Shown here: positions 1 through 35,637 of the stretch, piece after piece
How positions within the stretch are numbered: position 1 is the first letter of the stretch
Layout of the letters: every line of letters begins with the position of its first letter
DNA from: Rhodanobacteraceae bacterium
GTDB taxonomy: Bacteria > Pseudomonadota > Gammaproteobacteria > Xanthomonadales > Rhodanobacteraceae
DNA length: 35,637 nucleotides
NCBI GenBank assembly: GCA_003142815.1
Contig: PLNP01000033.1
Location: forward strand, 1 to 35,637
Reading direction: 5' to 3'
Notes under the pieces: model-generated
Seen by the model: only the letters and a program-made list of their open reading frames with translations
Told to the model about the DNA's origin: nothing
The model's database searches: none
Program-made: the position numbers and the translations under genes

Positions 1-1203
1 GTGCTGGTGCCGACGCTGCATGACACCCCGAACGAGCTCGCCATGCCGTTCGGCGTGCGCGACTGGAAGAAGGGCGAGTGCGAGCCGATCCCCGGCAAGA
101 CCATGCCGTCGATCGTGGTCGTCGAACGCGACTACCCGAACCTGTACAAGAAGTTCACCTCGCTCGGCCCGCTGCTCGACAAGCACGGCAACGGCGGCAA
201 GGGCATGAACTGGGATACGCAGGATGAGGTGGACTTCCTCGGCGAGCTCAACCATCGCGTTCGCGACGAGGGCGTCAGCCAGGGCCGTCCGCAGATCGAG
301 AGCGCGATCGACGCCTGCGAGGTGATCCTGCACCTGGCACCGGAGACCAACGGTCACGTCGCGGTGAAGGCGTGGGAGTCGCTCGGCGAATTCACCGGCC
401 GTGACCACACCCACCTGGCCGTCGGCAAGGAGCACGAGGCGATCCGTTTCCGCGACATCCAGGCGCAGCCGCGCAAGATCATCTCCTCGCCGATCTGGTC
501 GGGCCTGGAGGACGAGCACGTCAGTTACAACGCCGGCTACACCAACGTCCACGAGTTTATTCCGTGGCGCACCCTGACCGGTCGCCAGCAGTTCTACCAG
601 GACCACGAGTGGATGATCGCGTTCGGCGAGGGCTTCATGAGCTACCGCCCGCCGGTCGACACCAGAACCATTGAGCCGCTGCTGGACAAGCGCAGCAATG
701 GCAACAAGGAGATCGTGCTGAACTGGATCACCCCGCACCAGAAGTGGGGCATCCACAGCACCTACAGCGACAATCTGCTCATGCAGACGCTGTCGCGCGG
801 CGGCCCGATCGTGTGGCTGAGCGAGGACGACGCGCGCGCGGCCGGCATCGAGGACAACGACTGGATCGAGCTGTTCAACGTCAATGGCGCGATTGCCGCG
901 CGCGCGGTGGTCAGCCAGCGCGTGATGCCGGGCATGGCGATGATGTACCACGCGCAGGAACGCATCATCAACACACCGGGTTCGGAAATCACCGGTACCC
1001 GCGGCGGCATCCACAATTCGGTGACCCGCGTGGTGGTCAAGCCGACTCACATGATCGGTGGCTATGCGCAGTTGAGCTATGGCTTCAACTACTACGGCAC
1101 TACCGGTACCAACCGCGATGAATTCGTGATCGTGCGCAAGATGAGCAAGATCGATTGGCTGGATGGCGAGCCCGTGCCGGCTTCCGCCAAGGAGGTGGTG
1201 TGA
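1..1203 (+). CDS. narG: Respiratory nitrate reductase alpha subunit, C-terminal part (NarG, partial)
   Basis: Catalytic Mo-bisMGD subunit of the membrane-bound quinol:nitrate reductase, which reduces nitrate to nitrite on the cytoplasmic side. Only the last 400 residues lie in the window; the family is about 1,240 residues, so the start, the Fe-S ligands and the Mo-binding part lie upstream. The segment is recognisable from the family stretch around residues 99-140 (SAIDACEVILHLAPETNGH, then a tryptophan and EFTGRDHTHL) and from the C-terminal molybdopterin dinucleotide-binding fold (residues about 255-390, with WLSEDDARAAGI and a GTRGGIHNSVTRVV stretch). The TGA stop shares its last base with the narH ATG, which shows tight translational coupling. 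No disruption is visible in the part present. Confidence 0.97.
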   Translation: MLVPTLHDTPNELAMPFGVRDWKKGECEPIPGKTMPSIVVVERDYPNLYKKFTSLGPLLDKHGNGGKGMNWDTQDEVDFLGELNHRVRDEGVSQGRPQIESAIDACEVILHLAPETNGHVAVKAWESLGEFTGRDHTHLAVGKEHEAIRFRDIQAQPRKIISSPIWSGLEDEHVSYNAGYTNVHEFIPWRTLTGRQQFYQDHEWMIAFGEGFMSYRPPVDTRTIEPLLDKRSNGNKEIVLNWITPHQKWGIHSTYSDNLLMQTLSRGGPIVWLSEDDARAAGIEDNDWIELFNVNGAIAARAVVSQRVMPGMAMMYHAQERIINTPGSEITGTRGGIHNSVTRVVVKPTHMIGGYAQLSYGFNYYGTTGTNRDEFVIVRKMSKIDWLDGEPVPASAKEVV

Positions 1204-2747
1204 TGAAGATCCGTGCACAGATCGCGATGGTGCTGAACCTGGACAAGTGCATCGGCTGCCATACCTGCTCGATCACCTGCAAGAACATTTGGACCTCGCG
1301 CGAGGGCGTCGAGTACGCCTGGTTCAACAACGTCGAGACCAAGCCCGGCATCGGCTATCCGAAGGAGTGGGAGAACCAGGACAAATGGAACGGCGGCTGG
1401 GTGCGCACCCGTGCCGGCAAGTTGGTGCCACGCGCCGGTGGCCGCTGGCGGATGTTGTCGAAGATCTTCGCCAATCCCGACTTGCCGCAGATCGACGACT
1501 ACTACGAGCCGTTCGACTTCGACTACCAGCACCTGCATGAGGCGCCTGACGTCAAGCACCAGCCGACCGCACGTCCGCGCTCGCTGATCACCGGCCAGCG
1601 CATGCAGAAGATCCACTGGGGTCCGAACTGGGAGGAGATCCTCGGCACCGAGTTCGCCAAGCGCTCCAAGGACCGCAACTTCGACGCGATTCAGAAGGAA
1701 ATCTACGGCGCGTTCGAGAAGACCTTCATGATGTACCTGCCGCGCCTGTGCGAGCACTGCCTGAACCCGGCGTGCGTGTCGGCGTGCCCGTCGGGCGCGA
1801 TCTACAAGCGCGAGGAGGATGGCATCGTGCTGATCGACCAGGACAAATGTCGCGGCTGGCGCATGTGCGTGTCGGCCTGCCCGTACAAGAAGATCTACTA
1901 CAACTGGAAGAGCGGCAAATCCGAGAAGTGCATCTTCTGCTACCCGCGCATCGAGATGGGCGAGCCGACAATATGCGCGGAGACCTGCGTGGGCCGCATC
2001 CGCTATCTCGGTGTGATGCTGTACGACGCCGACCGCATCCAGGCTGCCGCCTCGGTGCCGGCGGAGAAGGATCTGTACCAGGCCCATCTGGACATCTTCC
2101 TCGATCCGTTCGATCCGAACGTGATCGAAGCGGCCCGGGTCGAGGGCATTCCGGACAGCTGGCTTGATGCCGCCAAGGCCTCGCCGGTCTACAAGCTGGC
2201 GATCGACTGGAAGCTGGCGCTGCCGCTGCATCCGGAATACCGCACGCTGCCGATGGTCTGGTACGTGCCGCCGCTGTCGCCGATCCAGTCCGCCGCCGAG
2301 CGTGGCCGCATCGGCATGAACGGCGAACTGCCGGACGTCGCTTCGCTGCGCATTCCGGTGCGATATCTGGCCAACATGCTGACTGCGGGCGATGAGGCCC
2401 CGGTGGTGCGCGCGCTGGAGCGGTTGATGGCGATGCGCGCCTGGCGCCGTGCCAGGAACGTCGATGGTGTCGAGGACCTGGAAGTGCTCAAGCAGGCCGG
2501 TCTGACCGTGGCCCAGGCCGAGGACATGTACCGCTACCTCGCCATCGCCAACTACGAGGATCGTTTCGTCATCCCGAGCGCGCATCGCGAGTACGCCAAC
2601 GATGCATTCGGCGAGCGCGGCGGCTGCGGTTTCACCTTCGGCAATGGTTGCAGCGGTGACAGCCCGGCCGATCTGTTCGGTGCGCGCAAGACCACGACTT
2701 ATGCCGTGCACCCGAACCGGCAGGAGAAGGAGGAGGTGACCTCATGA
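1203..2747 (+). CDS. narH: Respiratory nitrate reductase beta subunit (NarH)
   Basis: Electron-transfer subunit of nitrate reductase, 514 residues, the usual family length. It passes electrons from the NarI haems to NarG through four iron-sulfur clusters. The cysteine groups are visible in order: CIGCHTCSITC near residue 16, CEHCLNPACVSAC near 185, CRGWRMCVSACP near 218 and CIFC...CAETC near 245. In the third group a tryptophan replaces one cysteine, the NarH signature for the 3Fe-4S cluster. The ATG at 1203 overlaps the narG stop (TGATG) and gives the standard MKIRAQIAMVLNLDKCIGC start; an in-frame extension to 1155 would run into narG and lacks family similarity. The 3' end overlaps narJ by 4 nt. 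Confidence 0.98.
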   Translation: MKIRAQIAMVLNLDKCIGCHTCSITCKNIWTSREGVEYAWFNNVETKPGIGYPKEWENQDKWNGGWVRTRAGKLVPRAGGRWRMLSKIFANPDLPQIDDYYEPFDFDYQHLHEAPDVKHQPTARPRSLITGQRMQKIHWGPNWEEILGTEFAKRSKDRNFDAIQKEIYGAFEKTFMMYLPRLCEHCLNPACVSACPSGAIYKREEDGIVLIDQDKCRGWRMCVSACPYKKIYYNWKSGKSEKCIFCYPRIEMGEPTICAETCVGRIRYLGVMLYDADRIQAAASVPAEKDLYQAHLDIFLDPFDPNVIEAARVEGIPDSWLDAAKASPVYKLAIDWKLALPLHPEYRTLPMVWYVPPLSPIQSAAERGRIGMNGELPDVASLRIPVRYLANMLTAGDEAPVVRALERLMAMRAWRRARNVDGVEDLEVLKQAGLTVAQAEDMYRYLAIANYEDRFVIPSAHREYANDAFGERGGCGFTFGNGCSGDSPADLFGARKTTTYAVHPNRQEKEEVTS

Positions 2748-3427
2748 GCCTGCTGAAACTGATCGGCGTGCTGATGGATTACCCGCAGGACGAACTCTGG
2801 CAGCACCGCGAGGAACTGCTGGACGCCGCGGACGACTCGGCGCTGTCGCCCCAGCGCCGGGACGAGCTTGGTGATTTCGTGCGCACGCTGCTCGATACCG
2901 ACCCGCTGACCGCGCAGGACAACTGGCTGAGCCTGTTCGACCGCGGCCGTTCGATGAGCCTGCTGCTGTTCGAGCATATCCACGGCGAATCACGCGACCG
3001 CGGCCAGGCGATGGTCGACCTGATCGAGGCTTATCGCAAGAACGGTTTCGAACTGGCCGCCAGGGAGCTGCCCGATTACCTGCCGCTGCTGCTCGAATAC
3101 CTCGACCAGCGCCCACAGGCTGAGGCCCACGACTGGCTGCACCACGTCAACCATATCGTTGGCCTGCTCGCCGCGCGCGCCGGCGAGCGCAAGAGCCCAT
3201 ACGCGGTGCTGTTCGAGATCCTGGTCGAGATCGCCGACGGCAAGCTGGACCTGCGCGTGCTGCGGCAGCGTGCCAGCGAGGAGCCACGCGACGATACGCC
3301 CGAAGTCATGGATCGGTTGTGGGAGGAAGAGGCCATCCGCTTCGGTGCAGAAATGCCCGACGAGAACTGCTCGCCGCCCGACCGACTGCCCGCACGCCCC
3401 GCCGCCGCCCGACAGGTGCAGCCATGA
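2744..3427 (+). CDS. narJ: Nitrate reductase assembly chaperone (NarJ)
   Basis: Cytoplasmic chaperone of the NarJ/TorD helical family, 227 residues. It binds apo-NarG and is needed for molybdenum cofactor insertion and membrane docking of NarGH; it is not part of the final enzyme. The N-terminal MSLLKLIGVLMDYPQDELW and the central LFDRGRSMSLLLFEHIHGES motif (about residues 64-84) are typical. The ATG overlaps the narH stop in an ATGA arrangement, and its own stop overlaps the narI ATG in the same way, so the four subunits are translationally coupled. The last 25 residues are rich in proline and arginine and look unstructured. Confidence 0.97.
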   Translation: MSLLKLIGVLMDYPQDELWQHREELLDAADDSALSPQRRDELGDFVRTLLDTDPLTAQDNWLSLFDRGRSMSLLLFEHIHGESRDRGQAMVDLIEAYRKNGFELAARELPDYLPLLLEYLDQRPQAEAHDWLHHVNHIVGLLAARAGERKSPYAVLFEILVEIADGKLDLRVLRQRASEEPRDDTPEVMDRLWEEEAIRFGAEMPDENCSPPDRLPARPAAARQVQP

Positions 3428-4128
3428 ATTACATCCATCAATTCGCATTCCAGTTGTATCCGTACATCGCAATGGCGGTGTTCTTCATCGGCAGCTGGGC
3501 CCGTTTCGACCGCGCCGCCTATACCTGGCGTAGCGGTTCGAGCCAGCTGCTTTCCGACCGCGGCATGCGCGTGGGCAGCAACCTGTTTCACATCGGTGTG
3601 CTCGCCATCCTCGCTGGTCACCTGGTCGGTCTGCTGACCCCGCACGCGGTGTACGCGGCGTTCATCACCGCGCCGCAGAAACAGTTGCTGGCGATGGTGG
3701 TCGGCGGCGTGTTCGGAGTGCTGTGCTTCGTCGGCATCAGCATCCTGCTGGTGCGTCGCCTGAGCAACCCGCGCGTGCGCGCGACCGGCAGCTTCGGGGA
3801 CACGCTGGTGCTGGTCCTGCTGTTCGCGCAGCTGGTGTTGGGCATGATCAGTATTGTCGTGTCCACCCATCACATGGACGGCAGCGTGATGATCGCGCTG
3901 GGTGAGTGGGCACAGCATATCGTCACCTTCCGCGCCGGCGCCGCCGACTTCATCACCGACGTGCACTGGGTCTACAAGGCGCACGTGTTGCTCGGCATGA
4001 CCCTGTTCCTGATCGCGCCGTTCACGCGCTTGGTGCACGTGTGGAGCACTCCGGTCAGCTACCTGTGGCGCCCGTACCAGGTGGTGCGCCGTCGCCAAGC
4101 CCCGCTGCGCTACGGTCCGAGGACGTAA
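3424..4128 (+). CDS. narI: Respiratory nitrate reductase gamma subunit, cytochrome b (NarI)
   Basis: Membrane diheme cytochrome b that oxidises quinol and anchors NarGH, 234 residues with five hydrophobic segments. Counting from the ATG at 3424, histidines fall at 56, 66, 187 and 205, the same numbers as the four haem ligands of E. coli NarI. This supports both the start and an active protein. The start overlaps the narJ stop by 4 nt; a longer in-frame reading from 3319 would lie inside narJ. The gene is followed after 3 nt by the isomerase gene, consistent with one transcript. Confidence 0.97.
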   Translation: MNYIHQFAFQLYPYIAMAVFFIGSWARFDRAAYTWRSGSSQLLSDRGMRVGSNLFHIGVLAILAGHLVGLLTPHAVYAAFITAPQKQLLAMVVGGVFGVLCFVGISILLVRRLSNPRVRATGSFGDTLVLVLLFAQLVLGMISIVVSTHHMDGSVMIALGEWAQHIVTFRAGAADFITDVHWVYKAHVLLGMTLFLIAPFTRLVHVWSTPVSYLWRPYQVVRRRQAPLRYGPRT

Positions 4129-4131
4129 TCC

Positions 4132-5037
4132 ATGAACCAGCTCAAGCCCAGGCAGCGCGTGCTGCCGATCACCGTCATCGACTCGCAGAAGCCGGTGACG
4201 GAGGACGCGCGCGACCACCACGGCGACGAGGCCGACGGTCCGCGCACGCTGGGCCGACCGGCACCGTGCCTGCTGTTTGTGGCCGACACGCCGATCAGCG
4301 AGGCCGACATCGCGCGTGAGATGCAGCACCACCGCGCCATGAAACCGGAACAGTCCCGCGCCGATGCGGCGCGGGCGCTGGTGGTGCGCGAGCTGCTGCA
4401 TCGTGAGATCGACCGGCTCGGCCTGGCCGACCCGGCCGAACCGATCGGGCGCGAGACTGCGGAGGAGGCGAGTATCCGCGTCCTGCTGGAACGCGAGATC
4501 GAGGATCGCGTGCCCAGCGAGGACGACTGCCTGCGTTACTACGAGCAGAACCGGGAGCGCTTCCATTCGCCCGACCGCATCCGCGTGCGCCACATCCTGC
4601 TGGGAGCGGCTGTCGATGACATCACCGGTCGTTTCAATGCACGCAGCGAGGGTGAGCGCCTGATCACCGAGCTCACTATCACGCCGGTGCTCTTCACCGA
4701 TTTTGCGATGCGCCATTCCGACTGCCCGTCGAAGGAGCAGGGCGGCGAGCTAGGCTGGCTGCAGCGCGGTCAGACCACGCCGGAGTTCGACCGTCAGATC
4801 TTCCGTCTGCGAGAGGGGCTGGCCGCGTTCCCGGTGGAATCGCGCTGGGGCTACCACGTGGTCAGCATCGACGAGATTGCGCCGGGCGAGGCATTGACGT
4901 TGGAGGAGGTACGCGCGCGGATCTCCGACTATCTGGAGTTGCAGGTGCGCCAGCGCGAGCTGCAGCACTACCTGCAGACCCTGCGGGAGCGCTACGAGGT
5001 GCGCGGGCTGGAGGAGATCGAGGCGCTAGCGGCGTGA
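4132..5037 (+). CDS. Parvulin-type peptidyl-prolyl isomerase of the nar operon
   Basis: 301-residue protein with a PpiC/parvulin rotamase domain at about residues 145-245 (IRVRHILLGA, then FAMRHSDCPSKEQGGELGW and the closing WGYHVVSIDE). The region before it (residues about 55-140) is helical, as in SurA/NifM-type chaperones. No signal peptide is visible, so it is probably cytoplasmic. It lies 3 nt after narI. Isomerases of this type occupy the same place in pseudomonad nar operons, so a role in folding or maturation of nitrate reductase is likely, though not proven. The first 50 residues are charged and low in complexity and do not match the core family. Confidence 0.9.
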   Translation: MNQLKPRQRVLPITVIDSQKPVTEDARDHHGDEADGPRTLGRPAPCLLFVADTPISEADIAREMQHHRAMKPEQSRADAARALVVRELLHREIDRLGLADPAEPIGRETAEEASIRVLLEREIEDRVPSEDDCLRYYEQNRERFHSPDRIRVRHILLGAAVDDITGRFNARSEGERLITELTITPVLFTDFAMRHSDCPSKEQGGELGWLQRGQTTPEFDRQIFRLREGLAAFPVESRWGYHVVSIDEIAPGEALTLEEVRARISDYLELQVRQRELQHYLQTLRERYEVRGLEEIEALAA

Positions 5038-5142
5038 TCGCACGCCGCCTGCGATGCAGTGATGACAGATTCGCACGGTTGCCGATGTAACGCCTGACGC
5101 GCAGCGCGGTTGCAGCGCGCATGGCCGCGCGGAGGCGGAGGC

Positions 5143-5158
5143 AGCCTGGCACCAGGCT
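5143..5158. promoter_or_regulatory. Perfect inverted repeat in the narK leader
   Basis: The sequence AGCCTGGCACCAGGCT is a 7-bp perfect inverted repeat around a 2-base centre. It ends about 25 bp before the narK ATG and 15 bp before its AGGA ribosome-binding site. It could be an operator or a small RNA hairpin near the translation start. It does not match an FNR box, and no clear FNR or NarL site is seen in the 146 bp between the isomerase gene and narK. Confidence 0.3.
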
Positions 5159-5183
5159 CCATTCGAATTTAGGAAATCCAGCT

Positions 5184-6497
5184 ATGCAGGACCTTGAGAC
5201 TGTCTCCAGCGGTCAGCAACAACGGGCCATGTGGCTCAGTACGTTCGCCTTCACCGTATGCTTTGCGGTGTGGACGATCTTTTCGATCATCGGCATCCAG
5301 ATCAAGCAGCAGCTTGGGCTCAACGAAACCCAGTTCGGCCTGCTGGTCGCCACGCCCATCCTCACCGGTTCGCTGAGCCGCGTGTTCCTCGGCGTCTGGA
5401 CCGAGCAGTACGGCGGGCGCATCGTTTTTACCTTGGTGATGCTCGCCAGTGCCGGCGCGACCTGGTTGCTGACCCACGCCACGACCTACCCGGGCTTCCT
5501 GCTGGCGGCGCTGGGAATCGGCGTCGCCGGCGGCTCGTTCGCGGTCGGCGTCGCCTATGTTTCCAAATGGTTTCCGGCGGAGAAGCAGGGCACCGTGCTG
5601 GGCATCTTTGGCGCTGGCAACGTCGGCGCGGCGGTGACCACTGTGTTGGAGCCGATGGTGATGGTCGCCTACGGTTGGCACATGGTGGCCAAGGTCTGGG
5701 CGCTGGGTCTGGCCGTGGTCGCGCTGGTATTTTTCTTCACCGCCCCGGACTATCCCGGTCTGGCCAGGCGTCGCGCTGAGGGCATCAAGCCGGTGCCGTT
5801 CCGCGAGCAGATGGCGCCGCTGAAGAACCTGCAGGTGTGGCGTTTCTCGCTGTACTACTTCTTCGTGTTCGGCGCGTTCGTGGCGCTGGCGCTGTGGCTG
5901 CCGCGCTACCTCACCGGCGCCTATGGGCTCGACATCAAGACCGCCGGCCTGATCGCGGCCTGCTACTCGATCCCGGTCAGCCTGCTGCGCATCGTTGGCG
6001 GTTGGCTTTCGGACAGGATCGGTGCGCGCCGGGTCATGTACTGGACCTTCGGCGTCTCTGTGGCCTGCACCTTCCTGCTGTCGTACCCGACCACGACCTA
6101 CGTGGTCACCGGCGTGAAGGGGCCGATCGAGTTCACCCTGGCCATGGGCGTGGTTCCGTTCAGCGCACTGGTATTCGTGCTCGGCTTGTTCATGCCGATG
6201 GGCATGGCCGCGGTATACAAGCACATCCCGACCTATTACCCGAACAATGTCGGCGCGGTGGGCGGCGTGGTCGGCATGATCGGTGGCCTCGGCGGCTTCT
6301 TCCTGCCGATCGCCTTCGGCGCCTTGAACGACCTCATCGGTGTCTGGACCAGCTGCTTCATGCTGCTGTTCATGCTGGCCGCCACGGCGCTGACCTGGAT
6401 GCACTTCACCATCCGCCGCATGGAGCGCCGCCACTTCCCGCAGATCGGCCGCGAGACCGACCTGCCCGAGATGATGATGGCCGGGCGCAGGCCATGA
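5184..6497 (+). CDS. narK: MFS nitrate/nitrite transporter (NarK family)
   Basis: Inner-membrane transporter of the nitrate/nitrite porter family, 437 residues with about 12 hydrophobic segments. It imports nitrate for NarG and/or exports nitrite. Both glycine-rich nitrate signatures are present: GGSFAVGVAYVSKWFPAEKQ running into GIFGAGNVGAA (residues about 117-155) and GGVVGMIGGLGGFFLPIAFG (about 358-377). Length and pattern suit the NarK1-like (proton-linked) group better than fused NarK1-NarK2 proteins. The ATG at 5184 is chosen because it has AGGA 7-10 bases upstream and starts just before the first membrane segment. A longer reading from 5121 adds an arginine-rich tail that is probably untranslated. 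It follows the nar operon after 146 bp and may have its own promoter. Confidence 0.95.
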   Translation: MQDLETVSSGQQQRAMWLSTFAFTVCFAVWTIFSIIGIQIKQQLGLNETQFGLLVATPILTGSLSRVFLGVWTEQYGGRIVFTLVMLASAGATWLLTHATTYPGFLLAALGIGVAGGSFAVGVAYVSKWFPAEKQGTVLGIFGAGNVGAAVTTVLEPMVMVAYGWHMVAKVWALGLAVVALVFFFTAPDYPGLARRRAEGIKPVPFREQMAPLKNLQVWRFSLYYFFVFGAFVALALWLPRYLTGAYGLDIKTAGLIAACYSIPVSLLRIVGGWLSDRIGARRVMYWTFGVSVACTFLLSYPTTTYVVTGVKGPIEFTLAMGVVPFSALVFVLGLFMPMGMAAVYKHIPTYYPNNVGAVGGVVGMIGGLGGFFLPIAFGALNDLIGVWTSCFMLLFMLAATALTWMHFTIRRMERRHFPQIGRETDLPEMMMAGRRP

Positions 6498-6527
6498 CCC
6501 TGCACGGCGCAGACCTGTCGAACGAAG

Positions 6528-6546
6528 CGGCGCGTGAAACGCGCCG
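6528..6546. terminator. Hairpin between converging genes
   Basis: An 8-bp perfect stem (CGGCGCGT / ACGCGCCG) with a GAA loop lies between the end of narK and the end of the convergent small gene. There is no T-tract on either side, so it is not a classic intrinsic terminator. It may still stop or protect transcripts from both sides. Confidence 0.4.
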
Positions 6547-6600
6547 TGGGGAACCGTGGCACAACCCCCGTGCGCGCCTGCTGACGCTCGCGCCCGCGGC

Positions 6601-7017
6601 TCAAGCCCGCTCGAGCTGGACCAGCTCGCCGCTGCGATCCACCGCCAGCAGCTCGCCGGTGCGGCCGCCCTTGATCGCCTCAACCATCAGCCGCAGCGGC
6701 TGCACGGCCTCGTCGCTGCCGGGCGCGAAGCCGGCCCGCCCGGACATTGCGGCGACAAATGCGATGTCCCAGCGCACGCCGGTTTGCAGCGACTCCCGCA
6801 CCAGCGCGGCGAAGTCGGTGATCTCCTCGGGCCGCTTGTCCACGCACAGCACGGGCGCCAGCGTGCCGCCGTCGCCACGTTCGAAGCGGGTCCTTTCCGC
6901 GGGGCTGGCGTCGCCCGGCAGTTCGGCGGCGGCGAACACGAACAGCAGACGCTGCGGCTCGGCTTGGGCGCGGGCGGCAGCGAGCAGGTTGGCGAAACTT
7001 TCCAGATGCGAGGACAT
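6601..7017 (-). CDS. Conserved hypothetical protein, 138 aa
   Basis: Small cytoplasmic protein with no signal peptide or membrane segment. It starts MSSHLESFANLLAAARAQAE, continues QRLLFVFAAAELP, and has a DFAALVRESLQTGVRWDIAFVAAMSG stretch. Proteins of this kind are widespread in proteobacteria; I recall some carrying the database label 'ribonucleotide reductase subunit alpha', but nothing in the sequence supports reductase function. It is convergent with narK and divergent from the SLAC1-type transporter. An FNR-like box at 7074-7087 lies about 57 bp upstream of its ATG, with a weak -10 (GAGGAT on the minus strand) at the spacing expected for an FNR-activated promoter. Function unknown. Confidence 0.75.
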   Translation of the reverse strand: MSSHLESFANLLAAARAQAEPQRLLFVFAAAELPGDASPAERTRFERGDGGTLAPVLCVDKRPEEITDFAALVRESLQTGVRWDIAFVAAMSGRAGFAPGSDEAVQPLRLMVEAIKGGRTGELLAVDRSGELVQLERA

Positions 7018-7073
7018 GGCCGACGGAGCGAGAGGAGGAGGGCCTATCCTCGCCCGATGGCGGCGCGCGCACG

Positions 7074-7087
7074 CTGATCCGGGTCAA
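7074..7087. promoter_or_regulatory. FNR-like box between hypothetical gene and SLAC1 transporter
   Basis: CTGAT-CCGG-GTCAA matches the FNR/ANR consensus TTGAT-N4-ATCAA in eight of ten half-site bases. It lies between two divergent genes. On the minus strand a GAGGAT hexamer is placed as the -10 would be in an FNR class II promoter; no good -10 is seen on the plus strand. Which gene it controls is therefore uncertain. Confidence 0.45.
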
Positions 7088-7155
7088 GCCATTGGCTGCG
7101 TGCACGAAGGCCGCGGCCGCGCGGACCGGCGCGTCCGCCTGACACGGCGGCGGCG

Positions 7156-8247
7156 ATGAACGCGGCCGCGGCACGCGCAAGCCCGCGCGGACGCCTGGCG
7201 CGGGCGCTGGCCGATCTGGGCGGACTGTCGCCGGCCAGCTTTGCGATGGTCATGGCCACCGGCATCGTCTCGATCGCGCTGCACCAGCGCGGGTTTTCGG
7301 CGCTCGCGCGCGCGCTGTTCGCGCTGAACGTCGTCGCCTGGGTCGTGCTGTGGCTGCTGACCGTGCTGCGTTTGCTGCGCCACACCCGGCAGTTCGCCGG
7401 CGACCTCATCGACCATCTGCGCGGTCCGGGCTTCTTCACCACCGTGGCTGGCACCGCGGTGCTCGGCTGCCAGCTCGTGCTGCTGGCCGCTGACTTCCGC
7501 AGCGCGATCATCCTGTGGGCGCTGGCCATCGTGTTGTGGATCGGCCTCACCTACACCATCTTCACCGCGTTCACCATCAAGGAAGACAAGCCGACGCTCG
7601 ACCGTGGCATCAACGGCGGCTGGTTGCTGGCAGTGGTCGCGACGCAGTCGCTGGCCGTGCTCAGCGCGCTCATCGCCGCACATTTCGACCAGCCGTGGAA
7701 GCTGGAGCTGAACTTCTTCGCGCTGTCGATGTGGCTGTGGGGCGGCATGCTGTACATCTGGATGATGTCGCTGATCTTCTACCGCTACACCTTCTTCCAC
7801 TTCTCGCCGGGCGACCTGGCGCCGCCGTACTGGATCAACATGGGCGCCATGGCGATCTCCACGCTGGCCGGTTCGCTGCTGATCGCCAACGCGCCCGACG
7901 CGCCGTTTCTGCTGTCGCTGCTGCCCTTCCTGAAGGGATTCACCGTGTTCTACTGGGCCACCGGCACTTGGTGGATACCGATGCTGGCGGTGCTGGCGGT
8001 GTGGCGTTACATCTACAAGCGCTTTCCGCTGCGCTACGACCCGTTGTACTGGGGTGCGGTGTTCCCGCTGGGCATGTACGCGGCGAGCACGCACCAGATG
8101 GCGCACGCGATGGACCTGCCCTTCCTCGGCTGGCTCGCGCCCACGTTCTTGGTTATCTCGCTCGTGGCGTGGAGCGCGGCCTTCGTTGGCCTGCTGCGGC
8201 AGTTGCTGCGCTACATGCGCCCGCAGCGGGCCCCGCTGCAACGCTGA
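7156..8247 (+). CDS. SLAC1/TehA-family anion or dicarboxylate transporter
   Basis: Polytopic inner-membrane protein of 363 residues with about ten hydrophobic helices, the size and pattern of the tellurite-resistance/dicarboxylate transporter (TDT/SLAC1) family. The entry motif GGLSPASFAMVMATGIVSIA (residues about 22-41) and later FYWATGTWWIPML and GMYAASTHQMA are typical. Members include TehA, the yeast malate permease and plant SLAC1 channels, which pass nitrate and chloride. The position in a nitrate-respiration island makes transport of nitrate, nitrite or a dicarboxylate plausible, but the substrate cannot be read from sequence. It is convergent with ubiV; the stops are 1 nt apart. The start is ATG 7156 after an arginine-rich stretch. 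Confidence 0.85.
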   Translation: MNAAAARASPRGRLARALADLGGLSPASFAMVMATGIVSIALHQRGFSALARALFALNVVAWVVLWLLTVLRLLRHTRQFAGDLIDHLRGPGFFTTVAGTAVLGCQLVLLAADFRSAIILWALAIVLWIGLTYTIFTAFTIKEDKPTLDRGINGGWLLAVVATQSLAVLSALIAAHFDQPWKLELNFFALSMWLWGGMLYIWMMSLIFYRYTFFHFSPGDLAPPYWINMGAMAISTLAGSLLIANAPDAPFLLSLLPFLKGFTVFYWATGTWWIPMLAVLAVWRYIYKRFPLRYDPLYWGAVFPLGMYAASTHQMAHAMDLPFLGWLAPTFLVISLVAWSAAFVGLLRQLLRYMRPQRAPLQR

Positions 8248-8248
8248 G

Positions 8249-9127
8249 TCAGGCGCCGCCGGCGGGACGCATCCCCGGCTCGCCGTGCCAGTAGCCATTG
8301 CGCGCGCCGATGTGCGGCGGCGGCGTGGGCGAGCGACGCGCAAGATCGAAATGCGCAACCACCTCGGCCATGCCCTCGGCCTGCGGATACAGGCGCAGCA
8401 CACCGATGCCGAGTTCGCGCAGCACCGGCAGCTCGGGACCGAGGTCGGTGATCTCCTCGCCCTGGATCTGGATACCGTTGATGCGCAAGAACGGCTTGCC
8501 CTCACGGGTGGCCAGCGGCAGGCCGTCGGGGTAGTCGATGCAGCGGAAGCCGCACTGGTCCTTCGCCACGTCCAGCGCGCGCGCGGTGAAGCAGCGCGCG
8601 GAGTACGCCAGCGGCAACCGGCCAAACGCGATCAGTTCCAGCTCCGGCATCGTGCGGCCGTCGGCCAGCACGGCCGCACGCAGCTCGCGCAGCAGCACCT
8701 CGCCCTGTTCCACGCCGGGTACCCAGCGGCGCAGGCCGTCTTCCATCAGCAGCGCGAGCGCGTGGTGGTTGTAGATGTTGAGCGAAGGGCCGGCGACGAA
8801 CGGCACGCCGCGCTCACGGCACAACTGCACCGCAGAGAGATCGTTCGCCTCGATCCAGCAGTGGCCGTCGTCAACCAATCGCTGCAGCACACCCAGTTCC
8901 GACTCAGCCTCGATCAGCGCCAGCGACGACAGCACCATCTGCTTGCCGCTTGCGGCCAGTTCCGCCGCCAGCGCGATCCAGTCGCGGGTGCCCAACTCGC
9001 GGCGCTTGCTGCACACCGTCTCGCCCAGATAGATGATGTCGACCGGCCACTGCGCCGCCTCGCGGTAGAACGCCAGCGTGCGTTCGCGCGGCCAGAAGTA
9101 TTGCAGGGGGCCCAGACTCAGTTTCAT
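8249..9127 (-). CDS. ubiV: O2-independent ubiquinone biosynthesis protein UbiV (U32 peptidase family)
   Basis: U32-peptidase-like [4Fe-4S] protein, 292 residues. With UbiU and UbiT it hydroxylates the ubiquinone ring without oxygen. Cysteines at 39, 179, 192 and 196 give the pattern C39 ... C-X12-C-X3-C, which matches the E. coli UbiV cluster ligands (C39, C180, C193, C197). The start MKLSLGPLQYFWPRE is preferred for this match; an alternative ATG three codons upstream (9136) is possible, and neither has a strong Shine-Dalgarno. It begins 13 nt after the ubiU stop, so the two are cotranscribed. In this island it would supply quinone for nitrate respiration. Confidence 0.93.
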   Translation of the reverse strand: MKLSLGPLQYFWPRERTLAFYREAAQWPVDIIYLGETVCSKRRELGTRDWIALAAELAASGKQMVLSSLALIEAESELGVLQRLVDDGHCWIEANDLSAVQLCRERGVPFVAGPSLNIYNHHALALLMEDGLRRWVPGVEQGEVLLRELRAAVLADGRTMPELELIAFGRLPLAYSARCFTARALDVAKDQCGFRCIDYPDGLPLATREGKPFLRINGIQIQGEEITDLGPELPVLRELGIGVLRLYPQAEGMAEVVAHFDLARRSPTPPPHIGARNGYWHGEPGMRPAGGA

Positions 9128-9140
9128 CGTGTCCATCGGT

Positions 9141-10139
9141 TCAGTGCCAGCTGCGGTGGTAGGGGCCGAGCGTGGTCTGGTGACCTTCGGCATGCTTCGA
9201 CAACGATGGCTGCCAGCCCGGTTGCGGCTGCCAGTTCTGCGGCGCGGCGCGGTAGCGGTCCAGTGCATCGCGCCAGGTGCGAGTGACCGAGGACACGTAG
9301 GCCACACCGCGCTGGCGGCCTTCGATCTTCAGCGCTGCCACGCCAGCCTGCGCCAAGCGCGGCAGTAGCTCCAGCGTGTTGAGACTGGTCGGCTCCTCCA
9401 GTGCGTGGAAGATCTCGCCGCCCACGTCGAAGCGGCCCTTGCACACGGTCGGGTAGCCGGCCGGTTCCGCGGGCTCGAAGCGGTCGATCAGCACGTTGTT
9501 GAGGCGCACGCTGCGGCAGCCGTCGTCGTGTTCCTCCCAGCGCACGAACTTCGCCGGCGAGCACACGCCGTGACGATTCGGCGACGCGCCGGTGACGTAG
9601 CTCGACAACTGGCAGCGGCCCTCGACCATGATGCACAGGCTGCCGAACGCGAACACTTCCAGCGGCACCGGCGAACCCTCGCACAAGCGCTCGACCTGCT
9701 GGATCGACAGCACGCGCGGCAGCACCGCGCGGGCGATGCCGAAGCGCTCATGCATGTAGCGTAGCGCCGGTGCGGTGGTCGCCGAGCCCTGCACCGACAG
9801 GTGCCGCGCCATGGCTGGATACGTGCGTGCGGCGTAGTCGAGCACCGCCATCTCGGCGGCAATGATCGCGTCGCAGCCGAATTCGGCCGCCTTGTCCACC
9901 GCGGTGTGCCACTGCGCCAGACGCGCGCTGTCGGGGTAGGTGTTCAGGGCGAGATAGACCTTGCGGCCGCGCGCGTGGGCATAGCCGATGCCGGAACGCA
10001 ATTCGGCGTCATCGAAGTTGAGACCTGGAAACGCGCGCGCGTTGGTCTGGTCGCGGAAACCCGCGTAGACCGCGTCGGCGCCGGCGTCGATCGCCGCCTG
10101 CAATGCCGGCAGGTTGCCGGCCGGACAGACCAGTTGCAT
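9141..10139 (-). CDS. ubiU: O2-independent ubiquinone biosynthesis protein UbiU (U32 peptidase family)
   Basis: Partner of UbiV, 332 residues, U32 peptidase fold without real protease function in this branch. It starts MQLVCPAGNLPALQAAIDAG and has cysteines at 169, 176, 193 and 233, nearly identical in position to the E. coli UbiU [4Fe-4S] ligands (169, 176, 193, 232). The ATG at 10139 has GAGG about 5 bases upstream on the minus strand. The open frame continues upstream to 10973, but that part is not U32-like and overlaps the SDR gene. An FNR-like box lies 58-71 bp upstream. ubiT (SCP2 domain) is not in the window. Confidence 0.94.
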   Translation of the reverse strand: MQLVCPAGNLPALQAAIDAGADAVYAGFRDQTNARAFPGLNFDDAELRSGIGYAHARGRKVYLALNTYPDSARLAQWHTAVDKAAEFGCDAIIAAEMAVLDYAARTYPAMARHLSVQGSATTAPALRYMHERFGIARAVLPRVLSIQQVERLCEGSPVPLEVFAFGSLCIMVEGRCQLSSYVTGASPNRHGVCSPAKFVRWEEHDDGCRSVRLNNVLIDRFEPAEPAGYPTVCKGRFDVGGEIFHALEEPTSLNTLELLPRLAQAGVAALKIEGRQRGVAYVSSVTRTWRDALDRYRAAPQNWQPQPGWQPSLSKHAEGHQTTLGPYHRSWH

Positions 10140-10192
10140 GCGCACCTCGCTGTGGGGAATCGGTGCGCATCGTGGCGCGTGCCCGGCCCGGC

Positions 10193-10298
10193 GTCGTTGA
10201 CATGGATCAGTCATGGCGAGGAGGACGCTACTACCATCATTCCATCCGCGGCATCCGCGCCGCCTGCCGCAGTCGTCCGCACGAACCTCGTGAACCTC
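10193..10298. repeat. Decayed duplicate of the DnrO-like gene promoter and leader
   Basis: This segment aligns with 22264-22370, upstream of and into the DnrO-like gene. Both have the same FNR box (TTGACATGGATCAG). An ATCCGCGG block follows 47 bp (here) or 48 bp (there) after the box start. CTCGTGAACCTC follows a further 43 bp on in both. The base matching the DnrO-like ATG is changed to ACG at 10281, so the copy has no start, and similarity fades after the first few codons. The copy reads rightward, away from ubiU, in the 372-bp gap between ubiU and the SDR gene. Confidence 0.75.
10197..10210. promoter_or_regulatory. FNR-like box upstream of ubiU
   Basis: TTGAC-ATGG-ATCAG matches the FNR/ANR consensus except at two half-site bases. 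For leftward transcription toward ubiU, a CACGAT hexamer at 10174-10169 sits at the spacing seen in class II FNR promoters. The same box is found at 22268-22281. Anaerobic FNR control of ubiUV fits the known O2-independent role of the pair. Confidence 0.6.
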
Positions 10299-10443
10299 AC
10301 CGCCGCGCCGGTGTGGGCGGGGTTCCCAGACCTGGCGCATCCATCGTTGCGGCTCCGTTGCCTGCGGCAGGTGCGGGCAATCTGGCTGTCTGCGCGTCGG
10401 TGGCATTGACCGCGATCTACAGCGGCGCCGATCCGGCGTCCGC

Positions 10444-10457
10444 TTGATCTCGGTCAA
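10444..10457. promoter_or_regulatory. FNR-like box upstream of the SDR-USP-ATPase operon
   Basis: TTGAT-CTCG-GTCAA matches the FNR consensus (TTGAT-N4-ATCAA) with one mismatch, the best box in the window. It ends 55 bp before the SDR start codon. The -10 region is weak (CACGCT at 10480-10485 at the expected spacing). Confidence 0.6.
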
Positions 10458-10511
10458 CACTGCATCGTCCCGGCGCGAGCACGCTGCACCATCTTCGGCG
10501 GAGGCGCGACC

Positions 10512-11273
10512 ATGGGCAGGCTCGACGGCAAAGTGGCACTGGTGACCGGCGGTGCGGCGGGCATCGGCGCCGCCTGCGTGGAGCGGCTGGCCGAGGCTTG
10601 CGCCCGTGTGGCGATCGTCGACCTGCACGACGGGCCGGGGCGACAGCTGGCCGCAAGGCTCGGCGAGCGGGCGCGCTACTTCCACGCTGACGTGGCGGTG
10701 GAGGCCGAGGTGGCGGCTGCCATTGCCGGTGCTGTCGATGCGTTCGGACGTCTGGACGTCCTTGTCAACAATGCGGGCATCGCCGGCGCGAACAAGCCGA
10801 CCCACGAACTGACCGAGGCCGAGTGGGATCGCGTGCAGGCGGTCAACGTGAAGGGCGTGTTCTTCTGCACCAAGCATGCGATCGCGCCGCTGCGCGCGGC
10901 CGGTGGCGGCAGCATCATCAACCTGTCGTCGATCTACGGCTTGGTCGGGGCGCCCGACCTGCCGCCGTACCACGCCTCCAAGGGCGCGGTGCGGCTGATG
11001 AGCAAGACCGACGCGCTACTCTACGCCGCCGACCGCATCCGGGTGAACTCGATCCACCCCGGGTTCATCTGGACGCCGATGGTCGAGCAGCATCTTGCCT
11101 CGCTCGGCGGGGATCTCGCACAACACCGGCGCGAGGTCGGTGCGCTGCATCCGCTCAGCCACCTCGGCGAGCCCGACGACATCGCCTGGGGCGTCGTCTA
11201 CCTCGCTTCCGACGAATCGAAGTTCGTGACTGGCAGCGAGCTGGTCATCGATGGTGGCTACAGCTGCCGTTGA
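10512..11273 (+). CDS. Short-chain dehydrogenase/reductase (SDR family)
   Basis: Cytoplasmic NAD(P)-dependent oxidoreductase of the classical SDR type, 253 residues. It has the glycine-rich cofactor motif TGGAAGIGAAC (residues about 12-22), the NNAG motif near 88, the catalytic serine in INLSSIYG and the YHASK active-site pair near 153-157. The C-terminus (ASDESKFVTGSELVIDGGYS) is typical of the FabG-like group. An acidic residue after beta-2 (IVDLHD) suggests NAD rather than NADP. Substrate unknown. The ATG at 10512 has GGAGG about 8 bases upstream. It is the first gene of an FNR-box operon with the stress protein (23 nt downstream) and the ATPase. Confidence 0.9.
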   Translation: MGRLDGKVALVTGGAAGIGAACVERLAEACARVAIVDLHDGPGRQLAARLGERARYFHADVAVEAEVAAAIAGAVDAFGRLDVLVNNAGIAGANKPTHELTEAEWDRVQAVNVKGVFFCTKHAIAPLRAAGGGSIINLSSIYGLVGAPDLPPYHASKGAVRLMSKTDALLYAADRIRVNSIHPGFIWTPMVEQHLASLGGDLAQHRREVGALHPLSHLGEPDDIAWGVVYLASDESKFVTGSELVIDGGYSCR

Positions 11274-11296
11274 CCTCTTGCCCCCGGAGCATTGCC

Positions 11297-11734
11297 ATGT
11301 TCAAGCACATCCTGCTGCCCATCGACGGTTCCGACCTGTCCCTGCGCGCCGTCGACACTGGCATCGAGTTGGCCGGTCGGCTCGACGCCAGCGTGTACGC
11401 CTTTCACGTGGTGGTGCCGTTTCTCGCCGTCACCTATTTCGCCGAAGTGATCCAGCTCCCCGCGGATGCCTACACCGAGGAGGCGGTGAGCCGCGCCGAA
11501 CGCTATCTGGCGCAAGCCCGCGAGCGCGCCAGTGCCGCTGGCGTGCACTGCGACAGCGGCTACGAGTTCGACCATCATCCCTACGCGGCGATCGTCGGCG
11601 CCGCCACGAAACACCAGTGCGACCTGATCGTGATGGCGTCGCACGGGTGGCGCGGGTTTGACCGGCTGCTGCTGGGCAGCGAGACGCACAAGGTGATTCT
11701 GCACGGCAGCGTGCCGGTGCTGGTATGTCGCTGA
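11297..11734 (+). CDS. Universal stress protein (UspA family)
   Basis: Single-domain Usp protein of 145 residues that starts MFKHILLPIDGSDLS and ends GSVPVLVCR, the family's classic ends. The C-terminal nucleotide-binding loop is recognisable as ASHGWRGFDRLLLGS followed by E-T (near residues 113-129), close to the G-2x-G-9x-G(S/T) ATP-binding motif. Usp genes are common members of FNR/ANR regulons in denitrifiers, and this one sits between the SDR and the ATPase-hemerythrin gene, which begins 10 nt before its stop. GGAG lies about 7 bases before the ATG. Confidence 0.92.
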   Translation: MFKHILLPIDGSDLSLRAVDTGIELAGRLDASVYAFHVVVPFLAVTYFAEVIQLPADAYTEEAVSRAERYLAQARERASAAGVHCDSGYEFDHHPYAAIVGAATKHQCDLIVMASHGWRGFDRLLLGSETHKVILHGSVPVLVCR

Positions 11735-14019
11735 GCGTGCCGCGCTGGCTCAATTCGACGTTGCTGAGTGTCACCATGCTGGCGCTGCCGGCTGGGCTGG
11801 TGCTGCGCTGGCTCGACCGCGGCGAGATGGCCTCGCTGGTGTGGAGCGCCAGCGCGCTGCTGCTGACGGTGCTGTTGGTGGTGGAGATTGCGGTCCGGCT
11901 GCGCCGTCGCGAGGCGGGCGTGGATCTGATCGCGCTGCTGGCGATCGTCGGTGCGGTGCTGCTCGGCCAGGCGCTGGTGGCGGCGGTGATCGCGCTGATG
12001 CTGGCCGGCGGTCGTGCGCTGGAGGACTACACCGCCCGTCGCGCCGAGCGCGAGCTGCGCCGGCTGATCGACCGTGCCCCGCGCTTTGCGTGGCGTTATC
12101 GCGGTGATGCGCTGGAGCAGGTGCCAGTGGATCAGGTAATGCCGGGTGACCGCCTGCTGCTGCGCATGGGCGAGGTGGTGCCGGTCGATGGCACGGTGCT
12201 GGATGTGACCGCCACGCTGGACGAATCCGCGCTCACCGGCGAACCGCTGCCGGTACGCCGCCATCCAGGCGAGACGGTGCGCAGCGGCGGCGTCAATGCC
12301 GGCGCACCGTTCGACCTCACGGCCAGCCAGCCAGCCGCGCAGAGCACCTATGCCGGCATCGTGCGGATGGTCGAGGCGGCGCGGCAGTCGCGCGCACCGT
12401 TCGTGCGGCTGGCCGACCGCTATGCGCTGATCCTGATCCCGCTGACCCTGCTGGTGGCTGGCGCGGCCTGGCTGCTCAGCGGCGACCCGCTGCGCGCGCT
12501 GGCGGTGCTGGTGGTGGCCACGCCCTGTCCGTTGATCCTGGCAGTACCGGTGGCGATCATGGGCGGTATCTCGCGCTGTGCGCACCGCGGCATTCTCGTG
12601 AAGGATGGCGCCACGCTGGAAGCGCTGGCGCGTGCGCAGGTGCTGTTCTTCGACAAGACCGGCACGCTCACCGCCGGGCATGCCAGCGTACTGTCGGTGG
12701 AGAGCACCGGCACGCACCCGCCGGCGCGGCTGCTGCAGCTGGCGGCCTCGCTGGCACAGGCGTCGCCGCACGTGGTCTCGCAGGCGATCGTGCAGGCCGC
12801 GCACGCCCAAGGGCTGCCACTGGAGGCGCCTCGCGAGGTGCACGAGGAGCCCGGCGCCGGATTGTGCGGCGTGGTCGATGGCCACGCGGTGATGCTGGGC
12901 GGCCATCACTATGTCACCGCGAACACGCCGGCACTGGCCTGGACCGACACACTGCTGCAGCGCATGGCCTACGAGGACATCAGCGGCAGCTTCATCGCGA
13001 TCGACGGCATCATGGCCGGCGCAGTGCTGTTTGCCGACCGCCTGCGGCTGGAATCCCCGCGCGCGTTGCGTCTGCTGCGCCAGGCCGGCATCCGTCGCAT
13101 CGTCATGCTCACCGGCGATCGTGTGGAGAGCGCGCAGGCGATTGGCGTCGCCGCTGGTGTGGATGAGGTACGCGCCGGACTCACCCCGTCCGACAAGCTG
13201 GCGGCCATCGTGCAGGGTCGCGCGGATGGCCTCACGCTGATGGTCGGCGACGGCATCAACGACGCGCCGGCACTGGCGGCGGCCGACGTCGGCATCGCGC
13301 TGGGTGCGCGCGGTGCCACCGCCTCGTCCGAGGCGGCTGGCGTGGTGCTGCTGGCCGACCGTCTGGACCGCATTGCCGAGGCCATGCAGATCGCCCGCCG
13401 TGCTCGGCGTATTGCGGTGCAGAGCGTGCTGGCCGGGATGGGGCTGTCGCTGCTGGCGATGCTGCTGGCCGCGGTCGGCCTGCTGCCGCCGCTGGCCGGC
13501 GCGATTGCGCAGGAGGCGATCGACGTGGCGGTGATCGTCAACGCGCTGCGCGCGCTCGGCGGCGGGCGGCGAGGTATCGCCATCACGGCGCTCGATGCCG
13601 AGCAGAGCGACCAGCTGCGCCGCGACCACGCCGAACTGGCGCCGGTGCTGGAACGCGTGCATATGGCCGCCGAGCGCATCACCAGCTATCCGCCGGCCAC
13701 AGCGCGGGATGAACTGGCCGGGCTGGTCGAGCTGCTCAATCGGCAGCTGATCCCGCACGAGCAGGCCGACGAGGGCGAGCTGTATCCGCAGTTGGCCGAC
13801 CGCTTGCATGGCGACGATCCACTCGCCGCGATGAGCCACACTCACCGCGAGATCTTCCGCCTCACCCGCCTGTTGGCGCGCATGAGCGCGGATCTCGCCG
13901 GCAGCGCACCGACGGCCTCGCTGGCCGAGATCCAGCGCGTGCTGCTGCGGCTGGACACGGTGCTGAATCTGCATTTCGCGCAGGAGGAGGAGCTCTACCA
14001 CAACCTCAACAACCGTTGA
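11725..14019 (+). CDS. P-type ATPase with C-terminal hemerythrin domain
   Basis: 764-residue fusion. Residues about 1-610 are a heavy-metal-type (P1B-like) ATPase. They include the actuator motif LTGEPLPV near 171, the membrane motif TPCPLILAVP near 265, the phosphorylation motif FFDKTGTLTAG near 308 and the hinge VGDGINDAPALAAADVGIAL near 508. The transmembrane metal motif is CPL, not the CPC of copper or zinc/cadmium pumps, and there is no N-terminal metal-binding (HMA) domain, so the ion is uncertain. Residues about 620-764 form an HHE/hemerythrin-like bundle with histidines and acidic residues: RRDHAEL, LIPHEQADEGELYP, HTHREIF and LHFAQEEELY. The open frame is continuous across the join. 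The gene overlaps the stress-protein gene by 10 nt in an FNR-box operon. Confidence 0.88.
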   Translation: MSLSVPRWLNSTLLSVTMLALPAGLVLRWLDRGEMASLVWSASALLLTVLLVVEIAVRLRRREAGVDLIALLAIVGAVLLGQALVAAVIALMLAGGRALEDYTARRAERELRRLIDRAPRFAWRYRGDALEQVPVDQVMPGDRLLLRMGEVVPVDGTVLDVTATLDESALTGEPLPVRRHPGETVRSGGVNAGAPFDLTASQPAAQSTYAGIVRMVEAARQSRAPFVRLADRYALILIPLTLLVAGAAWLLSGDPLRALAVLVVATPCPLILAVPVAIMGGISRCAHRGILVKDGATLEALARAQVLFFDKTGTLTAGHASVLSVESTGTHPPARLLQLAASLAQASPHVVSQAIVQAAHAQGLPLEAPREVHEEPGAGLCGVVDGHAVMLGGHHYVTANTPALAWTDTLLQRMAYEDISGSFIAIDGIMAGAVLFADRLRLESPRALRLLRQAGIRRIVMLTGDRVESAQAIGVAAGVDEVRAGLTPSDKLAAIVQGRADGLTLMVGDGINDAPALAAADVGIALGARGATASSEAAGVVLLADRLDRIAEAMQIARRARRIAVQSVLAGMGLSLLAMLLAAVGLLPPLAGAIAQEAIDVAVIVNALRALGGGRRGIAITALDAEQSDQLRRDHAELAPVLERVHMAAERITSYPPATARDELAGLVELLNRQLIPHEQADEGELYPQLADRLHGDDPLAAMSHTHREIFRLTRLLARMSADLAGSAPTASLAEIQRVLLRLDTVLNLHFAQEEELYHNLNNR

Positions 14020-14065
14020 GCGATCCATCGCGACGGATGCTCGACGCCGTCGTGTGGTTCAGAGC

Positions 14066-14143
14066 AGTGCGGCGCGGTGTTATTATGGTGGAGTGCGGCG
14101 CGGTATTATTATGGTGCAGTGCGGCGCGGTGCTATTATGGTCA
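14066..14143 (+). repeat. Three tandem 26-bp repeats upstream of fnr
   Basis: Three directly adjacent 26-bp copies (14066-14091, 14092-14117, 14118-14143) share AGTGCGGCGCGGT followed by ATTATGGT and differ at only a few bases. Each carries one TATTAT hexamer (14081, 14107, 14133) that could act as a -10 element, in an otherwise GC-rich region. The array ends 43 bp before the fnr ATG. It may be a multiplied promoter or a binding-site array for autoregulation. Confidence 0.85.
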
Positions 14144-14186
14144 GCGCAAACCCCCCACGCAGCGAGCGGCTCTCCACTTCGCAGCG

Positions 14187-14957
14187 ATGAAACCCATGGA
14201 AACCGGCGCCACCATCCTCGATCTCAATCAGCTTCGGCGCAGTTGCGGCTTGTGCGCGTTGAACGAGTTGTGCCTGCCGGCGGGCATCGGGCGCCCCGAT
14301 CTGGAACGGCTGGATACCATCGTACACCACAAGCGCACGCTCGATCGCGGCAAGGCGCTGTTCCGTCAGGGCGACACGTTCCACGCGCTGTTCGTGGTGC
14401 GCTCCGGCTCGCTCAAGACCTTCGTGGAGAACCCGGCTGGCGACGTGCAGGTGCTGGGTTTCCACCTGCCAGGCGAGATCGTTGGCATCGACGCGCTCGC
14501 CAACGATCACCATCTGTGCGACGCCGAGGCGCTGGAACGCACCAGCATTTGTGAGCTGCCCTACGCGCAGCTGCAGCAGGTGGTGCGCGAGGTGCCCTCG
14601 CTGCATGGCCAGCTGATGCGGGTGGTCAGCCGCGAGATGGTGGCCGAGCAGCGCCATCTGGCGATGATGGGCAACCAGCAGGCGCAGGAGCGGCTGGCGA
14701 TCTTCCTGCAGAGCCTCGCCGACCGCTACGGACGGCTGTCGCGTGATCCCTCGACATTGAACTTGCCGATGTCACGCTACGACATCGCCAACTACCTCGG
14801 CTTGGTGGTGGAGACGGTCAGCCGCCTGTTCAGCCGGATGGAAGCCGCCGGCATCCTCGCGGTGAACCGCAAGACGGTACGCATCCTGCGCCCCGACCTT
14901 CTGACGGCGTTGTGCGACAGCAGCGGCCGCTCGCTGCGCAGCCGCGAGGCGGGCTGA
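14187..14957 (+). CDS. fnr: FNR/ANR-type oxygen-sensing transcription regulator
   Basis: Crp-Fnr family regulator, 256 residues. Counting from ATG 14187, cysteines fall at 20, 23, 29 and 122, exactly the E. coli FNR [4Fe-4S] ligands. This supports the start and an O2-sensing role. The cyclic-nucleotide-binding fold spans about residues 38-155. The C-terminal winged helix contains YDIANYLGLVVETVSRLFSR, whose E-SR recognition residues are those that read TTGAT half-sites. A longer frame from 14016 would translate through the tandem repeats and is rejected; ATG 14196 would break the cysteine numbering. FNR boxes around the island make this the likely local activator under low oxygen. Confidence 0.95.
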   Translation: MKPMETGATILDLNQLRRSCGLCALNELCLPAGIGRPDLERLDTIVHHKRTLDRGKALFRQGDTFHALFVVRSGSLKTFVENPAGDVQVLGFHLPGEIVGIDALANDHHLCDAEALERTSICELPYAQLQQVVREVPSLHGQLMRVVSREMVAEQRHLAMMGNQQAQERLAIFLQSLADRYGRLSRDPSTLNLPMSRYDIANYLGLVVETVSRLFSRMEAAGILAVNRKTVRILRPDLLTALCDSSGRSLRSREAG

Positions 14958-14975
14958 GCGTCGCATCGATTCCTG

Positions 14976-14989
14976 TTGACCTCGATCAA
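14976..14989 (+). promoter_or_regulatory. FNR-like box and -10 upstream of GNAT gene
   Basis: TTGAC-CTCG-ATCAA matches the FNR consensus with one mismatch. A TACAAC hexamer starts at 15012, 36 bp from the box start, the same spacing as in the DnrO-like promoter, so a class II FNR promoter with a start near 15,024 is likely. It drives the acetyltransferase gene at 15085. Confidence 0.65.
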
Positions 14990-15084
14990 GAGCGAGCCGT
15001 CGCGCGCGGCGTACAACAGTGGTCGTGGGCGGCCGTTAGCGCTTGCTGACGGCACCGCGCATCACGGCTACCGGAGATCACATC

Positions 15085-15651
15085 ATGTCTGCTGCTCCAA
15101 CCGCGCATCCGCCCGCCGACGCCGCCTTTCCCGCGCTTGCCGGCGACCACTGGATCGAGACGCTGAACGATGGCAGCCGCGTACTGGTGCGGCCAATCCG
15201 CCCGCAAGACCGCGAGCGCGAGAGCGACCTCATCGAACGGCTGTCGCCGGGCGCGCGGCACTTCCGCTTTCTCGGCACGATCCGCAAGGCGAGTGCGGAG
15301 CTCCTCAACCAGCTGGTGAACGTGGATTACCAGCGGAGCATGGCGTTCGTGGCGCTGGCACACGACAATGGCGTATTGCGCGAGGTGGGCGTGAGCCGCT
15401 ATAGCGCCTCGGGCGATGACCGGCATTGCGAGTGCGCGGTGACGGTCGCCGACGACTGGCAGCACCGCGGTCTGGGCGTGCTGCTGATGCGCCACCTGAT
15501 CGGCGTGGCGCGCAAGAACGGCTTCCGTCAGATGTTCTCGATTGACGACGCCGCCAACGAGCCGATGCGCGAGCTGGCCGACTACCTTGGTTTCCACCGC
15601 CGGCGCGATCCGGAGGATGCCGCCCAGGTTATCCACACCCTCGACCTGTGA
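15085..15651 (+). CDS. GNAT-family N-acetyltransferase
   Basis: 188-residue acetyl-CoA-dependent acyltransferase of the GNAT fold. The substrate-side N-terminal part (LVRPIRPQDRERESDLIERLSPGARHFRFLG, reported here in outline) resembles the acetyltransferase domain of Pat/YfiQ-type protein lysine acetylases. The acetyl-CoA site is DDWQHRGLGVLLMRHLIGVA (residues about 136-155), with the Q/R-x-x-G-x-G/A motif as QHRGLG. It stands alone without the acyl-CoA synthetase-like part. Its own FNR-type promoter implies anaerobic expression, perhaps for protein acetylation; the target is unknown. The ATG follows GGAG by about 8 bases. Confidence 0.85.
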   Translation: MSAAPTAHPPADAAFPALAGDHWIETLNDGSRVLVRPIRPQDRERESDLIERLSPGARHFRFLGTIRKASAELLNQLVNVDYQRSMAFVALAHDNGVLREVGVSRYSASGDDRHCECAVTVADDWQHRGLGVLLMRHLIGVARKNGFRQMFSIDDAANEPMRELADYLGFHRRRDPEDAAQVIHTLDL

Positions 15652-15666
15652 GGCGCAGAGAACGCG

Positions 15667-16236
15667 ATGAGCATACCCGCCGGGGCACATCGCGCAGAGC
15701 GGTCGCAACGGCTCTGGCGAGACGCTCGAGGGCCGGTAGATCCGCGACGATCAGACGACCGCCACCCCGACGAACCGCCGGCGGAACCACTGTACACGCC
15801 CGGCGACGCCTTTCATGCGTTCGAGTTCTTCGACGGCGATCTGCGCCACAGTGAGACGGTGGCGGTGACCGACGGGATCCGCGCACACTTCCTGGATGCC
15901 TGCCATATCCGCGGTTCGGCCACGATCCGGCTGCAGCTGGACGACGGCACGAAGCAGCAGCGCATGCTGTTCTACGGTGACCTCGGCAACCCGGGACGTC
16001 CGATCCTGCGCGATCCCACGCCAGCCCCAGCGGCCGACTACGTGGTCACGGAGGCCACCTATGGCGACCGCGCGCATTTCTCGCTGCCCGATTCAGCACT
16101 GGCCGCGGAAGTCATGCCGTCTAGCCGGGGTTGCGCGTGCGCTTGCGCGCCGGCTGGCTGCGTTTCGACGGTTTCGACAGGCGTCGGCTGGCGTCAGCGC
16201 CGGTTGCACAGTAGATGTCGTAAAGGGCGGCAATGA
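15667..16236 (+). pseudogene. Truncated beta-CASP metallo-beta-lactamase relic
   Basis: An open frame of 189 codons whose middle part (about 15,772-16,116) resembles beta-CASP RNA-processing metallo-beta-lactamases: EPLYTPGDAFHAFEFF, then FLDACHIRGSATI, FYGDLGNPGRPILRDP and ADYVVTEATYGDRAHF. The intact family is about 450 residues. The N-terminal HxHxDH metal site is absent and replaced by arginine-rich sequence, and the similarity stops at about 16,116, before the beta-CASP domain. The usual DAGHILGSA and FSGDLG motifs are also altered (DACHIRGSA, FYGDLG). The 3' part overlaps the convergent ArsR gene. An active enzyme is unlikely. Confidence 0.7.
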
Positions 16237-16516
16237 TGGCGTGGGCGGGGCCCTCAGGCAGCCCGTACCAGACGGTTTGCGATTCGCGTCGGGTGCTGAC
16301 CATGCCTTCGTCGCGCAACCTGGCCAGGTGTTGGGACAGCGCCGACTGGCTGAGCTCGGGCAGGTGTTCGTTGATCTGGCCCACCGACATCTCCCCGCCC
16401 ACCAACAGGCACAGCACGCGCAGACGTTGCGCGTTGCCCAGAGCCTTGAGCAACCTCGAGGCCTCCTCGGCACGCGACTGCATGGAGGTCAGATCCGCGT
16501 TGGCTGGCATCTGCAT
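16121..16516 (-). CDS. ArsR-family repressor, BigR/SqrR-like (candidate persulfide sensor)
   Basis: 131-residue winged-helix regulator. The HTH is VGQINEHLPELSQSALSQHL followed by ARLRDEGMV (residues about 45-73). It has two cysteines, C36 (RVLCLLVGGEMSVGQ) and C103 (ALYDIYCATG), at nearly the places used by SqrR (C41, C107) and BigR (C42, C108) to form a polysulfide bridge; it lacks the ArsR arsenic motif. So a sulfide/persulfide sensor is the best reading, while a general thiol-oxidant sensor is possible. The C-terminal 25 residues are basic. It is divergent from the DUF2892-RND-OsmC operon, with a palindromic operator between them. Confidence 0.88.
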   Translation of the reverse strand: MQMPANADLTSMQSRAEEASRLLKALGNAQRLRVLCLLVGGEMSVGQINEHLPELSQSALSQHLARLRDEGMVSTRRESQTVWYGLPEGPAHAIIAALYDIYCATGADASRRLSKPSKRSQPARKRTRNPG

Positions 16517-16566
16517 CTTGCTGGTCTCTCGTATGTCGCGCCGCTATGAAGGCGCGCTCGATGGGC

Positions 16567-16596
16567 TTGACTTTACCATCGTCATCTAAATAAGCT
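16567..16596 (+). promoter_or_regulatory. Candidate promoter for the DUF2892-RND-OsmC operon
   Basis: TTGACT at 16567-16572 and TAAGCT at 16591-16596 are separated by 18 bp. The predicted start falls inside the palindrome at 16599-16611, so repressor binding would block it. The -10 is weak. Confidence 0.35.
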
Positions 16597-16598
16597 AC

Positions 16599-16611
16599 AT
16601 CTAAATTAGAT
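16599..16611. promoter_or_regulatory. Palindromic operator for the ArsR/BigR-like repressor
   Basis: ATCTAAATTAGAT is a perfect 6-bp inverted repeat around one base, in an AT-rich patch that stands out from the GC-rich surroundings. A further half-site, ATCTAAAT, lies at 16584-16591. AT-rich palindromes of this kind are the known target type for BigR. It overlaps the start regions of both divergent promoters. Confidence 0.7.
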
Positions 16612-16616
16612 ATTCC

Positions 16617-16645
16617 TATTATTAGAAAAAACTGACTTGCGTCAA
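16617..16645 (-). promoter_or_regulatory. Candidate sigma70 promoter of the ArsR-family gene
   Basis: On the minus strand TTGACG (16645-16640) is followed after 17 bp by ATAATA (16622-16617). The palindromic operator lies immediately downstream at the start site, so the regulator probably represses itself. The -35 also forms part of an FNR-like inverted repeat, CTGAC-TTGC-GTCAA (16632-16645), whose role is unclear. Confidence 0.55.
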
Positions 16646-16713
16646 GCAGGCGGCTGCTGGTTGCATCGCCGACGTCCAGGCATTGATCTTTGGCTTGCAT
16701 GAGGAGTGTCGTC

Positions 16714-16920
16714 ATGAATGTTGATCGTGTCGTTCTCGGTTTTGCCGGCACCGTAGTGCTGGCGAGCATTGCGCTGGCGCATTTCGTCGCGCCCGGCTGG
16801 ATCTGGTTGGCTGTGTTCGTGGGCGCGAATCTGCTGCAGTCCGCGTTCACCGGGTTCTGCCCGTTGGCGCTGATATTGCGCAAATTTGGCCTCAAGCCCG
16901 GTTGCGCGTTCCCGTCATGA
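16714..16920 (+). CDS. DUF2892 (YgaP C-terminal-like) inner-membrane protein
   Basis: 68-residue protein with two hydrophobic helices and the family motif NLLQSAFTGFCPLALILRKFG. DUF2892 is the membrane part of the rhodanese YgaP and also occurs alone next to BigR-type regulators in sulfur-handling gene clusters. The FCP cysteine and a second cysteine near the end (KPGCAF) are conserved features. The ATG at 16714 is chosen for its GAGGAG 7-8 bases upstream; in-frame starts at 16690 and 16699 are less likely. First gene of a five-gene operon divergent from the ArsR-family gene. Confidence 0.88.
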   Translation: MNVDRVVLGFAGTVVLASIALAHFVAPGWIWLAVFVGANLLQSAFTGFCPLALILRKFGLKPGCAFPS

Positions 16921-17013
16921 GGCCCCGCAATGACTCCCGCGATTCGTGCGGGTTGCGGCGTCGCTGTCACATGAAGCCGATGGGCTTCGCCGGCCATCAA
17001 ATCGAGGTAAACC

Positions 17014-17397
17014 ATGTATTACATCGTTGAAACACAGAAGACATTCGACCAGGCCGCCACCGATCTGGACGCGGCGGTCAAACGCCACGAGTTCGGCGTG
17101 CTGCATGTCCACGACCTCGGTGCCACGCTGCGCAGCAAGGGCATCGCGTTTGCTGAGCAGTGCAAGGTGTTCGAGGTGTGCAGCCCGCGCCAGGCCGCAA
17201 GCGTGCTGGCCACGGACATGCGCTTGAACATGGCGTTGCCGTGCCGTATCTCGGTCTACACCGAACAGGGTAAGACGCGGATCGGCCTGATCAAGCCGGT
17301 GCAGATGCTTGGCATGCTCTCGCAGGATCCCGCGCTCGCGGCGATTGCGCACGAGGTCGAAGACGCGACCATGCGCATGGTCGACGAGGCGAAATAA
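17014..17397 (+). CDS. DUF302 domain protein
   Basis: 127-residue protein of the DUF302 family, recognised by MYYIVETQKTFDQAATDLDA at the start, FGVLHVHDLGATLRSKGI (residues about 27-44), a cysteine in AEQCKVFEVCSP and LPCRISVYTEQGKTRIGLI. No signal peptide is visible. The biochemical role is unknown. It often accompanies sulfur oxidation genes and RND pumps. GAGG lies 7 bases before the ATG. It is separated from the DUF2892 gene by 93 bp with no visible terminator and is followed after 5 nt by the RND adaptor. Confidence 0.88.
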   Translation: MYYIVETQKTFDQAATDLDAAVKRHEFGVLHVHDLGATLRSKGIAFAEQCKVFEVCSPRQAASVLATDMRLNMALPCRISVYTEQGKTRIGLIKPVQMLGMLSQDPALAAIAHEVEDATMRMVDEAK

Positions 17398-17402
17398 CGC
17401 CG

Positions 17403-18509
17403 ATGTCGTCGCTGATGAAGCCCGTGCGTTCGAGCATGCTGGCGGCGGCGCTCGCCCTGCTGGCGGCCTGCGGGAACAAGGAACCATCTGCCGTCGCGCA
17501 GGCACAGCCTCCGGCGCTGGCCTCAGTGGTTGTGCACGCCGAGAAGGCACGACGCGAACAGGTCTGGGACGGCGTGGTCGAGGCGGTGCATCAGGCTGTC
17601 ATTTCGGCACAGACAAATGCCCGAGTGATCGAGTTGCCTTACGATGTCAACGACATCGTGCCGAAAGGCGCGGTGCTCGTGCGCTTCACCGATGTCGAGC
17701 AGAAGTCGGCACGCAACGCCGCGCAGGCGCAGATCGCCTCGGCGCAGGCGACCTACAACGAGGCGTTCGCCTCGTATCAGCGATTTGCGGCGGTTTACAC
17801 GAAGGGTTATGTGGCAAAAGCGCAGCTCGACCAGGAGCGCGCGCGGCGCGATGCCGCGCAGGCGGCGCTGCAGTTGGCCCGGGCCCAGCTCAATCAGGTA
17901 GGTCAGCAGCTGGATTACACGGTGCTGCGTGCGCCTTACGCCGGTATCGTCACCCGGCGTTATGTGCAGGTGGGTGAGGCGGTGCAGGCGGGGCCGCCAT
18001 CGCCGCAGCCGCTGATCGCGCTGGAGTCGCTGCAGGATCTTCGCGTCAACGTGCAGGTGCCGCAGAGTGCGGTGGAGGCGATCCGCAACTTCCACGCGGC
18101 CGACGTGCTGCTTGATGGCGACAGCCGTCGCCGCGTGGTGGCCAGCAGTGTCACTGTCTTTCCGTATGCCGATCCGGCCACGCACACCTTCAGCGTGCGG
18201 CTGGAGCTTCCGGGTGACGGCACGGGGCTGTATCCGGGCATGACGGTGAAGGTAGCCTTCGCCACCGGCGAAACGCATCGTCTGCTGGTGCCGGCCACGG
18301 CGCTGGTGCAGCGCGGCGAGATACTCGGCGTGTACGTGCTCGGCGAGCATGGCGTGACGCTGCGCCAGGTGCGCACCGGCTACCGCTATGGCGACCGTAT
18401 CGAGGTGCTGGCCGGACTCGACGACGACGAGCGCATCGCCACCGATCCGGTGGCGGCGGTGAAGTATCTCGACGAGCAGCACGCCAGGGGCGCGTCGGCA
18501 CATGAGTGA
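17403..18509 (+). CDS. RND efflux periplasmic adaptor lipoprotein
   Basis: Membrane-fusion protein of an RND pump, 368 residues. The N-terminus carries a signal peptide ending in the lipobox LLAAC (Cys at about residue 23), so it is a lipoprotein anchored in the inner membrane. Order: beta-barrel and lipoyl halves around residues 50-100 and 180-215 (LRAPYAGIVTRRYVQVGEAV), an alpha-helical hairpin between them (about 100-175), then a C-terminal membrane-proximal domain (VPATALVQRGEILGVYVLGE). The stop lies 8 nt inside the pump gene, so the two are coupled. No outer-membrane channel gene is present in the window. Confidence 0.93.
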   Translation: MSSLMKPVRSSMLAAALALLAACGNKEPSAVAQAQPPALASVVVHAEKARREQVWDGVVEAVHQAVISAQTNARVIELPYDVNDIVPKGAVLVRFTDVEQKSARNAAQAQIASAQATYNEAFASYQRFAAVYTKGYVAKAQLDQERARRDAAQAALQLARAQLNQVGQQLDYTVLRAPYAGIVTRRYVQVGEAVQAGPPSPQPLIALESLQDLRVNVQVPQSAVEAIRNFHAADVLLDGDSRRRVVASSVTVFPYADPATHTFSVRLELPGDGTGLYPGMTVKVAFATGETHRLLVPATALVQRGEILGVYVLGEHGVTLRQVRTGYRYGDRIEVLAGLDDDERIATDPVAAVKYLDEQHARGASAHE

Positions 18510-21500
18510 GCCACACAAGCTGGGTATCTCCGGGCGCATCGCGCGCGCGTTCCAGACCTCGCAGATCACCCCGCTGCTGGCGCTGGCCGGCCTGCTGCTG
18601 GGCATTGCCGCGGCAATCATCACGCCCAAGGAGGAGGACCCGCAGATCGAGGTGACGATGGCCAACGTGATGGTGCCGTATCCCGGCGCCAGCGTGCGCA
18701 ACGTCGAAAACCTGGTCGCCTTTCCGCTCGAGCAGAAGCTGTCCGAGATCAATGGCATCAAGCACGTTTACTCGGTGAGCCAGCCAGGCATGGCGGTGGT
18801 CACGGTCGAGTTCCAGGTCGGCGTGCCGCGCCAGCAAGCGCTGGTCAGCCTCTACAACAAGATCTACTCCAACGCCGACTGGGCGCCGCCCGCGCTGGGT
18901 GTGGGTCAGCCGCTGGTCAAGCCCTACGGCATCAACGACGTGCCGATGATGGCGCTGACGCTGTGGTCGGATCGCGCCGACATCGGCGGCGTGCAGCTGG
19001 CCGAAGTGGCGCACACGCTGGAGACCGACCTCAAGCGCATTCCCGGCACCCGCGACGTCTACACCCTGGGTGCGCCGGACCGCGCGGTGATGATCGAGAT
19101 CGATTCGGGCAAGCTGGCCACCTACAACCTCACCGTCGGCGACCTCGCCAATGCACTCAAGTCCGCCAACGTCGCCGCTGACGTGGGCGACCAGATCGGC
19201 GACAACCGCGACCTGCCGGTCAAGGCCGGCACCCTGCTGATGAATGCCGAGGATGTCTCGCGGCTGGTCATCGGCCTGGCGGGCGGCAAGCCGATCTACC
19301 TCTCGGATGTCGCCCATGTCCTCTCCGGCGCCAACTACCCGACGCGCATGGCCTCGTACGGCACACCGCCAAGACGCGTCGGGCCGGTCACCGGACTGGC
19401 GCCCGCCGTGACCCTGGCGATCGCCAAGAAGGCCGGCACCAATGCCTACACCATCGCCAACATGGTGCGCGCGCGGCTGACCGAGCTGCGCGGTGTCGAC
19501 ATCCCCGCGGGCGTGCATGTCAGCGTGACCCGCGACTACGGCCTTACCGCCAACGAGAAAGCCGACGAACTGATGCAGCATCTGGCGCTGGCCGCGCTGG
19601 CGGTGGTGCTGCTGGTGCTGTTCGCGCTGGGCTGGCGCGAGGCGATCGTGGTCGGCACCGCGGTGGTCGTGACCCTGGCGATCACCCTGTTCGCCTCGTG
19701 GGCGATCGGCTTCACCATCAACCGGGTGTCGTTGTTCGCGCTGATCTTCTCCATCGGCATCCTGGTGGACGACGCCATCGTGGTCGTCGAGAACATCCAC
19801 CGCCACATGGCGCGTGGCGACAAACGCCTGCTTGAGGCCATTCCGGCCGCCGTGGATGAGGTGGGCGGCCCGACCATCCTGGCGACGTTCACGGTGATCG
19901 CGGCGCTGCTGCCGATGGCGTTTGTCGGTGGTCTGATGGGCCCGTACATGCGACCCATTCCGATCAACGCCTCGGCCGGCATGCTGATCTCGCTGGCGGT
20001 GGCCTTCGTCGTCACGCCCTGGTTGGCTTACCGGCTGCTGCGTCATCACGTGCATCAGCCGGCAGGCGAGGTGGCGCATGAGCGCGCGGTCGAGGAGTCG
20101 AAGATCGATCGCTTCCTGCAGCGCCTGTTCAATCGCCTGATGACGCCATTCCTGGTGGGCGAGAAGGCCTCGCGGAAGCGTCGCCGGTTGTTCCTCGGCA
20201 TGGGTGCGCTGGTGCTGCTGGCGGTGGGGCTGGTGGTGGTCAAGGCGGTCGTCCTGAAGATGCTGCCGTTCGACAACAAGTCCGAGTTCCAGGTGGTGCT
20301 AAACATGCCGCAGGGCTCGACGCTGGAGCAGACCGACCGCGCCCTGCTTGACATGAGCAAGGTGCTGGACCGGGTGCCCGAGGTCAAGGACTACCAGGTC
20401 TATGTGGGTACTTCGGCACCGATGAATTTCAACGGACTGGTGCGCCAGTACTATCTGCGCAACCAGCCCTATCAGGGCGACATCCAGATCAATCTGGTCG
20501 ACAAGAATCAGCGCGGGCGGCAAAGCCACCAGATCGCGCTGGCGGTGCGCCCGGCCCTGACTGCGGTGGCGCAGCGCTTTCATGCCCATCTGGTGGTGGC
20601 GGAAGTGCCGCCGGGGCCGCCGGTGCAGGCGCCGATCGTGGCCGAGATCTTCGGTCCCAGCTACAAGGACCAGCGCGCGATCGCGCTGTCGCTGGAGAAG
20701 CTGTTCGACGAGACCCCGGGTATCGTTGACGTCAACACCAGCGTCGAGAATCCGCATGCCACGCGCAAGCTGATCGTGATCGACCGCGAACGCGCGGTCA
20801 CGCTCGGCGTGAACCAGGGCCAGATCGTCGCCGCGCTGCAGGCCGGCATGGGCGGCGATCCGGCCGGCTATCTTGCCGATGACAACGCCAAGCACGCGGT
20901 GCCGCTCATGCTGCGGCTGCCGCAGGCGGCGCTGGGCTCGATGGACTCCACCCTGACCCTGCGCGTGCGCTCGCAGTCGGGCCAGCTGGTGCCGATCTCC
21001 GAGGTGGTAAAAGTGGTCGACGAGCCGTGGGCCGACGCGGTCTACCACAAGGATCTGCTGCCCTACACCTTCGTCACCGGGGACGATGCCGGCAGCGAGG
21101 ACAGCCCGGTCTACGGCATGTTCCGGATGGTCAGCAAGATCGACCACATGACCTTTGACGGCCACCACCTTGAGCAGCATTTCATCGATCCGCCGGCCAA
21201 CGATTCGCGCTTCTCGATCAAGTGGAGCGGCGAGTGGCAGATCACCTACGAAACCTTCCGCGACATGGGCATCGCCTATTCGGTCGGTTTGGTGCTGATC
21301 TATTTCCTGGTGGTCGGCCAGTTCCGCAGTTACCTGGTGCCGCTGGTGATCATGGCGCCCATCCCGCTGACCGTGATCGGCGTGATGCCCGGGCACTGGC
21401 TGCTTGGCGCGCAGTTCACCGCCACCTCGATGATCGGCATGATCGCGCTGGCCGGCATCATCGTGCGCAACTCGATCCTGCTGGTCGACTTCATCAACCA

Positions 21501-21765
21501 CTCGCTGGCGGCGGGGCTGACGCTGGAAGATGCCGTGATCGAGGCGGGCGCGGTGCGCGCCAAGCCGATCATCCTGACCGCGGTGGCGGCCATGCTGGGT
21601 GCGTTCTTCATCCTCAGCGACCCGATCTTCCAGGGCTTGGCGGTGTCGCTGGTGTTCGGCGTCATGGTCTCGACCGTGCTTACCCTGATAGTGATCCCGC
21701 TGCTGTACTACGCTTGGCTGCACCGTGCCGAAGTCAGGCGGCCACTGAATGGAGAACACGCATGA
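18502..21765 (+). CDS. RND efflux permease (AcrB/HAE1-like)
   Basis: 1,087-residue inner-membrane proton-driven exporter of the resistance-nodulation-division class, close to full AcrB length, with two repeated halves. TM4 carries the proton-relay motif GILVDDAIVVVENIHRH (about residues 416-432), which marks the HAE1 (organic substrate) rather than the metal (HME) group. The N-terminal ITPKEEDPQIEVTMANVMVP (about residues 34-53) resembles a branch found in sulfur-oxidising and environmental proteobacteria. The substrate is not known. Control by a persulfide-type sensor suggests export of a sulfur compound or a toxic by-product. The 3' end overlaps the OsmC gene by 4 nt. Confidence 0.94.
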   Translation: MSEPHKLGISGRIARAFQTSQITPLLALAGLLLGIAAAIITPKEEDPQIEVTMANVMVPYPGASVRNVENLVAFPLEQKLSEINGIKHVYSVSQPGMAVVTVEFQVGVPRQQALVSLYNKIYSNADWAPPALGVGQPLVKPYGINDVPMMALTLWSDRADIGGVQLAEVAHTLETDLKRIPGTRDVYTLGAPDRAVMIEIDSGKLATYNLTVGDLANALKSANVAADVGDQIGDNRDLPVKAGTLLMNAEDVSRLVIGLAGGKPIYLSDVAHVLSGANYPTRMASYGTPPRRVGPVTGLAPAVTLAIAKKAGTNAYTIANMVRARLTELRGVDIPAGVHVSVTRDYGLTANEKADELMQHLALAALAVVLLVLFALGWREAIVVGTAVVVTLAITLFASWAIGFTINRVSLFALIFSIGILVDDAIVVVENIHRHMARGDKRLLEAIPAAVDEVGGPTILATFTVIAALLPMAFVGGLMGPYMRPIPINASAGMLISLAVAFVVTPWLAYRLLRHHVHQPAGEVAHERAVEESKIDRFLQRLFNRLMTPFLVGEKASRKRRRLFLGMGALVLLAVGLVVVKAVVLKMLPFDNKSEFQVVLNMPQGSTLEQTDRALLDMSKVLDRVPEVKDYQVYVGTSAPMNFNGLVRQYYLRNQPYQGDIQINLVDKNQRGRQSHQIALAVRPALTAVAQRFHAHLVVAEVPPGPPVQAPIVAEIFGPSYKDQRAIALSLEKLFDETPGIVDVNTSVENPHATRKLIVIDRERAVTLGVNQGQIVAALQAGMGGDPAGYLADDNAKHAVPLMLRLPQAALGSMDSTLTLRVRSQSGQLVPISEVVKVVDEPWADAVYHKDLLPYTFVTGDDAGSEDSPVYGMFRMVSKIDHMTFDGHHLEQHFIDPPANDSRFSIKWSGEWQITYETFRDMGIAYSVGLVLIYFLVVGQFRSYLVPLVIMAPIPLTVIGVMPGHWLLGAQFTATSMIGMIALAGIIVRNSILLVDFINHSLAAGLTLEDAVIEAGAVRAKPIILTAVAAMLGAFFILSDPIFQGLAVSLVFGVMVSTVLTLIVIPLLYYAWLHRAEVRRPLNGEHA

Positions 21766-22229
21766 GCGATGAGCAGAGTATCGAGCTGACGCTCGAGCAG
21801 ATCGACGACTACGAATTCCGCGTGCGTTTCGACGGCACCTCGCTGCCGCCGCTCGATACCGATGAACCGCCGCCGCTCGGCCGCAATGCCGGCCCAAACC
21901 CGTCGCGGCTGCTGGCCGCAGCGGTGGCCAATTGCCTGTCGGCCAGCCTGCTGTTCTCGCTGCGCAAGTTCAAGAACGATCCGGGAAAGCTCACCGCGCG
22001 CGCACGCGCCACGCTGGGCCGCAATGCCGATGGGCGCTGGTGCATCGAACGCATTGCGGTGGACCTCAGCATGGCCAGCGCGGCCGCGTCATTGCAGCAT
22101 CTGGAGCGCATCCTTGGCCAGTTCGAGGATTTCTGTGTAGTCACCGAAAGCGTGCGCCAAGGCATCGCGGTGGATGTCAGCGTGCATGATGGCGAAGGCA
22201 AGCTGCTGTATGCGTCGAAGCCGGCATGA
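21762..22229 (+). CDS. OsmC/Ohr-family peroxiredoxin-like protein
   Basis: 155-residue OsmC-like protein with both family cysteines: VANCLSASLLFSLRK (near residue 60) and FEDFCVVTESVR (near 124). In Ohr and OsmC these form the reactive dithiol that reduces organic hydroperoxides; some OsmC homologues also act on persulfides. The ATG at 21762 overlaps the RND stop in ATGA. As the last gene of the BigR-like operon it may detoxify a thiol or peroxide product inside the cell. Confidence 0.9.
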   Translation: MSDEQSIELTLEQIDDYEFRVRFDGTSLPPLDTDEPPPLGRNAGPNPSRLLAAAVANCLSASLLFSLRKFKNDPGKLTARARATLGRNADGRWCIERIAVDLSMASAAASLQHLERILGQFEDFCVVTESVRQGIAVDVSVHDGEGKLLYASKPA

Positions 22230-22267
22230 GCGGTGTGTGAGCCGTTGTTCCTGTTTACACCGTGCCG

Positions 22268-22281
22268 TTGACATGGATCAG
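22268..22281 (+). promoter_or_regulatory. FNR-like box with -10 upstream of the DnrO-like gene
   Basis: TTGAC-ATGG-ATCAG, with a TAGGAT hexamer at 22304-22309. The spacing places the box at about -41.5 from a start near 22,316, the geometry of a class II FNR-activated promoter. The identical 14 bp occur at 10197-10210. Confidence 0.7.
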
Positions 22282-22352
22282 CGCCGGTCGCGACGGCGCG
22301 GGCTAGGATCCTCTCATCCGCGGCGTTCGCGCCGCTTTGCGGAGTCCCGCGC

Positions 22353-22850
22353 ATGAAACTCGTGAACCTCGGCATCGCACTGGCATGCAGCCTCGGTCTG
22401 GCCGCGGCGGCGCAGGCATCGCCTCAGCATCCTCACGAAGACCACGCCCCACACGCCGCCAACGCACCCGTGCCCGCACCGGCGCAGCGCTGGGCCACCG
22501 ACGCGCCGCTGCGCGAGGGCATGGGCCGCATCCACACCGCGCTCGGCGAACTGCGCCATTACGAGATGGGCCACATGAGTCAGGCGATGGCGCTCGACCG
22601 TGTCGCCACCATCGAGGAGGCGACCAGCTACCTGTTCGCCCACTGCAAGCTGGCGCCCGACGCGGATGCCGCGCTGCACGGCATGTTGGGGCCGCTGCTG
22701 ACCGCCACGCAGACGTTCAAGAAGAACCCGCAGGATATGGCTGCGGTGGCCGCGATGCGCGACGCCGTGGCCCAATACCCGCGCTACTTCGACGATCCGC
22801 AATGGCCCGTCGAAGCCGGTTCTGCGCAGGCCGCACACGATGCGTCGTAG
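22353..22850 (+). CDS. DnrO-like periplasmic protein
   Basis: 165-residue protein with a clear Sec signal peptide (MKLVNLGIALACSLGLAAAA, cleavage likely after AQA at residue 22) followed by a histidine-rich linker (PQHPHEDHAPHAANAP). The folded part has WATDAPLREGMGRIHTALGE and a His/Met pair in HYEMGHMSQAM, plus one cysteine in FAHCKL. I recall similar Xanthomonadales proteins labelled 'DnrO'; the label is tentative and the function is not established. The His-rich segment suggests metal binding. Its FNR-type promoter is well formed, so it is probably induced anaerobically. It stands alone, 53 bp before the next small gene. Confidence 0.72.
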   Translation: MKLVNLGIALACSLGLAAAAQASPQHPHEDHAPHAANAPVPAPAQRWATDAPLREGMGRIHTALGELRHYEMGHMSQAMALDRVATIEEATSYLFAHCKLAPDADAALHGMLGPLLTATQTFKKNPQDMAAVAAMRDAVAQYPRYFDDPQWPVEAGSAQAAHDAS

Positions 22851-22902
22851 CGCATCCGGCACGGCCGTGCAGTGACGCCGCGGCCGCGACGGAGGCGAGC
22901 GT

Positions 22903-23256
22903 ATGACCGAATACATCCAGGCGTGGCAGTGCATCGGTTGCGGCAAGATCGAGGCGCCGCAGACGTGCATCGGGGTGTGCCGCGACCGCAGGGTGCTGTT
23001 GGTGGCGCTCGACGACCACCAGCAGGCACTGGACAAAATCCAGAGTGTCCGCCGGCAACTGACGGCGGCACAGGGCGTGCTCGCGCGGCTGGCGTTGTCG
23101 ACGCCGCGCGATGGCCAATGGGAGCCGTCGTACCGCGCGCTGCAGGAGCAGGCGCGCACTGTGCTCGCCTCCTTGGCGACAGCTGGCGCGGACGGTGAAA
23201 CCGCAGTGGGCGCAAATCGTCAGCCCGCTTCGCACGCTCCGAATACTCCCGATTGA
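22903..23256 (+). CDS. Small four-cysteine hypothetical protein
   Basis: 117-residue cytoplasmic protein. The N-terminus has four cysteines, C10-X2-C13 and C22-X3-C26 (WQCIGCGKIEAPQTCIGVC), a likely zinc or iron-sulfur knuckle. It is followed by a helical region (LDDHQQALDKIQSVRRQLTA) and a W-E-P-S-Y-R-A-L stretch. Proteins of this layout occur in beta- and gammaproteobacteria, but no function is known to me. It may be cotranscribed with the DnrO-like gene. It is the last intact gene before the compositional boundary. Confidence 0.72.
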   Translation: MTEYIQAWQCIGCGKIEAPQTCIGVCRDRRVLLVALDDHQQALDKIQSVRRQLTAAQGVLARLALSTPRDGQWEPSYRALQEQARTVLASLATAGADGETAVGANRQPASHAPNTPD

Positions 23257-23391
23257 CCCGCAATCGCGGCCCGTAGCCTGGTATTGCGTGAACCGCACCC
23301 TTAAACAGGGGCGGTCTCAAACTCCACGTGCAACACCTCCCATAGCACAAGTGGCTTCGGTCGCCGAGTACGATCAGCCGCGAGTGTCGCC

Positions 23392-23540
23392 GTGCAAAAG
23401 GGCACGAGGGGCAGTGCGGCCGATCCACTGCAGCGCTTCGGCAACGCGCTTGAGCGCATTCCCGCCGCGCTGCGCAAAATCCTGACCTACGATAAGGGCA
23501 AGGAGATAAGCTACGACGCCGCGTTGACGTTGTGCACCGC
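23392..23540 (+). mobile_element. Transposase relic resembling IS30 family
   Basis: The plus-strand frame contains LQRFGNALERIPAALRKILT followed by YDKGKEIS, similar to the IS30 transposase core around the second catalytic aspartate (typically ...LPAPLRKTLTYDRGKEM). Only about 35-40 residues are recognisable. Upstream frames are broken by stops, and the frame then runs into the end of the GGDEF-EAL pseudogene. A stretch at 23310-23340 may be an element end, but I cannot confirm this. It marks an old insertion at the boundary between the two compositional parts. Confidence 0.5.
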
Positions 23541-25152
23541 TAGCGCGGCAGCGATTTTTTCTCGCGCAGAAATTCTTCGATTCGCTCTGCCGGAACCGCC
23601 GGGCTGAACAAGTACCCCTGAATCTCGTCGCATTTGAGCAGGCGCAGCAAATTTGCCTGCTCCTCGGTCTCCACCCCTTCTGCAATCACCCGCAGATTCA
23701 GGGAATGCGCCAGGGAAATGATGGTGGAGACGATGCTCAGATCATCGGAGTTGCTGGTCATGTTTATGATGAACGCCCGGTCGATCTTCAAGGCGTTGAC
23801 AGGCAGCTTGGCGATATAGCTGAGCGAGGAGTAGCCGGTGCCGAAGTCGTCGATCGCCACCTCGATGCTCATCTCCTGAACGCCCCGGAGTTTTTGGATA
23901 TTGGCCTCTATGTCTTGCATGATCAGGCTCTCGGTAATTTCAAGTTCCAACTCGACCGCTGTGTTTCCGGCCCCGCTTATCACCTGCGCGACCATGCCGA
24001 CGAAATCTTTCTTTTGTAACTGAATCGGGGAGACATTGACGGCAATCCGGGGAACCCTCAAGCCTTTCGACTGCCACGCCAGGGAATCCGATGCTGCCTT
24101 CGCCAATGCCCAACGGCCCGCCTCGAGAATCATCCCGGTTTCTTCGAGCAAGGGAATGAACCTCATCGGCGGTACGAGACCGGTTTCGGGATCGTTCCAA
24201 CGCAGCAGCGCCTCCAGCCCGCAAATCTGCCCGCTCTTGAGATTGACCTTGGGCTGGTAATGCAGCACCAGCTGTTCCTGCTCCAGCGCCCGGTGCAGCT
24301 TGTTCTCGAGCGTCAGCTTCTCGGCGATCTGTGCATTGAACTCAGGGGCGTAGAACAGGTGCTTGTCGCCGGAAAGCTTGGCCTTTTTCAGCGCCGCCTC
24401 GGCGTTGCGTAAAAGGGTCTCGATGTCCTCCCCGTCGGCGGGATAAGACGATACCCCCGTCCTCGCCGAAACGCGCAGCTCCTGCCCGCCGATCAGGAAC
24501 GGCTGCTTCTGGATCCCGGACAAAACCTTCTCCAAGACATGGGCGATGTCCGCACCTCCATCGTCGTGCAGAGTGGTGATGCCGAAATAATCAGCCGAAA
24601 GACGGGCCAGAATATCTGTTTCATCGAGCTCCTGTTTCAGCAGCCGCGCGATCTGGCGTAACAGACTGTCCCCCGCCTAACGGCCGAGAGATTCATTGAT
24701 GCTTCCGAACCGTTCGAGGTCGAGCATGATTACGGAAAACACTGTCTGGTCACGGTGCGCGGCACCGATCCGCTGCTCGACCCGGTCCTGGAACAGCGCG
24801 CGGTTCGGCAGGCCGGTAATGGCATCGAAATAGGCGAGATAATTGAGCCGCTCTTCCTTTTGGATATGATCCAGTGCGAATGAAATATCGTCGGCCATTT
24901 CGATCAGCAGCCGCATCTCCTCTTCGTCGAAAACATCCGTTTCCGGCGCATAGAGCACGAACACGCCGACCAGCTGGACATCCAGGATAAGGCATCTTGC
25001 AAAGCGCCCGTCTTGAGCAGTATTTCTTGGCGCCGCAATTCCATGACGCCGTCAGGGCCACCCTGCTTTTCGGCAGCGCCATCACCAGAACCGGTTTTCG
25101 GCATAAGATCTTCCGCGGGAACAATCATTGGAATACCTTTTTCAGACATCAT
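23540..25152 (-). pseudogene. GGDEF-EAL protein gene broken by deletion, frame change and amber codon
   Basis: Reading leftward, an ATG at 25152 opens a frame of about 55 codons ending in ILLKTGALQDA, which looks like the lead-in to PAS sensor domains. At about 24,995 this joins, in another frame, the middle of a GAF domain (LILDVQLVGVFVLYAPE), as if the sensory middle had been deleted. GAF then leads into a GGDEF domain. There an in-frame TAG at 24,679-24,677 (SLGR-stop-AGDSLL) interrupts it where relatives have Gln or His. After the stop the frame is open again through a degenerate GGDEF (SADYF) and a complete EAL domain (EALLRW, DDFGTGYSS, AEGVET) to 23,540. The C-terminal half is closely similar to that of the gene at 27035-30376. 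Confidence 0.85.
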
Positions 25153-25544
25153 TTGACTGCAAATCTTTCACCGGTCCGGGTACTCAGGCATTGCCTTGGA
25201 GGGATAGGCGAATAAGCTTGGAGCGTGACTTGGATCCGATTGACACCAGTGCCGGGTACATCCGGCGTCGTGGTCGAAAACCCCAAAATTTGGATTGCTC
25301 GCAGACACGTGCCACCTCCTGCTGAAACATGGAATGGTCTTGGAGGCAGATCACGCGGCAAGAATCGCGCGAAGAGCCAGAAAAACCGGATCGGTCAGGC
25401 AAATGGCCAGAATCCGCTTGTTTACAGTGGTGATCTGTGCGGTGAGACACATAAGTCGCCGTCGCGCTCAGGTGCCGGAGGCAGGCGATAGCACGAGACG
25501 AAACGGCCACGCGGCGCGTGCCCCCTAAGCGGAGTTCGCTGTCC
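25153..25544. other. Non-coding gap, 392 bp
   Basis: Between the pseudogene start and the end of the membrane GGDEF gene I see no convincing gene. Short frames on both strands lack recognisable domains, ribosome-binding sites or codon bias. No clear terminator or promoter was found. It may be decayed sequence left by the rearrangement that truncated the pseudogene and shortened the neighbouring cyclase. Confidence 0.5.
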
Positions 25545-27020
25545 TTACGCCGCGCAAAAAAGAAAGCTGCTCCTTGCCTGCTTGGCGCTGTACATGGCGG
25601 TATCCGCCGCCTTGACCAGCGCGTCCGCGTCCCGTGCGTCTGCCGGATAGATCGCGATTCCGATGCTGGTCCCGATGTTGACGCTCTGCTTCTGACTCCC
25701 GAGTTGGAACGGCGTGGCAAGAGCGGCAATGATTTTCTTGGCCACGGTTACCGCATCCTCGCGCTTAGCGATGTCGGACAGGATCACGGTGAATTCATCG
25801 CCCCCGACGCGGGCCACCGTGTCGGATTCGCGTACCTGGCGCCGGATTCTCGCGGCAACACCTTGCAAGAGCTCGTCGCCGACGGTGTGCCCCAGAGTGT
25901 CGTTCACCGGCTTGAACTTGTCCAGGTCGAGGTACAGCAGCGCGACCCGGCGCGAGTCGCGTTTGGCAAGACTAATCGCCTGATCTAGCCGGTCATTGAA
26001 CAGCAGGCGGTTCGGCAGGCCAGTGAGGCTGTCGTGATGCGCAACACGCTGGATGCGCTCCTCCGTCAGCTTGTATTCCGTAATGTCGGTCGTCACCGCA
26101 AAACAGCCCAAGGACCGCCCTTGGTCTCCGATATGCGGTAGAAGCTTGACCTCGGTGTAGCGGCGCTCGCCGTTTGGAAGCTTGCGCGTCCTTTGGTAAG
26201 TGACCGGATGTCCCTGCAGCACTTGCACAAAATGGCCCTCGATCTCGCGATAGGCTTCTTCCCCGACCACCTCTCGCAGGTGCTTGCCGAGAATGTTCTC
26301 GCCGGTAAAACCGAACAACCCGGCGTACGCCTTGTTGGCGAAGCGGCAACGCAGGTTCTCGTCATAAGAGGCGGTCATGGCCGGAACATTGTCGGCGAAC
26401 AGGCGCAGCTGCTCCGCGCTATCGCGCAAGGCTTCTTCCATCCGCCTGCGCTCGGTGACGTCGCGGATGATTGCGGTAAAGCGCCGCGTGCCCCCGACTC
26501 GGATCTCGGCGACGTTGAGTTCGATCGGAAATTCGATCCCGCCCTTGCGCAGCGCAGAGAGCTCCTGAGCTCGCCCGATAACCCGGGCTTCCCCGGTGCG
26601 AATGTAACGCGCCAGATAGTTGTTGTGCTCGCCGGCGTGCGAGTCAGGCATCAGGATTCTTACATTTTTCCCCACCACTTCCCCAGCTTGGTAAGCGAAT
26701 GTGCGTTCGGCGGCGCGGTTAAAAGATTCAATGACGCCGCGCTCGCTGACCGTAACGATCCCCTCTACCGCGGTATCCATCACAGCGTTGGCTTGGGCGG
26801 TTTCGCTGAGCAAGGCGAATCTGAGCGGCTGCATGAAAAGCCACCACACGAATATGGACGTGATGGCGGTAAGCAGGCCCGCATCGATGGTTGCGCCTAC
26901 CCAGATCGGGGTGCCCTTCGGCAAAAGGTCATCCAGTGCAAACATCATCGCCCCCTCGATGCAGAAGATCAGCACCAGAAGCGTGGCAAAGAGGCGGATC
27001 GGCGAAAATTGTTCCGGCAT
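25545..27020 (-). CDS. Membrane PAS-PAS-GGDEF diguanylate cyclase
   Basis: 491-residue protein. Two N-terminal hydrophobic helices (about residues 4-25 and 40-62) anchor it. Then come a PAS domain with FixL-like motifs (ILMPDSHAGEHNNYLARYIR), a second PAS (about 190-310) and a GGDEF domain. The catalytic motif RVGGDEF is intact and is preceded by RESD five residues before GGDEF, the product-inhibition I-site, so it should make c-di-GMP from GTP. The C-terminus ends abruptly after ADTAMYSAKQA with SSFLFCAA, a little short of the usual end, so a lost EAL domain or tail is possible. ATG 27020 is preferred; a TTG at 27038 would overlap the upstream stop by 4 nt. Confidence 0.88.
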   Translation of the reverse strand: MPEQFSPIRLFATLLVLIFCIEGAMMFALDDLLPKGTPIWVGATIDAGLLTAITSIFVWWLFMQPLRFALLSETAQANAVMDTAVEGIVTVSERGVIESFNRAAERTFAYQAGEVVGKNVRILMPDSHAGEHNNYLARYIRTGEARVIGRAQELSALRKGGIEFPIELNVAEIRVGGTRRFTAIIRDVTERRRMEEALRDSAEQLRLFADNVPAMTASYDENLRCRFANKAYAGLFGFTGENILGKHLREVVGEEAYREIEGHFVQVLQGHPVTYQRTRKLPNGERRYTEVKLLPHIGDQGRSLGCFAVTTDITEYKLTEERIQRVAHHDSLTGLPNRLLFNDRLDQAISLAKRDSRRVALLYLDLDKFKPVNDTLGHTVGDELLQGVAARIRRQVRESDTVARVGGDEFTVILSDIAKREDAVTVAKKIIAALATPFQLGSQKQSVNIGTSIGIAIYPADARDADALVKAADTAMYSAKQARSSFLFCAA

Positions 27021-27034
27021 GGTTGTGCTGGCCG

Positions 27035-30000
27035 TCAATTCGGTGACTTGGGTGGCGACTTGTTCTCTTGCAGGAGAATCTCGATCTCCTCCACCGGAAC
27101 CGCGGGACTGAACAGGTACCCCTGAAACTCATCGCACTTGAGCAACCGCAGCAGATTCGCCTGTTCTTCGGTCTCCACGCCTTCCGCGACGACCTTCAGT
27201 CCCAGCGAATGCCCAAGCGAGATGATGGTGGACACGATGCTAAGGTCATCCGGGTTGCTGGTCATGTTCATAATGAACGCGCGGTCGATTTTCAAGGTAT
27301 TGATCGGCAACCGGCTGATGTAGCTGAGCGAGGAGTAGCCGGTGCCGAAATCATCGACTGCAATCTCCACCTCCATATCGCGGACCGCCCGGAGTTTCCG
27401 GATGTTGGTATCGATATCCTGCATGATCAGGCTCTCGGTAATCTCCAGCTCCAGAATGCCGCCTACTTCCTTGGCGCCGCGCAGCGCGCCCTCCACCGTG
27501 GCGACGAAATCCTTCTGCCGCAGTTGGATCGGCGAGACGTTTACCGCGATCCGCGGAACCGGCAGACGCTTGCCCTTCCAGCGCGCGGAATCCGCAATGG
27601 CCTGTTGCAGCGCCCAGCGGCCCGCCTCGAGAATGAGCCCGGTTTCCTCCAGGATGGGGATGAACTTGATCGGCGGCACGAGGAGGCCGGTATCGGGATC
27701 GTTCCAGCGCATCAACGCCTCAAGTCCGCTGATGCGTCGCTTCTTGAGTTCGACTTTCGGCTGGTAGTGCAGCACCAGTTCACCCCGCTCCACCGCGCGG
27801 CGCATTTTGTTTTCCAGCGCCAGCTTCTCGGCCACCCGGGCGCTGAACTCAGGCGCATAGAATAAATATTTGTCCCCGGATAGCTTGGCTTTTCCGAGCG
27901 CCGCCTCGGCGTTGCGCGACAGCGTATTGGCATCCTTGCCATCGTGAGGAAAGATCGCCACCCCTGCCTTCGCCGCAACGCGCAGCTCCTGGCCCTCGAT
28001 CTCGAACGGCTGCCCATGGATGCATGACAGAACCTGCTCCAGGATATGCCCTACGCTGCCGTCGTCGTCGTAGCTCCACGTGACAATCGCAAACGAATCT
28101 GCGCCGAGGCGGGCCAGAATGTCGGATTCATCGAGCCCGTCTTTCAGGCGTCGCGCGACCTGGCGCAACAGCTCGTCTCCGGCATGCTGCCCCAACGTTT
28201 CATTGACGCTTCTGAACCTCTCTAGATTCAATATGACGACCGCAAAGCTCTTCTGTTCGCCGCGTGCCACGGCTACTTTCTGCTCCAAACGTTCGTGAAG
28301 CAGGCTGCGATTCGGCAGCTCGGTCAGAGCGTCGTAGTAAGCGAGGTAGTTGATCCGATCCTTTTTTTCGAGGTGATCGAGCGCGAACGAAATGTCACCG
28401 GCAAGCTCGGTGAGCAGCCTCATCTCCTCCGTGTCAAAGACACCAGCCTCCGACGCGTAGAGCAGCAGCAGCCCCATCACCTTGTCTTCCAGTTTCAGCG
28501 GGAACACGACCACTGACCGGTAGCCGCGCCGCAGCGCCTCCTCGCGCCAGCGCGCCATCTGCGGATCGGTGTCGATATCGTTGCAGACCACGGCCGTCTT
28601 TTCGCGCAACGCCCGCGCCACCATCTCGCAGCGGTCGGGCGCGTCATCCCTGGCCGTCAGTTGGATATTGTCGAGGTAGCCTTCGTCGACGCCCGCCCCG
28701 GCCACGGGCGTCACGTCAAGGCCATTGGCATCAAGCAGGCCGATCCAGGCCAATCTGAACCGCCCCTCTTCCACCGCGATCCGGCAGGCTTCGTTGAACA
28801 GTTCCTGCCGGTTTTCGGTCCGGACGATGGTCATGTTGATGCCGCTCAGAACGGCATACATGCGGTTCTGGCGGGTGATGCGTTTTTCGTGCTCCATTTG
28901 CAGCGTGATGTCGCGCGCGATGGTGGACAGGTACTCCACCGATCCGTCGGATCCCTTGTGCGCAATGATCACTTGAGAAATGGGGATTTCGCGACCGTCA
29001 CGCCCAAGAAGTGCCGTTTCCCCGCTCCAGGTTCCGTGCTCGATGGCGTGGGGAATCCCCGTCTCCGCCACCAACTTCGCCGCCCAATCCGGATGGGTGT
29101 CGAGAAAACGTACCGTAGACACGTCCAGCCCCGGCTCGAACCCGAGCATGCGCAGTCCCGCCCGGTTGAAGTAGAGGACTTGGCCAATGGGGTCACCCGT
29201 GGCTACCATATCCGGCGTCGCCTCGATGATCGCCACCAGCCGCGCCTGGTCTTTTTCAATCCGCTTTCTTTCCACGATCTCCGCTTCGAGCGCAGCGGTT
29301 CTCTCCTGCACCAACAACTCCAGATGTTCGTGCAGATGCGCCCGCTCCAGCGCCACCGCCACCTGGTTGCCCACGCTGTACAGGACTTTCAGTTCGTCCT
29401 CATTGAACAGTCCCTTTTCCGGCCCGACCAGATTCATCATGCCCAGCGTCCGGCCATCGATCCACAGCGGAACGCTGGCGTGGTAGCGCAGCCCGCGCGT
29501 GTCGCCTTTTGCCTTGCCGAGGCGTTCGCACTCCAGGATGTTGGATACGTGGTCGAGCTCGCCGGAGATAAGGCGGCGACGGCACATGCAATCGCCCTCC
29601 ATGGCGCCGGCGGCCTCGAGTGCTGGCGGCAGGTTGCGCGCGGCGGCGAGCCGGAAGCCGGACTCACCTTCCCGCAGAAAAATCCAGCCGGCCTGGATGC
29701 CGGGCAGTTCAAGCGCCCGCTCCAGAGCCAACTCCACCACCTCCCGTTCGCTGGCCGCGTGATTGAGGCCGTCGGCGATGCGGTACAGGCCATTGAGCAC
29801 CTGGTTTGAATGCGCCAACTCCTTTTCCCGCAGCTTGAGCTCGCTGTTGATCTCGACCGCCTGCTCGTAGGTCGAGATCAGGAGATCGAGAATCTGCTGC
29901 CGCTCCGAACTGATGAAATACTTCTGACCTCCGAGGCCCATCTCTATGCCGATCTGCATCTTCTGGTTTTTGCGCAGCTCGAGGTTCATCCGCAGCTGGT

Positions 30001-30376
30001 CGATGCGCGACAGCAGGTAGCGCTCGTCGTACGGTTTGCGCAGGAAATTGTCCGCGCCGCACTCCAGCCCGCGGATCACGTCCTTCGGATCGGAGAGCGT
30101 GGTCACCAGCATGACCGGGGTGCCCTTCAGTTTCTTGTCGGTCTTGATCGCCTTGCACAGGCCGTAGCCGTCCATTTCGGGCATGATCACGTCGCTGATG
30201 ATGAGCGTGGGCTTGCTCTGTCGGGCGGCTTCGAGCGCCTGGCGACCGTTGGTGGTCACGGTGACGTGGTAGCCCTGCTGTTGGAGAATATGCTGGAGGC
30301 GCTGGGCCTGCGTGGGGCTGTCTTCCGCGATCAGGATTTTCACGGGTAAATTGGACGGTTGCGTACGTGTGCCCAT
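27035..30376 (-). CDS. Response regulator REC-GAF-PAS-GAF-GGDEF-EAL, likely c-di-GMP phosphodiesterase
   Basis: 1,113-residue signalling protein. REC at residues about 13-130 has the phosphoacceptor D62 (IISDVIMPEMDG). A GAF (about 190-350), a PAS (about 380-500) and a second GAF (about 510-670) follow. The GGDEF domain carries GADSF in place of GGDEF, so it is probably catalytically dead. The EAL domain keeps EALMRW, NVSPIQL, ELEITES, DDFGTGYSS, KIDRAF and AEGVET, all the usual phosphodiesterase residues, so c-di-GMP hydrolysis is the expected output. The start ATG 30376 has GAGGA about 9 bases upstream and is 4 nt after the cheB stop; a start at 30400 would overlap cheB. It is probably phosphorylated by the CheA homologue upstream. 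Confidence 0.93.
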   Translation of the reverse strand: MGTRTQPSNLPVKILIAEDSPTQAQRLQHILQQQGYHVTVTTNGRQALEAARQSKPTLIISDVIMPEMDGYGLCKAIKTDKKLKGTPVMLVTTLSDPKDVIRGLECGADNFLRKPYDERYLLSRIDQLRMNLELRKNQKMQIGIEMGLGGQKYFISSERQQILDLLISTYEQAVEINSELKLREKELAHSNQVLNGLYRIADGLNHAASEREVVELALERALELPGIQAGWIFLREGESGFRLAAARNLPPALEAAGAMEGDCMCRRRLISGELDHVSNILECERLGKAKGDTRGLRYHASVPLWIDGRTLGMMNLVGPEKGLFNEDELKVLYSVGNQVAVALERAHLHEHLELLVQERTAALEAEIVERKRIEKDQARLVAIIEATPDMVATGDPIGQVLYFNRAGLRMLGFEPGLDVSTVRFLDTHPDWAAKLVAETGIPHAIEHGTWSGETALLGRDGREIPISQVIIAHKGSDGSVEYLSTIARDITLQMEHEKRITRQNRMYAVLSGINMTIVRTENRQELFNEACRIAVEEGRFRLAWIGLLDANGLDVTPVAGAGVDEGYLDNIQLTARDDAPDRCEMVARALREKTAVVCNDIDTDPQMARWREEALRRGYRSVVVFPLKLEDKVMGLLLLYASEAGVFDTEEMRLLTELAGDISFALDHLEKKDRINYLAYYDALTELPNRSLLHERLEQKVAVARGEQKSFAVVILNLERFRSVNETLGQHAGDELLRQVARRLKDGLDESDILARLGADSFAIVTWSYDDDGSVGHILEQVLSCIHGQPFEIEGQELRVAAKAGVAIFPHDGKDANTLSRNAEAALGKAKLSGDKYLFYAPEFSARVAEKLALENKMRRAVERGELVLHYQPKVELKKRRISGLEALMRWNDPDTGLLVPPIKFIPILEETGLILEAGRWALQQAIADSARWKGKRLPVPRIAVNVSPIQLRQKDFVATVEGALRGAKEVGGILELEITESLIMQDIDTNIRKLRAVRDMEVEIAVDDFGTGYSSLSYISRLPINTLKIDRAFIMNMTSNPDDLSIVSTIISLGHSLGLKVVAEGVETEEQANLLRLLKCDEFQGYLFSPAVPVEEIEILLQENKSPPKSPN

Positions 30377-30380
30377 GAGT

Positions 30381-31463
30381 TCAGTTCCTCGATATGCCAT
30401 TTCTGTGGTTGACTAGGGCCACCAGCGCAGCGGCGATCTTGTCGGCCGGTAGCACTTGCGTGGCGCCGCCCAGTGCGATGGCTTCGCCCGGCATGCCGTG
30501 CACCACCGAGCTTTCCCGGTCCTGCGCGATCGTGATCGCGCCCTTCTCCCGCATCAGCTTCAATTCGGCCGCGCCATCCTTGCCCATGCCGGTGAGCAAC
30601 ACCCCCAGCGCGTTAGGGCCGTACGCTTCGGCCAGAGAGCGGAACAAGAACGACACCGCCGGCCGCAGGTGATTCTCGGGTTCCTCCCGGGTCAGGACGA
30701 TCGCGCCGCCGGCGCCGATGCCCATGTGGAAATCGTCGGGCGCGAGGTACACGTGGCCCGGCAGCGGGGTAGTCCCGTAGGAAGCGAGGTGAATCTGCAA
30801 GCCGGTGGTTTGGTTCAGCCACTCGGCCATGCCGGCCAGAAATCCGTGCGCAATATGCTGCACGACGAGCACCGGCGCGGGAAAGTCCTTCGGCAGGCCT
30901 GCGAGGATGGTTTGCAGCACCGGCGGTCCGCCGGTGGACGCGCCGATGCCGACCAGTTTGATCTGCGCCGCAGTGCGCTGCCATTGCGCGGCTTGGGTAG
31001 GATGGGGCGAATGCAAAGACGCCGGCCGCGAGTGGACCGTGCGGCGCACAACCTTGACCTCGGACATCAGTTTGACCGTTTCCAGGAGGTGCGCGGCAAT
31101 GGCTTCGAAATCGCTGTGCTCACGGCCGAGAGGCTTCTCGATGCAGGCGATGGCGCCAGCCTCCATCGCCTGGAAAGTGATGACGACGTCCTTGGCCTTG
31201 GCGCTGGCGCTGCAGATGATGATCGGCAGCGGTTGGGTTTCCATGATGCGGCGCGTCGCCTCGAAACCATCCATGCGCGGCATATGGATATCCATCAGCA
31301 CCACGTCGGGCTTGTTCTTAATGACGAAATCGAGCGCGGCCTGGCCGTCGCCGACGGCGCCGATGACACGGATCTGCGGATCCGATTCGAGCAGGTGAAC
31401 GAGGAACATGCGTGTCACCGCCGAGTCCTCCGCCACCAGTACCCTGATCTTGCCGTCGGTCAT
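30381..31463 (-). CDS. cheB: Chemotaxis response regulator / protein-glutamate methylesterase (CheB)
   Basis: 360-residue CheB. An N-terminal REC domain has D58 (VVLMDIHMPRMDG), and a linker rich in Ser and His follows. The C-terminal methylesterase domain has the catalytic triad S176 (GIGASTGGP), H203 (VVQHIAHGF) and D296 (TGMGKDGA). It removes methyl groups from the chemoreceptor and sets adaptation. It lies 15 nt after the cheA stop and just before the c-di-GMP regulator, matching the WspF position in Wsp operons. No CheR gene is in the window; it may lie upstream, beyond the right edge. Confidence 0.95.
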   Translation of the reverse strand: MTDGKIRVLVAEDSAVTRMFLVHLLESDPQIRVIGAVGDGQAALDFVIKNKPDVVLMDIHMPRMDGFEATRRIMETQPLPIIICSASAKAKDVVITFQAMEAGAIACIEKPLGREHSDFEAIAAHLLETVKLMSEVKVVRRTVHSRPASLHSPHPTQAAQWQRTAAQIKLVGIGASTGGPPVLQTILAGLPKDFPAPVLVVQHIAHGFLAGMAEWLNQTTGLQIHLASYGTTPLPGHVYLAPDDFHMGIGAGGAIVLTREEPENHLRPAVSFLFRSLAEAYGPNALGVLLTGMGKDGAAELKLMREKGAITIAQDRESSVVHGMPGEAIALGGATQVLPADKIAAALVALVNHRNGISRN

Positions 31464-31478
31464 GAAAGGTTCGCCCGT

Positions 31479-33731
31479 TTAAATCAACCGCCGCACGGCC
31501 TCGAGCAGATTGCTCTGGTCGAAGCTGCTTTTGACGAGGTAGGCGTTGGCGCCGGCGTCGATGCCGCGCTCGCGGTCCTCCCGCGTTTCCAGCGCCGTCA
31601 CCAGCACCACCGGAAGTTCCGCCAGTTTTTTGTCGGCGCGAATTCTTGCCGTCAGGTCGAAGCCGTTCAGCCGCGGCATTTCCACATCGGAAACAACCAG
31701 GTCGAACTTTTCGGTGCGCAACAGGGTGAATGCCTCCATCCCGTCCACCGCGATTTTCACGTTGTATCCCGCCGACTCCAGGATGCCTTTCAGCAGCATC
31801 CGCGACGTGATCGAATCCTCGGCGACGAGAATGGTCCTGGTTTCGGCTTGTATCGGCACCGCCCCTGCGGCCGCCCGCGCCGGTGTACCGGTAACTTTTC
31901 GGGCGGATTTGAGCAGGTCGGCGACGTTGAGAATCGGCACGACTTGGCCGGAGCCCAGTACCGTAGCGGCGGCGACGTTGCGCACGCGTGACAGGGGCTT
32001 CACCAGCGGCTTGACCAGCACCTCCCGTTCGTCCAGAACGGCGTCCACCGCGAACGCAATGCGTTGCTCGCCGCTGCCGAGAACGATCACCGGTGCGCCT
32101 GCGCGAGGCGTGGCTTGCCGCTCCACCGACGGCAATTCCAGGGCGTCGGCCAGTTGCACCATGGATACGGCGCGTCCGTCAAACGAGAGGGTCTCGCGAC
32201 CTTCGACGGTTCGAATGTCGTCGGACCTGGCGCGCGCCACGCGCTCGACCTGGGCGGTCGGCACCACCAACAGCCGCCCGGCCGCTTCGACCAGGATGCC
32301 GCGAAACGTTGCCCGCGTCGCGGGCATGACGATGCAGAAAGCGGTTCCCAGGCCCGGTCGGCTCTCGACCGAGACTTCCCCACCCAGCTTTTCGGCTTTT
32401 TCCCGCACGATCGCCAGTCCCAGCCCGCGGCCGGACAGTTGCGTGATGATCGGACTGGTAGACACTTCGGACTGGAAAATCAACGCCTGCGCCTCGGACT
32501 CGTCGAGCCGGGCTGCCTCCTCTGCTGAGATCAGGCCGTTCTTGACTGCCGATGCTTTCAGCTTGCCGGTGTCGATGCCTCCGCCGTCGTCGGACACAAT
32601 CAGCCGCACTTTGTTGCCGCTAATTTGAGACACCGCAAGCGTGATCGTGGCCCGGGGCAGCTTGCCGCGCTGGGTGCGCTCGCCGTGGGATTCGATGCCG
32701 TGATCGACGCAGTTGCGCAGCAGGTGAATGAGCGGGTCCTTCATCTCCTCCAGAATGCGTTTGTCGATCTCGATCTCGTCGCCCTGAATCGTGAGGTCGG
32801 CTTCCTTGCCCTGGTCCCGGGAGAGATCGCGGACCAGTTTCGGGAACGATGCCGAAATCGTGGCAAACGGCAGCAGCAGCAGTTTTTTCGAATGCTCGAG
32901 CAGATCGTCTGCCAGCTTGCCGATGGCATAGTGGTCGTGTTCCGCTGTCCGGGTGAGCGCCGCGACTTTGCTCTCAAGTGATTTGAAATGGTCGAGGTTC
33001 CAATCGAGAAACTCCACCAGTTGGGCCAGGCCCGGGGGCTGGTCGGCGCGGTCGGGCGCCGGCCGATCAATCGCTTGGCGAAGTGCGCGCGCTTGCGGTT
33101 CAATCGCCGCCCATTCGTTTCTCCACGGCTCGAAGCAGTGCGCCAGTTCACGCAAGTCTTCCACGCGCTGGCCGGTGGTCAGTTTCACGGTGAGCATCTC
33201 CTCCGCTTCCACCAACCGCGCATCCAGTCCGGCGACGGCGATACGCACGGTTTCTTCGGAGGGAAAGTCCTTTTGCTCCGTGACCGGCGCCGGCGGAACA
33301 ACTTCCGCTGACGCGGGCAGAGAGACTTCCGGGTACCGGACCGGCTGATCAAACGACGACCGGGCGGCAGGCGCGGGTGCGCCGCGTGTAGCCTCCGGTG
33401 TGGACATCACGGCTGTAATGGCATCGAGCGCGCGGTGCAGCGTGTCGAACACGGTGAGCGATGGGGCGCTTTCCTGCCGCTTCCAGCCAGCGAACACGTC
33501 TTCCAGGAACTGGCACAGCGACTCGATCTGGGTGAAATCCACCGCACGCGCGGCGCCCTTCAAACTGTGCGCGGCGCGGAACACCGTCTCCACGATCTTG
33601 CTTTGTGCTTCAGGCGCAGGCGTTTGCTCCAGTTTCAGCAAACCCGCCGCGATCGCCTGCAAATGCTCAGCGGCCTCGACCTTGAAGGTCGCCCGGAGCT
33701 GTTTAAGGAATTCGTCTTTCTTGATGCTCAT
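31479..33731 (-). CDS. cheA: Hybrid chemotaxis histidine kinase CheA with C-terminal receiver
   Basis: 750-residue CheA-type kinase. The Hpt domain (residues 1-110) carries H55 in AAHSLKGAARAV. The central dimerisation/ATPase part has LIHLLRNCVDHGIE (N box), SDDGGGID (G1) and RGLGLAIV (G2). A CheW-like domain follows (about 470-600). The C-terminal receiver (about 625-750) has its aspartate in LVVSDVEMPRLNG. No P2 domain for CheY is seen. The attached receiver is the layout of WspE and FrzE rather than of flagellar CheA, which suggests an output other than the flagellar motor. It lies 14 nt after the chemoreceptor gene. Confidence 0.95.
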   Translation of the reverse strand: MSIKKDEFLKQLRATFKVEAAEHLQAIAAGLLKLEQTPAPEAQSKIVETVFRAAHSLKGAARAVDFTQIESLCQFLEDVFAGWKRQESAPSLTVFDTLHRALDAITAVMSTPEATRGAPAPAARSSFDQPVRYPEVSLPASAEVVPPAPVTEQKDFPSEETVRIAVAGLDARLVEAEEMLTVKLTTGQRVEDLRELAHCFEPWRNEWAAIEPQARALRQAIDRPAPDRADQPPGLAQLVEFLDWNLDHFKSLESKVAALTRTAEHDHYAIGKLADDLLEHSKKLLLLPFATISASFPKLVRDLSRDQGKEADLTIQGDEIEIDKRILEEMKDPLIHLLRNCVDHGIESHGERTQRGKLPRATITLAVSQISGNKVRLIVSDDGGGIDTGKLKASAVKNGLISAEEAARLDESEAQALIFQSEVSTSPIITQLSGRGLGLAIVREKAEKLGGEVSVESRPGLGTAFCIVMPATRATFRGILVEAAGRLLVVPTAQVERVARARSDDIRTVEGRETLSFDGRAVSMVQLADALELPSVERQATPRAGAPVIVLGSGEQRIAFAVDAVLDEREVLVKPLVKPLSRVRNVAAATVLGSGQVVPILNVADLLKSARKVTGTPARAAAGAVPIQAETRTILVAEDSITSRMLLKGILESAGYNVKIAVDGMEAFTLLRTEKFDLVVSDVEMPRLNGFDLTARIRADKKLAELPVVLVTALETREDRERGIDAGANAYLVKSSFDQSNLLEAVRRLI

Positions 33732-33745
33732 CGCGAATTCGCTCT

Positions 33746-35473
33746 CTAGACCCTGTAGCGTTCGACCATTTGCTTGAGTTGCTGTCCGAGTTCATTCAGG
33801 TTGCGCGCCGCGGTTTCCAGCTGTTTAGCGCCCGCCACGTTCTGGGTGCTCGCCTGCTTGATGCTCTCCATCGCGCCGGCGACCTGATCCACCCCCACCA
33901 ACTGCTGCTGACTCGACGCTGCAATCTGTGTCGCCGCCTGCGCCGCCTCGTTGACGCTGCCGGCCAGCGCCTGGATCGAACCGCCCGCCACTTCGGTCTG
34001 GCGGGTTCCGGCTTCCACCGCCTTGCCGCCTTCTTCGGTCGCCATCACTGCGGCGCCGGTGGCCTTCTGAATGTCGCCCAGGATGGTGCGCACCTGGTTG
34101 GTCGCCTGCCGCGATTGCTCGGCCAGGCTCTTGACTTCCTGCGCCACCACGCCGAAGCCCTTGCCGTGCTCGCCCGCCTTGGCCGCCTCGATCGCGGCGT
34201 TGACGGCCAGCAGGTTCGACTGCGTGGCGAGATCTTCCACCGTGGCGACGATCTGGCCGATGGCCTGGCTTTGCTCGGAGAGCCGCACCATGCTCGCGGC
34301 AATCGCTTCCATCTGCTGGCGGATGCGGTTCATGCCCGCGGCAACGTCCTCGGTGGACTTGCGCCCGCTCAAGGAAATCTGCGCCGCCTTCTGTGCGCTG
34401 TCGGAGACCAGTTTGGCCTTCTGGCTCGCCACCTGCGCCGTCTGCCGCACTTCTTCCACCGTGGTGGTGGTCTCGGTCACGGCCGCGGCGGACTCGCTGG
34501 CACTGGCGGCAAGCTGGGCGGTCGATGCGACGATCTCGCTCGCGGCCGAGCCCAGCACATTCGCTCCTTCAATAAGCCCGCGAATCTGCTCGCGCAGATT
34601 ATCGGACATGCGCGCGAAGGCGTTGCCCAGGACATCGTCTGGAGATTGGGGTTTGATGGTCGAGCGTAAATCTCCGGCGGCCATTTCCTCGGCGGCTCCG
34701 GCCATCGCGCGAAGAGACTGGGTCATGCGGTCGAATGTCCGCGCCAGCACTCCCACTTCGTCGCTCCGCGTATTGGTCTGAACGTTGACGCTCAGATCAC
34801 CGACGGTGATCCGTTCGGCCACGGCCGTAAGTTCCTGGAGCGGCCGGGAGATGTTGCGTGTGATGACGAATCCGGCCAGTGTTCCGAGCACCAAAGCGCC
34901 GAACGTACCAAGGAGGATGGTCCATTTCGCGTTTTCGGCATTGGCCTGCGCGGCCTCCACACGTTGCTTGAGCAGAGCGCTCTCTTCGTTCTGCATCTCG
35001 CCCACGACCTTGTGGATTTCGTCCATGAGCGCCTTGCCCCCGCCGGTCTTGGTGAACTGAACGACCGCGTCCAGCCCCTTGGTCCGGCGAACGTCAATGT
35101 TTTCCTTGGCAACAGTGAGCCGGTTCTTGACCAGCGGCTCCAGCGCGTCGAGGCGACGCTGCTGACGCGGGTTATCCCCGGTCAGTTTCCGAACCTCCTG
35201 GATGGTTGGGTCAATTTTGCCCAACGCGGTTTGATACGGCTCCAGGTAACTCTCCTCGCCGGTGAGCGCGTAGCCGCGCTGGCCGATTTCGACATCCTGC
35301 AGCAGCGAGAGCGTCTCCTCGAACCGCCCCAGCACTTCGTAGGTGTTTTTGCGGGAATCCGACGCTGCGATGAGTTGGGTCGTGCCGCGGTAGGAAACCA
35401 CCCCGACGATGACAAAAATCGCCAGAGCCAGGCCGAAGCCGATAGCGATCTTGGTTCCCACATTCCATTTCAT
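33746..35473 (-). CDS. Methyl-accepting chemoreceptor with CHASE3-like sensor
   Basis: 575-residue receptor. TM1 lies at about residues 8-28. A helical extracytoplasmic domain of about 150 residues has the CHASE3 signature [22 protein letters not shown]2 is at about 184-205. HAMP and a second HAMP-like segment (about 206-300) follow, then a long signalling hairpin with the conserved tip [28 protein letters not shown] (given in pieces: E-D-L-A-T-Q-S-N, then [15 protein letters not shown]). The C-terminus ends VERYRV with no CheR-docking pentapeptide. CHASE3 ligands are generally unknown. It is coupled with cheW 28 nt upstream and cheA downstream. Confidence 0.94.
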
Positions 35474-35501
35474 GGCGTAGATCTCCGCTGCTTGTTGGTG
35501 T

Positions 35502-35637
35502 TCAACTTTCCACTTCCTCGTGCACGATTATTTTCGTGTCCGCCAGGATGCGATCCAGGTCGAGCACCACGAGGCGTTCGGCCGTCACGCCTTTCAGGTA
35601 GTCGGCTCGGATGCCGGTGAGGGTCGGCAGCGAGGGC
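35502..35637 (-). CDS. cheW: CheW-like coupling protein, C-terminal part (partial)
   Basis: Reading leftward from the window edge, the last 44 codons give [20 protein letters not shown], then [13 protein letters not shown], then [10 protein letters not shown] and a TGA at 35504-35502. This matches the C-terminal fold of CheW (…G…ERLVVLLDLDRIL). The start lies beyond the window. CheW links receptor and CheA in the array. It lies 28 nt before the receptor start, so it belongs to the same operon. Confidence 0.85.

Follow-up and report, generated by a model that had tools for sequence, protein, structure and literature searches.

A contig of a Rhodanobacteraceae bacterium (GCA_003142815.1, PLNP01000033.1) carries a chemosensory operon that, judged from its sequence, appears to be of the ACF (non-flagellar) type and probably has a c-di-GMP phosphodiesterase as its response regulator, with an output gene apparently created by recombination inside the receiver domain. 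The stretch of DNA we analysed, positions 1-35,637 of the forward strand (35,637 nt), is here called the window. The mosaic output gene appears to be a new finding: in a search of open-access literature, we found no published description of recombination within a receiver domain.

Gene content and operon class

The genes and their coordinates are collected in Table 1. Neighbouring operon genes overlap or sit no more than 20 nt apart, so they likely form a single co-transcribed operon. An initial annotation had read the locus as a Wsp-like operon with CheW, a receptor, CheA with an attached receiver, CheB and a receiver-headed c-di-GMP protein. All of these genes are present, but CheW is represented by its last 44 residues, the window being cut off by a 2-N scaffold gap. 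The annotation had overlooked a broken second dead-GGDEF/EAL copy further downstream. In CheA, the Hpt motif AAHSLKG lies at residue 53 and the receiver motif VVSDVEMP at residue 679.

Table 1. Features of the chemosensory operon and its surroundings in the window
Feature	Position	Strand	Basis or remark
CheW, C-terminal 44 residues only	35502..35636 (approx.)	-	frame with stop; remainder past scaffold gap
Chemoreceptor (MCP), CHASE3-HAMP-MCPsignal, 575 aa	33746..35473	-	domain search
CheA with C-terminal receiver, Hpt-HATPase-CheW-REC, 750 aa	31479..33731	-	domains
CheB methylesterase with receiver (REC-CheB), 360 aa	30381..31463	-	domains
Output regulator, REC-linker-GAF-PAS-GAF-GGDEF(degenerate)-EAL(complete), 1121 aa	27035..30400	-	domains, alignments
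Putative native part of output gene, codons 1-76 (beta1 to beta3, alpha1, Asp70)	30173..30400	-	identity bins, break tests, half trees, predicted fold
Likeliest recombination break, nt 226-239 of output gene, beta3-alpha3 loop	30162..30175	-	5/8 parent pairs, predicted fold
Putative incoming part of output gene, codons 80-1121	27038..30161	-	identity bins, break tests, half trees
PAS-GAF stretch of output gene, codons 391-690	28331..29230	-	DNA 83-99% identical (30-codon blocks) to 1168-aa paralogue past gap
Diguanylate cyclase PAS-PAS-GGDEF, intact motif	25545..27038	-	start TTG at 27038 or ATG at 27020
Broken GAF-GGDEF(SADYF)-EAL copy, N-terminus missing, in-frame TAG at 24677-24679	23540..25051	-	second dead-GGDEF/EAL copy

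On the far side of the gap are the remainder of a CheW, a CheR-TPR and a second CheW; the initial annotation had suggested extending to the right to look for the latter two. A single-domain receiver adjoins the second CheW, and the earlier statement that no CheY is present therefore holds inside the window but not beyond it. The accompanying statement on flagellar motor genes stood for FliM, the one flagellar gene sought, which was not found in the whole genome (given as 99.99% complete). A CheY-motor link was considered in view of this upstream receiver, yet was set aside with FliM not found.

The gene order is CheW-CheR-CheW-MCP-CheA-CheB-output, read partly across the scaffold gap, and the same order occurs without a gap in L052 and other relatives. 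As in Wsp clusters, there is a receptor, two CheWs, CheR-TPR, CheA with a C-terminal receiver, CheB and a receiver-headed c-di-GMP protein (PMC8552884). However, the receptor gene comes after those for CheW in this operon, whereas in the four Wsp-clade loci used for comparison it stands first. In a CheA tree, four Wsp-clade rows, identified by gene plan and by a REC-GGDEF output in three of the four rather than by a Pseudomonas WspE, split from the 32 others, including the window, with support of 100/100. Three genomes in the sample (G040, G066 and G067) have one operon of the Wsp clade and another of the class described here. The output differs as well: 794 Wsp clusters are reported to end in WspR (588) or WspH (206) (PMC8552884), and by its domains the phosphodiesterase-type output here is not WspR, a REC-GGDEF cyclase, and presumably not WspH either. 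Nor is its receiver WspR-like: against a query from the window's output receiver, the output receiver of L047 scores 38 bits, versus at least 150 bits for most members of the present class. Wsp membership is rejected on the basis of the CheA tree and the gene order. The operon instead appears to be another ACF-type class, with a multidomain response regulator in the cluster, CheR fused to TPR (past the gap) and, on FliM alone, no flagellar link.

Catalytic motifs of the output protein

In alignments, the GGDEF domain of the output protein is degenerate, reading GADSF with the first metal Asp changed to Asn, and it thus lacks the GG(D/E)EF motif and metal Asp of active diguanylate cyclases. The EAL domain aligns over its length to MorA EAL structures and keeps all eight of what we take to be the EAL signature residues (E, N, E, D, D, K, E and Q). 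For the EAL of PA3825, the metal ligands are given as E, N, D and D (PMC5301497). These alignments agree with the initial description of the output as phosphodiesterase-like rather than a cyclase. A complete EAL signature with a dead GGDEF is found in 16 of 16 distinct relatives whose GGDEF could be aligned, counting the window. They come from the 20 loci that a P0001 search gave and, chosen by similarity, are not an independent sample. Elsewhere in the same genome, three of eight other EAL places pair an intact GGDEF with a complete EAL, so the deadness of the output GGDEF is not an alignment artefact.

The next gene had been called an intact cyclase, and its GGDEF motif is indeed intact, with RESD five residues ahead. 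In the other four operons with a dead-GGDEF/EAL output, a search within 3.5 kb for domains similar to the queries showed no PAS-GGDEF gene after the output, and the idea of a conserved cyclase partner was set aside.

Outputs in related operons

The gene after CheB is readable in 32 of 38 operons of the class, a non-random sample: 24 encode a receiver-histidine kinase, five a dead-GGDEF/EAL protein, two an intact GGDEF-EAL and one a GGDEF. The window groups with operons having kinase output on the CheA tree. A first version of this tree omitted L057, L064 and L068 (partial or broken), and a careful version additionally omitted L060, L062, L072, L081 and L083, which were distant or sat on long branches. 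Six output changes on the CheA tree are a rough count on which we do not rely, since it called L048 GGDEF (its output is REC-kinase-like) and L075 a histidine kinase (its contig ends before any kinase). The kin of relative G650's family, three genomes of which two have a broken or partial CheA, added nothing.

Sister operons (L051 and L052, from MAGs, and also L053, L054, L056 and L073) resemble the window in their core genes, with a CheA in L051 that is 86% identical, and in the output gene up to codon ~76. Unlike the window, their output is a receiver-linker-histidine kinase (the L053 contig ends inside the kinase). Since the replaced part in the closest relatives is thus a receiver-histidine kinase, describing the operon as Wsp with its cyclase turned phosphodiesterase is misleading. 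The native kinase does not appear to have been relocated: the L051 kinase module has no match above 41% identity elsewhere in this genome.

A probable recombination break within the output receiver

The output gene appears to be recombinant. Codons 1 to ~76, covering helix alpha1 and the phospho-Asp70, match the closest operon relatives, whose outputs are kinases, and from the beta3-alpha3 loop onward the match is to a different receiver family. In the 20-codon bins before the break, DNA identity to the window is 75/92/92/87% for L052 and 93/87/75/77% for L051; in the first bin after it, identity is 52% for L052 and 62% for L051, against 85% for L065b and 80% for L055. Break tests gave 0/2000 permutations in all eight parent pairs, placing the break at codons 76-80 (nt 226-240) in five of them and at codons 58, 65 and 128 in the other three; with L051 as the query in a control, p was 0.46 and 0.27. 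In the predicted fold, residues 71-77 fall within the beta3-alpha3 loop.

Trees of half-receivers, built from 29 receivers scoring >100 bits, point the same way. The N-terminal half of the window's receiver joins those of its seven CheA sisters (95/87), and the C-terminal halves reject a grouping of the window with the CheA sisters (AU p 0.003, for groups picked after viewing the trees). The alpha1 signature TQAQ is present in 8/8 native-clade receivers, window included, and in 0/21 others.

Some observations count against a simple break. At residues 97-116, beyond the break, L051 is still 83% and L056 85% identical, versus 88% for L065b. A blast alignment of L051, at 90.0% identity over window positions 35336-30012, supports a break in that no match follows it, but it reaches ~150 bp beyond the break. 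At codons 31-60, L051 is 73% and L052 92% identical, which indicates a history more complex than two parents. Base composition as the mark of an insert counts neither way, with no GC3 step at the break; GC over 23.5-28.5 kb is 55.5-60.3% (1-kb windows), below that of the core operon. Also beyond the break is the beta5-alpha5 loop, which is reported to matter more than any other part in how OmpR selects its partner (PMC2991266), although its letters, KPYDERYLL, are those of native-clade L054.

Proposed mechanism and alternatives

In the pathway that we propose, the CHASE3 receptor would control CheA. Phosphate from CheA would go to CheB, to the C-terminal receiver of CheA itself and, at Asp70, to the output protein's receiver, from which the signal would travel via a beta-hairpin and a long helix, and then through GAF-PAS-GAF sensors, to the non-catalytic GGDEF and a working EAL. 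Activation would be expected to lower local c-di-GMP, which the adjacent membrane cyclase would make. The N-terminal half of the output receiver, with its acidic pocket, helix alpha1 and phospho-Asp, would have been inherited with the operon, while the C-terminal half, linker and effector would have come from another output family, displacing a receiver-histidine kinase. The best reading is that the pathway was rewired from kinase to phosphodiesterase output by keeping the kinase-facing half-receiver, which we infer to preserve partner recognition.

The same enzyme and pathway might be controlled differently, with phosphorylation turning the EAL off, or with its activity governed by ligands of the GAF/PAS domains and by GTP bound at the dead GGDEF, while the receiver merely places the enzyme at the receptor array. 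The sign of control is not readable from sequence, and two GAF domains and one PAS lie between receiver and EAL. In Pseudomonas aeruginosa, CheA places Pch, itself a protein with GAF, PAS, degenerate GGDEF and EAL, at the pole, and CheA H49N raises c-di-GMP with Pch placement unchanged (PMC3861689). These results on Pch nevertheless speak for phosphorylated CheA as an activator, and we regard such other control as rather doubtful.

An assembly error joining two genes or two strains is an unlikely source of the mosaic gene. The contig join 2 bp past the window is poor, its flanks overlapping by 77 bp at 80.5% identity, and a paralogue on this contig matches the output gene exactly over stretches as long as 94 bp. 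Against this, the window holds no N, and at the receiver break no exact match to any of six relatives exceeds 17 bp, which is less than the usual length of assembly words. The 94-bp stretch is flanked on both sides by sequence differing from the paralogue, and L039 and L040, in two other genomes, encode the same whole architecture in single frames.

Some GGDEF-EAL proteins are non-enzymatic receptors, but an EAL acting here as a c-di-GMP receptor or scaffold is very improbable, since the window and 16 of 16 relatives retain all eight signature residues. A Wsp system whose WspR gained an EAL and lost its cyclase is scarcely credible despite the shared genes, given the CheA tree, gene order, co-occurrence of both classes and output receiver scores described above.

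Relation to known systems

In a survey of ACF clusters, receivers are fused to kinases in ~40%, ~20 have GGDEF, 1 has EAL and 2 have both; those with CheR-TPR likewise carry CheA, CheB and a multidomain response regulator (PMC3447774). Motif integrity and output origin do not feature in the survey's response-regulator section, in contrast to the dead GGDEF and putative recombinant output described here (PMC3447774). By domain plan, the output protein recalls the CheA-Pch (DipA) pair of P. aeruginosa, in which a chemosensory kinase controls a GAF-PAS-degenerate GGDEF-EAL phosphodiesterase (PMC3861689). Pch is without a receiver, and its authors suggest an unidentified receiver adaptor, whereas the window's protein has a built-in receiver and its gene lies in a chemosensory operon. 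A natural protein joining a receiver to a Pch-like enzyme would be the type of link proposed, but not identified, between CheA and Pch (PMC3861689).

The operon bears on how a signalling pathway can acquire a new output and still recognise its partners. In one study of Campylobacterota, chemosensory classes are reported to mix components seldom (PMC9239204). Here, core genes 78-90% identical in DNA end in differing outputs, one output gene being apparently joined inside its receiver. Tentatively, recombination within the receiver, in the conserved stretch following the phospho-Asp, may be a recurrent natural route for rewiring chemosensory and other pathways, with the window as a recent case of kinase to phosphodiesterase. 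If so, a pathway could keep the half that fits CheA, gain an output-facing half with its effector, and acquire a new working output in one step. Because both parent types survive in sister operons, the idea of a preserved half is directly testable.

Two MCPs were found in the genome, the one in this operon and one on contig C26. The latter contig also has CheW domains and a CheA-like frame of 2105 aa, a length that fits a ChpA/PilL kinase.

An ACF-type operon outside the Wsp clade

The operon had been taken to follow the Wsp plan, a placement that its CheA contradicts. In a careful tree of 36 CheAs, a split supported at 100/100 sets the window CheA and 31 others apart from the four Wsp-clade CheAs, which belong to the same family. 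Three of those four Wsp-clade operons have REC-GGDEF outputs and the other, L048 (genome G050), a REC-kinase-like one, so that a Wsp-clade CheA there precedes a gene behind CheB resembling a receiver-kinase, not WspR. Both classes are present together in G040, G066 and G067.

Full-length matches to the window CheA above 680 bits were found in 9/147 genomes of the family sample, our own included, and in 0/10 other genomes of the genus, where we saw only far weaker matches, mostly of ChpA/PilL size. In broader samples that overlap one another, matches were found in 11/398 genomes of the order (E <= 1e-130), 11/369 of the class (1e-120) and 13/398 of the phylum (1e-120), each time counting our own. 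Relatives that carry a name comprise Caenimonas soli, one Methylococcaceae MAG, and MAGs recovered from palsa soil and groundwater. The CheA of locus L078 (genome G853) sits at the end of a 3496-aa open frame (5385 aa in another listing) and is apparently fused to something very large.

Content of the operon and position of the scaffold gap (L007, the operon's own locus, reaching beyond the window)
Feature	Position	Strand	Remark
Chemosensory operon	25.5-35.6 kb	minus	five genes, listed below
Receptor CHASE3-HAMP-MCPsignal	within 25.5-35.6 kb	minus	
CheA	within 25.5-35.6 kb	minus	C-terminal receiver
CheB	within 25.5-35.6 kb	minus	
REC-GAF-PAS-GAF-GGDEF-EAL protein	within 25.5-35.6 kb	minus	1121 aa
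PAS-PAS-GGDEF protein	within 25.5-35.6 kb	minus	N-terminus hydrophobic
Scaffold gap	window end, L007:12638-12639		2 N

Adjacent operon genes overlap or are spaced by <=20 nt. The flanks of the scaffold gap share an imperfect 77-bp overlap (80.5% identity), both in the same CheW stretch; the right-hand piece may therefore stem from another allele or copy, two of which seem to have been joined here. Gene order across the gap is that of L052, a relative without a gap. Beyond the gap, the same contig encodes the other CheW sequence, the CheR (as CheR-TPR) and second CheW that the initial annotation suggested seeking to the right, a single-domain receiver, a NarL-type regulator, a REC-PAS-kinase, more receivers and a 1168-aa REC-PAS-GAF-GGDEF-EAL paralogue. 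The earlier statement that no CheY or flagellar gene is seen stands in part: FliM was searched for in this genome, which has two MCPs, and not found, and the single-domain receiver lies past the gap. Directly upstream of the operon (L007:15148-18730, past the window) are single receivers, the NarL-type regulator and the kinase, a REC-PAS-HisKA_3 protein; single receivers occupy the same place in L054, L056 and L066.

A degenerate GGDEF beside a complete EAL

The output protein, encoded by the next gene after CheB, has GADSF in place of GGDEF, with the first metal Asp replaced by Asn. Its EAL can be aligned over its length to that of MorA, a solved structure, and keeps all eight signature residues (E, N, E, D, D, K, E, Q). 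The alignment bears out the proposed pairing of a dead GGDEF with a complete EAL, and the following gene, with GGDEF and an RxxD (RESD) five residues ahead, is predicted to encode the intact cyclase that had been proposed.

Searching the 369 genomes of the class sample with the output protein gave matches in 15 genomes at 20 loci, among them 16 different genes whose GGDEF could be aligned, the window gene counted. The Glu at motif position 4 is missing, and the eight EAL residues are kept, in 16/16 of these genes, which were picked by similarity and hence are no independent sample. This genome holds 11 EAL matches; a control of eight places within it, excluding the window gene, a broken copy and the 1168-aa paralogue, showed GGDEF, SGDEF or AGDEF next to a complete EAL in 3/8, GADHF in one, no aligned GGDEF in two and a damaged or poorly aligned EAL in two. 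Two dead-GGDEF (GADHF) EAL genes elsewhere in the genome, L008:6731-10237 and L085, have exact stretches of up to 115 bp in common; the L085 frame meets an N close to the end of its EAL. The broken copy, a second GAF-GGDEF(SADYF)-EAL at 23540-25051 (minus strand), lacks its N-terminal part and has an in-frame TAG at 24677-24679.

A recombinant receiver

In the CheA tree, the window groups with L051, L052, L053 and L056 (99/97), then with L073 and L054, and the outputs of these sister operons are all kinases. L051 DNA is 90.0% identical to the window over 35336-30012, with no further match in its 14-kb locus, and the matches of L052 (82.0%) and L053 (78.5%) stop at the same place. In 20-codon bins of the output gene up to codon 76, identity is 75/92/92/87% to L052 and 93/87/75/77% to L051. 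In the next bin it falls to 52% and 62%, respectively, and climbs to 85% for L065b (one of the L065 outputs) and 80% for L055, members of another, incoming receiver family; L051 is back at 83% in a single bin further on (residues 97-116). By the maximum chi-square test, the permutation result was 0/2000 for all eight parent pairs; five of them locate the break within nt 226-240 (window 30175-30161, codons 76-80) and the other three at codons 58, 65 and 128; the control with L051 as query gave p 0.46 and 0.27. At codons 31-60, L051 is 73% and L052 92% identical, a difference hard to account for by two parents. Codons 391-690, 83-99% identical to the 1168-aa paralogue, point to a second, probably more recent, exchange.

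In a tree of the N-terminal half (60 columns), the window groups with seven CheA sisters (95/87). For AU groups picked only after the first trees were seen, a clade of the window with L065b, L055 and L066 is disfavoured in this half (p 0.036), and grouping with the sisters is rejected for the C-terminal half plus linker (128 columns, p 0.003). The alpha1 letters TQAQ occur in 8/8 receivers of the sisters' native clade and 0/21 others, and KPY is preceded by L in all seven sisters; the window has R there, like most incoming-family receivers. AlphaFold2 (7 sequences, mean pLDDT 80.7) predicts beta3 at 66-70 and alpha3 at 78-87, which would put the break within or just past the beta3-alpha3 loop, behind Asp70.

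Outputs across the class

In 38 operons that fall outside the Wsp clade, we examined the gene that follows CheB. Kinases make up 24/38, a count that includes L053, whose contig ends inside the kinase, and L064, with receiver and kinase in two frames. The output is a dead GGDEF with EAL in 5/38 (window, L039, L040, L063, L065), an intact GGDEF with EAL in 2/38 (L079, L080) and a GGDEF in 1/38 (L072); in 6/38 it was not readable or met a contig end. The same REC-linker-GAF-PAS-GAF front precedes GGDEF-EAL in L039 and L040 and a kinase in L042, L045 and L061, which argues that outputs have also been exchanged at the helix behind the second GAF; the first GAF of that front was undetected in L043. 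L065 has two outputs in tandem, one of each of these kinds. The L079 and L080 outputs, which add a C-terminal receiver-like stretch, are apparently a separate recruitment, and a receptor between CheW and CheA was undetected in both operons. In L041, L044 and L046, a separate gene for an EAL protein of ~430 aa directly follows a REC-kinase-REC output, another way of attaching an EAL protein to the class.

Receiver-GGDEF-EAL outputs in CheR-TPR clusters are a known kind, since the counts in PMC3447774 include two cases and one EAL. As far as searches of the open-access literature show, the consistent dead-GGDEF/complete-EAL output within the class and recombination inside the receiver are new.

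Proposed signaling and partner choice

The receptor would control CheA, which would phosphorylate its own receiver, perhaps a sink, as well as the receiver of the output protein and CheB, and the EAL would lower c-di-GMP beside a cyclase from the same operon. The residues needed for the proposed phosphorylation and c-di-GMP steps are present in the sequence, and in P. aeruginosa, as described in PMC3861689, an enzyme of this sort, Pch, is already an example of a target for a chemosensory kinase. For OmpR, PMC2991266 assigns partner choice mainly to two elements, alpha1 and, with the greatest weight, the beta5-alpha5 loop. In the window receiver, alpha1 is native and the beta5-alpha5 loop is on the incoming side of the break, though the loop letters, KPYDERYLL, also occur in native-clade L054. 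It is thus plausible that the preserved half of the receiver keeps partner recognition.
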